DNA of 64,000 nt from Halomonas chromatireducens (GTDB lineage Bacteria > Pseudomonadota > Gammaproteobacteria > Pseudomonadales > Halomonadaceae). Shown here piece by piece: positions 1-64,000 of this stretch (position 1 is its first letter; the number at the start of each line of letters is the position of its first letter). The position numbers were made by a program, and so were the translations under genes. The notes beneath the pieces are model-generated. The model made no database searches and was not told the origin of the DNA. It was given only the letters and a program-made list of their open reading frames with translations. The stretch is from contig NZ_CP014226.1 of the NCBI RefSeq assembly GCF_001545155.1, forward strand, positions 3,706,159 to 3,770,158. The letters are read 5' to 3'.

Positions 1-254
1 CGGGCCTGCCCATCGTCGGCCTGGCCCACAGCCCGGTGGCCCAGCGGCGCATGGCGCTCTACCGCGGCGTGGTCTCGCTGCCCTTCGACACCAGCGAGAT
101 GGCGCCCACCGAACTCAATGAGCGAGCGCTGGCGCTGCTGGTCGAGCAGGGCATTGCCAAGCCGGGGGAAGATGTCATTCTGACCCGGGGCGATCACATG
201 AACGCCCATGGCGGCACCAACACGCTGAAGATACTCGAGGTGGGAAGACCATGA
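1..254 (+). CDS. pyk: Pyruvate kinase, C-terminal fragment cut by the window edge
   Basis: The open frame runs in from base 3 and ends at 254. It encodes the last ~83 residues of pyruvate kinase, which makes pyruvate and ATP from phosphoenolpyruvate in the cytoplasm. The fragment is the allosteric C-terminal domain. It begins GLPIVGLAHSPVAQRRMALY, has the family's LYRGV turn, and ends with the TRGD...GGTNTLKILEV strand. The GTG at 36 is internal, not a start. The stop overlaps the mgsA start (ATGA), so the two are probably co-transcribed. The catalytic part lies outside the window. Confidence 0.93.
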   Translation, partial: GLPIVGLAHSPVAQRRMALYRGVVSLPFDTSEMAPTELNERALALLVEQGIAKPGEDVILTRGDHMNAHGGTNTLKILEVGRP

Positions 255-733
255 CCGATCCGCGCCCTACGCGCACCGTGCAGCGTACCCTCCCGGCCCG
301 CAAGCGCATCGCGCTGATCGCCCATGACGGCAAGAAGGAAGAGCTGCTGTCGTGGGCCTCACGCTGGCAGCAGACCCTCGCCGACCACCAACTGGTCGGT
401 ACCGGAACCACTGCCGGACGCATCTCGGCGCAGCTGGGCCTGACGGTGGAAGGCCTGATGAGCGGGCCACTGGGCGGCGACCAGCAGATCGGCGCTCGCA
501 TCACCGAACAGCGCCTCGACCTGCTGATCTTCTTCTGGGATCCATTCGCACCCCAGCCCCACGACCCCGACGTCAAGGCGCTGCTGCGACTCGCCGCCCT
601 GTGGAATATACCCGTAGCCTGCAACGCCGCCAGCGCCGACTTCCTGGTCAGCTCCCCCTGGCTGTCAGAACCCTACGAGATGACCATTCCCGATGCCCAG
701 GCATGGGTGGTATCACGCAATTCACAGGGCTGA
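251..733 (+). CDS. mgsA: Methylglyoxal synthase
   Basis: It converts dihydroxyacetone phosphate to methylglyoxal and phosphate, a glycolytic bypass used when phosphate is short or sugar phosphates build up. The 160-residue protein matches the family (E. coli 152). It shows IALIAHD at 20-26, the TGTT phosphate loop at 51-54, SGPLGGDQQIGA at 71-82 with Asp77 in the place of E. coli Asp71, FFWDP at 94-98, and His104 in the place of His98. It overlaps pyk by four bases and lies ahead of pgi, so all three central-carbon genes may share a transcript. Toxicity of the product implies tight control; no regulatory site was seen. Confidence 0.96.
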   Translation: MTDPRPTRTVQRTLPARKRIALIAHDGKKEELLSWASRWQQTLADHQLVGTGTTAGRISAQLGLTVEGLMSGPLGGDQQIGARITEQRLDLLIFFWDPFAPQPHDPDVKALLRLAALWNIPVACNAASADFLVSSPWLSEPYEMTIPDAQAWVVSRNSQG

Positions 734-782
734 CAGGCGGCCCTCGCCAGCCTCGCCCGACTATCGCGCCTGAGGAAACCGC

Positions 783-2432
783 ATGTTCCAGCTTACCCGT
801 AGCGTCACCTGGCAGGCCCTGAAACGGCTGCAGCAGGAAACCGCCAATGACCGCATCAAGGATTATTTCACCGCCGCCCCCCAGCGCTTCGAGAAGATGA
901 GCCTGCGGGTCGGTGGCCTGTTTCTCGACTATTCCAAGCACCAGATCTCCGATGCGGTGCTGGCCAAGCTGCTCGAGCTCGCCGACCATTCGGCGCTGGT
1001 CCAGCGGCGCGCCCAGATGTTTTCCGGCGACATCATCAATGTCACCGAAGACCGCCCGGTACTTCACGCCGCCCTGCGCAACCTGGGCGATAGCCCGGTG
1101 ATGGTCGACGGCAAGGACGTGATGCCGGAGATCCGCCGTTCCTGGGAGCAGCTGCGCCAGTTCGCCGACGCCGTACGCAACGGCGAGTGGAAGGGCTACA
1201 GCGGCAAGCGCATCAAGGACGTGGTCAACATCGGTATCGGCGGGTCGGACCTGGGGCCCAACATGGCCAGCCGGGCACTGCTCAAGCACCGCCACCCGGA
1301 GCTCGGCTTCCACTTCGTTTCCAACGTCGACGGCGCCCATATCCAGAAGGTGCTCTCCCGTCTCGACCCGGCCACCACGCTGTTCATCGTCTCGACCAAG
1401 ACCTTCTCCACCCAGGAGACGCTGCTCAACGCCAAGACGGCACGCCGCTGGTTCGTGGAACAGGCCGGCGAAGAGGCCGATGTGGGGGCGCACTTCGTCG
1501 CCGCCTCGACCAACAAGAAGGCCGCCATGGCATTCGGCGTGCGCGAAGAGAACGTCTTCGAGTTCTGGGCCTGGGTGGGTGGACGCTACTCCATGTGGTC
1601 CTCCATCGGCCTGCCGATCGCCCTTTCCGTGGGCTTCGACGGCTTCATGGAGATGCTCGAAGGCGCCTACGAGATGGACCAGCACTTCCTCTCCGCCCCC
1701 TTCGACCGGAACATGCCGGTGCTGATGGCACTGGTCGGCATCTGGAACCTCAACTTCCACGGCGCCGAGACCCAGGCCATCGTGCCCTACGACCAGGCGC
1801 TGCATCAGCTGCCCGCCTTCCTGCAGCAGTTGGACATGGAGTCCAACGGCAAGTCGGTGGATATCTTCGGCCACCCGGTGGACTACAAGACCGGCCCCAT
1901 CGTCTGGGGGCAGACCGGCTCCAACGGCCAGCACGCCTTCTTCCAGCTGCTGCACCAGGGTACCCGCTACGTGCCCATCGACTTTATCGCCTCACTCAAG
2001 CCGGAGCCCGGCGTCGAGGAGCACCACTTCGCGCTGCTCACCAACATGCTGGCCCAGGCCAACGCCTTCATGGAGGGAAGCCAGACCGGCGGTCGGCTCG
2101 ACCCCTACAGCTGCCCCGGCAATCGCCCCTCCAGCGTGCTGCTGCTTGACGAGCTGACACCCAAGAACCTCGGCGCACTGATCGCGCTCTACGAGCACAA
2201 GGTCTTCGTCCAGGGGGTGATCTGGAACATCAACTCCTTCGACCAGTGGGGGGTGGAGCTGGGCAAGCGTATCGCCGGCGAGATCAGCGAGCGCCTGGAC
2301 ACCCAGACCCAGGACTTCGATGCCTCGACCCAGGGGCTGCTGGCCCTGGTGCGCGAGCATTTCCATGCCGCGCCCCCGGCCGCCGCGGCGCCGGCAAGGA
2401 GTGAGAAAAAGGCACGCAAGAAGGAGAGCTGA
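783..2432 (+). CDS. pgi: Glucose-6-phosphate isomerase
   Basis: Interconverts glucose 6-phosphate and fructose 6-phosphate in the cytoplasm. The 549-residue length equals the E. coli enzyme. GIGGSDLGP at residues 151-159 forms the substrate phosphate loop. MESNGKSV near residue 350 carries the catalytic glutamate, followed by the TGSNGQHAF segment and a C-terminal FDQWGVELGK helix with the conserved lysine. The last ~22 residues are an Ala/Pro then Lys-rich tail that looks disordered. It follows mgsA by 49 bases and converges on crcB with two bases between the stops. Confidence 0.97.
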   Translation: MFQLTRSVTWQALKRLQQETANDRIKDYFTAAPQRFEKMSLRVGGLFLDYSKHQISDAVLAKLLELADHSALVQRRAQMFSGDIINVTEDRPVLHAALRNLGDSPVMVDGKDVMPEIRRSWEQLRQFADAVRNGEWKGYSGKRIKDVVNIGIGGSDLGPNMASRALLKHRHPELGFHFVSNVDGAHIQKVLSRLDPATTLFIVSTKTFSTQETLLNAKTARRWFVEQAGEEADVGAHFVAASTNKKAAMAFGVREENVFEFWAWVGGRYSMWSSIGLPIALSVGFDGFMEMLEGAYEMDQHFLSAPFDRNMPVLMALVGIWNLNFHGAETQAIVPYDQALHQLPAFLQQLDMESNGKSVDIFGHPVDYKTGPIVWGQTGSNGQHAFFQLLHQGTRYVPIDFIASLKPEPGVEEHHFALLTNMLAQANAFMEGSQTGGRLDPYSCPGNRPSSVLLLDELTPKNLGALIALYEHKVFVQGVIWNINSFDQWGVELGKRIAGEISERLDTQTQDFDASTQGLLALVREHFHAAPPAAAAPARSEKKARKKES

Positions 2433-2434
2433 AT

Positions 2435-2842
2435 CTATCCGGGACGACCGGGCGCCAGCCGCGCCCGGACCATGCGATCGCCCAGCCAGGCGGCGGCAAG
2501 CCATAGCGGCACACTGGCCATTACGTAGAGCAGCGCCAGCCAGGGCAGGCCGCTTTCGACCAGATAGAGCGTCTCGAGGCTGAACAGCGAAAATGTCGTG
2601 AAACCGCCGCAGAAGCCGGCCACCAGGAAGGGCTGCCAGCGTGCCACGCGCCCTCCCTGGCGGCAGGCCGCATAGGCGGAGAAGGCGGCGATCAGCCAGG
2701 AACCCAAGAGGTTTACCACCAGGGTGCCCCAGGGGAAGGCCGGACCCAGTGCCGCCAGCGAGGCAATCGACACCAGATAGCGCAGCACGCTGCCCAGGGC
2801 GCTGCCCAACCCCACCGCGGCATAGTCGCGCCAGCCGTTCAC
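2435..2842 (-). CDS. crcB: CrcB/Fluc fluoride channel subunit, second gene of a pair
   Basis: Fluoride-exporting channel of the inner membrane; Fluc channels are dual-topology dimers of four-helix subunits. The GTG start at 2842 gives 135 residues beginning with the hydrophobic first helix. The reading frame stays open further upstream, but that stretch overlaps the preceding crcB and lacks family features. Landmarks are GSALGSVLRYL, PWGTLVVNLLGSW with the pore Asn, and GFCGGFTTFSLFSLE with the Phe-box and Na+-site motif. It overlaps the upstream crcB by four bases (GTGA), so translation is probably coupled. Tandem divergent crcB genes often form heterodimers in other bacteria. Confidence 0.9.
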   Translation of the reverse strand: MNGWRDYAAVGLGSALGSVLRYLVSIASLAALGPAFPWGTLVVNLLGSWLIAAFSAYAACRQGGRVARWQPFLVAGFCGGFTTFSLFSLETLYLVESGLPWLALLYVMASVPLWLAAAWLGDRMVRARLAPGRPG

Positions 2843-3231
2843 AGCCCCCCTCCTGCCAGCCACCAGCCCAGCCAGGCCAGCGCCAGCCCCGCCAGGCAGG
2901 TAGTGCCGATATTGGACAGCGCCGCTGACACACGGCCGCTTTGCCACAGCGCAAGCGTCTGCAGGCTGAGGGAGGAGACCGTGGTATAGCCGCCCAGCAC
3001 ACCGATCATCAGGCCCAGCCATGCCGAGGAGAGGTCAAGACCCTGAGGCACACCCAGGCGACCGGCGATCCAGCCGGCCAGCAGCGCTCCGCTGAGGTTG
3101 ACCGCCAGCGTCCCCCAGGGAAAACCGGTGCCCAGCCAGCGGGCCAGGAGCCGGGAAGCCGCCAGGCGGGCCATGCCCCCCACAGCACCTCCTACCCCCA
3201 CCAGAACTATCGCGGCCCATCCGATGCTCAT
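2839..3231 (-). CDS. crcB: CrcB/Fluc fluoride channel subunit, first gene of a pair
   Basis: Partner of the next crcB gene. The ATG at 3231 gives 130 residues and is favoured because the protein then begins with the first transmembrane helix (IGWAAIVLVGVGGAVGGMARL). PWGTLAVNLSGALLAGW carries the pore asparagine. GVLGGYTTVSSLSLQ replaces the usual TTFSTF, so the Phe-box phenylalanine is Val here. In heterodimeric Fluc pairs one subunit is often degenerate at such positions, which fits this copy. The leader at 3232-3330 holds a terminator-like hairpin but no recognisable fluoride riboswitch core. Confidence 0.88.
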   Translation of the reverse strand: MSIGWAAIVLVGVGGAVGGMARLAASRLLARWLGTGFPWGTLAVNLSGALLAGWIAGRLGVPQGLDLSSAWLGLMIGVLGGYTTVSSLSLQTLALWQSGRVSAALSNIGTTCLAGLALAWLGWWLAGGGL

Positions 3232-3294
3232 CCTGCTGTATCCCCAGCGGACCCTATGATGCCAACCGATGCTAGCGAAGTCGTTACGAACACA

Positions 3295-3324
3295 CAAAGA
3301 AAAGCCACTCGCAGGACGAGTGGC
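3295..3324 (-). terminator. Terminator-like hairpin ahead of the crcB pair
   Basis: On the minus strand GCCACTCG and CGAGTGGC (3304-3324) pair around a five-base loop and are followed by TTTTCTTT. It lies upstream of crcB with no minus-strand gene before it. It could be an attenuator in the crcB leader or the end of a small RNA. A possible minus-strand promoter (TTGTAC, then CATATT at 3377-3382, ~18-base gap) lies above it. Confidence 0.45.
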
Positions 3325-3379
3325 AAGAGGATCGAGCTTAGTGCAGGGATTCATGCCAAGGGATAGGCACAGGAGCAAT

Positions 3380-3407
3380 ATGACACAACCTGTGCAGAGT
3401 GTACAAT
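3380..3407 (+). promoter_or_regulatory. Predicted sigma-70 promoter for the MscS-type gene
   Basis: ATGACA at 3380-3385 and TACAAT at 3402-3407 are separated by 16 bases. Each matches the sigma-70 consensus at five of six positions. They lie ~120 bases upstream of the channel start codon, in the divergent gap with crcB. Confidence 0.35.
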
Positions 3408-3526
3408 TACTGCATCGAAAAAACCGATCAATCCATCCCCGTTCGTCCCATGGTGACAAAAACCGTATCATGAGCCGCACTGGGGTAAACGCTCCCCGCC
3501 TACACGCCCGAGATGGAGGTCACTGC

Positions 3527-5860
3527 GTGATACCGACACGTTTCATTCCCTGGCTGCTTGGCTGGTTGTTGCTGGCCAGCCTGGCGGCGACACCTGTCCT
3601 GGCCCAGCCAATCGAAGCTACCAACGGCCCCGCCTACGCGACGCTGGCCGACCTGCTGGAGGATGAGTCATCCCGACAGCAGCTCATCGACCACCTGCGC
3701 CGCCAGGCGATCGATGAGGGCGCCCTGGCTAGTGCCGAAGCCGTGCAGGAGGGCCAGCAGCCGGAACAGGTGTCGGCACCACGGCAGCTGGCGGAGATGA
3801 CCAGCCGCGTTGTCAGTGATATCAGCGGGGAGCTGCGCAACCTGGTGAATATTGTCACCGGGCTATTCACCGGTGAAACCACCGCCACCGCCTTTGATAC
3901 GGCAGCCTTCACTTCGGCGGCAATCAACCTGGGCCTGGTGATACTGGCCACCTTCCTCCTCTTCATCGCCTTCCGCCACCTTGCCAGACCGCTGTTCACC
4001 CGCATCAGCGGCTGGTCCTTGCAGGCCAATAGCCTAACGCCAGTCGTGCGCCTGGTGCTCTGCGTGGCCCTGGCCGCGCTGGTGGACGTGATGATCGTGG
4101 TGCTGGCCTACATGGGCGGTAACCTCATCGCCACCTTCGCCATCGGCGAGGCCGGCGAGCTCTCAACTCGCGCATCGCTGTTCCTCAACGCCTTTCTGAT
4201 CATCGAACTGCTGAAGGCCGCCGTGCGGATGCTGTTCTCGTCACGCTACGAGGGGCTTCGCCTGCTGCCCATCTCGGCTTCGGAAGCCTCCTACTGGAAT
4301 CGCTGGATCGCTCGGCTCATCGGCCTGGTGGGCTATGGCCTGATGGTGGTGGTGCCGCTGGCCAACGTCTATCTCGCCCCGACCCTGGGACAGGGCATCG
4401 GCGCCCTGATCATCTTCGGTGCCTTCTTCTACGCCATCGCGGTGGTACTCAAGAACCGGGGGCGGATTCGAAATAACCTCGACGAGCTGGCAGGGCGCAG
4501 CGACCTGACGGCAACCCGGGTCTCCCTGACGCTGTTTGCCCGCACCTGGCACCTGTTCGCCCTGGCCTACTTCCTGATGGTGCTGGTGCTGACCCTGACC
4601 CGGCCGGCGGATGCGCTGCCCTTCGTACTCTTGGCGACGCTCAAGACACTGGCCATCGTGGTGGTCGGCATGCTGCTGTCGAGCCTGCTGTCCCAGACCA
4701 TCGGGCGTCGCATTCGCCTCTCCGACGACCTGCGCCGCAAGCTGCCGTTGCTGGAGCCACGCCTCAACAGCTATGTGCCCAACGCCCTGCGCGTCATTCG
4801 CACCGTCATTCTGATCGTGGTGATCCTGCTCGTGCTCCACGCCTGGGGCGCCTTCGATCTCATGGCCTGGTATGCCTCCGAGCCGGGGCGCGGCCTGGTG
4901 GGCACGCTTGCGAGCGTGGCAACGATCCTGGTCGTCGCCATTGCCGCCTGGCTGGGCCTGGCCAGCCTGATCGAGCACAAGCTGAACCCGGAAACCGGCA
5001 CCGGCGAGCCCACGGCGCGGGCCAAGACCCTGCTCTCGCTGTTCCGCAATGCCCTGGCGATCGCCCTGATCACCATGACGATGATGATCGTGCTGGCCGA
5101 GATCGGCATCAATATCGGGCCGCTGATCGCCGGTGCCGGTGTACTCGGCCTGGCCATCGGCTTCGGCGCCCAGAAGCTGGTGCAGGACATCATCACCGGG
5201 ATCTTCATTCAGGTGGAGAACGCCATGAATACCGGCGATGTGGTAACGGTGGGCGGCATCACCGGCACCGCCGAGCGGCTCAGCATCCGCTCCGTGGGTA
5301 TCCGCGATATCTCGGGCACCTACCATATCGTGCCCTTCTCCAGCGTCGACACCGTCTCCAACTACATGCGCGAGTTCGGCTACCACGTGGGCGAGTACGG
5401 CATCGCCTATCGCGAGAGCATCGACGACGCCATCGTCGCCCTGCGCGAGGCCTTCGATGAACTGGCGGCCGACGAGGCGCACAAGATGAATATCCTGGCA
5501 CCGCTGGAAGTGGCCGGGGTAACCGGCCTCGGCGACAGCTCGGTGAATATCCGCGTGCGGATCAAGACCACACCGGGCACCCAGTGGAGCACCGGCCGCG
5601 CCTTCAACCGGCTGGTCAAGCTGCACTTCGACGGCAAGGGCATCGAGATCCCCTTCCCTCACACCACGCTCTACTTCGGCGTGGGCAAGGAGGGCGAGGC
5701 ACCGCCGGCCAACCTGCGCGTCATGCAGCAGCCCTTCGACATCAACGGTCGTCCGGGCGGGCAGCCAAGCTCCGGCGAGAGCAGTCGTTCCGGCGAGGAC
5801 GACCCCCGCTCGAAGCCCAACCCGACCTTCAAGGGCGACTACGACGACGACAAGGACTGA
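3527..5860 (+). CDS. Large MscS-family mechanosensitive channel
   Basis: Probable inner-membrane tension-gated channel that releases solutes on hypo-osmotic shock. The GTG start at 3527 is chosen because GGAGGT lies six bases upstream and the protein then opens with a clear signal peptide ending near TPVLAQ. It has 777 residues: a periplasmic N-terminal region of ~130, about ten hydrophobic helices, then the MscS pore and vestibule. GAGVLGLAIGFGAQKLVQDIITG marks TM3, and VENAMNTGDVVTVGGITGTAE and IVPFSSVDTVSNY the beta domain. The extra helices resemble MscK/YbiO-type channels; which subfamily is not clear. The last ~40 residues are polar and Asp-rich. Useful in a halophile that must dump ectoine on dilution, but that role is inferred. 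Confidence 0.88.
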   Translation: MIPTRFIPWLLGWLLLASLAATPVLAQPIEATNGPAYATLADLLEDESSRQQLIDHLRRQAIDEGALASAEAVQEGQQPEQVSAPRQLAEMTSRVVSDISGELRNLVNIVTGLFTGETTATAFDTAAFTSAAINLGLVILATFLLFIAFRHLARPLFTRISGWSLQANSLTPVVRLVLCVALAALVDVMIVVLAYMGGNLIATFAIGEAGELSTRASLFLNAFLIIELLKAAVRMLFSSRYEGLRLLPISASEASYWNRWIARLIGLVGYGLMVVVPLANVYLAPTLGQGIGALIIFGAFFYAIAVVLKNRGRIRNNLDELAGRSDLTATRVSLTLFARTWHLFALAYFLMVLVLTLTRPADALPFVLLATLKTLAIVVVGMLLSSLLSQTIGRRIRLSDDLRRKLPLLEPRLNSYVPNALRVIRTVILIVVILLVLHAWGAFDLMAWYASEPGRGLVGTLASVATILVVAIAAWLGLASLIEHKLNPETGTGEPTARAKTLLSLFRNALAIALITMTMMIVLAEIGINIGPLIAGAGVLGLAIGFGAQKLVQDIITGIFIQVENAMNTGDVVTVGGITGTAERLSIRSVGIRDISGTYHIVPFSSVDTVSNYMREFGYHVGEYGIAYRESIDDAIVALREAFDELAADEAHKMNILAPLEVAGVTGLGDSSVNIRVRIKTTPGTQWSTGRAFNRLVKLHFDGKGIEIPFPHTTLYFGVGKEGEAPPANLRVMQQPFDINGRPGGQPSSGESSRSGEDDPRSKPNPTFKGDYDDDKD

Positions 5861-5876
5861 TAGCGTCCACCAACGC

Positions 5877-5909
5877 ACCGCGGGGGCTGCCATTGGCAGC
5901 CCCCGCGGT
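5877..5909 (+). terminator. Strong hairpin after the MscS-type gene
   Basis: Fifteen bases (5877-5891) pair perfectly with 5895-5909 around a three-base loop ATT, 16 bases past the stop. The stem is very GC-rich. Only a weak T-tract follows (GTTATGG), so it may act with the second hairpin at 5925. Confidence 0.5.
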
Positions 5910-5924
5910 GTTATGGACACACAA

Positions 5925-5946
5925 AAGGGGCGACCATGCGCCCCTT
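5925..5946 (-). terminator. Terminator of the hem operon
   Basis: AAGGGGCG (5925-5932) pairs with CGCCCCTT (5939-5946) around a six-base loop. Read on the minus strand the stem is followed by TTTTGTGTG, so it fits the end of the hemC-D-X-Y transcript. The rest of 5947-6057 shows nothing further. Confidence 0.55.
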
Positions 5947-6057
5947 CTCTGTCGGCTTCCCATTACCGGCGGCATTTACGACCTCTTGCGCCGAGCGGCA
6001 TGCTGTATCTGCCGATACCGCAGGGCGCAGTGCCACGTCATCGCGCCCATTACGGTG

Positions 6058-7314
6058 CTACTTCTTCTTGCCTCCCTTGCCGGCTTCGTCCTGAGGCGGC
6101 GGCTCGGCCGGCTGCGGCAGCGACGGCAGGGACTTGTCGAGCAGCTCGACGCTCTGGCGATAGTAGAGCTGGCTCTTGTTGTGTTCGCCCAGGTTGGCGA
6201 AGAGCCGCGCCAGCTCCGCGCAGACCACGCCACTGGGGCGCTGCCGCTGGCTCGTCTCGAAATACTCCTGCGCCTTGCCCCAGTAGGCATTGCGCAGCGC
6301 AAGACGGCCCAGGGTGAGGAGCAGGTCCGGGTCGTTGGGGCGCTCCTGCAGCCACTTCTCGGCATGCACCAGCTGACGCGCCGGGTCCACGTTGAGCAGC
6401 CCGTAGCGCAGCACCAGGCGGCTGTCCCAGTGCTCCTTGAGCGAGTGGCGCAGCAGGCGCTCGGCGATGCCTTCCTCGTTGCCACGCACCAGCGCCTCGG
6501 TATAGAGCACCACCAGCTCGACGTTGTTGCGCAGCGGGTCCGGCATGTCGGCCCACAGGCTGCGTACCCGCTCCACGTTGCCCGGGTCGCGAGCTTCGTG
6601 AATCAGCAGTTCTTTGTAGGCACGCAGTTCCAGCTGCTGACGCTCCTGGGGCGAGATCAGCTGCCGCGAAGCGAGCCGGGGCATCAGGCGACGCAGCCCC
6701 TCCCAGTCGCTGACGCTCAGGTAGGCCTGCTTAAGCTGCTTGAGCACCTGCGGATGGTTGGGCAGCTGTCGATCCAGCCGGGTCAGGATCGCCAGCGCTT
6801 CTTCGTACTGCTGGCGGTCCAGCATCAGCTGCACCTGCATCAAGCCGACCGCGGTGTCGGCCCCGTCGGTGCTGAGATGGGCCCGCTTCAGCAGCGTATC
6901 CGCCTGCTCATAACGGCCCTGGTAGTGGGCCGCGAGCGCGGCCGACAGGTAGTTGACCAGCGGTGTGCCGGAGTCGTCGGCGGCCTTCACCAGCGACTTC
7001 TCGGCCCGCTTCCAGCGCCCTTCGGCCAGGGCCACCAGGCCTTGCACGGTCCGCTTCATGGCGTTGCGATGACGGGTCCGGCTGTTCCACACCTTCAGCC
7101 GGCTGACCGGATGGCTCATGCGCATCAGCAACCGCAGCACGAAGTGCAGCACCAGGAAGAGCGCCAGCAGCAGTATCAGGCCGAACCAGAAGGAGGTCGG
7201 GTAGGGGGTGTCGCCGCCCCGCACCAGCCAGTAGCCGGGCACCGAGACCATCAGCTGGCCGAACAGTGCCCCCAGCGCCAGCCCCAGGAGTACGATCAGG
7301 AGCAGTTTTCTCAT
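6058..7314 (-). CDS. hemY: HemY, heme-biosynthesis-associated TPR membrane protein
   Basis: Inner-membrane protein of the proteobacterial hem operon; it is not the Bacillus protoporphyrinogen oxidase also named HemY. Two hydrophobic segments (about residues 4-25 and 42-63) flank GYWLVRGGDTPYPTS, a stretch characteristic of the HemY_N domain. TPR-like helix pairs fill residues ~90-400. The tail is Pro/Lys-rich and ends KGGKKK. At 418 residues it is of normal length. It overlaps hemX by four bases (ATGA). Its role in tetrapyrrole synthesis is known mostly from gene linkage. Confidence 0.92.
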   Translation of the reverse strand: MRKLLLIVLLGLALGALFGQLMVSVPGYWLVRGGDTPYPTSFWFGLILLLALFLVLHFVLRLLMRMSHPVSRLKVWNSRTRHRNAMKRTVQGLVALAEGRWKRAEKSLVKAADDSGTPLVNYLSAALAAHYQGRYEQADTLLKRAHLSTDGADTAVGLMQVQLMLDRQQYEEALAILTRLDRQLPNHPQVLKQLKQAYLSVSDWEGLRRLMPRLASRQLISPQERQQLELRAYKELLIHEARDPGNVERVRSLWADMPDPLRNNVELVVLYTEALVRGNEEGIAERLLRHSLKEHWDSRLVLRYGLLNVDPARQLVHAEKWLQERPNDPDLLLTLGRLALRNAYWGKAQEYFETSQRQRPSGVVCAELARLFANLGEHNKSQLYYRQSVELLDKSLPSLPQPAEPPPQDEAGKGGKKK

Positions 7315-8873
7315 GCGTCATCTCCCCGCTCGCCACGCGAACCGAATCGACGCTCGATGAACTGGGCCAGCGCCTGCTGGGAGCCGCTGATGTCTGGCAA
7401 TTCGGGGCGAATGGTCTCGCCCTTGAGCGTTTCGAGACGCTCGATGACGGCCTGGACTTCGCTGCGCTCGGTGTCGTAGTAGGCATCGAGCAGAGCCAAC
7501 GCCTTGTCGATGCTGGCCTCATAGAGTGCCTGCTCTTCCTGCAGCAGGGCCAGTTGAGCCTGCTCCAGTATCAGGCGTGCGCTCTGGCGCAGGTAGGATT
7601 CCTGCTCGGGCGTGACCAGGGTCTCCAGCGCCTCGTCATGATGACGAATCACCACCAGGTCCTTGAGCTCCTGGCCGAAGCGAGACAGCTGCTCCTGCCA
7701 GCCACCGGCGGGAGCCTCCTGCATGCCGGAACGGGCGGGGATTTCCTCAAGCTCGCGGGAGAGCGGCAGCTCTGCCAGGCGCTCCTGCTGGGCGTTCAAC
7801 GCCATATAGAGCCCGGTGCGGTCAACCTGAGGAACGCTTTCCAGTACCGACAGCTCCGAGGCAATGGCGCGACGAATGGAGAGCAGCGCCGGATTGTCGG
7901 CTTCGTTCAGGCGATCATCGGCGGTGCGCAGCAGGGCGGCAGCACCTTCCACGTCGCGCTCCAGTTGCAGGCGCTGATTGGCCAGGCGCAGCAGGTAGGC
8001 AGCTTCGGCATGCAGCCACTCGCGCTCGTCGGGCTCCTGCTCGCGGGAGAGCTCGTCGAGGACATGGTCCAGTGCCGAGTCGACCTCACTGCGATAGCTG
8101 GCAAACTCGCTGCGTATCGACTCGACGGCGTCGGCGCTCTCGCTCTCGGAGGCCTCCAGACGACTTTCGACGCGGCTCTCCAGCTCAGCGAACTGGTCGG
8201 CCGAGGCGGCGGTTCCGGCCCGCTCCTCGAGCTCTGCCAGGCGCTGCTGCTGGCTGTCCATGCGCTCCCAGGCTTTCCAGGCGAACAGGCCCGCACCGAT
8301 ACCGAGGAACAGCACCAACACCAGGGCCAGGGTGCCCTTGCCGCCACCGTTGCGGCCGCCCGTCGTGTTGCTGGCGCCCGGCGGCACCTGGCCGGCTCCG
8401 GTAGAGGCCGACGCGGGCCTGGCACCGGCTGGCTTGTCACTCGTCTTGCCGGCCGAGGCCTTGTCTTCTCCCTTGCCGTCCGGCTTGGCACCGGACGGTT
8501 TTGCGTCAGGCCTGGGCTTGTCGGTGCCAGTGGCACTCCCGCCGGGGGCGGGCTTGTCGCTGGCGGCAGCGGGCGTGGCCTTGCCATCCTCGCTAACTGC
8601 CGGCTTGGCCGGCGGGGTCTCGGGAGACGGCGCGGCCGCTTCACCTGTCGAAGCCGGTGCCGATGCCGATGCCGATGCCGAACGATCCGGTGGTGCGGTG
8701 GCCGGCTTGTCGCCGCCCGCCTCCGGCTGCGACGATTTGCCGCGCTTCTTCGAGCGGTTTTTGTCCACGGCACCACCGGACTTGCCGGTGGCACCGGCCT
8801 CACGGCGACTGCCGTCCTGAGCCTCACCGGAAGGCGACTTCTGTTCGTCCTGCTCGTTAGTCTGCTTGCTCAT
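7311..8873 (-). CDS. hemX: HemX, uroporphyrinogen-III-methyltransferase-like membrane protein
   Basis: Third gene of hemC-D-X-Y; the family is named for methyltransferase similarity, but its biochemical role is not settled. Of 520 residues the first ~175 are low-complexity (Ser, Ala, Pro, Lys, Gly) with no fold visible. A single membrane anchor GTLALVLVLFLGIGAGLF follows. Then comes a coiled-coil stretch rich in Glu, Gln and Ser (ADQFAELESRVESRLEASES) and the helical HemX domain with WLHAEAAYLLRLANQRLQLE. The long N-terminal extension is larger than in E. coli HemX. Start ATG at 8873 lies seven bases below the hemD stop. Confidence 0.9.
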   Translation of the reverse strand: MSKQTNEQDEQKSPSGEAQDGSRREAGATGKSGGAVDKNRSKKRGKSSQPEAGGDKPATAPPDRSASASASAPASTGEAAAPSPETPPAKPAVSEDGKATPAAASDKPAPGGSATGTDKPRPDAKPSGAKPDGKGEDKASAGKTSDKPAGARPASASTGAGQVPPGASNTTGGRNGGGKGTLALVLVLFLGIGAGLFAWKAWERMDSQQQRLAELEERAGTAASADQFAELESRVESRLEASESESADAVESIRSEFASYRSEVDSALDHVLDELSREQEPDEREWLHAEAAYLLRLANQRLQLERDVEGAAALLRTADDRLNEADNPALLSIRRAIASELSVLESVPQVDRTGLYMALNAQQERLAELPLSRELEEIPARSGMQEAPAGGWQEQLSRFGQELKDLVVIRHHDEALETLVTPEQESYLRQSARLILEQAQLALLQEEQALYEASIDKALALLDAYYDTERSEVQAVIERLETLKGETIRPELPDISGSQQALAQFIERRFGSRGERGDDA

Positions 8874-8879
8874 CTGTCG

Positions 8880-9677
8880 CTAGCCCTTTTCGAGATCGTC
8901 GTGATCGACATCGGCACGCTCCGGGTCGCAGGTCTCGACCACAGCAGCGGCCAAGGCAGCCGGCGTGGCACCCGACGCCACCACCCGAGTACAAAACCCC
9001 AAGTTGTCGGCCAGTGTAGCTAAACGGCGACTGGAGACGATTAGCGGTTGGTTCAACGTGGCCTCGGTACACCATCTTGCCAGATGTTCCAGCAATTCTC
9101 CGCTACTGACCACCAGCGCACGGAAATCACCCTTGGCGAGCCTGGCCTGCATGGCGGGAACGGGGGACCGAAGATGGCGCCGATAGAGAGAGAGGCGGGT
9201 CACCCGGGCGCCTCGGGCCGTGAGGGTATCGGCCAGCAGGGTACGGCCTCCCTCGCCTGCCACCAGCAGGATGCGCTGTTCCTTGAGGTCACGCAGCGAT
9301 GCCAGCTGCAGCAGCGCTTCGCTGGTGTCCTCGCCGGCCTGCACCGGCGGCACATGCACCCGTACCCCAAGCCTGTCGTGCAGGGTCTGGGCCGTAGCCG
9401 CACCCACCGCATACCAGGCGGTTCCCAGGGGAAGCGCGGGCCAGTAGCGGTCGAGCGCCTCGTAGAGGCAGTCGGCGGCAAAGGGGCTCACCACCACCAC
9501 CTTGTGGAAGTGGTCGAAGTCGAGCCAGATACTGCGCAACGCCGGAGTCTCCGGTACGGGTTCCAGCACCATTACATCAAGGTTGGCCACCGGCAGGCCG
9601 GCAGCCTCGATGGCCGAGGCCAGGGCCCGGGAGCGCGATCCCGGGCGGCAGATCAAGACCGGCCGCACCGCGGGCAT
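8880..9677 (-). CDS. hemD: Uroporphyrinogen-III synthase
   Basis: Closes and inverts ring D of hydroxymethylbilane to give uroporphyrinogen III, the branch point to heme, siroheme and cobalamin. The family is weakly conserved; recognisable parts are VLICRPGSRSRALASAIEAAG at the start, the FDHFHKVVVVSPFAADCL strand, AVGAATAQTL, and LVAGEGGRTLLADTLTARGA with LYRR. It has 265 residues, as expected. It overlaps hemC by one base (TGATG), so it is translated right after it. Neighbours hemC, hemX and hemY confirm the call. Confidence 0.94.
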   Translation of the reverse strand: MPAVRPVLICRPGSRSRALASAIEAAGLPVANLDVMVLEPVPETPALRSIWLDFDHFHKVVVVSPFAADCLYEALDRYWPALPLGTAWYAVGAATAQTLHDRLGVRVHVPPVQAGEDTSEALLQLASLRDLKEQRILLVAGEGGRTLLADTLTARGARVTRLSLYRRHLRSPVPAMQARLAKGDFRALVVSSGELLEHLARWCTEATLNQPLIVSSRRLATLADNLGFCTRVVASGATPAALAAAVVETCDPERADVDHDDLEKG

Positions 9678-10615
9678 CAGCCGCCGTATACCTGAGCCAG
9701 TATCTCGCCTGCACCCCGCTCCAGCAGCTCCTCGGCCACCCGGATGCCCAGTGCTTCGGGTTCATGGATGGAGCCGCGGCCTTCGGCACGCAGCACCTCG
9801 GTGCCCTCCGGGTTGCCCACCAGCGCACGCAGCCACAGTGTCTCACCGTCGTTCTCGAAGGCGGCGTAGCCGCCGATCGGCACCTGGCAGCCCCCCTCCA
9901 GGCGCGTGTTCATGGCGCGCTCGGCCCGCACCCGGGTGGCGGTGATGGGGTCGTCCAGCGGCGCCAGCAGGCTGACCAGTTCAGGGTCGTGGATGCGGCA
10001 CTCGATACCCAGCGCGCCCTGGCCGCAGGCGGGGAGACACCCCTCCGGCGGCAGCTCCTGGGCGATGCGCGCCTCGAGGCCCAGGCGCTTGAGCCCGGAA
10101 GTTGCCAGCAGGATCGCATCGAACTCGCCGGCATCGAGCTTGCCCAGGCGGGTCTGGACGTTGCCACGCAGATTGAGAATCTCCAGATCGGGACGCGCCT
10201 CGCGCATCTGCAGGCCGCGGCGCAGACTGGCCGTACCGAGCCTGGCCCCTTGGGGCAGCTCGTCCAGCGAGGCGTAGTGGTTGGAAACGAAGGCGTCGGT
10301 AGGCTCGGCCCCGGCCAGGATCACCGACAGGCCGAGCCCTTCCGGGAAGTGCATGGGCACGTCCTTCATCGAATGCACGGCGATATCGGCCCGACCGTCG
10401 AGCAACGCCTCCTCCAGTTCCTTGACGAAAAGCCCCTTGCCGCCGATCTTCGCCAGCGGCGTGTCGAGAATCTTGTCGCCACGGGTCGACATGGCCACCA
10501 GCTCCACCTCCAACCCGGGATGCTGGGCCATGAGCAGGTCGCGAATGTGTTCGGCCTGCCACATGGCCAGTTGGCTCTTGCGGGTCGCAATGCGCAGCGT
10601 ATTGATGGATCGCAC
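9677..10615 (-). CDS. hemC: Porphobilinogen deaminase (hydroxymethylbilane synthase)
   Basis: Polymerises four porphobilinogens into hydroxymethylbilane. The dipyrromethane cofactor attaches to Cys243 in [26 protein letters not shown] opens the protein, and [28 protein letters not shown] holds the catalytic Asp region. LGTASLRR and [11 protein letters not shown] bind the pyrrole chain. The 312 residues match E. coli HemC. The start is GTG at 10615 with GGGGAGAA upstream. It is the first gene of the minus-strand hem operon, divergent from argH. The 251-base gap between them must hold both promoters; no convincing sigma-70 pair was found in it. Confidence 0.97.
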
Positions 10616-10866
10616 GTAGTTCTCCCCATGCAGCGGGCCCGAGCGGGCCTTGTTCTGCTGTTGGCGCCGCAGACAGTCGCGGCCAATGATAGTATCTGCC
10701 TCTCATCATAAAGCACCTGGCGGGGCAGGAAAACCTGCCGCCATGTCGCACAGCCCCGCCGGTGGGCGCCCCTCGCCACTTACGCCGACTCTGGTACACT
10801 GCGAAACCATGATCCGGGGCCGCTGCGCGCAGCCCCTCCGTGAATACATAGCACGCACCAAGCAGG

Positions 10867-12315
10867 ATGCCCACGCCGATGAGTCCTAGTTCCACATCCC
10901 CCGGCACCAACCAGTCCTGGGGCGGCCGTTTCAGCGAGCCAACCGATGCCTTTGTCGAGCGCTTCACTGCCTCGGTCACGTTCGATCAGCGCCTTGCCCT
11001 GCAGGACATCCAGGGCTCCGTGGCCCATGCCACCATGCTGGCCCGTGTCGGCGTATTGACCGACGACGAGCGCGACGCCATCGTCGCGGGCCTCACCGAG
11101 ATCCGTGGCGAGATCGAGCGCGGCGAGTTCCAGTGGTCGGTCGCGCTGGAAGACGTACACATGAACATCGAGGCGCGGCTCACCGACAAGATCGGCATCA
11201 CCGGCAAGAAGCTCCATACCGGCCGCTCGCGCAACGACCAGGTGGCCACCGACATCCGCCTCTTCCTGCGCGACGAGATCGATGTGGTGGAAGCCGAGCT
11301 GATCCGGCTGCGCGAAGGGCTGATCACGCTGGCCGACCGCGAGGCCGACACCATCATGCCCGGCTTCACCCACCTGCAGACCGCCCAGCCGGTGACCTTC
11401 GGCCACCACCTGCTGGCCTGGCAGGAGATGCTGGCACGGGACCACGAGCGCCTGCTCGACTGCCGCAAGCGTGTCAATGTGCTGCCGCTGGGCGCCGCGG
11501 CGCTGGCCGGCACCACCTATCCCATCGACCGCCATGTCACCGCCGAGCTGCTGGGCTTCGAGCGCCCCGCCGAGAACTCGCTGGACGCCGTGAGCGATCG
11601 CGACTTCGCCATCGAATTCACCGCCTTCGCCAGCATCCTGCTGATGCACCTGTCGCGCATGAGCGAGGAGCTGGTGCTGTGGACCAGCGCCCAGTTCGAC
11701 TTCATCGACCTGCCCGACCGCTTCTGCACCGGCAGCTCGATCATGCCGCAGAAGAAGAACCCCGACGTACCCGAGCTGGTTCGCGGCAAGACCGGTCGCG
11801 TCTATGGCCACCTGATCGGCCTGCTGACGCTGATGAAGTCGCAGCCCCTGGCCTATAACAAGGACAACCAGGAGGACAAGGAGCCGCTGTTCGATACTCT
11901 CGACACGGTGCGCGACTGCCTCAAGGCCTTCGCCGACATGGCGCCGGCCATCACGCCGCGCAAGGCGAGCATGTATGAGGCCGCCCGCCGCGGGTTCTCC
12001 ACCGCCACGGACCTGGCCGACTACCTGGTGCGCCGCGGTGTGGCCTTCCGCGACGCCCACGAGATCGTCGGCCAATCGGTGGCCTTCGGCCTGCGTGAAG
12101 GGCGGGATCTGTCCGAGATGACCCTCGAGGAGCTGCGTCAGTTCTCCGACACCATCGACGAGGACGTCTTCAAGGTGCTGACCCTGGAGGGCTCGGTGGC
12201 GGCACGCAACCATATCGGCGGCACCGCCCCGGACCAGGTGAGGGCCGCCGCCCAGCGGGCCCGCGACGCCCTGGCCGCACTCGCCTCCCATGGGCTCCGG
12301 AGCGACCGGGCATGA
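10867..12315 (+). CDS. argH: Argininosuccinate lyase
   Basis: Splits argininosuccinate into arginine and fumarate, the last step of arginine synthesis. It is a 482-residue member of the fumarase/aspartase superfamily. [13 protein letters not shown] at 117-129, TPGFTHLQ-like [11 protein letters not shown] at 165-175 and the signature [11 protein letters not shown] at 289-299 with the catalytic serine are all present. WGGRF near residue 18 is the usual N-terminal landmark. Two starts are possible, ATG 10867 or ATG 10879; neither has an ideal ribosome site. The stop overlaps lptM (ATGA). Confidence 0.96.
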
Positions 12316-12473
12316 GCCATCGACTCGCCCTGGCCCCCCTGATCCTGGCCGTACTGCTACTGGCCGGCTGCGGCCAGACGGGGCCGCTCTACCTGCCGGA
12401 TGACGAGCAGGCCGCCGAGCGCTACGGCAACCCGGCCGCTTCCGATGCGGCCGACTCCGAAGACGAGAGCTGA
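12312..12473 (+). CDS. lptM: LptM (YifL) family small lipoprotein
   Basis: A 53-residue lipoprotein. The signal peptide ends in the lipobox LLLAGC, and the mature protein begins [10 protein letters not shown], the conserved LptM N-terminus, followed by an acidic, Ala-rich tail. In E. coli LptM helps LptD-LptE assemble at the outer membrane. The position between argH and lysA matches the common yifL-dapF neighbourhood. The start overlaps the argH stop by ATGA, and two bases separate its stop from lysA. Confidence 0.85.
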
Positions 12474-12475
12474 AA

Positions 12476-13759
12476 ATGGACCACTTCGAATACCGCGACG
12501 GCGTGCTATACGGTGAGGAAGTCCCGCTATCGCGGGTGGCCGATGAGGTCGGCACCCCCTGCTACGTCTACTCCAAGGCGACCCTGGCGCGACACTTCCG
12601 CGCCTATACCGAGGCGCTGGGCAGCCACCCCCACCTGATCTGCTATGCGGTGAAGGCCAACTCCAATCTGGCGGTGCTGGGCCTGCTGGCCCGTCTCGGC
12701 GCCGGCTTCGATATCGTCTCCGTGGGCGAGCTGGAGCGTGTGCTGGCGGCCGGCGGCGACCCGGGGAAGGTGGTCTTCTCCGGCGTAGCCAAGCAGGCAG
12801 CCGAGATGACCCGGGCGCTGGAAGTGGGCATCAAGTGCTTCAACGTGGAGTCGCGGCCGGAGCTCGAGCGCCTCAGCGCCGTGGCCCAACGGCTGGGCAA
12901 GGTGGCTCCGGTGTCGCTGCGGGTCAACCCGGACGTCGACGCCGGCACCCACCCCTATATCTCCACCGGCCTGAAGGGCAACAAGTTCGGCATTCCGGTG
13001 GACGAGGCGCTCGCGGTCTATGAACTGGCCAGCACCCTGCCCGGCATCGAGATCGTTGGCCTGGACTGCCATATCGGCTCGCAGCTCACCGAGCTCGCTC
13101 CCTTCCTCGATGCCCTTGACCGCCTGCTGCTGCTGCTGGAGCGCCTCCGCGAGCGCGGCATCACGGTGGAGCACCTGGACCTGGGCGGCGGCCTGGGCGT
13201 GCCCTACCGTGACGAGCGCCCACCCCAGCCCTTCGACTATGCGGCCTCGCTGCTGGAACGCCTGGGACAGTGGCCCCATGGTGCGAACCTGACCCTGCTG
13301 TTCGAGCCGGGCCGTTCCATTGCCGCCAACGCCGGCGTACTGCTGACCCAGGTGGAGTACCTCAAGCACGGTGAGACCAAGAACTTCGCCATCATCGATG
13401 CCGGCATGAACGACCTGATTCGCCCGTCCCTCTACCAGGCGTGGCAGGCGATCATTCCGGTGGATGCGCGTCATCCCAGGGACAGCGCGCTCTACGATGT
13501 GGTGGGCCCGGTCTGCGAGACCAGCGACTTCCTGGGCAAGGATCGCGAACTCGCCATCGCCCCCGGCGACCTGCTGGCGGTACGCTCGGCCGGCGCCTAC
13601 GGCTTCACCATGGCTTCCAACTACAACAGCCGCCCGCGCCCGGCCGAAGTCATGGTGGATGGCGACACCTACCATGTGGTGCGCCAACGCGAGTCGATCG
13701 AGGACCTGTGGGCCGGCGAGTCTCTGCTGCCCGACGACGCCGCCGGGGAGACACGCTGA
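12476..13759 (+). CDS. lysA: Diaminopimelate decarboxylase
   Basis: PLP enzyme that decarboxylates meso-diaminopimelate to lysine. YAVKANSN at 58-65 gives the PLP Schiff-base Lys60. [16 protein letters not shown] and [11 protein letters not shown] form the PLP-phosphate and barrel landmarks. [11 protein letters not shown] near 342 holds the substrate-side cysteine, and [19 protein letters not shown] closes the active site. Its 427 residues are normal. It lies two bases after lptM and overlaps dapF by one base, so decarboxylase and the epimerase that makes its substrate are translated in tandem. Confidence 0.97.
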
Positions 13760-14592
13760 TGCTGCTCCACTTCACCAAGATGCATGGCCTCGGCAACGAC
13801 TTCATGGTCATCGACCTGGTCACCCAGCGCGCCCGGCTGCGGGACGAGCAGGTTCGACAGTTGGCCGATCGCCGTTTCGGCATCGGCTTCGACCAGCTGC
13901 TGATCGTCGAGCCGCCGCGGGACCCGGACATGGACTTCCGCTACCGCATCTTCAATGCCGACGGCAGTGAAGTGGAGAACTGTGGCAACGGAGCGCGCTG
14001 CTTCGCGCGGTTCGTGCGCGATCAGCGCCTGACCCACAAGCACGAGATCCATGTGGAGACCGCCGGCGGCCCCCTGACCCTGCTGGTCGAGGACGACGGC
14101 CAGGTGACGGTGGACATGGGCGTCCCGCGCTTCGCCCCCCAGGCGCTGCCCTTCGAGGCCAACGAGGACCTGCTGCGCCATGAGCTGGAGGTGGACGGTG
14201 AACGCGTCGAGGTGGGTGCGGTCTCCATGGGCAACCCCCATGTGGTACTGCGGGTCGACGACGTCGAGCGGGCGCCCGTCGAGCGCCTCGGGCCCGCCAT
14301 CGAACATCACCCGCGCTTTCCACGCCGGGTCAATGTAGGCTTCATGGAGGTCGTGTCGCCCCACGAGATCCGCCTCAGGGTTCATGAGCGCGGCAGCGGG
14401 GAGACGCTGGCCTGTGGCACCGGCGCCTGCGCGGCGGTGGCCTGCGGCATCCGCCAGGGGCTGCTGGAAAGCCCGGTCACCGTGCATCTCAGAGGTGGCG
14501 ACCTGCGCATCGAGTGGCCGGCCGAGGAGGCCTCGCTGCGCATGACCGGCCCCGCCGAGCGCGTCTTCGACGGTCGCGTCGCCCTGGCTTGA
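13759..14592 (+). CDS. dapF: Diaminopimelate epimerase
   Basis: Converts LL- to meso-diaminopimelate for lysine and peptidoglycan. The ATG at 13759 (TGATG overlap with lysA, GGGGAG upstream) gives 277 residues starting [18 protein letters not shown]. The two catalytic cysteines are Cys75 in [10 protein letters not shown] and Cys219 in [15 protein letters not shown] and RGSGET bind the substrate carboxylates. The frame stays open inside lysA, but that part is shadow sequence. Confidence 0.97.
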
Positions 14593-14626
14593 CCCGGGCT
14601 GAAGCCCATCATCAAGGAGCATCTGC

Positions 14627-15346
14627 ATGACCCGAGCCGCCCCCGAACCGCGCAAGACCCTGGATCCCGATCGGGTAGCAGAATGGCTGGCACGCCATCC
14701 GGACTTCTTCGTCGGCCGCGAAGGGCTGCTGCAGCAGCTCAAGGTGCCGCACCCCGAAGCCCAGGGCACCACCTCGCTACTGGAGCGCCTGGTCTATGAC
14801 CTGCGGCGTCGCGCCGAGCAGGCCGAATGGCGCCTGGAACAGCTGCTGGAGTCTGCGCGCCACAACGAAGCCCAGTTCCGACGAACCCGCGAACTGGTGC
14901 TCGCGCTGCTCGAAGCCGAAGATGCCGACACCCTGGGCCAGACGCTGGCCACCCAGATGGCCGAGCGATTCCAGATACCGGCCGTGGCCCTGTGGTGCCC
15001 GGCGGAGCTCACGGATCATGAACCGCTGCCTCCCCAGGCCCCGCGCCAGGTGCTGGACGATCATGCCGGCGTCCGCCTGGCCGCCCTGCTCGACGGCCGC
15101 GCCAGCCGTTGCACCCGGCTGACCCAGACCGACTGGAGCCGCCTGCTCCCCCATGCCAAGGCGCCCCGCCAGGCCGGCTCCTGCGCCCTGGCACGCCTGA
15201 CCCTGGGGGAACCGATGGGCTACCTGGTCATGGCCAGCCCCGACCCCGACCACTTCCGAGCCAGCATGGATACCCTGTTCACCGAGTACCTCGGCGACGT
15301 GCTGGCACGGCTATTGATGCGCCTGAGCCCCTCGCCCCATGGCTGA
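14627..15346 (+). CDS. DUF484 family GAF-like protein
   Basis: A 239-residue cytoplasmic protein between dapF and xerC, where this family is always found in gammaproteobacteria. PDRVAEWLARHPDFF and LLERLVYDLRRRAEQAEWRLEQL (a short coiled coil) are typical. Residues ~100-235 look like a GAF fold. AAGGAG sits six bases before the ATG. Function unknown. Its last eight bases overlap the xerC start, so the two are co-translated. Confidence 0.88.
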   Translation: MTRAAPEPRKTLDPDRVAEWLARHPDFFVGREGLLQQLKVPHPEAQGTTSLLERLVYDLRRRAEQAEWRLEQLLESARHNEAQFRRTRELVLALLEAEDADTLGQTLATQMAERFQIPAVALWCPAELTDHEPLPPQAPRQVLDDHAGVRLAALLDGRASRCTRLTQTDWSRLLPHAKAPRQAGSCALARLTLGEPMGYLVMASPDPDHFRASMDTLFTEYLGDVLARLLMRLSPSPHG

Positions 15347-16253
15347 GAGCGCCCTTCGCCGCCAGCTCGACGAGTGCCTGGGCGAGCTGGCTCGCACCGC
15401 AAGCCCCGCTACCGTGGCGGCCTATCGCCAGGACCTGGCTGCACTGGCTGTATTCCTGGAGTCGCAGGGAATCGAGGACGGGGCCGAGCTGCAGGTCGGC
15501 ACGGTACGTCGCTTCCTCGGGGCCGAACGCAGCCGCGGGCTGGCGCCACGCAGCCTGGCCCGTCGCCGGGCGGCCGCCTCGCACTTCGCCAACTTCCTGC
15601 GCCACGCCGGCCTGCTGGGCCACAACCCGGTCGAGCTGGTGCCGACACCGCGCCAGCCCGGCCACTTGCCCAAGCCGCTGGACGTGGACCAGTTGGCCCA
15701 CCTGCTCGACACCCCCCATGACGGCTCGCCCCTGGCGACCCGCGACCAGGCGATGCTGGAGCTGTTCTACTCCAGCGGGCTGCGCCTGGCCGAGCTCGCC
15801 GGTCTCGACCTGGGCGACCTGGAGCCGCGCCGGGTGCGGGTGATGGGCAAGGGCAGCAAGCCGCGCCAGGTACCGGTAGGCGGCAGTGCCAGGCGGGCAC
15901 TGGAACAATGGCTGAGCCTACGCCCCGCCCTGGCAGCCCCGGGGGAACAAGCACTATTCGTCGGCTCGCGGGGGGCACGGCTGGGGCATCGCGCCATCCA
16001 GAAGCGCCTGGCCGAACTGGCCCGGCGCCGGGGCCTGCCGGAGCATCTTCACCCGCACCGGCTGCGCCACTCCTTCGCCAGCCACCTGCTGGAGTCGAGC
16101 CAGGATCTGCGTGCCGTCCAGGAGCTGCTGGGGCATGCCAACCTCTCCACGACCCAGGTCTACACCAAGCTCGACTGGCAGCACCTGGCCGCCACCTACG
16201 ACGCGGCGCACCCCCGCGCTCGCCGACGCCCCGCCGACCCGTCCGGGGAGTGA
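15339..16253 (+). CDS. xerC: Tyrosine recombinase XerC
   Basis: Works with XerD at dif to resolve chromosome dimers at division. The 304-residue protein has a SAM-like N-terminal core-binding domain (residues 1-110). The catalytic set is complete: Arg149 in SSGLRLAEL, Lys171 in MGKGSKPR, His240 and Arg243 in HPHRLRHSFASHLL, His266 in LLGHANL, Tyr275 in TQVYTKLDW. It is the chromosomal housekeeping recombinase rather than a phage integrase, given the dapF-DUF484-xerC-yigB order. Confidence 0.96.
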   Translation: MAESALRRQLDECLGELARTASPATVAAYRQDLAALAVFLESQGIEDGAELQVGTVRRFLGAERSRGLAPRSLARRRAAASHFANFLRHAGLLGHNPVELVPTPRQPGHLPKPLDVDQLAHLLDTPHDGSPLATRDQAMLELFYSSGLRLAELAGLDLGDLEPRRVRVMGKGSKPRQVPVGGSARRALEQWLSLRPALAAPGEQALFVGSRGARLGHRAIQKRLAELARRRGLPEHLHPHRLRHSFASHLLESSQDLRAVQELLGHANLSTTQVYTKLDWQHLAATYDAAHPRARRRPADPSGE

Positions 16254-16258
16254 CCGAA

Positions 16259-17014
16259 ATGCCGACAACGACGCCATTCCAGGCCCTGACCTTCGACCTC
16301 GACGATACCCTGTGGGATAACCATGGCGTCATGGTCGAGACAGAGACCGGACACTATGCCTGGCTCGACGAGGCGCTGGAGGCGTGGCAGCGCAACCGCG
16401 GCCAGCCCCCGGCACGACGCTTCGCCGAGCGTTTTCCGCTGGAAGCCTTCCTGGACCAACGCCGTGAACTGGCCGCCGCCTACCCGCTGCGCCGCGGGGA
16501 CTTCACCTGGCTGCGTGAACAGGCCCTGCAGAGGCTGCTGGTAGCGTATGGGCTGGACAGCGACGCCGCCCGGTCGTGGGCCGCAGCCGCCATGGAGCGT
16601 TTCATGGTGCTGCGCCATCAAGTCACGCCGCACTCGGAGGTGGAGTCGCTGCTGTCGACGCTCGGCCAGCACTACCGGCTCGCCAGCATCACCAACGGCA
16701 ACGTGGACATACATCGACTGCCGCTGGGCCGCCACTTCCCGGTGGCCATCGCCGCCGGTGAGCTCCTCGCCCCCAAGCCCGATGCGCGCCCCTTCCTGGC
16801 TGCCTTGGCTCGGCTCGGCACGACGCCCGCCCGGACCCTCCACGTGGGCGACTCCTGGCGCGAGGACGTCGAACCGGCTCACCGCCTGGGCATGCAGGTC
16901 GCCTGGATTTCACCGCATATCGATGACATGCCCTTGCCTGCCGGCATCCACCGGCTGAATCACGTGCGGGAACTGCCCGAGCTGCTGCGGCTGGTCGGGG
17001 GGGAGCAAGGCTGA
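16259..17014 (+). CDS. yigB: HAD-superfamily hydrolase, YigB type
   Basis: Probable phosphatase; E. coli YigB acts on FMN and related phosphates. FDLDDTLWDN holds the nucleophile and acid aspartates. SITNGN is motif II, LLAPKPDARPF gives the motif III lysine, and HVGDSWREDVEPAHRLGM motif IV. The 251 residues and the position right after xerC match YigB. The start at 16259 is five bases past the xerC stop. The reading frame is open further up, but that overlaps xerC and is not conserved. Confidence 0.88.
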   Translation: MPTTTPFQALTFDLDDTLWDNHGVMVETETGHYAWLDEALEAWQRNRGQPPARRFAERFPLEAFLDQRRELAAAYPLRRGDFTWLREQALQRLLVAYGLDSDAARSWAAAAMERFMVLRHQVTPHSEVESLLSTLGQHYRLASITNGNVDIHRLPLGRHFPVAIAAGELLAPKPDARPFLAALARLGTTPARTLHVGDSWREDVEPAHRLGMQVAWISPHIDDMPLPAGIHRLNHVRELPELLRLVGGEQG

Positions 17015-17030
17015 TAACGTACCGGAACGG

Positions 17031-17642
17031 CTACTCGGGACCGGCCAACCAGCCGTCGAGGCGCCGGCTGGCCTCGTCGACGCCTTCGCGCTTGAGCGAA
17101 GAGAAGAGCTGGATGCTGACCAGGTCATCCCACTCGCGCAGGCGGGTTCGCACCTGCTGAAGCGCGCTCTTGGCGGCACCGGACTTCAGCTTGTCCGACT
17201 TGGTCAGCAGGATATGAACCGGCATCTCCTGTTCATCGGCCCAGCCCAGCAGGGTCTGGTCGAACTCGGTGAGCGGATGGCGAACGTCCATGACCAGCAC
17301 CACGCCCTTCAGCGACTGGCGCGCGCGCAGGTACTCCGCCAGGTGGCGCTGCCACTCGCGCTTGACCTCCTCGGGCACCTTGGCATAGCCATAGCCGGGC
17401 AGGTCGACCAGCCGTCGCGTGGTGTCGTCGCCCAGCGAGAAGAGGTTGATCAGCTGCGTGCGCCCCGGGGTGCGCGAGGTCCTCGCCAGGGCCTTCTGCC
17501 GCGTCAGGGTGTTGATGGCGCTGGATTTTCCCGCATTGGAGCGGCCGGCAAAGGCGACCTCTGCCCCTTCGTCGGGCGGGCAATGGGCGAGGGTCGGCGC
17601 ACTGGTCATGAAGCGCGCAGTCTGGTAATTGAATTGGGCCAT
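17031..17642 (-). CDS. engB: Ribosome-biogenesis GTPase EngB (YsxC/YihA)
   Basis: Essential GTPase in large-subunit assembly. The ATG at 17642 gives 203 residues; a longer frame exists upstream, but the family begins with this [14 protein letters not shown] stretch. G1 is [10 protein letters not shown]2 [11 protein letters not shown]3 [11 protein letters not shown]4 LTKSDKL. It converges on yigB and is divergent from the cytochrome c4 gene, a common arrangement. The 261-base divergent gap holds a perfect TATAAT at 17725-17730 facing cytochrome c4, without a good -35. Confidence 0.95.
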
Positions 17643-17903
17643 GGCGTCGAGGTCCTGCCGAAAGGAGTAGATGTATCCCGTCCCCGGGGGCTTGACCTGC
17701 ATTCCCGAGACGGGCTTGATTCGTTATAATGCAGCGTCTTTTTCTCTGCGACCTGGGCGCGCTAGTGTACCACCGCGCTCTTGCCGTCAGCGACCGGCGC
17801 AACCGGCGCTTCGGACAGGGCAAACCCGGCCTGGAACCTGCGAGGACCGGGCGGCACCCAGGGTGCGTACCGGTAAACAACACAACGGCATAGTGAAACA
17901 GCG

Positions 17904-18524
17904 ATGAGAAAGTTACTGGCAAGCCTGGCATTTACCATCGGCGCCGTTGGCGCCGCCCACGCGGACCTGGAAGCGGATGCCGACGCGGCAGCCGGACGCG
18001 AACTGGCGCAGACCTGCGCCGCCTGTCATGGAGAAAGCGGCATCAGCCCCGCCAGCTCCTTCCCGCATCTGGCGGGTCAGCAGATGACCTACACGGCCAA
18101 GCAGATCATGGATATCCGTGACGGCGAACGGCTGGTCCCTGAAATGATCGGCCAAGTCGATGACTTCTCCGACCAGGACGCCTGGGACGTGGCCGCCTTC
18201 TATGCGGAGCAGGATGCCAACATCGGCCAGGCCGACCCCGATGAGCTGCTGATCGCCCGCGGCCAGGAACTCTACCGCGCCGGCGACATGTCCAAGGGCA
18301 TCCCCTCCTGTGCAGCCTGTCACGGTCCTGCCGGCGAAGGCATTCATACTGCCATCTACCCGGCCCTTTCCGGCCAGTTCGCCGAGTACACCATTGCCAC
18401 CCTGCAGGACTTCGCCTCGGGTGAGCGGACAAATGACCCCAGCAACATGATGAGCGATATCGCCGCCAAGATGAGCGACGATGACATGGCAGCCGTGGCC
18501 AACTACATCCTCGGCCTGCACTGA
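17904..18524 (+). CDS. Cytochrome c4, diheme
   Basis: Periplasmic or membrane-attached electron carrier feeding terminal oxidases. A signal peptide ends at AHA-D (residue 20). Two c-type heme sites follow, CAACH at 38-42 and CAACH at 136-140, with the matched PHLAGQQ and PALSGQF segments of the two-domain c4 fold. Axial methionines are likely Met82 and the one in NMMSDIAAKM. It has 206 residues, and dsbA follows, the usual c4-dsbA order. A hairpin at 18565 closes the gene. Confidence 0.94.
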   Translation: MRKLLASLAFTIGAVGAAHADLEADADAAAGRELAQTCAACHGESGISPASSFPHLAGQQMTYTAKQIMDIRDGERLVPEMIGQVDDFSDQDAWDVAAFYAEQDANIGQADPDELLIARGQELYRAGDMSKGIPSCAACHGPAGEGIHTAIYPALSGQFAEYTIATLQDFASGERTNDPSNMMSDIAAKMSDDDMAAVANYILGLH

Positions 18525-18564
18525 TTCAGGCATCAGCGCGGCCCGGCTCATTGGCCGATCAAGG

Positions 18565-18585
18565 AAGGCGGCCTTTGGCCGCCTT
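18565..18585 (+). terminator. Hairpin after cytochrome c4
   Basis: AAGGCGGCC (18565-18573) pairs perfectly with GGCCGCCTT (18577-18585) around TTT, 40 bases past the stop. The downstream tract is only CGCTGTTTCG, so termination may be partial and some transcripts may reach dsbA. Confidence 0.4.
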
Positions 18586-18703
18586 CGCTGTTTCGCGCCG
18601 ACTCGGAACCCTGGCCTCTCCCGGGGCTCCAAGTGACGAGCGTAACCGGCGCTGAACCGCCATTCGCCAGGCGAAAACGGCATTCCCAAGGAGTGACAAC
18701 ACA

Positions 18704-19354
18704 ATGTCCCAGTCTACCCGCTTCATCCAGACCACACTGATGGCCCTGGCCGGCCTCGGCCTGTCGACGCTGGCTTCAGCCGCCACCCTGGTGGAAGGCC
18801 AGCACTACGAGGTGCTGCCCGAGCGCGTCGAGACCCGTGTCGCCGACGACCAGATCGAGGTCACCGAAGCGTTCTGGTACGGCTGCCCTCACTGCTACAA
18901 CCTGCAGAGCTCCGTCGAAGCCTGGTACGAGACGCTTGGCGAAGACGTCAGTATCGTCCACTTGCCGGCCACCATGGGGGGCGACTGGAATACCCATGCG
19001 GCGGTCTTCTATGCCGCCGAGGAGCTGGGTATTCGCGAAGAGGCGCATGCCGACATCTTTGATGCCATCCATCAGAATGGCCAGCAGTTGACCGACCCCG
19101 ACAGCATTGCCGCCTTCTTCAGCGGCTACGGCGTCAGCGAAGACGACGCGCGCCAGGCGCTGAATGCCTTCTCCGTGAAGTCCCGGGTCAATCAGGCCCA
19201 TGCCCGCATGCGTGCCATGCGCCTGATGGGCGTCCCGGCGCTGGTCGTGGACGGCCGCTACCTGGTTACGCCCAGCAGTGCCGGCAGCCTGGACAACATG
19301 CCCCAGATAGCCGATGCCCTGGTAGAAAGGGTGCGTCAGGAACGAGAAGAATAA
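18704..19354 (+). CDS. dsbA: Thiol:disulfide interchange protein DsbA
   Basis: Periplasmic oxidase that puts disulfides into exported proteins and is re-oxidised by DsbB. The signal peptide ends near LASAA. FWYGCPHC at 57-64 carries the active pair Cys61/Cys64, and MGVPALVVDGRY near 175 gives the cis-proline. The 216 residues are normal. AAGGAGTG lies upstream of the ATG. It sits between cytochrome c4 and the nuclease-like gene. Confidence 0.95.
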   Translation: MSQSTRFIQTTLMALAGLGLSTLASAATLVEGQHYEVLPERVETRVADDQIEVTEAFWYGCPHCYNLQSSVEAWYETLGEDVSIVHLPATMGGDWNTHAAVFYAAEELGIREEAHADIFDAIHQNGQQLTDPDSIAAFFSGYGVSEDDARQALNAFSVKSRVNQAHARMRAMRLMGVPALVVDGRYLVTPSSAGSLDNMPQIADALVERVRQEREE

Positions 19355-19357
19355 GCC

Positions 19358-20206
19358 GTGTCGAAAGAGATGTCCCGGCTAGCCGACGCGAAGACACCGC
19401 CGCTCGATGGCGGTCATCTGAAACTCCTCACCTTCAACATGCAGGTGGGGATTCAGACGTCGGCTTATCATCACTACCTGACACGCAGCTGGCAGCATCT
19501 GCTGCCGCACCCCAAGCGCATGAACCGTCTCAGCATGGTCAGCGAGGTGCTGGGACGCTTCGACATCGTGGGGCTGCAGGAAGTCGACGGGGGAAGCTTT
19601 CGCTCCAGCCATGTCAATCAGGTCGAGTACCTGGCCACCCATGGCGGCTTTCCCCACCACTACCAACAGCTGAACCGCAACCTGGGGCGCTTCGCCCAGC
19701 ATAGCAACGGGCTGCTGTCACGCCTCGCTCCCACGCAGATCGAAGAGCATCGCCTGCCCGGCACGCTGCCCGGCCGGGGCGCCATCCATGCCCGCTACGG
19801 GGATGGGCCGGATGCGCTTCACCTGTTCGTCGCCCACCTGGCCCTGAGCCATCGCGGCCGGGTTCGCCAGCTCGACTACCTCAGCGAGATCATCCAGCCG
19901 CTGCGCCATGTGGTGGTGATGGGCGATCTCAATTGCACCCCGGACCAGTTGCACAGCCACTCACGCTTCTGCGCTTCGCTGCCACTGCATCCCGTGCGTC
20001 CGCTGCTCAGCTACCCTTCCTGGCAGCCCCGCCGCGCCCTGGACCACATCCTGATCTCCGATTCGCTTGAGGCTCGCGACGTCCGCGTACTCGATCATCT
20101 CTTTTCAGACCACCTGCCGATCGCCGTCGACCTGGCGCTCCCCGCAGCGTGCCGGGACATACTCGACGACCTGCTCAAGCACCATACCCGCTTCCATCCG
20201 GCCTGA
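19358..20206 (+). CDS. Endonuclease/exonuclease/phosphatase-fold protein
   Basis: Cytoplasmic metal-dependent hydrolase of the DNase I-like fold, substrate unknown. FNMQVG gives the metal-binding Asn, GLQEVDGG the Glu, LFVAHLALSHRGR the His, VVMGDLNCTPDQ the Asp-Asn pair, and ALDHILISDSL and SDHLPIAVDL the closing Asp-His. It has 282 residues and no signal peptide. The GTG at 19358 or the ATG at 19370 may be the start. This family often follows dsbA in gammaproteobacteria; no pathway is known. Confidence 0.85.
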   Translation: MSKEMSRLADAKTPPLDGGHLKLLTFNMQVGIQTSAYHHYLTRSWQHLLPHPKRMNRLSMVSEVLGRFDIVGLQEVDGGSFRSSHVNQVEYLATHGGFPHHYQQLNRNLGRFAQHSNGLLSRLAPTQIEEHRLPGTLPGRGAIHARYGDGPDALHLFVAHLALSHRGRVRQLDYLSEIIQPLRHVVVMGDLNCTPDQLHSHSRFCASLPLHPVRPLLSYPSWQPRRALDHILISDSLEARDVRVLDHLFSDHLPIAVDLALPAACRDILDDLLKHHTRFHPA

Positions 20207-20298
20207 ACTCATCCCCTGTCGTTGAGACGTGGGGATGACGCGTCACGCTGAATCGGCGATGATGCGTCCCCTATCCGTTTCGACAACGAGAGACCCCC

Positions 20299-20847
20299 AT
20301 GCCAACCGCGAACCGTGACCCGGTCCTGCTCGCATGGCTCGACGGCTTTACCGAGGTCGTGGGCCGCTTTATCGCCTGGCTGGTGATCATCATGATGCTG
20401 GTGCAATTCGCCATCGTGGTGATGCGCTACGTCATCGGCATTCACAGCGTCGTGATGCAGGAGTCGGTCATGTACATGCATGCCATGGTATTCATGCTGG
20501 GTGCCGCCTGGACCCTGCGCCACGATGGCCATGTGCGTGTCGACATCTTCTATCGCAAGCTGTCCGACCGTGGCCGCGCCTGGATCGACCTGCTGGGAAC
20601 GCTGTTCCTGCTGTTCCCGGTGGTGCTTTTTATCGGCATTGGCAGTTATGGCTATGTCAGGAGCAGCTGGGCCATTCTCGAGCGCTCGCCTGACGCTGGT
20701 ATACCCGGGGTCTACCTGCTCAAGTCGCTGATCCTGGTGATGATGGCCCTGCTGTTCATTCAGGGCGTTGCCCAGGTGATCCGTCAGGTGCTGATTCTGC
20801 GCGGCAAGGCGCCGGGCAATACCCCCGACCACGGGGAGGTGCTCTGA
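20299..20847 (+). CDS. TRAP transporter small permease (DctQ)
   Basis: Four-helix membrane subunit of a sodium-driven TRAP transporter. The first helix IAWLVIIMMLVQFAIVVMRYV and the QESVMYMHAMVFMLGAAWTL segment are typical of DctQ. HDGHVRVDIFY is the conserved cytoplasmic loop. It has 182 residues. The large permease begins two bases after the stop. No periplasmic binding-protein gene is next to it, so the substrate cannot be named. Confidence 0.9.
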   Translation: MPTANRDPVLLAWLDGFTEVVGRFIAWLVIIMMLVQFAIVVMRYVIGIHSVVMQESVMYMHAMVFMLGAAWTLRHDGHVRVDIFYRKLSDRGRAWIDLLGTLFLLFPVVLFIGIGSYGYVRSSWAILERSPDAGIPGVYLLKSLILVMMALLFIQGVAQVIRQVLILRGKAPGNTPDHGEVL

Positions 20848-20848
20848 C

Positions 20849-22261
20849 GTGGAATTCCTGCTCGATTTCATGCCGCTGATTCTCTTCTTTACCGTCTGCC
20901 TGGTGCTGATGCTGGGCTACCCGGTGGCGCTGGCACTGGCCGGCACCGCCCTGATGTTTGCCGGCCTCGGCATCCTGCTGCAGAACATGGGGGTGCCGGT
21001 TCACTTCGAGTCGCGCATGCTGGGCGCCATGCCCAACCGGCTCTACGGCATCATGACCAACAGCACCCTGCTGGCGGTGCCACTGTTCGTGTTGATGGGC
21101 GTGCTGCTGGAGAAGTCGCGAATCGCCGAAACCCTGCTCGATGCCATGGCGCTTCTGTTCGGCACGCTGCGCGGGGGCCTGGGAATCTCGGTGATCCTGG
21201 TGGGCATGCTGATGGCCGCCTCCACCGGCATCGTTGGCGCCACCGTGGTGACCATGGGGCTGCTGTCGCTGCCCACCATGCTCAAGCGCGGCTATTCGCC
21301 CTCGCTTGCCACCGGCACCATCTGCGCCACCGGCACCCTGGGCCAGATCATTCCCCCCTCTATCGCCCTGGTGCTGCTGGGCGACGTGCTCTCCAACGCC
21401 TATCAGCGAGCCCAGCTGGCCATGGGGGTGTGGAGCCCCAAGACGGTGTCGGTGGGCGACCTGTTCGTCGGCGCGCTGATCCCCGGCCTGCTGCTGGTGG
21501 TGGCCTATATCGTCTACCTGACGGCGGTAGCCTGGCTGAAACCCGAAACCGCCCCCGCCGCCGACCGTCAGTCACTGATGGATGAGCTGGGCCATCGCGG
21601 CAGCGTCTGGCCGCTGCTGATCAAGGGCCTGATCCCCCCGGTGCTGCTGATCGTCGCGGTACTGGGGTCCATACTCGGCGGTTTCGCTACGCCAACCGAG
21701 GCCTCCGCGGTCGGCGCCATGGGCGCTTTCCTGCTGGCCCTGGTCAACCGTCGCCTCAACTTGCCGATGCTGCGCGAGGTGGTGCGCACCACCGCCCAGG
21801 TGACCAGCATGGTCTTCCTGATCCTGATCGGGGCGGCGCTGTTCTCACTGGTCTTCCGCGCCTATGGCGGCGAAGAGCTGGTCACCGGACTGTTCGAGGC
21901 GATGCCCGGCGGCGTGGTGGGGGCGACCCTGATCGTGATGCTGGTGATCTTCCTGCTGGGCTTCATTCTCGACTTTATCGAGATCACCTTCGTGGTGGTG
22001 CCGATCGTCGGGCCGGTGCTGCTGATGATGGGCCTCGACCCGATCTGGCTCGGCATCATGATCGCGGTGAACTTGCAGACCTCGTTTTTGACGCCGCCGT
22101 TCGGCTTCGCCCTGTTCTACCTGCGCGGGGTCACGCCCCAGTCGGTGCCGACCTCGGCGATCTACCGGGGCGTGATCCCCTTCATCCTGATCCAGCTGGG
22201 CATGCTGGTGGCACTGGCCCTGTTCCCGGGGCTGGCCACCTGGCTGCCTTCGGTGCTGTAG
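20849..22261 (+). CDS. TRAP transporter large permease (DctM)
   Basis: Membrane subunit that carries out transport with sodium. It starts with GTG at 20849, and 470 residues make it longer than TeaC (427) because of an inserted hydrophilic loop near residue 230. MLGYPVALALAGTALMFAG, GASTG-like MAASTGIVGATVVTMGLLSLPTM, ATGTLGQIIPPSIALVLLGD and the NLQTSFLTPPFGFALFYLRG motif are DctM landmarks. It forms an operon with the DctQ gene. The size and loop fit the QM type found with TAXI- or DctP7-like binding proteins, but this is uncertain. Confidence 0.93.
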   Translation: MEFLLDFMPLILFFTVCLVLMLGYPVALALAGTALMFAGLGILLQNMGVPVHFESRMLGAMPNRLYGIMTNSTLLAVPLFVLMGVLLEKSRIAETLLDAMALLFGTLRGGLGISVILVGMLMAASTGIVGATVVTMGLLSLPTMLKRGYSPSLATGTICATGTLGQIIPPSIALVLLGDVLSNAYQRAQLAMGVWSPKTVSVGDLFVGALIPGLLLVVAYIVYLTAVAWLKPETAPAADRQSLMDELGHRGSVWPLLIKGLIPPVLLIVAVLGSILGGFATPTEASAVGAMGAFLLALVNRRLNLPMLREVVRTTAQVTSMVFLILIGAALFSLVFRAYGGEELVTGLFEAMPGGVVGATLIVMLVIFLLGFILDFIEITFVVVPIVGPVLLMMGLDPIWLGIMIAVNLQTSFLTPPFGFALFYLRGVTPQSVPTSAIYRGVIPFILIQLGMLVALALFPGLATWLPSVL

Positions 22262-22290
22262 CGGCAAGGTTGCGGCAAACTGAACTGGGT

Positions 22291-22722
22291 TTACTGACAG
22301 AGCGGCGCCAACCAGGCCTGCGCCAGGTAAAGAACCACGGCATAGCGGGCTCCCTTGGCCAGGGTGATCAGCAGGATGGCCCGCCACCAGGGCAGCCGGA
22401 AGACGCCGGCCAGTACGGTGAGCGGGTCGCCGATCACCGGCGCCCAGGAGATCAGCAGGCTCCACTCACCAAAACGGTGATACCAGCGCTCGGCCCGGGC
22501 CAGCCCCCGGGGCGAGGCGGGAAACCAGCGCCGGTCCTGGAAACGGCGGGCATAGCGCCCCATCCAGACGTTGATCAGGCTGCCCAGGGTATTGCCGGAG
22601 GTGGCCACCAGCCACAGCATCATCACTGGCTCGCCCAGGCACCAGAGCCGGGCCAGCCACACCTCGGAGCCACCCGGCAGCAGGGTGGCACTGACCAGCG
22701 CCACCACGAACAGACTCAGCAT
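22291..22722 (-). CDS. YqaA-like DedA/SNARE-associated membrane protein
   Basis: A 143-residue inner-membrane protein with about four helices. [16 protein letters not shown] and [35 protein letters not shown] match the YqaA branch of the DedA superfamily. The GDPLT turn is the re-entrant-loop signature. DedA proteins help maintain membrane lipid and proton balance; YqaA itself is uncharacterised. It is divergent from thiD with 45 bases between the starts. Confidence 0.85.
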
Positions 22723-22767
22723 GTCGACCCCTGGCTACCCTTGACCCGCTTGCGAGACAATGACGTC

Positions 22768-23580
22768 ATGACCTCGAATCGCTCCATTCCCAATGTGTTG
22801 ACCATCGCCGGCTCCGATCCCAGCGGCGGCGCCGGGATCCAGGCCGACCTCAAGACCTTCTCCGCGCTGGGCGCCTATGGTACCAGCGTCGTCACCGCCC
22901 TGACCGCTCAGAACACTCGCGGCGTCCGCGGCGTGCACCCGGTGCCCGAGGATTTCATCCGCCTGCAGCTCGACACGCTGCTCGACGATGTGGCCATCGA
23001 TGCGGTCAAGATCGGCATGGTCGCCTCCCGCGAGGTGGCCGAAACCATCCGAGATGCGCTCGAAGCCAGGCGTCCCCGCTGGATCGTGCTCGATCCGGTG
23101 ATGGTCGCCAAGAGCGGCGATGTCCTGGTCGAGGACGTGGGCATCGCCGCCGTACGCGAGGTGCTGGTACCGCTGGCCGACCTGATGACGCCCAACCTGC
23201 CGGAAGCCGCAGTGCTGTTGGGCTGCGACACCCCCCTGGCTCGCGCCGACATGGAAGCCATGGCTCCTCAGCTTGAGGCTCTGGGTTCCGGGGCCGTCCT
23301 GCTCAAGGGGGGCCACCTGCAGGGCGAGAGCTGCCCCGACCTGCTGATAACCCCTGGCGAACGCCGGTGGCTGGAGGGAACCCGCATCGCGACCTCGAAC
23401 CTGCACGGCACCGGCTGTTCGCTGTCGTCGGCCATCGCGGCCCGCCTGGCCCTGGGCGATCCGCTGTCCCAGGCCGTGGCCAGTGCCAAGCAGTGGCTGG
23501 AAACGGCGCTGACCGAGAGCACGCGGCTTGATGTGGGTCATGGACACGGCCCGGTGCATCACTTTCACCGCTGGTGGTAG
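22768..23580 (+). CDS. thiD: Hydroxymethylpyrimidine/phosphomethylpyrimidine kinase
   Basis: Phosphorylates HMP and HMP-phosphate for thiamine synthesis. The ATG at 22768 gives 270 residues beginning [21 protein letters not shown], the ribokinase-family substrate site. [27 protein letters not shown] and [18 protein letters not shown] (anion hole and catalytic Asp region) are in place. The open frame extends ~500 bases upstream, but that stretch is antisense to the YqaA-like gene. thiG and thiS lie ~17 kb away. No TPP riboswitch is visible upstream. Confidence 0.94.
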
Positions 23581-23662
23581 CAAACCCGCCTTGCGCGCGT
23601 GCCGGCTCCCACCCATGCTGAAGTCTGTCCCCGTCAGGCCCACCTTCACGGAGAGCGACATC

Positions 23663-24508
23663 ATGACCCAGACGCTGCTGTTTGCCTGCGACCTCTCGGA
23701 AGAGAACCGCGCCGCCTACGCACGAGCCATTCGTCTGGCCCATGAAGGTGGCGCACGCCTCGATGTGATTCATGTGCTGGACCCCTACCTGCCACGCCGG
23801 GTTCTTCACGACCTGGAGGAAGCGGTGGTGGCCGACATGCAGGCCATGCTGACGGATATCCGCGAGGACTACGCCCTGCCCGAACCACGCACCCTGCTGC
23901 AGACGGTGGCCGGGGCCACCTATGCCGAGATCATCCGCGAAGCCCATGACCGTGAAGTGGACATGATCGTACTCGGTGCCCACCGCAAGCGCGGCCAGCC
24001 CGACCTGGTCGCCGGCACCACCCTGGCAAGAGTGCTGCGCAGCGCCCCCTGCCCGGTGCTCTCGGTCAGCCAGCCTGCCAACCGCGACTGGCAGGATATC
24101 CTCGTCCCGGTGGACTTCTCCCTGGGCAGCCGCCATGTCCTGCGCGAAACACTCAAGCGCTTTCCGGAGGCGCGCCTGACGCTGCTCCACGCCTGGGACA
24201 TCCCCGGCGAGCGGGAGCTGGGCTCCGACAAGGAGTATGCCCGCTGGCGCGACCGGGAGGTGGAGCGCCTGCGCTACCAGCTGGAACGTGAAACCGAAGA
24301 GCTGATGAGAGAGCTCGACAGCGTACCGGACCTGGAGCTGGTGCTGGAGCAGGGTGATCCCCTGGAGGTGCTGCTGACCCGGCTGCGCCGCCAGCCGCCG
24401 GACCTGCTGGCGCTGGGCAGCCGTGGCCAGCTCGGCCGCCATAGTCATATCACCGAGGCGCTGCTCTCGGAGCCGCATTGCGACATCATGTTGTGCCGCG
24501 CCTGGTAG
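23663..24508 (+). CDS. Tandem universal stress protein
   Basis: Cytoplasmic protein of 281 residues made of two Usp domains. Domain 1 (1-140) begins LLFACDLSEENRAAYARAIRLA and ends VLGAHRKRGQ...LARVLRSAPCPVLSV. Domain 2 (~147-281) begins ILVPVDFSLGSRHVL and ends LALGSRGQLGRHSHITEALLSEPHCDIML. Each keeps a G-x2-G-like nucleotide loop, weaker in domain 2. It resembles UspE. It lies between thiD and dtd, and its signal is unknown. Confidence 0.85.
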   Translation: MTQTLLFACDLSEENRAAYARAIRLAHEGGARLDVIHVLDPYLPRRVLHDLEEAVVADMQAMLTDIREDYALPEPRTLLQTVAGATYAEIIREAHDREVDMIVLGAHRKRGQPDLVAGTTLARVLRSAPCPVLSVSQPANRDWQDILVPVDFSLGSRHVLRETLKRFPEARLTLLHAWDIPGERELGSDKEYARWRDREVERLRYQLERETEELMRELDSVPDLELVLEQGDPLEVLLTRLRRQPPDLLALGSRGQLGRHSHITEALLSEPHCDIMLCRAW

Positions 24509-24562
24509 ACAGGGTGCGTGATACCCTTCCGGCTGATCCACAGCCAGAGGGAAGCTTGCCGG

Positions 24563-25000
24563 ATGAAAGCCCTGATACAGCGCGTACGGCGCGCCAGCGT
24601 AGTGGTCGACCAGCGGACCGTGGGGGCCATCGATCGTGGCCTGCTGGCCCTGGTCGGCGTGGAGAAGGGGGACGACGAGGCCGCCGCCGACAAGCTGTTG
24701 CACAAGCTGCTGCATTACCGGGTCTTCGCCGACGAAGCCGACAAGATGAACCTCGACCTGCAGCAGGTCGACGGCGGGCTACTGCTGGTCTCCCAGTTCA
24801 CCCTGGCCGCCGATACCCGCAAGGGGCTGCGCCCCAGCTTCTCCAGCGCCGCGCCGCCGGCCGAGGGCGAGCGGCTGTTCCACTACCTGCTCGACCGCGC
24901 CCGGGCGGCCTGGCCGAAGGTCGCCTGCGGCGAGTTCGCCGCCAACATGCAGGTGGAGCTGGTCAATGACGGGCCGGTGACGTTTCTGCTGGAGAGCTGA
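24563..25000 (+). CDS. dtd: D-aminoacyl-tRNA deacylase
   Basis: Removes D-amino acids and glycine wrongly attached to tRNA. The ATG at 24563 gives 145 residues, the family norm; the longer upstream frame lacks conservation. The opening [16 protein letters not shown], the substrate motif SQFTL at 77-81 and the NxGPVT motif near 135 ([12 protein letters not shown] end) are exact family marks. Its neighbours give no functional link. Confidence 0.95.
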
Positions 25001-25049
25001 AGCAGCGCCGCCGAAACGAGCGGCGCCGGGGGCAGGCCGAAGAGGAGGT

Positions 25050-25071
25050 CATTTGCCATGGATGGCAAATG
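25050..25071. repeat. Extragenic palindrome with GCCATGGATGGC core
   Basis: CATTTGCCAT (25050-25059) and ATGGCAAATG (25062-25071) form a 10-base perfect dyad around GG in the 197-base gap after dtd. It is followed by TAGCGCCCAGGGATGGGTTC, a tail that I recall seeing next to similar palindromes in other Halomonas intergenic regions; that recollection is unverified. No second copy was seen in this window. Nothing else was recognised in 25001-25197. Confidence 0.45.
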
Positions 25072-25197
25072 TAGCGCCCAGGGATGGGTTCACAGCGCCT
25101 CATCGACGGTCCGGCGCCCCGGGGCCTGACGCCGGATCAGCCGCGGGCCACACAGACATGGCTCGCTCTGCTGACGGTCGGTGACATAGCCGGTCAG

Positions 25198-27162
<1,965 letters not shown>

Positions 27163-27335
27163 GCAGACTCCAATTAGGGAAACACTGCACAAATGACTGT
27201 GCGAGTGAATCGCTTCGTTGCGCTTCATCTCGCTCGTCGATTTGTTCAGCATTTCCTTAGTAGATAACGATGCTGCCGCCCGCCGGCGGCAATACCCAAT
27301 AGAAGACAGTAACGGTAAATGGCGACAGCCTGATC

Positions 27336-27860
27336 ATGAGTGTCGATTCTACCCGATTGGAGAGGGCTCTGCGGAGCCGGTTGGCGGCGGATCCGCTATG
27401 GGACTTCGCCCTGGCACTCTATACGCGTCCCGGCGTGGAGACCGCCTGCCTGGCACTGCAGGATGAAGCCGGCGTGGACGTCTGCGAGCTGCTGTGGCAC
27501 TGCTGGCTCCACCACCATGGCCTGACATTGGAAGCGGAGCCTGATGAACTAGCGGCGATCCGACGGTGGCAGCGGGAGGTCACGTCGGTGCTGCGCGCCC
27601 TGCGCCGGCAACTGAAAGGCGAGGCCGAAAAAAGCCCCGGCGTGGCCGAAGTGCGACAGCAGGTGCAACGCGCCGAGCTTGCCGCTGAGCAGGAAACTCT
27701 GGCTCGCATGCAGGCACTGGCCGAGCGCGGCGAAGGTCTCGTTTGCCAACCGACTTGTCGCTCGAAACTGGCATTTTCTCTGGCATCGCGCTGGCAATTG
27801 CAGAAAAAAGCACAACTTTTAGCGCTTCAAACCATCGAAAGCCAGCTTGACCCCCCCTAA
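27336..27860 (+). CDS. TIGR02444 family protein (DUF2390)
   Basis: A 174-residue helical protein of unknown function. DPLWDFALALYTRPGVETACLALQDEAGVDVCELLWHCWL is the family signature. A charged coiled-coil-like stretch follows (KSPGVAEVRQQVQRAELAAEQE). It often sits next to the ABC-F gene in gammaproteobacteria, here divergent from it across 173 bases in which nothing else was recognised. Confidence 0.85.
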   Translation: MSVDSTRLERALRSRLAADPLWDFALALYTRPGVETACLALQDEAGVDVCELLWHCWLHHHGLTLEAEPDELAAIRRWQREVTSVLRALRRQLKGEAEKSPGVAEVRQQVQRAELAAEQETLARMQALAERGEGLVCQPTCRSKLAFSLASRWQLQKKAQLLALQTIESQLDPP

Positions 27861-27962
27861 GTGCCACGCTAGCCTGAAAAAAGCTATGCAGTCCATGAGG
27901 CTGCGCGATGCCTGGAGATGTGATCGAGTTTCACAGGCCCAACCTGCGAGGAGAACACAATA

Positions 27963-28982
27963 ATGAAGGCAACCAAGCTGTTGACCACTGCCAGTATCGG
28001 CGCGCTGCTGTTCGGCATGTCGGCCGCGGCACAATCCGCCAACTGGCGCTATGCGCATGAGGAATTCGAGGGTGATGTGCAGGACGTATTCGCCGTCGCC
28101 TTCAAGGAATATATCGAGGAGAATTCCGATAACACCGTTCAGATCTACCGCTTTGGCGAACTGGGCGAGTCCGATGACATCATGGAGCAGACACAGGCCG
28201 GGATCCTGCAGTTCGTCAACCAGTCCCCCGGCTTCACCGGCTCGCTGATTCCCGAAGCGCAGATCTTCTTCATTCCCTACCTGCTGCCCACCGATGAAGA
28301 GTCGGTCATCGAGTTCTTCAACACCAGCGAGGCCATCAACGAGATGTTCCCGGAGCTCTATGCAGAGCAGGGCCTCGAGCTTCTCAAGATGTACCCGGAA
28401 GGCGAGATGGTCGTCACCCTGGATGAACCCTTCACCAGCCCGGACGATCTGCGCGGCAAGAACATCCGCACCATGACCAACCCGCTGCTCTCCGAGACCT
28501 ACCGCGCCTTCGGCGCCACCCCGACCCCGCTGCCCTGGGGCGAAGTGTACGGCGGCCTGCAGACCGGCATCATCCAGGGGCAGGAAAACCCGATCTTCTG
28601 GATCGAGTCCGGCGGTCTCTACGAGGTGTCGCCGCATCTGGTGTTCACCGGCCATGGCTGGTTCACCACCGCCATGATGGCCAACCAGGACTTCTTCGAC
28701 GGTCTCTCCGAAGAGGAACAGCAGCTGGTCCGTGACGCCACCGAAGCGGCCTATGAGCACATCATCGACCACATCTCCGGGCTCGCCGATGAATCCCTGG
28801 AAAAGATCCAGGAGGCATCCGACGAAGTTACCGTAACCCGCCTCGACGAAGACCAGATCCAGGCCTTCCGCGAGCGTGCCCCGCAGGTCGAGGAGCGCTT
28901 CATCGAAATGACCGGTGAGCGCGGCCAGGAGCTGCTCGAGCAGTTCAAGGCCGACCTGGAAGCCGTAACCGGCGAGGAGTAA
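27963..28982 (+). CDS. teaA: Ectoine/hydroxyectoine-binding TRAP protein TeaA
   Basis: Periplasmic binding protein that gives ectoine and hydroxyectoine to TeaBC, for osmoprotectant uptake and recapture of leaked ectoine. The 339 residues follow H. elongata TeaA almost throughout. Cleavage after Ser25 would leave ANWRYAHEE as the mature start. With that offset, Glu34, Phe91, Trp192 and Phe234 fall on the positions I recall as ectoine contacts (Glu9, Phe66, Trp167, Phe209). NIRTMTNP carries the TRAP-family arginine (Arg169). GAGGAGA lies before the ATG. A strong hairpin follows the stop, before teaB. Confidence 0.96.
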   Translation: MKATKLLTTASIGALLFGMSAAAQSANWRYAHEEFEGDVQDVFAVAFKEYIEENSDNTVQIYRFGELGESDDIMEQTQAGILQFVNQSPGFTGSLIPEAQIFFIPYLLPTDEESVIEFFNTSEAINEMFPELYAEQGLELLKMYPEGEMVVTLDEPFTSPDDLRGKNIRTMTNPLLSETYRAFGATPTPLPWGEVYGGLQTGIIQGQENPIFWIESGGLYEVSPHLVFTGHGWFTTAMMANQDFFDGLSEEEQQLVRDATEAAYEHIIDHISGLADESLEKIQEASDEVTVTRLDEDQIQAFRERAPQVEERFIEMTGERGQELLEQFKADLEAVTGEE

Positions 28983-29007
28983 GCCTCAAGGGCGACTCAT
29001 CGTGCGA

Positions 29008-29040
29008 GGGGGTAGCCCGCCGGCTACCCCCTTATTGTTT
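29008..29040 (+). terminator. Terminator between teaA and teaB
   Basis: AGGGGGTAGCC (29008-29018) pairs perfectly with GGCTACCCCCT (29023-29033) around CGCC and is followed by TATTGTTT. It lies 26 bases past teaA and ~127 before teaB, so it should keep binding-protein mRNA more abundant than permease mRNA or stabilise the teaA 3' end. Confidence 0.7.
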
Positions 29041-29159
29041 CCGTCCCGGCCAATCAGCGTTGACGCCCCGCGGGACGGAGCCGTACCGCGCTGCTTACCC
29101 TTGAGGGTGGATATGGCATTTCACTCCCTTCGCAGGGAAAGACTCAGGAGTCCGGTCGC

Positions 29160-29738
29160 ATGACAGAAGAAGAATCCGAGAAGAACTATCGCTCGACGCT
29201 CCCCGGCCCCCTGGGCGTCGTCGACACCTGGATCAGCAAGGCTGAGTCAACGATCCTGGCCGTGGGGGTGATTTTGATGGCCATCAACACGGTGGCCAAC
29301 GTGCTCAGTCGTTTCCTGCTCGGCGAGAGCCTGCACTTCGCCGAAGAGGTGAACCGCATCCTGATCGTGATGATCACCTTCGCCGGGCTCGGCTATGCCG
29401 CCCGTCACGGTCGTCATATCCGCATGTCCGCCTTCTATGATGCCCTGCCCACCGGTGGCCGGCGCTGGCTGATGATCTTCATCTGTCTGTTCACCTCTCT
29501 GGTGATGTTCGTGCTCTGCTACTACTCCATCGGCTATATCAGCACGCTGTATGGCCGTGGACGGGTCCTCCCCTCTCTGAGTATTCCGGTTTGGATCATC
29601 TACCTCTGGGTCCCGGTCGGGTTCACCATCACCGGCATCCAGTACCTGCTCACCGCCATCAAGAACCTCACCTCCCGTGATGTCTATCTGTCGACCCATG
29701 TGGTCGATGGCTACAAGGACACGGAAACCGAAGTCTGA
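29160..29738 (+). CDS. teaB: Ectoine TRAP transporter small permease TeaB
   Basis: DctQ-type subunit that pairs with TeaC. It has 192 residues with four helices, starting after a charged N-terminus (TEEESEKNYRSTLPGPLGVVD). FAEEVNRILIVMITFAGLGYA and RHGRHIRMSAFYDALP are DctQ landmarks. CAGGAG sits nine bases before the ATG. The 177-base teaA-teaB gap contains a terminator-like hairpin, so teaB may be reached by read-through or from its own promoter. Confidence 0.94.
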   Translation: MTEEESEKNYRSTLPGPLGVVDTWISKAESTILAVGVILMAINTVANVLSRFLLGESLHFAEEVNRILIVMITFAGLGYAARHGRHIRMSAFYDALPTGGRRWLMIFICLFTSLVMFVLCYYSIGYISTLYGRGRVLPSLSIPVWIIYLWVPVGFTITGIQYLLTAIKNLTSRDVYLSTHVVDGYKDTETEV

Positions 29739-29764
29739 GCTGAGCACGAGAGGATTACACCACC

Positions 29765-31048
29765 ATGACAACCATAATCGTTTCCCTCATGATCGTGTTG
29801 CTGCTGCTCGGCTTCCCGATGATGATTCCTCTGGTCACGGCGGCTTTTGTCGGCTTTTACATGACCTTTGGCGGCACCGGACAGATGGAGACCCTCATCC
29901 AGCAGATGATGGGGGGCATACGGCCCACGGCGCTGATCGCCGTGCCCATGTTCATTCTCGCCGCCGACATCATGACCCGCGGCCAGTCCGCCGGGCGGCT
30001 CATCGACATGGTCATGAGTTTCGTCGGCCACGTGAAGGGCGGCCTTGCCGTCAGCACCGCTGCCTCCTGCACCCTGTTCGGTGCCGTTTCCGGCTCCACC
30101 CAGGCCACCGTGGTGGCGGTCGGTTCGCCGCTGCGCCCGCGCATGCTCAAGGCCGGGTACAAGGATCCCTTCACCCTGGCGCTGATCATCAACTCCAGCG
30201 ATATCGCCTTCCTGATCCCCCCCAGCATCGGCATGATCATCTACGGGGTCATTTCCGGCACCTCCATCGGCGAACTGTTCATTGCCGGTATCGGCCCGGG
30301 CCTGCTGATCCTGCTCCTGTTCTCGATCTACTGCGTGTTCTACGCGATCTACCACAAGGTGCCCACCGAGCCCAAGTCGAGCTGGAAGGAGCGCACGCTT
30401 GCTGTGCGTAACGCACTATGGCCGCTGGGTTTCCCCGTGCTGATCATTGGCGGCATCTATGGTGGTATCTTCAGCCCGACCGAAGCGGCTGCCGCCTGCG
30501 TGCTCTATGCGGTACTGCTGGAGTTCGTGATCTTCCGCTCGCTGAAAATGCCGGATATCTACACCATCGCCAAGTCCACCGGCCTTATCACCGCCGTGGT
30601 GTTCATCCTGGTGGCCGTGGGTAACGGCTTCTCATGGATCATCTCCTTCGCCCAGATCCCGCAGACCCTGCTCGCCGCCTTCGGCATCAACGAGGCAGGC
30701 CCGGTTGGTGTACTGATCGCGATCTCCATTGCCTTCTTTGTCGCCTGCATGTTCGTCGATCCCATCGTGGTCATCCTGGTACTGACGCCTATCTTTGCAC
30801 CGGCCATCGCCGCTTCGGGCCTGGACCCCGTGCATGTAGGTGTATTGATCACCCTGCAGGTGGCGATAGGCTCGGCGACACCACCCTTCGGCTGTGACAT
30901 CTTTACGGCCATCGCCATCTTCAAGCGACCCTACTGGGAGGTGATCCGCGGCACGCCACCCTTTGTCTTCATGCTGGTCCTCTCGGCGGCCCTGATCATC
31001 ATGTTCCCGCAGATCGCGCTGTTCCTGCGTGACCTGGCCTTCCGTTGA
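29765..31048 (+). CDS. teaC: Ectoine TRAP transporter large permease TeaC
   Basis: DctM-type sodium-coupled subunit of the ectoine importer, 427 residues with about twelve hydrophobic segments. [58 protein letters not shown] and [16 protein letters not shown] are family landmarks. It is 26 bases from teaB and 32 bases before teaD, so the three form one unit. Confidence 0.95.
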
Positions 31049-31080
31049 TCGGTGAGCACGACCTGCTTAAGGAGATGGTG

Positions 31081-31524
31081 ATGTTCAATCGTATACTGAT
31101 ACCGGTGGATGGCTCGAAAGGCGCGATGAAGGCGCTGGAAAAGGCCGTGGGGCTACACCTGCTGACCGGTGCCGAACTCTATGTTCTCTGTGTGTTCAAG
31201 CACCACAGCCTGCTGGAAGCCTCGCTCTCCATGGTGCGCCCCGACAAGCTGGATATTCCCGATGACGCGCTCAAGGAGTACGCCACCGAGATCGCCGTGC
31301 ATGCCAAGGGGGAAGCGGTGGAACTGGGCACCGATCCCTCGCGCCTGCGGGCTTTCGTCAAGGGCGGGCGGCCCTCACGCACTATCGTGCGATTCGCCCG
31401 CAAGCGTGAGTGCGACCTGATCGTGATCGGCGCCCAGGGCACCAACGGGGAAAAGAGCCTGCTGCTGGGCAGCGTCGCCCAGCGCGTGGCGGGCTCCGCC
31501 CACTGCCCGACGCTGGTGGTCTGA
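31081..31524 (+). CDS. teaD: Universal stress protein TeaD, regulator of TeaABC
   Basis: ATP-binding Usp protein encoded with the ectoine transporter; in H. elongata deletion of teaD raises ectoine uptake, so it is seen as a negative regulator. The ATG at 31081 gives 147 residues, the same length I recall for H. elongata TeaD; an upstream in-frame start at 31045 would overlap tea[20 protein letters not shown] opens the fold. The G-x2-G-x9-G-S ATP loop is intact in [22 protein letters not shown] lies just upstream. Confidence 0.94.
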
Positions 31525-31648
31525 CCTACCCCTACACCGGCCCGGTCCCCCCTTTGTCAGCGGGTGCGGAACCGGACCGGCCCTGTTAGAGTCCGATTAG
31601 CTGCCAACGGGTTCACGCCTCACTGCTTCTATTACCAAAGGATTCTGC

Positions 31649-32332
31649 ATGAAGACACTCCTGACTTCCGCCTCCTTGGTCACCTTGATGGCCGCAGCAC
31701 CGCTTGCCCTGGCCGCACCGGAGACCGAGGATGAGCGCCTCAGCTACAGCCTGGGGATTGCCTATGGCCAGAGCATCGCACAGGAGTATGCCGACCTGGA
31801 CGTGGATGCTTTCACCGACGCCATACGTGATGTCATCGAAGAGAATGAACTGGCCATGAGTGCCGATGACATGGCCGAGACCCTGAGCCGGTTTCAGGAG
31901 CAGGCCATTGCCAACCGCCAGGCCGAAAACGAGCAAATAGCCGAGCTCAATCTCGCCGAGGGGGAAGCCTTCCTGGCCGAGAATGCCGACAGGGAGGGCG
32001 TCGAGACCACCGAAACGGGCCTGCAGTACGAGGTGCTGGAAGCCGGTGACGGCGCCAGTCCCGGTCCGACCTCCCACGTGGAAGTCCACTACGAAGGCAC
32101 GCTGGTCGACGGCACCGTCTTCGACAGCTCCTTCGATCGCAACGAGTCTGTCAACTTCCGGGTGGACCAGGTGATCGAAGGCTGGCAGGAAGCACTGCAG
32201 CTGATGAGCGTCGGCGACACCTGGATGCTCTTCATTCCCCCGGAGCTCGCCTATGGCGCTCAGGGGCAAGGACCCATCGGACCCAACGAGACGCTGATCT
32301 TCCAGGTCGAACTCCTCGACGTGATGGATTGA
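31649..32332 (+). CDS. FKBP-type peptidyl-prolyl isomerase, FkpA/Mip-like
   Basis: Probable periplasmic prolyl isomerase and chaperone. A signal peptide ends near ALAA (residue 23). The N-terminal helical dimerisation domain (RLSYSLGIAYGQSIAQEY to ~105) precedes the FKBP domain at ~120-227. VEVHYEGTLVDGTVFDSS, VIEGWQEALQLMSVGDTW and PPELAYGAQGQGPIGPNETLIFQVELL are the FKBP strands. At 227 residues it fits FkpA, FklB and Mip. It is 10 bases ahead of the esterase gene. Confidence 0.92.
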   Translation: MKTLLTSASLVTLMAAAPLALAAPETEDERLSYSLGIAYGQSIAQEYADLDVDAFTDAIRDVIEENELAMSADDMAETLSRFQEQAIANRQAENEQIAELNLAEGEAFLAENADREGVETTETGLQYEVLEAGDGASPGPTSHVEVHYEGTLVDGTVFDSSFDRNESVNFRVDQVIEGWQEALQLMSVGDTWMLFIPPELAYGAQGQGPIGPNETLIFQVELLDVMD

Positions 32333-32342
32333 CAGCCAACCC

Positions 32343-33383
32343 ATGAGAGCCTTCCCCCCACTTGTCGCCGGCCTGCTTTTCTCGGCCGGCGCCCTGGCGA
32401 ACGACCCGCTGCCGGAGCTACCACCACTCGGCACGTCGCCCGATGCTATCAGCGTCATAGGAATATCGTCAGGTGGCTATATGGCCACCCAGCTCGCCGT
32501 GGCATGGCCGGAGCGATTCGAGGGCCTGGCGGTACTCGCCGCCGGCCCCTGGAGCTGCGCCCAGGGCGGCCTCGGCCGCGCACTGGGCCAGTGCATGTCA
32601 ACCCGACGCGGCCCACCGGACCTGGCCGCCCTGAACCTGAAGCTGCGCGATTACCAGGCACGTGAGCTGGTGGGTGATGCCTCCGACCTGGCCGAGCTGC
32701 GTGCCTATGTCTGGCACGGCGAAGCCGACAACGTGGTCGATGCCTCTCTGGGAGAAGCCCTGGCCGAGCAGCTGTCCGGCTGGCTGGCCAACCCAAGGGA
32801 CCAGTTGAAGGTGAACCTGGCTCCGACAGCCGGCCACGGCTGGCCGATACGATCCGACGAGCAGATTCCGCCCAGTTGGCTGGCCGAGTGTCGCGGCGGC
32901 GGCGGAACTCACCTGCTGGCCTGCGGCACGGACATTGCCGGCGAGGCACTGGCCTGGCTGCATGGTGAGCTTGCCCCGGCGCAAGAGGTCGATATGACGC
33001 AGCTGCTGCGCTTCGATCAGGAGGACTTTGCGGTACGCGGGATGGGCTCGGTGGGGTATGCGCTGATCCCCGAGGCGTGCCAGGCGGGGGGCTGTGACCT
33101 GACTCTGGCCCTGCATGGCTGCGGGATGGACAGCAAGCAAATCGGCGAGGCCTTCGTACGCCACAGTGGCCTCAACGAATGGGCCGTGGCCAATCAACGG
33201 GTGGTGCTCTACCCCCAGGCCGAGACTAGCCTGGCCAATCCCCAGGGTTGCTGGGACTGGTGGGGCTTTACCGAGAGCACCTGGCAGCTCGACCCCCTGC
33301 ACGACACCCGTGAAGGGGTCCAGGTACGAGCGCTGATGGCCATGATCGACAGACTGGAGGAGCAACCGGCCGGGGACGAATGA
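32343..33383 (+). CDS. Secreted PHA-depolymerase-like esterase
   Basis: Exported alpha/beta hydrolase resembling type-2 short-chain polyhydroxyalkanoate depolymerases, so a poly-3-hydroxybutyrate or related polyester substrate is likely. A signal peptide ends near ALAND. The lipase box GISSGGYM holds the serine, WHGEADNVV the Asp region and PTAGHGWP the His. The C-terminal half has LALHGCGMDSKQIGEAF, VVLYPQ and NPQGCWDWWGF, all marks of this family. There are 346 residues and no separate substrate-binding domain. One base separates its stop from that of the SCO gene on the other strand. Confidence 0.85.
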   Translation: MRAFPPLVAGLLFSAGALANDPLPELPPLGTSPDAISVIGISSGGYMATQLAVAWPERFEGLAVLAAGPWSCAQGGLGRALGQCMSTRRGPPDLAALNLKLRDYQARELVGDASDLAELRAYVWHGEADNVVDASLGEALAEQLSGWLANPRDQLKVNLAPTAGHGWPIRSDEQIPPSWLAECRGGGGTHLLACGTDIAGEALAWLHGELAPAQEVDMTQLLRFDQEDFAVRGMGSVGYALIPEACQAGGCDLTLALHGCGMDSKQIGEAFVRHSGLNEWAVANQRVVLYPQAETSLANPQGCWDWWGFTESTWQLDPLHDTREGVQVRALMAMIDRLEEQPAGDE

Positions 33384-33384
33384 C

Positions 33385-33981
33385 CTACCCGCCCAGCTCG
33401 CTCTCCAGCGCCGAGCGAAGCGGGTGCGGCGTCGGCGAATAGAGCACCCGCTGCAGGATCTGGCCGTCACGGTCGACCAGATAGAGCGAGGAACTGTGGT
33501 CGACGGTATACTCCATTGCCGAATCCGGCGTTTCCACCCGGCGCCATACCACGTTATAGCGCCCTGCCAGCTCCTCTAGCTGCTCCTCGTTGCCGGCCAC
33601 ACCGATGAAGTCATCGCCGAAAAAGCCCACGTACTCTTCCAGACGCTCCAGCGTATCGCGCTCGGGGTCCACCGTGATCATCACCGGCACCACGCGCTGG
33701 CGCTGCTCGTCATCCAGCCCCTGCATCACCTGACGAATCACCGCCATGCTCATGGGGCAGACGTCCGGGCAGTAGGTATAGCCGAAGAAGAGGATGGCAA
33801 CCTGGTCCTCATCCATCTGAGTCAACGAAAAGTCTCCCTGCGTAGAGGGCATCTCTACCGGACCACCCCGAGGACCGCTTTCGTCCGCAGTCCTCTGCTG
33901 CTCATACCAGCCGTAGCCACCGAGAGCCACGGCCAGCACGACCACGACACCCAACACCTTCCAGATACCCTGTCGCTTCAT
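33385..33981 (-). CDS. SCO1/SenC copper chaperone
   Basis: Membrane-anchored thioredoxin-fold protein that loads copper into cytochrome c oxidase CuA or handles copper stress. It has an N-terminal anchor (VLGVVVVLAVALGGYGW), CPDVC copper-binding cysteines in FGYTYCPDVCPMSM, and the distal histidine in VDHSSSLYLVD. There are 198 residues. The start codon overlaps the next gene by four bases, so the pair is co-translated. No cytochrome oxidase genes are in the window. Confidence 0.93.
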   Translation of the reverse strand: MKRQGIWKVLGVVVVLAVALGGYGWYEQQRTADESGPRGGPVEMPSTQGDFSLTQMDEDQVAILFFGYTYCPDVCPMSMAVIRQVMQGLDDEQRQRVVPVMITVDPERDTLERLEEYVGFFGDDFIGVAGNEEQLEELAGRYNVVWRRVETPDSAMEYTVDHSSSLYLVDRDGQILQRVLYSPTPHPLRSALESELGG

Positions 33982-34490
33982 GGCCCACTTCGCTCCACAG
34001 TAAAATCGAACCGGCTGCCCAGTCGGCCATCGGCGGTCTCCACCACGACCTGGGCTAGCCAGGGCATGGTCGCCTCGGTGCAGATCGGCACCTGGGCCAA
34101 GCCCTCGTAGCGGCCATTATCCTGCGCTTCGAGGGGGAAGCGGTGCAAGCCCATCTCCATATCGCGTCCCACGAAGTCGACATGAACGGCAGTGGCCTCC
34201 ACGCCCTCCAGCGTTACCGTCAGGGGCAGCAGGTCCAGCGCCCGAATCCCCCCCGGCGCATCGGCCGCAAGGCTCAGGCGACGGGAGCCGCCCAGCATCG
34301 CCTGACAGGACGACCGGTGCAACTCGCAGGGGGTAGCCGCAGCATACCAGGCGATGCTCTGGTCGCCCCGCACCAGATGAGAAACCAGGTACCATAAGGC
34401 AACCGCCAGCGCCACCAGGGTGGCGAGCATCATCAGGCGAATGCCGGGAAAGCGGATTTCCCTTTGGTCTGGGTGAGAGGGTGAGCTCAT
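33978..34490 (-). CDS. Single-pass membrane protein encoded with SCO, function unknown
   Basis: A 170-residue protein with one N-terminal helix (LMMLATLVALAVALWYLVSHLV) and a periplasmic beta-rich domain. VTLEGVEATAVHVDFVGRDMEMGLHRFPLE resembles FixH- or YtkA-like domains, in which a small beta sandwich faces the periplasm. Two cysteines (CELHRSSC) sit just after the helix and one near the end. It overlaps the SCO gene by four bases, which suggests a shared role in copper or oxidase biogenesis. The name is left open. Confidence 0.7.
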   Translation of the reverse strand: MSSPSHPDQREIRFPGIRLMMLATLVALAVALWYLVSHLVRGDQSIAWYAAATPCELHRSSCQAMLGGSRRLSLAADAPGGIRALDLLPLTVTLEGVEATAVHVDFVGRDMEMGLHRFPLEAQDNGRYEGLAQVPICTEATMPWLAQVVVETADGRLGSRFDFTVERSGP

Positions 34491-34612
34491 GACGGTGAAA
34501 GCAACACTCCGATGAGAGGCGACAGAGCGGTAAGCTTAACAGCATTTGCCGGGCGTCGACCGTGGATGGATGTCGCAGGGCAGCGGCCTTGCAAGGGTTG
34601 AAAGGAGTACGA

Positions 34613-35527
34613 ATGGAAGGTGTGGCGCAGGCTTTGGGACCGCTGTTTCTGCTGATACTGCTGGGCGCCGTGCTGGGCTGGCGCCGGCTGCCCGGCGACA
34701 ACTTCTGGCCCGCCATGGAGCGGCTGATCTACTTTCTGCTGTTTCCGGCCATGCTGGTGGCCACCCTGGCTAACGCCGATGTCGGCCAGGTACCCGTTGT
34801 TCGCCTGGCCCTGGCACTGCTCGGCACCATGCTGCTCTTCGCCGCCCTGCTTTGGGTCATTCGGCCGAAACTGGGAATCGACTCGGCGGCCTTCACCTCG
34901 GTATTTCAGGGCGCCGTGCGCTTCAACACCTACGTGGGGGTTGCCGGGGCGGCGGCTCTGCACGGCTCTGCCGGTGCTACCGTGGCAGCGGTGGCCGTGG
35001 CACTGATGGTACCGGTGGTCAACGTCCTCTGCGTGGGGAGCTTCATTGCCGCCGGCACCTTGGGCCCCTCCAGTCTGGGCAAGAGCCTGCTGGCGCTGGT
35101 ACGCAATCCGCTGATTCTTGCCTGCCTGGTCGGCATCGCCCTGAACCTGACCGGCATCGGACTTCCCGGCTGGAGCGGCGCCACGGTGGAATTGCTGGGA
35201 CGAGCCGCCCTGCCACTGGGCCTGGTCGCGGTGGGTGTGGCGCTGCGCCCCCGGGCGCTGATGCGCCTGGACCGCGGCGTCTGGACATCCAACCTGGTGA
35301 AGCTGGCGCTGATGCCGGCCGTGGTGCTGCTGCTCGCCATGGTGCTGGGGCTGGACCCGGTCAGCCGTGACGTGGCGCTGCTGTTCGCCGCGCTACCTAC
35401 CGCCACTTCGGCCTATATCCTGGCCCGCCAACTGGGAGGAGATGCCGAGCTGATGGCCGCCCTGATCACCGGCCAAACGCTGCTGGCCATGGCTACGCTG
35501 CCGCTCTGGCTGCGACTGGTCGGCTAG
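34613..35527 (+). CDS. AEC family transporter
   Basis: Inner-membrane carrier of the auxin-efflux-carrier family, bacterial members of which move malate or other small acids. The ATG at 34613 has AAAGGAGT upstream and gives 304 residues with ten helices. IYFLLFPAMLVATLAN, FQGAVRFNTYVGVAGAAAL, VRNPLILACLVGIALN and FAALPTATSAYILARQLGGD match the family. It precedes a predicted small RNA. Its substrate is unknown. Confidence 0.88.
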   Translation: MEGVAQALGPLFLLILLGAVLGWRRLPGDNFWPAMERLIYFLLFPAMLVATLANADVGQVPVVRLALALLGTMLLFAALLWVIRPKLGIDSAAFTSVFQGAVRFNTYVGVAGAAALHGSAGATVAAVAVALMVPVVNVLCVGSFIAAGTLGPSSLGKSLLALVRNPLILACLVGIALNLTGIGLPGWSGATVELLGRAALPLGLVAVGVALRPRALMRLDRGVWTSNLVKLALMPAVVLLLAMVLGLDPVSRDVALLFAALPTATSAYILARQLGGDAELMAALITGQTLLAMATLPLWLRLVG

Positions 35528-35539
35528 TCAATGAAACTT

Positions 35540-35591
35540 AATAAAAAGTATTCGCATTTGTGTTGACGGCATAAACGAGAATGATTACAGT
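35540..35591 (+). promoter_or_regulatory. Predicted promoter with Fur-like boxes for a small RNA
   Basis: TTGACG (35563-35568) and TACAGT (35586-35591) are 17 bases apart. Two partial Fur-like boxes bracket the -35. The stretch at 35541-35559 read on the minus strand (AATGCGAATACTTTTTATT) matches a Fur consensus at about 13 of 19 positions. GAGAATGATTAC at 35578-35589 overlaps the -10. There is no open reading frame to serve, only the hairpin-rich segment that follows. Confidence 0.4.
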
Positions 35592-35596
35592 GTGGG

Positions 35597-35712
35597 TGTG
35601 GCGTTTGATGAGGCGCCACACCCATAAGAGGATCGCCAGTTCCTCGTTATGGTTTCTCCCCTCATTTGCTAGTCACGGTCTTGCCTGCGCCCTCCCTGAG
35701 GGCGCTTTTTTT
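35597..35712 (+). ncRNA. Predicted trans-acting small RNA, possibly iron-regulated
   Basis: About 115 bases between the AEC gene and the IS element form three hairpins. H1 pairs 35594-35603 with 35614-35623 (10 bases). H2 pairs 35622-35632 with 35641-35652 (11 pairs, one bulged G, loop TCGCCAGT). H3 is a textbook terminator, GCGCCCTC/GAGGGCGC (35687-35705) followed by seven T. Between H2 and H3 is an unpaired CU-rich stretch (TTTCTCCCCTCATTTGC) that could pair with ribosome-binding sites. No coding frame is convincing. The layout resembles RyhB/PrrF-type Hfq RNAs, but no sequence match to them was seen. Confidence 0.5.
35687..35712 (+). terminator. Rho-independent terminator of the predicted small RNA
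   Basis: GCGCCCTC (35687-35694), loop CCT, GAGGGCGC (35698-35705), then TTTTTTT. It lies 160 bases beyond the AEC stop, too far and with too much structure between to be only that gene's terminator. Confidence 0.8.
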
Positions 35713-35717
35713 GTTAG

Positions 35718-35767
35718 CTGCGGTCCGACAGCGATTCTATCCACCGACGCTGCCACACCGCTGTTGG
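35718..35767 (+). repeat. Left half of a palindromic repeat split by the IS element
   Basis: The spacer CCACCGACGCTGCCACA (from 35740) and CGCTGTTGG match the units at 37281-37317 and 37451-37488. The half ends at 35767, where the IS begins, and continues at 37158. Joining the two sides gives a stretch that aligns without gaps to 50911-50946. Confidence 0.75.
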
Positions 35768-35865
35768 AAATGGGATGGACCCGTCCCTCCCTGTGCCAAG
35801 ATGAGTTTGCAACGCCATCTGGGTGCATGGGGCACCACACGGCATCTTGAAGAGAGGGTCCATCC

Positions 35866-36894
35866 ATGAATCACATTAGCATCGTCGGGATTGATCTTGC
35901 CAAGCATGTCTTTCAACTTCATGCGGTCGATCCCAAAGGCCGCCAGATATTCAGCAAGAAGGTGTCTCGCTCGGGCTTACGCCTGACGCTGGCCCAGGTA
36001 CCTCCCTGCCGCGTCGCCATGGAGGCATGCGGTGGTGCCCACTACTGGGCAAGGGAGATCCAGGCCCTGGGGCATGAGGTCCAATTGATCCCTCCCCAGT
36101 ACGTGAAGCCCTTTGTGCTGGGCCACAAGAGCGATGCCCGGGATGCCCGCGCGATCGCCGAGGCAGCGGCCCGCGATGCCACGCCACGGGTGGCGCCCAA
36201 GACACTGGAACAGCAGGCGCTGCAAGCCATGCATCGCGTGCGCTCCCGGGCGATTGCCAACCGCACGGCCCTGGGCAATGAGCTGCATGGCTTGCTCGCC
36301 GAAATGGGCATCTGCGTGGCGAAGGGTCACTCGGTGTTTCGCCAGGGTGAGGTCCGGCGCTTACTCGCCGAGCACCGGGCCCAGCTCGGCGACGACCTCT
36401 TCGTGGTGCTGGATGATGTTCTGGATCAGTGGCTCTCGCTGGATGCGCGCATTCATGCCTACGATCAGCGCCTGGCACGGCTGGCCAGGGCGACGCCGGT
36501 TTGTCGACGCCTGATGAGCGTGCCCGGCATCGGGCCGGTCAATGCGACCTTACTGGCCAGTCATATCGGTGACCCCAGGCGGTTTGCCAATGGTCGATCC
36601 TTCAGTGCCTCGATTGGCTTGGTGCCCCGCCAGCACTCGAGCGGCGGCAAGGAACGACTGCTGAGCATCTCCAAACGGGGCAACGGTGAGGTGCGTCGGC
36701 AGCTCGTGCATGGGGCCCGAGCGGCCTTGCGTGCCTTTCAGTGCCAGCAGCAGCCGGATCGGCTGGCTCGCTGGGCATGCGCCCTGGCGGCACGGCGTGG
36801 GGCGGCCAAGGCCACTGTCGCCCTGGCGAACAAGCTGGGCAGGATCTGCTGGGCGGTGATGGTGCGAGACACGGTCTACGCGGCCACCCCGTAA
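35866..36894 (+). CDS. IS110-family transposase (DEDD), IS1111 subgroup
   Basis: RNA-guided recombinase of 342 residues that inserts the element by a Holliday-junction-like path. The RuvC-like DEDD domain comes first: IVGIDLAKHVFQLHAVD (Asp10), VAMEACGGAHYWAREI (Glu), and GHKSDARDARAIAEAA (two Asp). The C-terminal Tnp20 domain has LMSVPGIGPVNATLLASHIG and GLVPRQHSSGGKERLLSISKRGN with the serine nucleophile. Full length with no frameshift, so the element is probably active. Its ATG directly follows the internal dyad arm. Confidence 0.95.
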   Translation: MNHISIVGIDLAKHVFQLHAVDPKGRQIFSKKVSRSGLRLTLAQVPPCRVAMEACGGAHYWAREIQALGHEVQLIPPQYVKPFVLGHKSDARDARAIAEAAARDATPRVAPKTLEQQALQAMHRVRSRAIANRTALGNELHGLLAEMGICVAKGHSVFRQGEVRRLLAEHRAQLGDDLFVVLDDVLDQWLSLDARIHAYDQRLARLARATPVCRRLMSVPGIGPVNATLLASHIGDPRRFANGRSFSASIGLVPRQHSSGGKERLLSISKRGNGEVRRQLVHGARAALRAFQCQQQPDRLARWACALAARRGAAKATVALANKLGRICWAVMVRDTVYAATP

Positions 36895-36975
36895 TGCGAT
36901 GACGCGATGACATAGTCACGATTTTTCCCCGAGGTTGCGCAGGTACGAACGTAGATGGCAGGACAGGTCAGACCG

Positions 36976-37100
36976 GCTCTCCGCCACGCTGTGAAGATGT
37001 ATGGCCGCTGTTGAGGCCGAGTCGGAGATCAGCTCGGAGAGCGCGCATCCCATCATGGCCAGGCACCGATGCAGTGCCGCTGACAGGCCGGATATAAGCG
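36976..37100 (+). ncRNA. Candidate bridge/seek RNA of the IS1111-type element
   Basis: In the 3' non-coding end of the IS, GCTCTCCG (36976-36983) pairs with CGGAGAGC (37035-37042). Inside, AAGATG (36994-36999) is the reverse complement of the right target flank (37160-37165), and CCGCTGTTG (37005-37013) equals the left flank (35758-35766). Next, CATCCCAT (37046-37053) is the reverse complement of the IS left end (35770-35777), and ATATAA (37092-37097) equals the right-end/left-end junction. Both guide pairs have the same order and polarity. Local stems GGCAC/GTGCC (37062-37078) and GGCC/GGCC (37057-37089) separate the second pair. Exact RNA ends are unknown. Confidence 0.65.
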
Positions 37101-37157
37101 TGCAGTCTCACCCCCGCCGATACGTTTCGGGCTTGCACAACGGGACTGGTCCATATA

Positions 37158-37279
37158 AGCATCTTTAGATCGCGACTGGAGGCGAAAGCCTCCCGGCGGG
37201 GTTGCCAACGTTCGCGGCCATCACCGGCGTTTCAGCCTCCGCCAAGGCGCCAGTCGCGACGCGGAGCGGCGCTCCAACA
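37158..37279 (+). repeat. Right part of the palindromic repeat split by the IS
   Basis: Continues 35762-35767. With them it makes a ~128-base unit opening TGTTGGAG and closing CTCCAACA (37272-37279), with CGCGACTGG near the start and CCAGTCGCG near the end forming an inner dyad. A ~31-base spacer (37280-37310) leads to the next unit. Confidence 0.75.
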
Positions 37280-37310
37280 ATGATTCTCTCCACCGACGCT
37301 GCCACATCGC

Positions 37311-37450
37311 TGTTGGAGGAAGCTTTAGCTCACGACTGGAGACCGAAGGGCTCCCGGCAGTGTTGCCAGCGCTGGCGGTAACCGCCAGCGTTGCCGCCTC
37401 CGCCGAGGCGCCTGGCGGCGCCAGTCGCGACGCGGAGCGGCGCTCCAACA
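37311..37450 (+). repeat. Long palindromic repeat, intact unit
   Basis: A 140-base unit bounded by TGTTGGAG (37311-37318) and CTCCAACA (37443-37450). Inner arms are CGACTGG and CCAGTCG, with a GCCAGCGCTGGC-containing centre. A ~31-base spacer almost identical to the previous one follows. The period to the next unit is 171 bases. No open frame is credible. Confidence 0.8.
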
Positions 37451-37481
37451 ATGATTCTCTCCACCGACGCTGCCACATCGC

Positions 37482-37651
37482 TGTTGGAGGAAGCTTTAGC
37501 TCCGGTCCGACGCATCGGCGACTGGAGGCCGAAGGGCTCCCGGCGGTGTTGCCAGCGCTGGCGATGAGCACCAGCGTTACCGCCTCCGCCAAGGCGCCTG
37601 ACGGCACCAGTCGCGATGCAGAGTCGGAGCGCCGAACCGAGCGCTCCAACA
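37482..37651 (+). repeat. Long palindromic repeat, third tandem unit (diverged)
   Basis: A 170-base unit bounded by TGTTGGAG (37482-37489) and CTCCAACA (37644-37651). It carries two extra insertions, TCCGGTCCGACGCATCGG after the left arm and AGTCGGAGCGCCGAACC before the right arm. The two insertions share GGTCCGAC/GTCGGA-type complementarity, so they pair within the stem. The spacer after it runs into the 3' end of the LysR gene. Confidence 0.75.
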
Positions 37652-37682
37652 GCGATCCTATCCGCCGACGCTGCCGCTTCTC

Positions 37683-38591
37683 TCAGGGCGCGCCAGCACC
37701 GCGCCAGGGCCCGCGATGGGTCAGGCGATCGCGTAGCAGGTGGGCCATCGCTTCTGCCGCCGGCTGGGAGGCGGGGGGGATATGCGGGGCGAAATGGAGC
37801 CTCGCCTCACAGCGCTTGAGCGGTGGCATATTCTCCGCGGGGCCCAGCTCGCGCATGGCCCCGGTCAGTCGCTCGCGGTCGAGGACACTGATCGCCAGGC
37901 CCATTTCCACCGCCTTTTCGACGGCGTGGATGCTGGTGCTGGTAAAGACCGCATGCCAGGGCCGGCCGATCGCCTCGAGCGCTTCGATGGCCAGGGCCCG
38001 ATAGGGGCAATCCACCTCGTGGAGTGCCAGGGGAAGGCGTGGCCTGTCGCTCAGGTCGCCGACCCGGGGGCCGGCCCACACCGGCGAGGTATGCCACAGT
38101 ACCTCGCCACCGGGCAGCGGGTTGGGGCGGTCCAGCAGCACCGACAGCGTCAGCTGGGAGCGGCTCAGCTGTCGGGCCAGCTCGCCACTGGTGGCGGTCA
38201 CGATCTCGAGCAGGACATCGGGGTGGTGCGCCATGAACTCCGGCAGCACGCTGCCCAGCAGCTCCCGCGCATAGTCTTCCGGCAAGCCCAGGCGCAGCTT
38301 GCCCCCCAGGCCGCGCCCGGTGAAGCGCGAGAGCATGCCGTCATGCAGCCGCAAAAGCTCGCGGGACTCCAGCAGCAGGGCCTCGCCTACCGCCGTGGGC
38401 TTCACGCCCCGGGAGCCCCGCTCGAGCAGCCGAGATCCCAGCGCCTCCTCGAGGCGCTTGATCTGCATGCTGATGGCGCCGACGGTGCGATGGCGCTGCT
38501 GTGCCGCGGCGGCCAGCGACCCCAGCTGGGCGGCCGCCTGAAAGCTGCGCAACAGCTCCAGGTCCAGCGCCGCAGACGAGACTTCAGACAT
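37683..38591 (-). CDS. LysR-family transcriptional regulator
   Basis: 302 residues. The helix-turn-helix at 10-65 is LELLRSFQAAAQLGSLAAAAQQRHRTVGAISMQIKRLEE in outline, followed by LGSRLLERGSRGVKPT. The effector domain spans ~95-295. It is divergent from the EamA transporter gene with 86 bases between the starts, so it probably controls that exporter. The 3' end abuts the palindromic repeat array. The ligand is unknown. Confidence 0.9.
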   Translation of the reverse strand: MSEVSSAALDLELLRSFQAAAQLGSLAAAAQQRHRTVGAISMQIKRLEEALGSRLLERGSRGVKPTAVGEALLLESRELLRLHDGMLSRFTGRGLGGKLRLGLPEDYARELLGSVLPEFMAHHPDVLLEIVTATSGELARQLSRSQLTLSVLLDRPNPLPGGEVLWHTSPVWAGPRVGDLSDRPRLPLALHEVDCPYRALAIEALEAIGRPWHAVFTSTSIHAVEKAVEMGLAISVLDRERLTGAMRELGPAENMPPLKRCEARLHFAPHIPPASQPAAEAMAHLLRDRLTHRGPWRGAGAP

Positions 38592-38677
38592 GTTGAATGC
38601 TCACTCGAATAGTTATCGATTCATTGAAATCCATTTCTCCCTCATGCTCAAGGCCGTTCACCCAGGAGGGAGGAGAA

Positions 38678-39616
38678 ATGCGAGCGTCATGGGTTTCACC
38701 GCTTATCGCCATGGGCTTCGTGGTGTGCTGGAGTTCCGGATTCGTCGGAGGCAGGTTGGCGACCGAGGCCGATACGCCCGTGCTGTCGCTGTTCGCCTGG
38801 CGTTTTCTGCTGGCGAGCCTGCTGGTCGCGCTCTGGTGGCGACTGGTCAGTGGTATTCGACTGGCCCAGCGCGATGTGGTGCGGGAAATGGCCGTCGGCA
38901 GCCTGACCATGGGCGGCTACCTGCTGGGGGTGATACTGGCGCTCGAGCAGGGCGTCAGCACCGGCGTGACCGCCCTGATCACGGCGCTGCAGCCGCTGCT
39001 CGCCGCGGCGCTGGCAGGGCCTTGGCTCGGTGAACGCCTGTCGGCCCGGGGCTGGGCAGGCATGGCCATCGCCACGCTGGGTGTATTGCTCTATGTGGTG
39101 GATGATATCGAGCATGGCGGCGGCAGTGCGCCGCTGTGGGCCTATGCGCTGCCGCTGGGTTCGGTAGTGGCCGTGACTCTCGGCAGCCTGCTCTCCGTTC
39201 GCTGGGCGACCGCCATGCCGCTGGCGGCGACCCTGATGGTACAGCTGTTCGCCGCCACCGGGATATTTACCCTGGCGGCAATGATCGTGGCGGGGGGCGC
39301 GCCGGCCCTGCCCACCGATCGGCTCAGCATCTCCGCGATCGGCTGGCTGGTGATGCTTTCCAGCCTGGGAGGGTACGGCTTCTTCGTCGCGAGCCTGCGC
39401 CGGCTCGGCGTGACCATGACCTCATCGCTGGTCTATCTTACCCCCGCGGTGACCCTGCTCTGGGCGGCGGCCATGTTCGGCGAGCTGCCGAGTGCCCAGG
39501 GCATCGCCGGCATGGCGATCGCCATCGCCGGCGCGGGCCTGGCTATGCACAGCGTCGATACAGCAGGTCCCAGACCCCGTGCCCCAATCGCTCGCCACGA
39601 ACCTCGAACTTCGTGA
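38678..39616 (+). CDS. EamA/DMT-family exporter
   Basis: Inner-membrane drug/metabolite transporter with ten helices in two EamA repeats (312 residues). The ATG at 38678 has AGGAGGGAGGAG upstream. [19 protein letters not shown] opens repeat 1, and [27 protein letters not shown] is the motif that closes the first half; [23 protein letters not shown] is its partner in the second half. The last 74 bases overlap the 3' end of trmB on the other strand. Probably exports amino acids or similar metabolites under control of the divergent LysR gene. Confidence 0.9.
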
Positions 39617-40289
39617 GCGGGCGAAACGACGGCCGGGGGACGTAGGGCGCGGTCTCCGGCGAGGCAGTGTTGGCATAGCCGGGAGCGGCTTCCATGACGT
39701 CGGCCATCCACTCGGCGTAGGCCTGCCAGTCGGTGGCCATGTGCAGCGTGCCGCCCATCTTCAGGCGCGTGCGGATCAGCTCGACGAAGGCGGGCTGGAC
39801 GATGCGCCGCTTGTGGTGCTTCTTCTTCGGCCAGGGGTCGGGGAAGAAGAGCTGCAGCGTATCCAGGCTGGCTTCCGGCAGGCACTGCTCAAGCACCGCC
39901 AGCGCATCCTCGCGATAGATGCGGATGTTGCCCAGGCCGCGCTTGTCGGCCTCGTCGAGCAGCTTGCCTACGCCGGGGGCATGCACCTCGATACCGATGA
40001 AGTCGGTATCGGGGTGGCTCTCCGCCTGCTCAATCAACGAGCCGCCCATGCCGAAGCCGATCTCTACCACCCGGGGCGCCTGGCGTCCGAACAGGGCATC
40101 GAGGTCCTGTCGCCCATCCGCCAGGGTCAGTCCCAGGCGAGGCCAGACCTCCTCCAGCCCGCGCGTCTGGGCCTGGGTCATGCGTCCGGCACGCAGCACA
40201 TAGCTCTTGATGCCGCGGCGGTGCAGGGGGGCATCCGGCCCTTCCGGGCCGGTGCTCGAGGTGACGTTGTCGTGGCGCTGGTCGCTCAT
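39543..40289 (-). CDS. trmB: tRNA (guanine-N7)-methyltransferase
   Basis: SAM-dependent enzyme that makes m7G46 in the tRNA variable loop. 248 residues. [12 protein letters not shown] binds [15 protein letters not shown] is the second strand, and [21 protein letters not shown] is the family signature. The C-terminus [19 protein letters not shown] is conserved, which shows that the 74-base overlap with the convergent EamA gene is real coding sequence on this strand. thiG lies 27 bases upstream, so the two may be co-transcribed. Confidence 0.95.
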
Positions 40290-40316
40290 GGAATCGATTG
40301 GGCTCTGGTAGGAAAT

Positions 40317-41114
40317 TCAGCCGTTGATGCGGCCGGCAAAGGGCGACGAGGGATCGGCGCTCTGGCGGCGCGGCATGCGCCCGGCCAGGAAGGCTTCACG
40401 GCCGGCTTCGACGGCTTTCTTCATGGCACTGGCCATCAGCACCGGCTGACGGGCATGGGCGATGGCGGAGTTCATCAGCACGCCGTCGCAGCCCAGCTCC
40501 ATGGCCATGGCCGCATCCGAGGCGGTGCCGATGCCGGCGTCGACCAGCACCGGCACGCCGGACTGTTCGATGATCAGCCGGACGTTGTGCGGGTTCTGGA
40601 TACCGTGGCCGGAGCCGATCAAGGAGCCCAGCGGCATGATGGCGCAGCAGCCCATCTGCTCGAGCTCCCGGGCCACGATCGGGTCGTCGCTGGTGTAGAC
40701 CATGACGTCGAAGCCATCCTTGAGCAGCACCTCGGCCGCCTTGAGGGTCTCGACCACGTTGGGATAGAGGGTGTGGTCGTCGCCCAGCACTTCCAGCTTG
40801 ACCAGCTTGTGGCCATCAAGCAGTTCCCGAGCCAGCTTGCAGGTACGCACGGCATCCTTCGCCGTGTAGCAGCCCGCGGTATTGGGCAGCAGGGTGAAGC
40901 GCTCGGGCGGCACCACGTCCAGCAGGTTGGGCTCGCCGGCCTCCTGACCCAGGTTGCTGCGGCGCACGGCGAAGGTGACCACCTCGGCACCGGAAGCGGC
41001 AATGGCTTCGGCCGTCTCGTCGAAATCCTTGTACTTGCCGGTACCCACCAGCAGCCGTGACGCGAAGGTGTGGCCGGCAATTCGCAGCGGTTGATCCTGA
41101 AAGAAGTCTGTCAT
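40317..41114 (-). CDS. thiG: Thiazole synthase
   Basis: Forms the thiazole phosphate of thiamine from deoxyxylulose phosphate, dehydroglycine and ThiS-thiocarboxylate. 265 residues of a TIM-barrel enzyme. [11 protein letters not shown] opens it, [17 protein letters not shown] gives the Schiff-base lysine region, [16 protein letters not shown] and [20 protein letters not shown] the phosphate site. The basic C-terminal tail [17 protein letters not shown] is normal. It sits after thiS, which supplies the sulfur carrier. No thiamine riboswitch was seen upstream. Confidence 0.96.
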
Positions 41115-41176
41115 CGAGTATGCCTTCGTAGGGTATCTGGAAAAGAACGGCTCATCGGACGCGTTCGTCTATCCAC

Positions 41177-41377
41177 TCATCCACCGCCGATAGCGTGGAC
41201 GATTTCGACCTGGTCTCCCTGGCTCAGGCGGGTCGTGTCGTGCTCGCTCCGGGGCACGATCTCCTCGTTGAGCTCGACGGCTATCCGTCGTCCTGTCAGG
41301 CCCAGGGTATCGATCAGTTGCGCCACCGTGAGATCGGCGGCCAGATCATGGGCCTCACCGTTGAGCTGGATCTGCAT
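41177..41377 (-). CDS. thiS: Sulfur carrier protein ThiS
   Basis: A 66-residue ubiquitin-like protein whose C-terminal glycine is thiocarboxylated to deliver sulfur to ThiG. It begins MQIQLNGEAHDL and ends DQVEIVHAIGGG, the functional Gly-Gly end. The ATG at 41377 has AGAGAGGA upstream; a longer frame to 41404 is not conserved. Sixty-two bases before thiG. Confidence 0.92.
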   Translation of the reverse strand: MQIQLNGEAHDLAADLTVAQLIDTLGLTGRRIAVELNEEIVPRSEHDTTRLSQGDQVEIVHAIGGG

Positions 41378-41472
41378 GGCGTCCTCTCTGCGTTGACGGG
41401 CCAATATTGTAGCCGGTTACGTCCCCTCGGGGTACGGTGAGCAGCGATACCAACCGACAGGGAGTGACATCG

Positions 41473-41850
41473 ATGCAGGACCGATCCTGGTGGGGCATGG
41501 CAGCGGTGTCTGGTGCCCTGGTGGTCATGGCAGGCGCCTTCGGCGCTCATGCCCTGGAGGGCCAGTTGGCCCCGCGGCTGGCTGCCGCCTTCGAGACGGG
41601 GGTGCGCTATCAGGCCTGGCACACCCTGGCGATGCTGGCCGTGCTGGCCTGGCGCGCTGCGCACCCGCGTCGGGGACAGGGCGTGGTGCTGGGGCTTTGG
41701 ACAGCGGGAATCGTGCTGTTCTCCGGCTCACTCTATGTCATGGCGCTGACCGGCCTGCGCGGGCTGGGCATGATCACACCCATCGGCGGCCTGCTGATGA
41801 TCGGCGGCTGGCTGGCACTGGCGGTGTGTGCCCTGCGCGACCGCGCCTAG
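41473..41850 (+). CDS. DUF423 (YgdD) family membrane protein
   Basis: A 125-residue inner-membrane protein with four helices. SGALVVMAGAFGAHALEGQL, YQAWHTLAMLAVLAW and LFSGSLYVMALTGLRGLGMITPIGGLLMIGGW are the family marks. The ATG at 41473 with AGGGAGTG upstream is preferred to the GTG at 41437. Divergent from thiS. Function unknown. Confidence 0.88.
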   Translation: MQDRSWWGMAAVSGALVVMAGAFGAHALEGQLAPRLAAAFETGVRYQAWHTLAMLAVLAWRAAHPRRGQGVVLGLWTAGIVLFSGSLYVMALTGLRGLGMITPIGGLLMIGGWLALAVCALRDRA

Positions 41851-41857
41851 GCCGAAC

Positions 41858-41887
41858 CTGACAAGTGCCTAGGCACTGGTCAGAAAA
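41858..41887. terminator. Palindrome between convergent genes
   Basis: CTGAC-A-AGTGCCT (41858-41870) faces AGGCACT-G-GTCAG (41871-41883) with no loop and one mismatch, followed by AAAAG. It lies between the DUF423 gene and the thioesterase and could terminate either. A partial copy (CAGTGCCTAG) overlaps the thioesterase stop at 41912-41921. Confidence 0.35.
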
Positions 41888-41918
41888 GTCACCGAACGCA
41901 GCCAGTCTCGGACAGTGC

Positions 41919-42332
41919 CTAGTCGCTGTCGGGCAGCACATAGGTTGCCGTCACCAGCGCCACCGGCGCCTCGTCGCCGGCGGAGAACAGCTGCACCTCG
42001 CCCACCGCCAGACGACGGCCCAGCTTCATGATCCGGGCATTGGCAATAATATCGCGATCCCCCCGAGGCCGGCGCAGGAAGCGGCAGTGCAGGTCGCTGG
42101 TCACGGCCATGGGCTCCGGGCCGATCTGGGCAAGGATGGCCACGTAGAGGCAGACGTCGGCCAGTCCCATCAGGGTCGGACCCGATACGCTGGCCCCGGG
42201 CCGCAGGTGCTCATCCTCGATGGCCAGGCTCATGGTGGCCCGCATCGGGCCGACGCCCTCGATGGTCCCCGCGCGCTGGGGAAATATCTCGTCGAGAAAG
42301 TCTTCGATGGCGGCGGCGGTCATCACGGTCAT
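41919..42332 (-). CDS. PaaI-like hotdog-fold thioesterase
   Basis: Probable acyl-CoA thioesterase of 137 residues. The ATG at 42332 is chosen because the fold begins with AAAIEDFLDEIFPQ; the longer frame to 42485 has no conservation. The hotdog helix and active region are GPTLMGLADVCLYVAILAQIG, and the strands MAVTSDLHCRFLRRPRGDRDIIANARIMKLGRRLAVGEVQ complete the fold. The substrate is unknown. It lies ~170 bases below glcB and may be a separate transcript, since a glcB terminator separates them. Confidence 0.85.
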   Translation of the reverse strand: MTVMTAAAIEDFLDEIFPQRAGTIEGVGPMRATMSLAIEDEHLRPGASVSGPTLMGLADVCLYVAILAQIGPEPMAVTSDLHCRFLRRPRGDRDIIANARIMKLGRRLAVGEVQLFSAGDEAPVALVTATYVLPDSD

Positions 42333-42435
42333 GGCATGGCTCCCTGGGGAAAGAGGTAATCGTGGGACGATCGGACCACGATAAACGAGGCGACCCGCCC
42401 CGCCCAGTCGTCGAACGTCGCCAGCATCAACGAAA

Positions 42436-42464
42436 ACGCCCCCGCGGCTGGGTCGCGGGGGCGT
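42436..42464 (-). terminator. Terminator of glcB
   Basis: ACGCCCCCGCG (42436-42446) pairs perfectly with CGCGGGGGCGT (42454-42464). Read on the minus strand it is followed by TTTCG, about 40 bases past the glcB stop. Confidence 0.6.
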
Positions 42465-42502
42465 GACGCCTGGCGTGCGGCCCATCGGGGGCCAACGCAG
42501 AC

Positions 42503-44677
42503 CTACTTCGACTTGTGTACGGCGCGCCAGTGGTGCAGCAGCGGCTCGGTGTAGCCGGAGGGCTGCTCGCGACCCTTGAAGATCAGGTCGGAGGCGGCCT
42601 GGAAGGCCGTGGAGCCCTTGAAGTCGGCGCTCATCGGCGTGTAGGTGGGGTCCCCGGCGTTCTGCTCGTCGACCACCTTGGCCATGCGCTCCAGGGTTTC
42701 CTGGACCCGGGCACTATCCACCACGCCATGGTGCAGCCAGTTGGCGATATGCTGGCTGGAGATGCGCAGGGTGGCGCGGTCTTCCATCAGGCCGACATTG
42801 TGGATATCCGGCACCTTGGAACAGCCCACCCCGTGTTCGACCCAGCGCACCACGTAGCCGAGGATGCCCTGGCAGTTGTTGTCGAGCTCCTGCTGGATCT
42901 CGTCGCTGGACCAGTTCGCCTCGGCGGCCACCGGCACCGAGAGCAGGTCATCGAGCAGGTCCGGTTCGCCCTGGGCTTCCAGCTCACGCTGTATGCCGGT
43001 CACATCGACCTGATGATAGTGCAGCGCATGCAGTGTGGCGGCGGTGGGCGACGGTACCCAGGCGGTGTTGGCCCCGGCCTTGGGGTGGCCGACCTTCTGT
43101 TCGAGCATCGCCGCCATCAGGTCCGGCATGGCCCACATGCCCTTGCCGATCTGGGCGCGGCCGCGCAGGCCGCAGGCCAGGCCGACCTGAACGTTGTTCT
43201 TCTCGTAGGCGGCGATCCAGGCGGCGTTCTTCATGTCGCCCTTGCGGATCATCGGACCCGCTTCCATGGCGGTGTGCATCTCGTCGCCGGTGCGGTCGAG
43301 GAAGCCGGTATTGATGAACACCACCCGGGAAGTGGCCTCGGCGATACACGCCTTCAGGTTGACCGTGGTGCGACGCTCCTCGTCCATGATGCCCATCTTG
43401 AGGGTATCGCGGGCCATGCCCAGCAGGTCTTCCACCCGTCCGAACAGCTCGCTGGAGAACGCCACTTCCTTCGGGCCATGCATCTTGGGCTTGACGATGT
43501 AGACGGAGCCGGCGCGCGAGTTACGTGGCGCATCGCTTCCCTTGTTGAGATCGTGGAGCGCCAGCAGGCCGGTGACGATGGCATCGAGGATGCCCTCCGG
43601 CAGCTCATTGCCGTCGGCATCGAGCACCGCCGGCGTGGTCATCAGGTGGCCGACGTTGCGCACGAACATCAGTGAGCGGCCCGGCAGGGTCAGCTGGCCG
43701 CCATCGGGGGTGGTGTAGTCTCGGTCGCCATGCAGGCGGCGGGTGATGGTCTTGTCACCCTTGGCGCCCTGCTCTTCCAGGTCGCCCCGCATCAGGCCCA
43801 GCCAGTTGCGATAGACACCCACCTTGTCCTCGGCATCCACCGCCGCCACGGAGTCCTCGCAGTCCATGATGGCGGTCAGTGCCGCCTCCACCACGAGATC
43901 CTTGACGCCGGCCGGGTCGGTCTTGCCGATCGGGTGAGTCGGGTCGATCTGGATCTCCAGGTGCAGGCCATGATTGGCGAGCAGCACCGAATCGGGGCTT
44001 GCCGCCTCGCCGGTGTAGCCCACCAGCTTGCCGGCATCCTTGAGGCCGGTCTCGCGGCCGCCTTCAAGGGTCACCACCAGGTGGCCGTCACGCAGGACAT
44101 ACTTCACGGCTTCGCGGTGCGATCCGGTGGCAAGCGGGGCGGCGCGGTCCAGCACACCACGGGCATAGGCGATGACCTTCTCACCGCGCTTGGGGTTGAA
44201 GCTCGAGCCTTTCTCGGCACCATCCTCTTCGGAGATGGCATCGGTACCGTACAGCGCATCGTAGAGGCTACCCCAGCGTGCGTTGGCCGCATTCAGCGCA
44301 TAGCGGGCATTGCTCACCGGCACCACCAGCTGCGGGCCGGCCTGAATGGCGACTTCGCTATCGACGTTACCGGTGGTGACCTTGACTTGCGCAGGAGCAT
44401 CCGCCAGGTAGCCGATCTCCTTCAGAAAGCCGCGGTAGGCAGCCATATCACTCACCGGGCCGGGGTTTTCCCGGTGCCAGGTATCGAGCCGCTGCTGCAG
44501 ACTCTCGCGCTCTGCGAGCAAATCCCGATTCTTTGCTGTCAGATCATGAAAGATGGCGTCGACGCCCGCCCAGAAAGTTTCTGCATCGATGCCGGTGCCC
44601 GGCAGGGCCTGCTCGGTAATGAAAGCGTCCAGCTCGGCGGCCACCTGAAGACGGTGGCGAGTGATGCGTTCTGACAT
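42503..44677 (-). CDS. glcB: Malate synthase G
   Basis: Condenses glyoxylate with acetyl-CoA to malate, for growth on acetate, glycolate or fatty acids. 724 residues, the G-isoform length. The ATG at 44677 has GAGGAGA upstream. [18 protein letters not shown] starts it. Marks include [17 protein letters not shown], the [14 protein letters not shown] strand, [27 protein letters not shown] and the C-terminal SCSKVPDI-like [36 protein letters not shown] with the catalytic Asp region. No glc or ace partner genes are adjacent. An IclR-like operator lies in its promoter. Confidence 0.97.
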
Positions 44678-44757
44678 GGGAATCTCCTCGTGATGGCGAC
44701 GGACGAGACACAATCCGCAGCCGCAATCCGTGGGGGTGAAACCACTCTATGGCGCCA

Positions 44758-44786
44758 ATTTTGTGGAAAATCGTTCCATATGTAAA
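44758..44786 (-). promoter_or_regulatory. glcB promoter with an IclR-like operator in the spacer
   Basis: On the minus strand TTTACA (44781-44786) and CAAAAT (44758-44763) are 17 bases apart. The dyad TGGAAAATCGTTCCA (44764-44778, plus strand) fills the spacer and agrees with the IclR consensus TGGAAATNATTTCCA at 11 of the 14 fixed positions. A repressor bound there would block the promoter, 80 bases above the glcB start. Confidence 0.5.
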
Positions 44787-44835
44787 CCCAAGTGAAGGGT
44801 CAGGCGCACTAGACATAGGGTTAAGGGGAAGAATT

Positions 44836-44851
44836 TTGACCATTTGGTCAA
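44836..44851. promoter_or_regulatory. Operator-like dyad TTGACCA-TT-TGGTCAA
   Basis: A perfect 7-base inverted repeat with a two-base centre, midway in the glcB/hydrolase divergent gap. Its size suits a TetR-type dimer. It is 127 bases above the hydrolase ATG and 159 above glcB. The regulator is unknown. Confidence 0.4.
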
Positions 44852-44977
44852 GCCACTTTGCCCCATGCCTATCGCTAGGCTAGACGACTCCTGTGTAAAC
44901 TGCGGCTTCAGCGCCATTCGACTGCCAGCAGCCATGAACGACTCGCAAGACAACCGGCTTACCTGTCGGAGGACATG

Positions 44978-45955
44978 ATGACCGACTTCACCCCACTGCA
45001 GGCCCTGGGGCCCATCGCCCCCTTCGGCTCGGATGCCGGAGAGCCGCTGGCCGACTACCTCGACTATTATGGGCTGTCACCCTTGCTGACCGAGCACGTG
45101 GGTCTCTATGTCGGGTATCTGGAGACGGAGCGCTATCAGCTCTGGACCCAGGTCTGGAGCCCTCGCCAGGCGATAGGCACCGCCTTCGTGGTTCACGGTT
45201 ACTTCGATCATCTGGGCCTGTACCGCCACCTGCTGGAGCGCCTGCTGGAGCGCGGCTGGCGCGTGGTGCTCTGGGACCTGCCGGGCCACGGCCTCTCCAG
45301 TGGGCGACGCGCCTGCATCGACGATTTCGACCACTATGGGGAGTGCCTGCGCGCCCTGCAGGATCAATTGAGCGACCGTGGCCTTGCACCAAAACCGTGG
45401 CTTGGGGTGGGCCAGAGCACCGGCGCGGCAATCCTCGCCACCGATGCCCTCAGCCGACCCGATGATGGGCACTGGTCCGGCCTGGTTCTGCTGGCGCCAC
45501 TGGTACGCCCTTCTGGCTGGTCCCAGTCGAGCTGGCTGCATCTGCTGGTCGGCCCCTTCGTGCGCACACTGCCCCGGCGGTTCCGGGAAAACTCCACCGA
45601 TAGCGAGTTCGCCGCCTTCCTGCGTGAGCAGGACCCGCTGCAGCCCGAGCACCTGTCGATGATCTGGGTCAGCGCCATGCGCCGCTGGATGCCGCAGATG
45701 CTGGCGCTTCCCCCCAGCCAGCTACCAACCCTGATCCTACAGGGAGAGCAGGACCTGACCGTAGATTGGGAGTGGAATCTTTCGGTGCTGGAGCGCAAGT
45801 TTCCCAATGCGCAAATTCATCGCCACCCGGAAGCGCGTCATCATCTGGTCAATGAAGCGGAGGCCATCCGCCATACGCTGTTCGCGGCCCTGGACGACTT
45901 CATCGTCGATCTCGAGCTTCCCTCCCAGATTGCCGACGAGCCTTTGCCCCGATGA
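44978..45955 (+). CDS. Alpha/beta hydrolase, lysophospholipase/monoacylglycerol-lipase type
   Basis: A 325-residue serine hydrolase of the PldB-like class. VVHGYFDHLGLYRHLLERLLERGW is the HG-containing oxyanion region. GVGQSTGAAI is the nucleophile elbow (Ser in GQSTG), LILQGEQDLTVDWEWN carries the Asp and EARHHLVNE the His. There is no signal peptide. GGAGG lies five bases before ATG 44978; an ATG at 44975 is too close to it. The stop overlaps the lipoprotein gene (ATGA). Confidence 0.87.
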   Translation: MTDFTPLQALGPIAPFGSDAGEPLADYLDYYGLSPLLTEHVGLYVGYLETERYQLWTQVWSPRQAIGTAFVVHGYFDHLGLYRHLLERLLERGWRVVLWDLPGHGLSSGRRACIDDFDHYGECLRALQDQLSDRGLAPKPWLGVGQSTGAAILATDALSRPDDGHWSGLVLLAPLVRPSGWSQSSWLHLLVGPFVRTLPRRFRENSTDSEFAAFLREQDPLQPEHLSMIWVSAMRRWMPQMLALPPSQLPTLILQGEQDLTVDWEWNLSVLERKFPNAQIHRHPEARHHLVNEAEAIRHTLFAALDDFIVDLELPSQIADEPLPR

Positions 45956-46449
45956 CGAAATTCAGTCCGATACTGAAATACACCACGCTGCTAGTGACGG
46001 CCCTGTTACTGGCGGGCTGCGCCACCCAGCCTCCCGAGCCCGACCCGATTCGCCGAGCCCTGCAGAACCTGAGCGACCGTGCCGCCGTTCGCCTGATGAA
46101 CGTGGCCGAAATACAGCCCCCCCAGGAGCAGGTGCTGCTGCTCGATACGCCTTCGGTGGATACCAGTCTGAGCATCGCCTCCGAACGCTTTCTGGAAAAT
46201 CTCACCCGGGCCATGCTGCGGATTTCGGATGGCCCGCAGGTGCTGGACTGGCGCCCCGCCATGGCCGGCGACAGCGGCGATCATCAGTGGCGCCTGGAGA
46301 GCCGGCTGGAAGCCACTGCGCCGCGCCTGCAGCTCTCCGACCGCGAACTGCTGCCCTACCGTCTTACCCTGTCGCTCTATCGCCCCGATGCCGACAGCGC
46401 GCTGTGGGAGACCGAGATCGAGGGCGCCTTCGATGCCACGGCGCTATAG
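45952..46449 (+). CDS. Putative outer-membrane lipoprotein, function unknown
   Basis: 165 residues starting with a lipoprotein signal (LLVTALLLAGC), so Cys is residue 23; the next residues ATQPPEP would favour outer-membrane sorting. The rest is soluble with alternating strands (WRLESRLEATAPRLQLSDRELLPYRLTLSLYRPDADSALWETEIEGAFD), reminiscent of small LpoB/YcfM-like domains, but the match is too weak to name. It is translationally coupled to the hydrolase. Confidence 0.72.
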   Translation: MTKFSPILKYTTLLVTALLLAGCATQPPEPDPIRRALQNLSDRAAVRLMNVAEIQPPQEQVLLLDTPSVDTSLSIASERFLENLTRAMLRISDGPQVLDWRPAMAGDSGDHQWRLESRLEATAPRLQLSDRELLPYRLTLSLYRPDADSALWETEIEGAFDATAL

Positions 46450-46479
46450 GCCTCAGCGCAGTAGCGTGTAAACAGCCTC

Positions 46480-47985
46480 TTAGCCCTGGCGCTGACGATC
46501 CAGCTGGCGATAACCGATCGCCTCCATCAGCTCGCCGCGCTCCGGCTGCGGTTTGCCGGTAAGGTCGGCCAGGGTCAGCGCCACCCGCAGCACTCGATGA
46601 TAGGCCCGAGCGGAGAGCCGCAGCCGCTCGAGCACCCCGGCCAGCCAGGCACGATCCGCCGTCGACAGGGCGCAGGCCGCCTCCAGCTCCCGGCTTCCCA
46701 GATAGGCATTGAGCGCCTCCCGGGCATACTGGCGCTCGCGGGCCGCCATGACTCGCTCACGCACCTCCGCCGAGCTTTCCCCCGTCTCGCGGGAGGTCAG
46801 CTGTTCCGGCGGCAGCGCCGGCACCTCCACCTGCAGGTCGATTCGATCCAGCAGCGGCCCCGAGAGTCGCGACTGGTAGCGCTGGATCTGAGCGGCGGTA
46901 CACTGGCAGGCCTGGCGGGGGTCCCCCAGGTGGCCACAGGGACACGGATTCATTGCCGCCACCAGTTGAAATCTAGCGGGAAAGCGTCTTTCGTGGTTGG
47001 CCCGGGCGATATGGATCTGTCCAGACTCCATGGGCTCGCGCATCACCTCGAGGACATGGCGGCTGAACTCGGGCAGCTCATCGAGAAACAACACCCCCTG
47101 GTGGGCCAGGGATATTTCACCGGGACGCGGCCAGGAGCCGCCGCCCACCAGGGCCACGGCGCTGGCGGTATGGTGGGGCGCACGAAAGGGGCGACGCCCC
47201 CACTGCTCCGACAGCGGCAGGCCACAGACCGACCGGACGGCGGCCACTTCCAGGGCCTCCTCCTCGGTCAATGGCGGCAGGATGCCCGGCAGGCGGCTCG
47301 CCAACATGGTCTTGCCGGTGCCTGGCGGGCCCGAGAAAAGCAGGTTGTGGCCTCCCGCGGCGGCGATTTCCAGCGCCCGGCGCGCCTGGTGCTGACCCCG
47401 CACCTCGGCCAGATCCCCCTCGATGACCGGAGATAACGGCGGTGCTTCCAACTGGTGCGCCGCGATCGGTGTCTGGCCCAGCAAATGGGCGACCACCTCC
47501 AGCAGGTGGTCGGCGGGGAGCACCTGAAGGTCCCCGGCCAGGGCGGCCTCATCGGCACACTCCCGCGGCACGATCAGCTTCCGCCCCGCCCTGCGCGCGG
47601 CCAGGGCCAGCGGCAGCACGCCGCTGATCGGGCGCAGCCGACCGTCCAGCGCCAGTTCACCGACACTTTCGATACCCTCGAGGGCATCGCCGGGCAGTTG
47701 GCCGGAGGCCATCAGGATGCCCAGAGCGATGGGCAGGTCGAAGCGCCCGCCGACCTTGGGCAGGTCGGCGGGCGCCAGGTTGAGCACGATACGACGAGTA
47801 TTGGGGAAGTCGAAGCCGGCGTTGGTGAGGGCGCTGCGCACCCGTTCGCGACTCTCCTTGACCGCAGTCTCCGGCAGGCCGACCAGGGTCATGCCCGGCA
47901 GGCCGTTGGCCAGATGTACCTCGACGAGAACCTCGGGGGCCTCCAGCCCCAGTCCGGCCCGGGTGGCAACGATTGCCAGCATCAT
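46480..47985 (-). CDS. comM: ComM/YifB family Mg-chelatase-like AAA+ ATPase
   Basis: A 501-residue hexameric helicase that drives branch migration in natural transformation. The N-terminal Lon-like domain (LEVHLANGLPGMTLVGLPETAVKESRERVRSAL) leads to the AAA+ core: Walker A GPPGTGKTMLASRLPGILPPL, Walker B GVLFLDELPEF, sensor and arginine-finger region in RFQLVAAMNPCPCGHLGD with zinc-binding cysteines. The C-terminal domain has RAYHRVLRVALTLADL. Start ATG 47985 or 47982. It is presumptive evidence of DNA-uptake ability. Confidence 0.93.
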   Translation of the reverse strand: MMLAIVATRAGLGLEAPEVLVEVHLANGLPGMTLVGLPETAVKESRERVRSALTNAGFDFPNTRRIVLNLAPADLPKVGGRFDLPIALGILMASGQLPGDALEGIESVGELALDGRLRPISGVLPLALAARRAGRKLIVPRECADEAALAGDLQVLPADHLLEVVAHLLGQTPIAAHQLEAPPLSPVIEGDLAEVRGQHQARRALEIAAAGGHNLLFSGPPGTGKTMLASRLPGILPPLTEEEALEVAAVRSVCGLPLSEQWGRRPFRAPHHTASAVALVGGGSWPRPGEISLAHQGVLFLDELPEFSRHVLEVMREPMESGQIHIARANHERRFPARFQLVAAMNPCPCGHLGDPRQACQCTAAQIQRYQSRLSGPLLDRIDLQVEVPALPPEQLTSRETGESSAEVRERVMAARERQYAREALNAYLGSRELEAACALSTADRAWLAGVLERLRLSARAYHRVLRVALTLADLTGKPQPERGELMEAIGYRQLDRQRQG

Positions 47986-48057
47986 GCGGTCCCTCGCAGT
48001 CAGTGTGCTTGATCACTATAGATTAGCACCGCTGCATAAAGACCGCCGAGCGGCCCG

Positions 48058-48411
48058 TCAACGCCCGGCTTCGCCGCCGCCAGCGTCTTCCTCGGGATGG
48101 CCGTCGTCGACTTTCGGTGCCTTGCCGGCTGTTGTTGCCTCGCCTGATGTGGTCACCTCGTCTTGGCGAGATGCCAGCGCCGCCTCGAGTGCGCTTACCT
48201 GTTGCTCCAGCGCTTCCACGCGAATGCGGGTGCGCTGCATGACGTCCATGAGGATGTCGAAGTCCTCTCGGGACACCAGATCCAGGCGATCGAAGGCACC
48301 GCGCACGACCTGCTGCACCCCCTTGTGGATCTCCTCCGGTGCCTGTGAGGCACCCTGCAGTCGCTCGCCCAGCTGCTGGGCCAGCCGGCTGATGGGATCT
48401 TGACTCGCCAT
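48058..48411 (-). CDS. ubiK: Ubiquinone-synthesis accessory factor UbiK (YqiC)
   Basis: A 117-residue coiled-coil protein (BMFP family) that with UbiJ helps the aerobic ubiquinone complex. The ATG at 48411 with GGAGAG upstream is preferred to upstream frames. DPISRLAQQLGERL opens it, and EDFDILMDVMQRTRIRVEALEQQVSALEAAL is the trimeric coiled coil. The tail is acidic and Gly-rich, longer than E. coli UbiK. Its place next to comM and divergent from glnK-amtB is a common gammaproteobacterial order. Confidence 0.9.
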   Translation of the reverse strand: MASQDPISRLAQQLGERLQGASQAPEEIHKGVQQVVRGAFDRLDLVSREDFDILMDVMQRTRIRVEALEQQVSALEAALASRQDEVTTSGEATTAGKAPKVDDGHPEEDAGGGEAGR

Positions 48412-48501
48412 GGTTCTCTCTCCAACGCATTGAGTTTGTCTACAGGATACGCAACGGCCTTGACTCGCGCATTCTCCTTTGCCGCCCCATTGCGAAGCAC
48501 C

Positions 48502-48531
48502 TGCACCATTGCCGGGCATCATTGTGGTGCA
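48502..48531 (+). promoter_or_regulatory. Two NtrC-like enhancer sites
   Basis: GGCATCATTGTGGTGCA (48515-48531) and TGCACCATTGCCGGGCA (48502-48518) each resemble the NtrC dyad TGCACC-N5-GGTGCA, the former with one strong half (TGGTGCA), the latter with the other (TGCACCA). They lie ~120 bases above the sigma-54 start, a normal enhancer distance. Confidence 0.4.
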
Positions 48532-48546
48532 GGGCGCTTCGCATAG

Positions 48547-49035
<489 letters not shown>

Positions 49036-49089
49036 TAACGACACCGCTTGCAATGACAAGCTGTTTTCAAGGGCTCTGGAGAGATTCCA

Positions 49090-50340
49090 ATGACTGAACT
49101 GGCAGAGTTGAGTTACGCGCTCGACACCTTCTACTTCCTGATCTGTGGCGTGCTCGTGATGTGGATGGCCGCGGGCTTCTCGATGCTCGAGGCCGGCCTG
49201 GTGCGCTCCAAGAACACCGCCGAGATCCTGACCAAGAACATCGCGCTGTTCGCCATCGCCTGCACCATGTACCTGCTGGTGGGCTATAGCATCATGTACT
49301 CGGGCAATGAAGGCGGCATCCTGCCCAACCTCGGCTTCCTGATCGGCGGCGAGAACAGCGTGGCGGCCGTCACCGCCGGGGGCGACGATGCACCCTACTA
49401 TTCGATGCGCGCCGACTTCTTCTTCCAGGTGGTGTTCGTGGCAACCGCCATGTCCATCGTCTCCGGCGCCGTCGCCGAACGCATGAAGCTGTGGGCCTTC
49501 CTCGCCTTCGCCGTGGTGATGACCGGCGTCATCTACCCGGTCTCGGGCTACTGGACCTGGGGCGAAGGCTGGCTGGACGCCATGGGCTTCTCCGACTTCG
49601 CCGGCTCCGGCATCGTGCATCTGGCCGGTGCCGCCGCGGCCCTGGCCGGGGTGCTGGTTCTCGGTCCTCGCAAGGGCAAGTACGGCAAGGACGGCAGCAT
49701 CCACGCCATCCCCGGTGCCAACCTTCCGCTGGCCACACTGGGTACCTTCATCCTGTGGATGGGCTGGTTCGGCTTCAACGGCGGCTCGGAGCTGAAGCTC
49801 TCGGACGTGGTCTCTGCCAACAACGTGGCCCAGGTTCTGGTCAACACCAATGCCGCCGCTGCCGGTGGGGTGATCACTGCCCTGATCCTCGCCAAGGTGT
49901 GGTTCCGCAAGGCCGACCTGACCATGGCCCTCAACGGCGCCCTGGCCGGCCTGGTGGCCATCACTGCCGAGCCACTGGAGCCGACGGCGCTGGGCGCCAC
50001 CCTGATCGGTGCCGTGGGCGGCGCCATCGTCGTGGCCGCCATCGTCGGCCTCGACAAGCTGAAGATCGATGACCCTGTCGGTGCCATCTCGGTTCACGGT
50101 GTCGTCGGAATCTGGGGCCTGCTGGCCGTACCGCTCACCAACGGCGACGCGAGCTTCGGCCCGCAGATCATCGGCGGCCTGTCCATCTTCCTCTGGGTCT
50201 TCCTTGCCAGCCTGGCTGTCTGGCTGATACTCAAGGCCGTCATGGGCATTCGGGTCAGCGAGGAAGAAGAGTACGAGGGCGTCGACATTGCCGAGTGCGG
50301 CATGGAGGCCTACCCCGAGTTCAGCGTCGCCAACAAGTAA
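49090..50340 (+). CDS. amtB: Ammonium transporter AmtB
   Basis: Trimeric inner-membrane ammonium channel of 416 residues and eleven helices. FYFLICGVLVMWMAAGFSMLEAGLVRSKNTAEILTKN is the N-terminal segment of this subgroup; no cleavable signal is apparent. FAGSGIVHLAGAAAALAGVLVLGPRKGKYG contains the first pore histidine, and GAISVHGVVGIWGLLAVPL the second. The tail EEEEYEGVDIAECGMEAYPEF is the regulatory C-terminus that GlnK binds. A terminator at 50376 follows. Confidence 0.97.
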   Translation: MTELAELSYALDTFYFLICGVLVMWMAAGFSMLEAGLVRSKNTAEILTKNIALFAIACTMYLLVGYSIMYSGNEGGILPNLGFLIGGENSVAAVTAGGDDAPYYSMRADFFFQVVFVATAMSIVSGAVAERMKLWAFLAFAVVMTGVIYPVSGYWTWGEGWLDAMGFSDFAGSGIVHLAGAAAALAGVLVLGPRKGKYGKDGSIHAIPGANLPLATLGTFILWMGWFGFNGGSELKLSDVVSANNVAQVLVNTNAAAAGGVITALILAKVWFRKADLTMALNGALAGLVAITAEPLEPTALGATLIGAVGGAIVVAAIVGLDKLKIDDPVGAISVHGVVGIWGLLAVPLTNGDASFGPQIIGGLSIFLWVFLASLAVWLILKAVMGIRVSEEEEYEGVDIAECGMEAYPEFSVANK

Positions 50341-50375
50341 CGACGCAGACCCCGTGAGCTGGCGTGCTCCACCTG

Positions 50376-50399
50376 GCCCCCTTCCGAGGGGGCTTTTTT
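50376..50399 (+). terminator. Rho-independent terminator after amtB
   Basis: GCCCCCT (50376-50382), loop TCCG, AGGGGGC (50387-50393), then TTTTTT, 36 bases past the stop. It separates glnK-amtB from the second glnK. Confidence 0.85.
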
Positions 50400-50427
50400 A
50401 TTCCCGCTCGTCGCGGTGTATGCTTGA

Positions 50428-50835
<408 letters not shown>

Positions 50836-50914
50836 TCAGAGAAAATAGGCGGCGCCGAACCAAAAAGGATCTTCACACTTTGGCGTGAAATGGCAAGGGA
50901 AGTCATGGCCGCGC

Positions 50915-51052
50915 TGTAGGAGTATCTTCAGATCACGACTGGAGGCCGAAGGACTCCCGGCGGCGTTACCGATGGTCGCGGTTATTGCCAGCGCGGCAGC
51001 CTCCGCCGGGCGCCTATCGGCGCCAGTCGCGATGGGAACCAGCGCTCCAACA
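50915..51052 (+). repeat. Dispersed copy of the long palindromic repeat
   Basis: A 138-base unit opening TGTAGGAG and closing CTCCAACA, inner arms CACGACTGG and CCAGTCGCG. Its first ~36 bases align without gaps to the 35758-35767 plus 37158-37183 join. It occupies most of the 347-base gap between the second glnK and fpr; the rest holds only the terminator below. Confidence 0.78.
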
Positions 51053-51139
51053 AGGAGCGCCTGCGTCGCTGTCGTCGAGCCCCCTTCCGCAATGCAGCCT
51101 ATGCAGAGCAAGTTCACGCCAAAAATGCGATGAACGAGA

Positions 51140-51169
51140 AAAAACCACCTGTCTGCACAGGTGGTTTTT
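51140..51169. terminator. Bidirectional terminator between glnK and fpr
   Basis: AAAAACCACCTGT (51140-51152) pairs perfectly with ACAGGTGGTTTTT (51157-51169) around CTGC. T-runs on both strands fit termination of both converging transcripts. Confidence 0.82.
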
Positions 51170-51182
51170 CCGTCGGTGGGAT

Positions 51183-51989
51183 TTACTTCTCGACGAAGGC
51201 CCGCTCGATCACGTAATCGCCGGGCTCGCCCATGCGTGGCGAGATATTGAACCCCAGGTCGTCGAGCAGGGCGCTGGTCTCGTCGAGCATCGCCGGGCTG
51301 CCGCAGATCATGGCCCGATCCTGCTTGGGGTCCATCTGGGGCAGGCCGGTATCCTCGGCCAGCTTGCCGCTGCGGATATGGTCGGTCAGTCGCCCCATGG
51401 TGTGGAACTCCTCACGGGTCACAGTGGGGTAGTAGACCAGCTTCTCGCTGATCTCGTCGCCCAGGTACTCGTGGGCCGGCAGCTCATTCTGGATGAAGTC
51501 GGCATAGGCGAGCTCGCTCACGCTGCGCACGCCGTGAACCAGCACGATCTTCTCGTAGCGCTCGTAGGCCTCGGGATCCTGGATCAGGCTCATGAACGGC
51601 GCCAGGCCGGTGCCGGTGGAGAGCAGGTAGAGGTTGCGGCCCGGCAGCAGGTCGTCAGTCACCAGGGTACCGGTCGGTTTGCGGCTGACCATGATCTGGT
51701 CGCCCACCTTGAGGTGCTGCAGCCGCGATGTCAGCGGACCATCGGGGACCTTGATGCTGAAGAACTCCAGGTGATCCTCATAGTTCGGGCTGGCAATGGA
51801 ATAGGCTCTCATCAGCGGCTTGCCGTTCACTTCCAGGCCAATCATGACGAACTGACCGTTCTTGAAGCGCAGGCTGCGCTCGCGGGTGGTGCGGAAACTG
51901 AATAGCGTATCGTTCCAGTGGTGGACGCTAAGAACCTCTTCCAGGGCAAACTTGCTCACGACCGGCTCCTTGATATTCCATTGACGCAT
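51183..51989 (-). CDS. fpr: Ferredoxin/flavodoxin-NADP+ reductase
   Basis: FAD enzyme that moves electrons between NADPH and ferredoxin or flavodoxin, used in redox and oxidative-stress responses. 268 residues, or 258 if the GTG ten codons in is used. VLSVHHWNDTLFSFRTTR begins the fold, RAYSIASPNYEDHLEFFSIKV binds FAD, STGTGLAPFMSLIQDPE binds NADPH, and the end GDYVIERAFVEK is family-typical. The divergent finR is its regulator in pseudomonads. Confidence 0.94.
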   Translation of the reverse strand: MRQWNIKEPVVSKFALEEVLSVHHWNDTLFSFRTTRERSLRFKNGQFVMIGLEVNGKPLMRAYSIASPNYEDHLEFFSIKVPDGPLTSRLQHLKVGDQIMVSRKPTGTLVTDDLLPGRNLYLLSTGTGLAPFMSLIQDPEAYERYEKIVLVHGVRSVSELAYADFIQNELPAHEYLGDEISEKLVYYPTVTREEFHTMGRLTDHIRSGKLAEDTGLPQMDPKQDRAMICGSPAMLDETSALLDDLGFNISPRMGEPGDYVIERAFVEK

Positions 51990-52031
51990 AACAGCGCCCC
52001 TTCAACTTTGATACTAATTCTAAGCGCTGGC

Positions 52032-52071
52032 AGCATATCTGTTAAATGGGTAGTTTGGATAAAGCATATCT
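52032..52071. promoter_or_regulatory. Direct repeat AGCATATCT in the fpr/finR gap
   Basis: AGCATATCT occurs at 52032-52040 and 52063-52071, 31 bases apart, about three helical turns. The second copy runs into TATAAT (52071-52076), a likely finR -10. Possible regulator sites, perhaps for FinR itself. Confidence 0.3.
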
Positions 52072-52105
52072 ATAATGTAAATATACCACTGCCCGGAGAG
52101 ATGCC

Positions 52106-53032
52106 ATGCGCTACACCCTGCGCCAACTGGAAGTGTTCGTCGCCGTCGCCCAGCACGAGAGCGTCTCCCACGCAGCCAGGGTACTGTCGCTATCTCAGGC
52201 GGCGGCCAGCACGGCGCTCTCGGAGCTCGAGCGGCAGTTCGATTGCCAGCTGCTCGACCGTATCGGCAAGCGCCTGAAGCTAAATGCGCTGGGCTTCCAA
52301 CTGCTGCCCAAGGCCGTGGCCCTGCTCGACCGGGCCGAGGAAGTCGAGGAACTGCTGCGCGGCCAGCGCGGCGTCGGCTCGCTGGACGTGGGGGCAACGC
52401 TGACGATCGGCAACTACCTCGCCACGCTGCTGATCAGCGATTTCATGCAGCGCCATCCCGACAGCCGGGTACGGCTGCAGGTGCGCAATACCAGTGCCAT
52501 TATCGAGCGGATCGTGCATCACGAACTTGACCTGGGTCTGATCGAGGGCGATTGCCAGCATGAGGACGTGGTGATGCAGCCCTGGGTGGAGGACGAGCTG
52601 GCCGTCTTCTGCTCACCTCGTCATCCGCTGGCCAATGTCGGCGAGGTGGACATGGACAAGCTGCTGCGTGCCGACTGGATCATGCGCGAGCAGGGCTCCG
52701 GCACGCGGCTGACGCTGGAACATGCCACCCGCCATCGGCGCGGCCGCTTCAACATCCTGCTGGAGCTGGAGCATACCGAGGGGATCAAGCGAGCGGTGGA
52801 GTCGGGTCTGGGTATCGGCTGTGTATCGAAGCTGGCCCTGCGCGATGCCTTTCGCCGCGGCAGCCTGGTGCCGATCCCCACGCCGGAGCTGGACCTGAGC
52901 CGCCAGTTCGCCTTCATCTGGCACCGCCACAAGTACCTCGCCACCGGCATGCGCGAATTCCTGCGGCTGTGCCGACAGATGACCGAAGGGATTCAGCGCA
53001 GCGACGAAATCGGCCTGCCGCCGGTGCCCTGA
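52106..53032 (+). CDS. finR: LysR-family regulator FinR
   Basis: 308 residues, divergent from fpr exactly as in Pseudomonas, where FinR activates fprA under oxidative stress. The HTH is RYTLRQLEVFVAVAQHESVSHAARVLSLSQAAASTALSELE in outline (residues 2-45), followed by FDCQLLDRIGKRLKLNALG. The effector domain has VGATLTIGNYLATLLISDFM and LLRADWIMREQGSGTRLTLE. GGAGAG lies before the ATG. Confidence 0.88.
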   Translation: MRYTLRQLEVFVAVAQHESVSHAARVLSLSQAAASTALSELERQFDCQLLDRIGKRLKLNALGFQLLPKAVALLDRAEEVEELLRGQRGVGSLDVGATLTIGNYLATLLISDFMQRHPDSRVRLQVRNTSAIIERIVHHELDLGLIEGDCQHEDVVMQPWVEDELAVFCSPRHPLANVGEVDMDKLLRADWIMREQGSGTRLTLEHATRHRRGRFNILLELEHTEGIKRAVESGLGIGCVSKLALRDAFRRGSLVPIPTPELDLSRQFAFIWHRHKYLATGMREFLRLCRQMTEGIQRSDEIGLPPVP

Positions 53033-53053
53033 CCCCTCCCGCCAGGCACGCCG

Positions 53054-55114
53054 TCACTGGCGCAGCTTGAAGCCTCCGATCACGCCGGCAAGCCGGTCCG
53101 CCTCGTCGCTCAGCCGCTCGGCGGCGGTGGTCGACTCCTCGACCATGGCGGCATTCTGCTGGGTCATGCGGTCCAGGTCCGCCACGGCCACGCTGACCTG
53201 GCTGATGCCGTCGCTCTGCTCACTGGCCGCCACGCTGATCTCGCCCAGCATGCTGGCCACACGGTTTACGCTGGCGACCAGTTCGCCCATGGTGGCCCCC
53301 GCCTGTCCGACCAGCTCCGTACCGGCGGCCACCCGCTGGCCGGAGGCCTGGATCAGCCCCCTGATGTCCCGCGACGCCTCGGCGCTGCGGGTCGCCAGCT
53401 GGCGTACCTCGCCGGCCACCACGGCAAAGCCGCGGCCATGCTCACCGGCTCGTGCCGCCTCGACGGAAGCGTTGAGCGCCAGCAGGTTGGTCTGGAAGGC
53501 GATGCCATCGATGACCTTGACGATATCGCCGATCTGCCGCGACGCGTCGCTGATGTCGTCCATGGTACTGACTACCTGGCTCACCGCCTCGCCCGACTGC
53601 TGCGCCACCTGAGCGGCCGACTTCGACAGGGCGTTGGCTTCCCGTGACGAGGCAGAGGTATGTTCGACGGTACTCGAGATCTCCTCCATGGAAGCGGAGG
53701 TCTGCTGGAGGCTGGCGGCCGCCTGCTCGGTGCGCCGCGAAAGGTCCTCCCCACCCATGGCGATCTCGTTGGCCGCAAGGCGAACCGACTCGCTGCTGTC
53801 ACGCACATCGATCAGCACATCATGCACCTTGTCGACGAAGGCATTGAACTGCGCTGCCAGCTCGGCACCTTCGTCACGTCCCTTAACGGGCAGCCGCTGG
53901 GTGAGGTCGCCATTGCCGGTGGCGATCCCGCGCATGCGATCGGCGAGCAGGCGCAGCGGCCGCGAGACCCGACCGCCGACTATCCACAGCGCCGCCATGC
54001 CCAGGGCCGCCAGCAACAGACCCACCAGGCTCATGCCCAGGGTGTCGGTACGCCGTTGATCGTCGAGCAGATTCTGCAGGGCCGTCAGGTCACCCATCAC
54101 TGCCTGCTCCGGCAGTCGGACCATCAGCACCCAGGGTGTCTCGCTCGCGCCGATGGTGAAGGGCTGATAGCGCTCGATCATGCCATTGCGAAACACGCTG
54201 GCCGTGACTTCCTCATCGCGGGCCTGATTCACCGAGGCCAGGATGTCCGCTCCCAGCGCATCGCTGGCCGGCATACCCAGTCGCTCGGCATCGGCGGTAT
54301 AGGCGGCCAGACCGCCCTGGCCGGCGATCAGCGCCAGCTCGCCGGCACCGTCATAGAGAGACTGGTTGGCCTCAAGCAACAGCGCCTGGATGAAGTCGAG
54401 CGCCAGATCGACCCCGGCAACGCCGCGAAACTCACCGTCGACCAGAATCGGCACGTTGAAGGAAGTAACCATCAGCATCTCACCGCCGAAGTCGTAGGGC
54501 GCCGGGTCGATGATGCAGGGTGCCAGGGTCTCCCGCGGGCAGAGGTAGTACTCGCCTTCGCGAACACCGCTGCCCAGCAGAGTGTCACTCTCCATGGTGT
54601 CGCCCAGTGGGAGTACTTCCACGCTTCCGCTGTCGGTGCGGTACCACCAGGGCATGAAACGCCCCGAGCCATCGTATCCCTCCGCCTCGCCCAGGTCGGC
54701 ATGCAGGTCGTCTCTACCGAAGGCGTCGGGCTCCCAGCCGATGAAGGCGTCCAGTAGCGAGGGGTTTTCGACAACGGTCTGGCGCACCAGGTTGGAGAGC
54801 TCGCGACGGCTCATGGACAGGGCCAGGCGTCCGCTATCGTCGCGCTGTCCCATCATTGCATTGGCAGTTGCCAGCTGGGTAGCCAGGGTCAAGGCATGCT
54901 CGAGCTCTCGCTGAATGCGGCCCGCCTCGGCATCCGCCAGCACCGCCAGTCGCTCATCAATGGCCCCCTCGAGCAATCCTCGGGTGTGGTTCTCGACGAT
55001 CACCTGGGTGCGGGAGGAGGAGAACAGGCTATAGACGACCAGGGCCGCCACCACTGCCAGCAAGCAGGGGCCTGCCAGCAGAACCACATACTGGCGGATC
55101 GATTTGAGGTGCAT
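53054..55114 (-). CDS. Methyl-accepting chemotaxis protein with dCache sensor
   Basis: A 686-residue chemoreceptor. TM1 lies near residues 7-30. A large periplasmic domain of ~310 residues shows the dCache pattern ([36 protein letters not shown]). TM2 ([19 protein letters not shown]) is followed by a HAMP domain with [32 protein letters not shown]. The signalling domain has the hairpin tip [46 protein letters not shown]. No C-terminal CheR-tether pentapeptide. The ligand is unknown, and no che genes are near. Confidence 0.94.
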
Positions 55115-55222
55115 GGGCGCTCTCGCTGAGTAAGGATAAGCTCGGCGGCATCAAACCGCGGCTGTGCCTTCCTTGATATCGGCAAGAGCGCCCGACTCTT
55201 GAGGTGTAACGGGCGTATGCGA

Positions 55223-55651
55223 TCAGCGCATGTCGCTGACCGCTTGCTGAATGCTCTCCAAATCGGATTTGCTCAAGTCTTTGGCAAGGGTATGAATGAC
55301 CAGCTTGCGGGTGGGGGCATCCAGCTCTTCACGCAGTAGGCCGAGAAACTTGGGAGGCGCCACGAGAATCAGCTTGTCCATGAGATTCTCGACACGAGCG
55401 CGATAGATCCGCTCGGCTACCTGCTTGGCAAAGAGCTGGTCTTCGTGCTCGGAGGCGATGTCCTCCCGATAAGAGGAGCGTGACCCGGGTCCTCTGGATT
55501 CCTGCACGTCGGCACCGCCATCGGTCACCAGATCGCCCTCATGCAGCCTCCCTGCAGGATGCACGAGACTTTCCTTCTCCTGCAGCTTGAGGGCGTCGCG
55601 TGTAAAGACACGCGCCCGTGCTGCATCGGCCACCACGATATACGTTGTCAT
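55223..55651 (-). CDS. Host attachment protein family (baeRF-like)
   Basis: 142 residues of the family named for a plant-attachment screen, structurally close to release-factor eRF1 domains. IVVADAARARVFTRDALKLQEKESLVHPAGRLHEGDLVTD and VENLMDKLILVAPPKFLGLLREELD are the family marks. The ATG at 55651 has GGAGAGG upstream. In marine and soil bacteria it is found far from any host, so the name says little; a role in translation or stress is possible. It lies between the chemoreceptor and the phn genes. Confidence 0.85.
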   Translation of the reverse strand: MTTYIVVADAARARVFTRDALKLQEKESLVHPAGRLHEGDLVTDGGADVQESRGPGSRSSYREDIASEHEDQLFAKQVAERIYRARVENLMDKLILVAPPKFLGLLREELDAPTRKLVIHTLAKDLSKSDLESIQQAVSDMR

Positions 55652-55756
55652 AGCCTCTCCTTGATACGGATTGACGGAAGGGCACGCCATGGGACGATGC
55701 CCCGCCTTCCCCTTCAACATGGCAAGGTGGCTTCCCGGGGTCAAACCCAGCCACGT

Positions 55757-56566
55757 CTAGATGACCTTGCGCCGCAGAATGCTGGTAATGGCTTCACCGA
55801 TCAGTACCAGGATGACAATGGCAATCAGTATGGTGGCCACGGTGGGCCAGGCGAAGGTGTCGATGGAACCCTGCAGAAGTACCCCGATACCACCGGCGCC
55901 CACCAGCCCCAGCACCGTGGACTCACGGATGTTGATGTCCCAGCGCAGTATGACGATGGCGAAGAAGGCGGGCATCACCTGGGGCACGACGGCATAGGCA
56001 ATCACCTTGAGCTTGGAGGCACCAGTGGCCTCCATGGCCTCCACCGGACGACGATCGATCTCCTCGATCGCCTCGCCCATCAGCTTGCCGATGAAACCGA
56101 TGGAGCGGAACATGATCGCCAGGATCCCCGCCAGCACACCGGGGCCGAAGATCGCCACGAAGAGCAGCGCCCAGATGATGGTGTTCACCGAACGGCTGGA
56201 GACCAGAATGAAGCGCCCCAGCCACAGGCAGGCGCGGTTCGGCGTGGTGTTCTGGGCGGCGATGTAGGAGACCGGCAGGGCGATGAAGATCGTCAGCATC
56301 GTCGCCAGCGTAGCGATATGCACCGTCTCGATCATGGCGCCGATGATCTGCTCCAGCCGCCGCGGGTCCGGCGGCCACATCCGCGCACCGAGGCTCGAGA
56401 TCTGGTTGGGCGCATCCCACACCCACGGCCAGAAGATGTCGATATCGCGAACCGCCCAGTAGACCACCATCACGGTCACCAGCAGCACGGCATAGCGGAT
56501 CAGGCGCTCCTTGCGGTCATAGCGATGCCAGATACGAGCGGCGAGGGCGTCGGTTTGATCTACCAT
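55757..56566 (-). CDS. phnE: Phosphonate-type ABC transporter permease, second copy
   Basis: A 269-residue inner-membrane permease with six helices. It pairs with the preceding PhnE. VLLVTVMVVYWAVRDIDIF is the first helix, and EEIDRRPVEAMEATGASKLKVIAYAVVPQVMPAFFAIVILRWDINIRESTVLGLVGAGGIG is the EAA-type coupling loop. It overlaps the first phnE by seven bases. The operon order is phnD-phnC-phnE-phnE, used for phosphonate, phosphite or hypophosphite; no C-P lyase or ptxD is present to decide. Confidence 0.92.
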   Translation of the reverse strand: MVDQTDALAARIWHRYDRKERLIRYAVLLVTVMVVYWAVRDIDIFWPWVWDAPNQISSLGARMWPPDPRRLEQIIGAMIETVHIATLATMLTIFIALPVSYIAAQNTTPNRACLWLGRFILVSSRSVNTIIWALLFVAIFGPGVLAGILAIMFRSIGFIGKLMGEAIEEIDRRPVEAMEATGASKLKVIAYAVVPQVMPAFFAIVILRWDINIRESTVLGLVGAGGIGVLLQGSIDTFAWPTVATILIAIVILVLIGEAITSILRRKVI

Positions 56567-57378
56567 ATCTTTTTCCTCACCCAGCCGCTAATGCCCTCAC
56601 TGACCAGGATCACCGCAATAATGATCAACAGGATAGCGAAGGCGAAGTCGTAGTCGTATCGTCCGAAGGCGTTCATCAAGGTGCCACCGATTCCCCCGGC
56701 GCCAACGATCCCCACCACGGCCGAGGCTCGCAGGTTACTGTCGAGCTGGTACATGGAAAGCCCCACCTGGCGCGGCAGGATCTGGGGGAAGACGGCGTAG
56801 ACCAGAATCGAGAAATAGCCCGCGCCGGTCGCCTTCATCGCCTCGACCTGCCCCCAGTCGATCTCTTCTATCTCTTCCGCCAGCAGCTTGCCGACGAAAC
56901 CGATGGAGTAGAGAGTCAGGGTCAGCACGCCCGCCAAGGGACCGAACCCCACCGCCGCCACGAACAGGATGGCGACGATCACTGGATGAAAGCTGCGCGA
57001 GATGATGATTACCGCACGGCCGAACAGATAGATCGGCAGCGGCGCAATGTTTCGTGCTGCCATCACCGCGAAGGGAATCGACAGCGCAACCCCCAGCAGG
57101 GTTGCCAGGATGGCGATCTGGAAGCTCTCCTTGAACCCGGTGAGCAGCAGGCCCCCACGCTCGAAGCTGGGCGGGAAGCCGCTGCCGAAGATCCTTGCCG
57201 CCCTCGGCAAGCCCTCGGCGATGCGCGTCCAGTTGAACGGCAGGCTGCCGAAGGCCCAGATCAGATAGACCAGCACCACTAGCCACAGGCCATAGCGCAG
57301 GACCGGATTGGCGATGAAGGAAGGCTTGCGCCAGGTTCTGGGCCCCGGCGTCGTGCCGGGGGCGTCAGGTCTGGTCAT
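56560..57378 (-). CDS. phnE: Phosphonate-type ABC transporter permease, first copy
   Basis: 272 residues, starting ATG 57378; the frame runs to 57495, but that stretch overlaps phnC and is not conserved. First helix is LWLVVLVYLIWAFGSLPF. The coupling loop is EEIDWGQVEAMKATGAGYFSILVYAVFPQILPRQVGLSMYQLDSNLRASAVVGIVGAGGIG. Homologous to but distinct from the second PhnE, so the channel is a heterodimer. It overlaps phnC by 14 bases. Confidence 0.92.
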   Translation of the reverse strand: MTRPDAPGTTPGPRTWRKPSFIANPVLRYGLWLVVLVYLIWAFGSLPFNWTRIAEGLPRAARIFGSGFPPSFERGGLLLTGFKESFQIAILATLLGVALSIPFAVMAARNIAPLPIYLFGRAVIIISRSFHPVIVAILFVAAVGFGPLAGVLTLTLYSIGFVGKLLAEEIEEIDWGQVEAMKATGAGYFSILVYAVFPQILPRQVGLSMYQLDSNLRASAVVGIVGAGGIGGTLMNAFGRYDYDFAFAILLIIIAVILVSEGISGWVRKKIW

Positions 57379-58171
57379 GAGGCACTCCCGATTGGGCCTT
57401 GTCGGGCTCGGCGGTGAGCTCCTCTTCCGGTGCCTCGATGCCACCATAGATAGCGTCAAGCGCATCCTTGGTGAAATCGCTCGGCGCCCCGTCAAATATC
57501 ATCTTGCCATGGCGCAGGCCAACGATACGTTCGGTATAGGTCTTCGCCTGGGCAACATTGTGGATGTTGATAAGCACCGGCAGCGACAGTTCGCTTGCCA
57601 GGCTCTGCAGCAGCTTCATGATCTGTTCGGAGGTCCGGGGGTCAAGCGATGCTGTCGGCTCGTCGGCCAGCAGGATCTCGGGCTCCTGCATCAGCGCACG
57701 CACGACACCGACCCGCTGGCGTTCACCACCGGAAAGCTCGTCGGCACGCTTGTTGGCATAGTGAGCGATACCCACCCGCTCCATGAGCGTAAATGCCCGC
57801 TCGATATCCTCCTTGGGATAACGCCTCGAGATGGCCTGGTAGAGGCTGACGTAGCCGAGCCGGCCCGCCAGCACATTCTCCATCACGGTCAGACGATCAA
57901 TCAGGTTGAAACCCTGGAACACCATGCCGATCTTACGCCGGGCCCGACGGAGAGCAGCCCCTCTCAGCTTGACCAGCTCATTGCCGTTTAGCCGGATCGA
58001 GCCCGAGGTCGGCTCCACCAGTCGGTTGATACAGCGCAGCATGGTGCTCTTGCCGGCCCCCGATGCGCCGACGATGGAGACCACGCTGCTACCCTCCACC
58101 ACGAGATCCAATTCTTGCAGTACCGGCTTGTCATGGCCGTAGCGCTTGACCAGCTTGGAGATCTCCAGCAT
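57365..58171 (-). CDS. phnC: Phosphonate-type ABC transporter ATPase
   Basis: 268 residues. Walker A GASGAGKST, Q-loop MVFQGFNL, signature LSGGERQRVGV, Walker B ILLADEPTASLD and the H-loop in INIHNVAQA are intact. RLNGNELVKLRGAALRRARRKIG is the PhnC-type stretch after Walker A. The last ~25 residues are an acidic tail. A GC-rich hairpin at 58200-58220 lies between phnD and this gene. Confidence 0.94.
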   Translation of the reverse strand: MLEISKLVKRYGHDKPVLQELDLVVEGSSVVSIVGASGAGKSTMLRCINRLVEPTSGSIRLNGNELVKLRGAALRRARRKIGMVFQGFNLIDRLTVMENVLAGRLGYVSLYQAISRRYPKEDIERAFTLMERVGIAHYANKRADELSGGERQRVGVVRALMQEPEILLADEPTASLDPRTSEQIMKLLQSLASELSLPVLINIHNVAQAKTYTERIVGLRHGKMIFDGAPSDFTKDALDAIYGGIEAPEEELTAEPDKAQSGVPHDQT

Positions 58172-58199
58172 TCACCCACCTCGCTATGCAGAAAACCGA

Positions 58200-58220
58200 C
58201 CCCCGGCCAGCGGCCGGGGG
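58200..58220 (-). terminator. Hairpin between phnD and phnC
   Basis: CCCCCGGCC (58200-58208) and GGCCGGGGG (58212-58220) pair perfectly around AGC. Read on the minus strand, TCGGTTTTC follows. It may attenuate the permease part of the operon or protect phnD mRNA. A 14-base palindrome AGACCCGCGGGTCT (58241-58254) lies between it and the phnD stop. Confidence 0.4.
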
Positions 58221-58262
58221 CTCACACCATCTTGGACAGGAGACCCGCGGGTCTGTCAGGGC

Positions 58263-59264
58263 TTACTCCTGGTCCAGGTCTTCGCGGGTGTAGCGCACGT
58301 CATTGGCTGCCTGGATAGTACGGATCACCTCCCAATGCTCCTGGTAGTTGATGGGCACGAACTTGTCGACGCCTTCGAACTCATCGCCCAGGGCAGTGCC
58401 GGCGAAGTCGAAGGTGAAGAAGGCCTCCTCGATCTTCTCGACCAGATCGGGATGCAGGTTGTGGGCATAATTATAGGAGGTGGTGGGGAAAGCATCGGTC
58501 TCGTAGATGATCTTGACGTCCTCTTCGTCATAGAGGCCGCGGGCAGCCATGCGCTCGACCACCTCCGAGGCCACCGGGGCGGCGTCGTAATCGCGGGCCA
58601 CCACGCCGAGCATCGACTGGTCATGGCTGCCGGAGTAGACCACCTCGTAGTCCTCGTCGGGAACGATGCCAAGATCGGGGAACAGGGCGCGGGGCGCAAG
58701 ATTGCCCGAGTTGGAGGTGGGCGAGGTGTGCGCCACCCGCTTGCCCTTGAGGTCTTCAAGGTCGTCTATGCCGGAATCGACGTGGGTGTAGACCTGCAGG
58801 GTATAGCCAAACTGGCCGTCGTCGGAACCCATCAGGGCGAACGGTACCGCGCCGGCCAGGTTCACCGCAAAGGGCGTCGGCCCGGTGGAGAAACCGGCAA
58901 TATGCAAGCGCCCGCTGCGCATGGCCTCGACCTGGGCCGAGTTGGACTGCACGGCGAAGAAGCGCACGTTGCGTTCGGTCACCTCTTCGAGATGATCGAT
59001 GAATGGCTGCCAGATGTCGGAGTAGATCGCCGGGTCCTCCACCGGGGTATAGGCGAAGATCAGCGTGTCGGGGTTGACCCACTCCGACTCATCGGCAGGC
59101 CGGTCGGCCACCATGTTGCCGTCTTCATCGCAGTAGAGATCGTCCAGGTCACCGCGCGGGCAGTCGGCGTGCGCCTGGGCCGAGATGAGCATGGCCAGGG
59201 GCAGCAGGGAAGAGATGGCCAGCGTGGCCAGGGGGTGCTTGTTCGTGGTGCTGTATGCTTTCAT
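58263..59264 (-). CDS. phnD: Phosphonate-type ABC transporter binding protein
   Basis: 333 residues with a signal peptide ending AQAHA-D. The mature part begins DCPRGDLDDLYCDEDG, a short Cys-containing extension. LIFAYTPVEDPAIYSDIWQPFIDHLEEVTERNVRFFAVQSNSAQVEAMRSG is the PhnD domain start. VAHTSPTSNSGNLAPRALFPDLGI has the Ser-Thr-Ser oxyanion site, and YDAAPVASEVVERM follows. The ligand could be phosphonate, phosphite or hypophosphite. A Pho box lies 148 bases upstream, so it is probably induced by phosphate starvation. Confidence 0.93.
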   Translation of the reverse strand: MKAYSTTNKHPLATLAISSLLPLAMLISAQAHADCPRGDLDDLYCDEDGNMVADRPADESEWVNPDTLIFAYTPVEDPAIYSDIWQPFIDHLEEVTERNVRFFAVQSNSAQVEAMRSGRLHIAGFSTGPTPFAVNLAGAVPFALMGSDDGQFGYTLQVYTHVDSGIDDLEDLKGKRVAHTSPTSNSGNLAPRALFPDLGIVPDEDYEVVYSGSHDQSMLGVVARDYDAAPVASEVVERMAARGLYDEEDVKIIYETDAFPTTSYNYAHNLHPDLVEKIEEAFFTFDFAGTALGDEFEGVDKFVPINYQEHWEVIRTIQAANDVRYTREDLDQE

Positions 59265-59411
59265 GGCGTGACTCACTTTGCGTGCGTTGTTATTGGGCGT
59301 TTGAGAGTGCTTCCATTGCACGAGCCAATGGGGCGGTCATATGATTGATCGAAATCGAACATATGAGCGCACGTGATGATCAATATCGAAACTAAGATCA
59401 ATCTAGGTAGT

Positions 59412-59429
59412 ATGACAATACTATGTCAA
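59412..59429 (-). promoter_or_regulatory. Pho box upstream of phnD
   Basis: On the minus strand TTGACAT-AGTA-TTGTCAT matches the PhoB double repeat CTGTCAT-N4-CTGTCAT at 11 of 14 positions with the right four-base spacing. It includes the ATG of the divergent histidine-phosphatase gene (59423), so PhoB bound there could affect both genes. Confidence 0.6.
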
Positions 59430-60013
59430 ACGGATTCCTCAACGCCTCGACTCAGCGCCGCAACCGCTACCTTCTGATGCGGCACGGCCATAGCCAGGCC
59501 AATGCCCAGGGACTGATCATCAGCACGCCTGAGCGGGGCCTCGAAGCCTTCGGCCTCTCCTCTCAGGGTATCGCTCAGCTAGACGCCCTGCTACTCGACT
59601 GGCGCTGGCCGACGCCTACCCGGATTCTGCATTCGGACTTCCTGCGTACCACCGAGACCGCGGCCAGGGTGGCGACCCATTTCGCGCTCCCGCTGCAACG
59701 TGAGCCTCGCCTTCGGGAGCGAAACTTCGGTGATTTCGAGGGCCAGGCGGACGACCAGTATCCCTGCGTCTGGGCGCTGGATACACGAAGCGCCGAGCAC
59801 GTGGAGCACGGCGTCGAGAGCGTCGTCAGCGTGGCTGAACGTATGCAGGCGGTAATCGAGGAACTGGAGCATTCAACGGCCGGGGAAACGGTGCTCCTGG
59901 TCAGCCACGGCGACCCGCTTCAGATACTGCTGACGGCGCTCAAGGGGCGACCGCTGAGCCAGCACCGTGACCAGGAACCACTGGCTCCCGCCAGCCTGAC
60001 TGTGCTGTCATGA
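59423..60013 (+). CDS. Histidine phosphatase (phosphoglycerate-mutase-like)
   Basis: 196 residues. LLMRHGHSQANAQGLI carries the nucleophile histidine (RHG). FLRTTETAARVATHF, RERNFGDFEGQ and VLLVSHGDPLQILLTALKG complete the fold with the second His. The family includes phosphatases of many small substrates; a link to phosphate scavenging is suggested only by its place opposite phnD. The ATG at 59423 has a poor ribosome site and overlaps the Pho box, so a later start is possible. Confidence 0.87.
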   Translation: MSNGFLNASTQRRNRYLLMRHGHSQANAQGLIISTPERGLEAFGLSSQGIAQLDALLLDWRWPTPTRILHSDFLRTTETAARVATHFALPLQREPRLRERNFGDFEGQADDQYPCVWALDTRSAEHVEHGVESVVSVAERMQAVIEELEHSTAGETVLLVSHGDPLQILLTALKGRPLSQHRDQEPLAPASLTVLS

Positions 60014-60143
60014 GCCGCCAGGCACGATGGCCATCATCAACAGCTGCGCCCGGGGACCATCTGAGGTAGGATTCTGCATTGTCGGCATGGAGGCCGGTGA
60101 GATTCATCGTGCCGCGATGTGCACTCTAAGGGAGGACCCCTCG

Positions 60144-60575
60144 ATGCAACAGTTCCTATTTCCCCGCCATCCGCTCTCTCGCGGTACCCTGGTATTCTGT
60201 CATCTGCTGCTTCAGCTCGGCCTGTTGACCGCAGCCGCACTCTGGCTGCTGCCGCGCACGCCATGGCTGATGGCCACCGACTGGGCGACCGCCTGGCCGG
60301 CCCTGGCCCTGGGTGGCGGTCTCTGGCTGCTCGGCACCATGACCCTGCGCCTGCTCGCCGAGCTGTGCCTGCTGCCCCATCACCTGAAAGGCCGGCCCGG
60401 CTTCGCACCTGGCGATGTGATGACACGCTCCTTCGAACGCCGGCCTGCGGTACACGCCGAGGATGCGGCCTGGACCAGCGAGGCACGCCACCTGGAGACA
60501 GAAGCCAGCGTGCTGGGAAGTGCCCGGATTACACGCCCCGCCGAGCCTTTGAAATCAACCCGTTCCCCCACCTGA
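60144..60575 (+). CDS. Small membrane protein, function unknown
   Basis: 143 residues with two hydrophobic helices (FCHLLLQLGLLTAAALWLLP and ALALGGGLWLLGTMTLRLLAELCLLP), followed by HHLKGRPGFAPGDVMTRSFERRPA and a polar tail. GGGAGGA lies before the ATG at 60144; the frame is open to 60027 but without a ribosome site. No family is recognised. It might serve as a small accessory protein of the neighbouring gene; no functional link can be shown. Confidence 0.68.
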   Translation: MQQFLFPRHPLSRGTLVFCHLLLQLGLLTAAALWLLPRTPWLMATDWATAWPALALGGGLWLLGTMTLRLLAELCLLPHHLKGRPGFAPGDVMTRSFERRPAVHAEDAAWTSEARHLETEASVLGSARITRPAEPLKSTRSPT

Positions 60576-60728
60576 CCGGCCCACCTCCAGGGTGGTGGCT
60601 TCCGCCAACGCGCTTGCCTTGCCGACGTCGCTGTCGGCTGCGACTTTGGTGGACTTTCCGCCCTTCAGCGCAATCCGATTGTTAACCCATGTTATGATTG
60701 GTTACCGACTGATGGATGGATCACTGCC

Positions 60729-62261
60729 ATGCCGGTACCGGTCTTCCCCGACGATGCTCGCCTGCTTGGTGCCCTGGCCAGCGGCAGCCGAGGGCTGATC
60801 AATGCGCGCTTCTGGGGAGATGGTGTCGATGCGCTGCTGGACGAGCTAGGCCGGGCATCCGGTGCCAGTCGCGTCTGGATATTTCAGCTTCTCGAGCTAA
60901 AGCAGGAGGGCGTGGTCCAGGACTACGTCTTCGAATGGGCAGCCGCAACCCACTATCGACAGCTCACCCAGAAACGTTTTCGCTTCTTCTCGACACTCTT
61001 CAACGATCCGGTCTATCAGCGCATCGTTGCCGAACGACAGCGCGGCGAATCCCAATGTTTCATTACTTCCGAAATGCCTTCCGGCTCACTGCTCAAGAAC
61101 CTGGAAAGCCAGGGCATACTGTCCATGGTCACGGTGCCCATCATGGTCGATGGCCAATGGTGGGGCACACTGGGCATCGATGACTGCGAGCGTCGCCTGG
61201 AGTGGCAAGGGCCTGGACTCCAAGCCCTGGTCGTCGCCGCCGAGCTCATTGCATCGGCCATCTACCGCCATCAGCTCACCAGCCGCCGCCGACAGGTCGA
61301 GCTGTTCCAACAGGTGGCCGACTGTGGCATCTGGGAGGTCGATCCGCATAGCGGCTCGACATGGTGTTCCCGTGCCCTCTTGAACACGCTTGGCTACCCC
61401 GACCAATACGCCCGGGTGCCGCTAAGACGGTTACTGGCCCATATCCTGAGGGAAGACAGACTCTGCTTCTGGTCTCAGCTGCGCACCTGCCTGGTCGATG
61501 CCAGTAAGAATTTGCGCCTCGATGTGCGTCTCATCAGCAAGAACGGTGACACTCGATGGCATGAAATCGTCGCCGAGGTGGTCTGTGACGATTCGGGCCG
61601 GCTGGAGGCACTGGCCGGACTTGTCATCGACATAAGCCAACGCAAGCAGGGCGAAGAGCGCGCAATGATTGCAGCGGAGTACGATGAGCTGACCGGTGTG
61701 CTGAACCGCCGAGGCCTTACCCGACATCTGGCCGAGACCCTGGGCGGGGTATCGGAGCCGCTGCCACCACACCACCTGCTGCTGGTGGATATCGACCATT
61801 TCAAGCAGATCAACGACGCCTACGGGCACCCGGCGGGAGACGCACTGTTGAGGCTGCTGGCCGAACGGCTGGACAAGGAGCTACGATCCGAGGATGGTTT
61901 GGCTCGCCTGGGCGGGGAGGAGTTCGCCATAGTGGTCAGCGGCCTGAACGATCAACAGGTGATGCAGGTGGCCGAACGATTGCGGGGTCGCATCGCCGAT
62001 ACTCCCTTCCCGCTGGAGAGTCTGCCGGCAAAGCCGCCATCCCATCAGGTCGGCATCTCGATCAGCATCGGTGTCGCCGGGCTGTCCGTTGGCCAGGACC
62101 TGAGCCATAGCCAGGCGCTGGCCATGGCTCAGGCGGACCAGGCTCTCTATGCCGCCAAGGGCGGCGGCCGCAACAGGGTCGTGGCCTACTGGCAGCAAAG
62201 TAGAGAGCGACAAACTAGCCGGGCCAGCACCACAGGCGCGGAACCCGGCACGGCTCAGTGA
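60729..62261 (+). CDS. Diguanylate cyclase with GAF and PAS sensors
   Basis: Makes the second messenger c-di-GMP. 510 residues, soluble. A GAF domain occupies ~15-175 ([23 protein letters not shown]), a PAS/PAC domain ~190-310 ([22 protein letters not shown], then [30 protein letters not shown]), and GGDEF ~325-500. The active-site loop is RLGGEEF. RSED, five residues before it, is the inhibitory I-site. [19 protein letters not shown] is the nucleotide site. It may respond to a cytoplasmic ligand. The last seven bases overlap the convergent ATPase gene. Confidence 0.93.
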
Positions 62262-63028
62262 CCCAGTATCTGGCTGAGGAACAGCTGGGTACGTTCGGAC
62301 TGGGGGTTGTTGAAGAAGGGCTCTGGCGCGTTTTCCTCGATGATCTGCCCCTGATCCATGAAGATCACCCGGTCGGCCACGGTCTTGGCGAAACCCATCT
62401 CGTGGGTCACGCAGAGCATGGTCATGCCCTCGTTGGCCAGCTCGACCATGACATCGAGCACCTCCTTGATCATTTCCGGATCCAGCGCGGAGGTCGGCTC
62501 GTCGAACAGCATCACCTCCGGGTGCATGCACAGCGAACGGGCGATGGCGACCCGCTGCTGCTGGCCACCCGAGAGCTGCCCCGGATACTTGCGCGCCTGC
62601 TCTGCGATCTGGACCCGCTCCAGATACTTCATGGCCAGCGCCTCGGCCTCGCGGCGCGGCTTCTTCTGCACCCACATGGGGGCGAGACAGCAGTTCTCCA
62701 GCACCGTCAGGTGCGGGAAGAGATTGAAGTGCTGGAACACCATGCCCACGCTGCGACGAATCTGCTCGATGCGCTTGATGTCCTGGGTCAGCGGGATACC
62801 CCCGACCACGATCTCGCCCTGCTGATGCTCTTCCAGGTGGTTGATGCAGCGGATCAGCGTCGACTTGCCGGAGCCCGAGGGCCCGCAGATGACGATACGC
62901 TCGCCACGCTTGACCTCGAAGTCGATATCGCGGAGCACGTGGAAGTCGCCGTACCACTTGTTGACGCCGCGCATCTCGACCATGGGTGTCTCGGTGCCGG
63001 CCTTGGGAGTTGTCGCCTGTTCACTCAT
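62255..63028 (-). CDS. aapP: Amino-acid ABC transporter ATPase, AapP/GlnQ type
   Basis: 257 residues. ISSUES typical of polar amino-acid importers: Walker [30 protein letters not shown], signature [15 protein letters not shown], Walker [16 protein letters not shown] and the H-loop VTHEMGFA. It lies 61 bases after the AapM-type permease, the normal aapJQMP order, so AapJ and AapQ probably lie beyond the right edge. Likely substrate is general L-amino acids. Confidence 0.92.
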
Positions 63029-63089
63029 CGTTGTTGTCTCTCAATAAGGTGCTCTTGGGAAGCGCTGCACAGCAGGAACCGGACTCTCA

Positions 63090-64000
63090 TCAGCGTCGGT
63101 GTCCGGTATGCAGCTTCCGTTCGAGATACTGGCTGTAGCGCGACATGCTGAAACAGAAGACCCAGAACATGAAGGCGGCGAACACATAGCCTTCCAGGGC
63201 AAAGCCCAGCCAGCGGGAATCCGACAGCGCCGCCTGAACGATACCCAGCAGGTCGAAGAGCCCGATGATCATGACCAGGGTGGTGTCCTTGAACAGCGAG
63301 ATGAAGGTATTGACGATGCCCGGGATCATCATCTTCAGCGCCTGGGGCAGCACGATCAGGCCCATGCGCTTCCAGTAGCCCATGCCCAGGGCCGCCGCGG
63401 CCTCTTCCTGGCCCCGCGGGATCGCCTGCAGGCCACCCCGTATCACCTCGGCCATGTAGGCACTCTGGAACAGGGTAATACCGATGAAGGCACGGATCAG
63501 ACGGTCGACACTGACCCCGGTAGGCATGAACAGCGGCAGCATCACCGAGGCCATGAACAGCACCGTGATCAGTGGTACGCCGCGCCAGAACTCGATGAAC
63601 ACCACGCAGAAGCTCTTGACGATGGGCATCTGCGAACGCCTGCCCAGTGCCAGCATGATGCCGATGGGCAGGGCGCCCACCATGCCCACCACCGCCAGCA
63701 CCAGGGTCAGCATCAGCCCACCCCAGCGGTGGGTCTCCACCACGCGCAGGCCAAAGTGGCCGCCGTAGAGCAGGAAGTAGGCCAGCAGCGGGAAGCCCAC
63801 CAGCGTCGCCACCGCCACCCAGCGCTTGAAAGGCAGCCGCGGTATCGCCAGCCAGGCAATCAGCCCGGCGAAGATGGCGAAGGTCAGGTTGACCCGCCAG
63901 ATCTCGCTGCCCGGATAGAGCCCGTAGATGAACTGGCCGAGACGGGCGTTGACGAAAACCCAGCAGGCGCCCTCCCGGGAGCAGTCGTCACGGCTGGTGC
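63090..64000 (-). CDS. aapM: General L-amino-acid ABC permease AapM, cut by the window edge
   Basis: About 303 C-terminal residues; the frame is open to the window edge, so the GTG near 63818 is internal. DDCSREGACWVFVNARLGQF near the visible start is characteristic of AapM. Its permease core follows: VVETHRWGGLMLTLVLAVVG, EFWRGVPLITVLFMASVMLPLF, and the coupling loop GLQAIPRGQEEAAAALGMGYWKRMGLIVLPQALKMMIPGIVN. It ends SQYLERKLHTGHRR. With AapP it forms the inner part of an importer for amino acids. Confidence 0.92.
   Translation of the reverse strand, partial: TSRDDCSREGACWVFVNARLGQFIYGLYPGSEIWRVNLTFAIFAGLIAWLAIPRLPFKRWVAVATLVGFPLLAYFLLYGGHFGLRVVETHRWGGLMLTLVLAVVGMVGALPIGIMLALGRRSQMPIVKSFCVVFIEFWRGVPLITVLFMASVMLPLFMPTGVSVDRLIRAFIGITLFQSAYMAEVIRGGLQAIPRGQEEAAAALGMGYWKRMGLIVLPQALKMMIPGIVNTFISLFKDTTLVMIIGLFDLLGIVQAALSDSRWLGFALEGYVFAAFMFWVFCFSMSRYSQYLERKLHTGHRR

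Follow-up and report, generated by a model that had tools for sequence, protein, structure and literature searches.

An insertion sequence (IS) in a 64,000-nucleotide stretch of Halomonas chromatireducens DNA, referred to as the window, raises the question of whether it carries an RNA that reads its own insertion site and, if so, which segments of that RNA act as guides. The first-pass annotation of this locus had proposed an IS1111-type element with a readable guide RNA in its 3′ non-coding end, the left target guide being a nine-base segment that is identical to the left flank beside the insertion point.

An intact IS1111-type element

The element has the following features.

35768–37157, + strand: whole insertion sequence, 1390 bp; 35769–37158 is equally possible (one A is shared)
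35775–35787, + strand: left subterminal inverted repeat ATGGACCCGTCCC; it can pair with 37142–37154 at 12 of 13 positions
35866–36894, + strand: intact gene for a DEDD transposase of 342 aa (PF01548, E 1.3e-18; PF02371, E 7.5e-23; GLVPRQHSSG motif)
37133–37138, + strand: candidate −35 box TTGCAC, with a −10-like TAAAAT across the joined ends (spacing 17; 8 of 12 consensus bases)
37142–37154, + strand: right subterminal inverted repeat GGGACTGGTCCAT

In agreement with the assignment made in the first-pass annotation, the element combines a DEDD transposase, subterminal inverted repeats and a downstream non-coding region. The transposase has the size (342 aa, within the 330–350 aa of IS1111) and the motif (GLVPRQHSSG, conforming to GL-P----S(t)G) that characterize the IS1111 type. 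The inverted repeats, 13 bp long with 12 of 13 positions complementary, are within the 11–13 bp of IS1111 and are subterminal as in that type, with extensions of 7 bp on the left (AAATGGG) and 3 bp on the right (ATA). The long non-coding region downstream of tnp (36895–37157) measures about 263–264 bp, which also corresponds to IS1111. As in IS1111, a target duplication is absent: an intact REP with identical flanks is present in another genome, and only a single A is ambiguous. The arrangement is not that of the IS110 group (IS621 type), as the RNA lies downstream of tnp and the guide order is of the IS1111 type. Abutting the two IS ends would form a promoter-like pair, the best being TGCACA-16-TAAAAT with 9 of 12 consensus bases, a value reached by 0.3% of 2000 random joins.

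The own genome contains the whole IS once, and six further matches are short REP pieces. A plasmid search gave at least 5000 records, all below 60% identity among the matches listed. No description of the window element was found in the titles and abstract openings listed by searches of open-access journal literature. Judged by its sequence, the window element is an intact, ordinary member of the IS1111 family with a seekRNA/bridge RNA.

The insertion site is a REP-like repeat

The window IS interrupts a REP-like repeat, the two halves of the target being:

35763–35767, + strand: left half of the target, GTTGG, which continues as AG at 37158–37159
37158–37165, + strand: right half of the target, AG-CATCTT, read from the flank sequence

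A congeneric genome has an uninterrupted REP (G006:C41:36733-36783) that is identical to the occupied site over the 29 bases compared on the left and the 23 compared on the right, and a near-identical uninterrupted REP (93% and 100%) is present on the own chromosome (C1:1497996-1498046). A strict pattern for the target REP occurs at 17 places in the own genome, and its reversed control at none. Among the REPs of this genome the third base of GTNGGAG varies (A, T, C). More GTNGGAG-type REP-like repeats were observed in the window at 37272–37650 and at 50916, several of them consecutive and in both orientations, immediately to the right of the IS.

Another feature lies on the left side, where the IS starts 54 bases downstream of a stretch (35563–35713, + strand) giving a weak full-length Rfam match to the PrrF small RNA (36.2 bits against a gathering score of 90; E 8.6e-5). 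This stretch contains CUCCCCUCA...GCUAGUCACGGU as well as a hairpin that, with its T run, resembles a terminator, and by its sequence it is possibly a PrrF-like sRNA of the family to which the window host belongs. PrrF functions in iron regulation in Pseudomonas.

Anatomy and structure of the guide RNA

The segments of the RNA, as delineated by the analyses described below, are:

36969–37107, + strand: seekRNA/bridge RNA region, according to model R1
36976–36983, + strand: target-loop closing stem, 5′ side, pairing with 37035–37042; two of eight pairs changed on both sides
36994–36999, + strand: right target guide AAGATG, complementary to top-strand CATCTT (37160–37165) and backed by covariation
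37003–37018, + strand: apical hairpin GGCC-GCTGTTGA-GGCC, which contains CCGCTGTTG; by covariation not a guide
37021–37027, + strand: left target guide GTCGGAG, matching the site GTTGG^AG at 6 of 7 bases
37035–37042, + strand: target-loop closing stem, 3′ side, from the consensus fold
37046–37053, + strand: right donor guide CATCCCAT, complementary to the IS left end (35770–35777)
37092–37097, + strand: left donor guide ATATAA, equal to the IS right end

All four segments named in the first-pass annotation are present at the positions given there: AAGATG (36994–36999), CCGCTGTTG (37005–37013, identical to 35758–35766), CATCCCAT (37046–37053) and ATATAA (37092–37097). GTCGGAG (37021–37027) had been overlooked; it is at this position that covariation with the left flank is seen. 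Top-strand complement (36994–36999) and bottom-strand match (37021–37027) follow each other in the order typical of seekRNAs, and the same order is found in relatives.

In the consensus fold (alignment A1, 12 sequences including the window) the right and left target guides are on opposite strands of one internal loop, with the closing stem below it and the apical hairpin above it; the donor loop comes next. When evaluated on 11 sequences, 99.4% of 308 cells in this fold are paired, and between 23 and 48% of the cells are still paired when partners are slid by 1–3 columns. In these 11 sequences, six of the 28 pairs show a change on both sides (shuffled mean 4.0; 11/500 as high). Two results count against the guide reading that we favor. 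Further pair types, one of five pair measures, numbered 12 and were not above shuffles (487/500 as high), and folding of the single sequence was no better than that of shuffles (z 0.79; 158/200 as good) and did not recover the consensus fold. The four pairs of the apical stem are invariant and are therefore uninformative either way.

The window and 10 relatives were used to build model R1. Among 76 more distant loci (38–49% transposase identity) it found the RNA in 75, the exception being L059. The match was downstream of the matched gene in 74 of these 76 loci and upstream in L085. The model also found the RNA in five of six viral-contig loci, the one missed (L203) being on a contig that ends just past the gene, and, in a sample of 390 genomes from the order, gave matches in 43 (E up to 0.001). 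No Rfam family matched the guide RNA at E 1; two other weak matches were obtained.

Guides co-vary with flanks in close relatives

In the bacterial family of the window element, right guides and right flanks change together (guide/flank):

Window: AAGATG/CATCTT
L055: AAATCG/CGATTT
L119: AATTCG/CGAATT
L117: AGCCGG/CCGGCT
L123: AAGCTC/GAGCTT
L185: AAGCTG/CAGCTT
L163: GAAGTGCGC/GCGCACTTC

Over 12 guide-flank rows from this family (11 distinct guides, window included), the summed run of right guides against their own right flanks was 73, versus 46.2 after shuffling (sd 5.0; 0/20000 as high). Shorter runs were obtained for L121 and L169 (5), L134 (4) and L009 (3). The right guide of L009, which is 5′-truncated and has lost its left end, does not match its right flank, and this counts against our main reading.

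L055 and L009 are decayed copies in Halomonas socia (NZ_CP048812.1). L055, whose transposase gene has an internal deletion, still fits its right guide; L009, which lacks the left end, does not. Genome G113, which has the same family label (f1) as the window's genome, contains two copies with the guides and right flanks of these two elements.

In genome G225 (L163–L184), 19 full-length copies were read and partial ones also occur; among them are at least two seekRNA variants, which have different apical loops and keep the same kind of site. At the left junction, 18 of the 19 have GTGGG and L168 has CTTGG; further left, the copies differ from one another. The right flank is exactly GCGCACTT in five, one base off (GCGCAATT or GCGGACTT) in nine, and a poorer fit in the other five (L164, L168, L170, L171, L174).

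Several further copies gave no readable guide: those of G048 and G091 are cut by contig ends, the model match starting only at position 80 or 105, and G063 has a left end only. An RNA match was not found in the scanned loci of G059 and G023, the element of the latter breaking off within the gene. The guide part is missing from L125 and L128; L127, in which an RNA-like stretch persists, was dropped because its ends were poorly located.

Guides co-vary with flanks and IS ends in distant relatives

For a wider analysis, 97 matches were aligned, of which five had too little sequence, and IS ends were found automatically via the inverted repeats. Of the remaining 92, another 24 were excluded because their ends were poorly located or their flanks short; these include L009, whose guide does not fit, as well as L119, L033 and L037, whose guides fit. 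Seven more were removed as duplicate guides. In the resulting 61 non-redundant elements, using permutations that do not preserve relatedness, the mean run was 6.82 versus 3.88 shuffled for the right guide and 6.18 versus 3.87 for the left guide (0/10000 as high in both cases). Strand-swapped controls, which do preserve relatedness, were flat (3.90 versus 3.77, 1367/10000 as high; 3.49 versus 3.58, 8257/10000). The 51 elements outside the close-relative set gave 6.98 versus 3.91 for the right guide and 6.22 versus 3.83 for the left guide. The donor guides were compared with the IS ends of the 61 elements in the same way, and gave 5.57 versus 4.93 and 5.79 versus 3.94 (0/10000 each).

The ends of L055 were wrong in the 61-element run. 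Matches per position were counted in a set of 60 elements, in which the flanks of L055 were corrected by hand and L070, which has an empty guide, was removed. Positions 3–9 of the left guide match target positions −5 to +1 in 48, 51, 54, 53, 57, 51 and 50 of the 60 elements, where 16–20 matches per position are expected, or 45.4 at the last position, a near-invariant G; positions beside these seven are at or near background. The left guide matches at 7/7 bases in 32 elements, at 6/7 in 14 and at fewer in 14. The right guide matches at five or six of its six bases in 41 elements, at four in three and at three or fewer in 16; these 16 count against our main reading. So does the window element itself in one respect: the sole mismatch of its left guide is at target position −3, which matches in 54 of the 60. 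Relative to the insertion point, the right target guide of distant IS1111 elements (alignment A3) takes either of two registers, which differ by one base.

A later order-wide scan provided a fresh set of 29 matches in 28 loci, from which 20 were dropped (five short, 15 for their ends) and nine were usable. With the same pipeline these nine elements gave 7.78 versus 4.20 for the right guide and 6.33 versus 4.24 for the left guide (0/10000 each), and the strand-swapped controls and the apical hairpin were flat.

Together, the R1 structure model and the covariation with flanks bear out the guide RNA that had been proposed for the 3′ non-coding end. In the relatives of the window element the guide co-varies with the target, as in seekRNAs; the position of AAGATG co-varies with the right flank, those of both donor guides (CATCCCAT and ATATAA) co-vary with the IS ends, and the segments keep the same order and polarity, all as the first-pass annotation had it. 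AAGATG and the two donor segments are beyond chance because the same positions co-vary in relatives.

Proposed mechanism and the match of the guide to its own site

Based on sequence and on analogy with published elements, we consider it very probable that the window contains an intact IS1111 IS with a 3′ seekRNA, which has a target loop formed by AAGAUG and GUCGGAG and a donor loop, and that its insertion is REP-directed. The RNA anatomy, the guide-flank covariation, the ends and the empty site are shown by the sequences. On the right side of the insertion point, AAGAUG in the 5′ strand of the target loop would pair with the top strand. The loop's 3′ strand, GUCGGAG, would base-pair with the bottom strand and so read the seven target bases that span the insertion point, and the apical hairpin would do no more than cap the loop. 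The second loop (CAUCCCAU, AUAUAA) would read the abutted IS ends. For the window element we infer transcription, binding, the circle and catalysis/transposition by analogy: a transposase-RNA complex would excise a circle, and this circle would insert in one orientation, without target duplication, into a REP reading GTNGGAG-CATCTT.

The claim that the guide still matches its own site holds through AAGATG together with GTCGGAG (6/7), and not through CCGCTGTTG. With respect to the one mismatch, the guide may have drifted since insertion or come from another REP, such that it is now addressed to GTCGGAG-type REPs and sits one mismatch away. We regard this as possible, but less likely than not. 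An uninterrupted REP-like site on the own chromosome, GTCGGAGCATCTT (G000:C1:3547113-3547125, L210), is unoccupied and matches the window guide at 13 of 13 bases, and the variability of the third base of GTNGGAG among the own REPs also speaks for drift. However, a 6/7 match is common (14 of the 60 elements, next to 32 with 7/7), and a single copy cannot separate drift from mismatch tolerance. Moreover, the 13-base pattern GTNGGAGCATCTT has two uninterrupted matches on the own chromosome, one of them this 13 of 13 site, and its reversed control also has two, so that their number alone is meaningless; both matches have REP-like context and nothing else favors them.

The nine-base match beside the insertion point

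It is very unlikely that CCGCTGTTG (37005–37013) is the left target guide, either alone or as an extra contact made by the apical hairpin. What recommends it is an exact nine-base match adjoining the insertion point, which is the highest apical value among the 61 elements (the next is 6). The first-pass annotation had considered such a match unlikely by chance. However, a match of at least nine bases was obtained for ∼7.8% of random flank pairs (3000 pairs of 20-base window flanks, either strand, anywhere in the non-coding end). When only the apical hairpin and the left flank are compared, matches of at least nine bases are rarer than this whole-end figure (3 of 3660 mismatched element pairs).

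Several observations speak against it. CCGCTGTTG is part of the apical hairpin, and in other elements the sequence of this hairpin does not follow the flanks: its mean run against the left flank was 3.87 versus 3.73 shuffled in the 61 elements (1169/10000 as high), 3.82 versus 3.73 in the 51 outside the close set (2516/10000) and 3.56 versus 3.50 in the nine fresh ones (4758/10000). L055 carries six of the nine bases of CCGCTGTTG unchanged at corresponding positions, and its left flank shows no such match (longest run 3). In G225 it is GTGGG beside the IS that is kept in 18 of 19 copies, and bases further left differ. Finally, the match ends one base before the junction, or two if the shared A is counted on the left. 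The flank covariation check proposed with the first-pass annotation, when run in relatives, is passed by the right guide and failed by CCGCTGTTG. The CCGCTGTTG match is misplaced within the RNA and probably coincidental; the guide is indeed readable, and its left part had been misplaced.

In this lineage the apical loop GCTGTTG might have become a third contact, reading the REP left of the normal left-guide bases, and such tripartite recognition could perhaps make up for the one mismatch of the left guide. As the nine-base match confined to the hairpin is the rarer event (3/3660), we give this three-contact reading a small probability rather than none. Tripartite target recognition is not described in the available portions of PMC11187229, PMC11208160 and PMC1525189. 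That the non-coding end is inert and its matches are due to chance is virtually untenable: the single-sequence fold is no better than shuffles, as an inert end would have it, and yet fixed-position covariation in 60 elements, repeated in nine fresh ones, refutes this view at the family level, and the structure model was found in 75 of 76 distant loci.

Relation to known systems

The reading we prefer, a 3′ seekRNA whose target loop is formed by AAGAUG and GUCGGAG, follows a principle that was already published in 2024 (PMC11187229, PMC11208160); the comparisons made here refer to the available portions of the papers cited. In the IS1111 elements tested, among them the REP-targeting ISPa11, the transposase co-purifies with an RNA derived from the non-coding region, and ISEc11 requires this RNA to form circles and to transpose (Siddiquee et al. 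2024, PMC11187229). In IS1111 seekRNAs the top-strand complement precedes the bottom-strand match, and the target has been redirected naturally between relatives (PMC11187229). Target and donor loops have been shown for IS621, and 93.0% of IS1111 elements are predicted to have such an RNA (Durrant et al. 2024, PMC11208160). The use of REPs as IS insertion sites has been catalogued, for instance for ISPa11, ISPpu9 and ISPpu10 (Tobes and Pareja 2006, PMC1525189).

The window element resembles ISPa11 and ISEc11 (PMC11187229) in its DEDD transposase, its subterminal inverted repeats with 7-bp and 3-bp extensions and the non-coding region after the gene. It shares with the elements of that study the order of top-strand complement and bottom-strand match, a REP target (ISPa11) and natural redirection between relatives. 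Unlike those elements it has another host and another target sequence and is known from sequence alone. Target matches are located in PMC11187229; for the window element donor matches were located as well. Like the IS110/IS621 bridge RNA (PMC11208160), its RNA has two loops, target and donor, each with left and right guides, but compared with IS621 the RNA is at the right end instead of the left and the guide order is reversed. Many IS1111 donor guides are in a multi-loop (PMC11208160), whereas those of the window element are placed on either side of a simple inner stem by the consensus fold. The element also resembles ISPa11, ISPpu9 and ISPpu10 (PMC1525189) in its insertion into REP elements, and differs from them in its host and REPs; a guide RNA is absent from that account in its available portions. 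At the level of sequence, the window element fits every seekRNA/IS1111 feature tested.

At this locus the true guide was told from a tempting chance match by its position in a co-varying structure and not by the length of the match. Model R1 is able to find the RNA in distant IS1111 elements. The occupied site with one mismatch and the unoccupied perfect site make mismatch tolerance and guide drift testable. In addition, the analysis yields a set of naturally re-addressed IS1111 elements from a single bacterial family, in which several elements address different REP arms.
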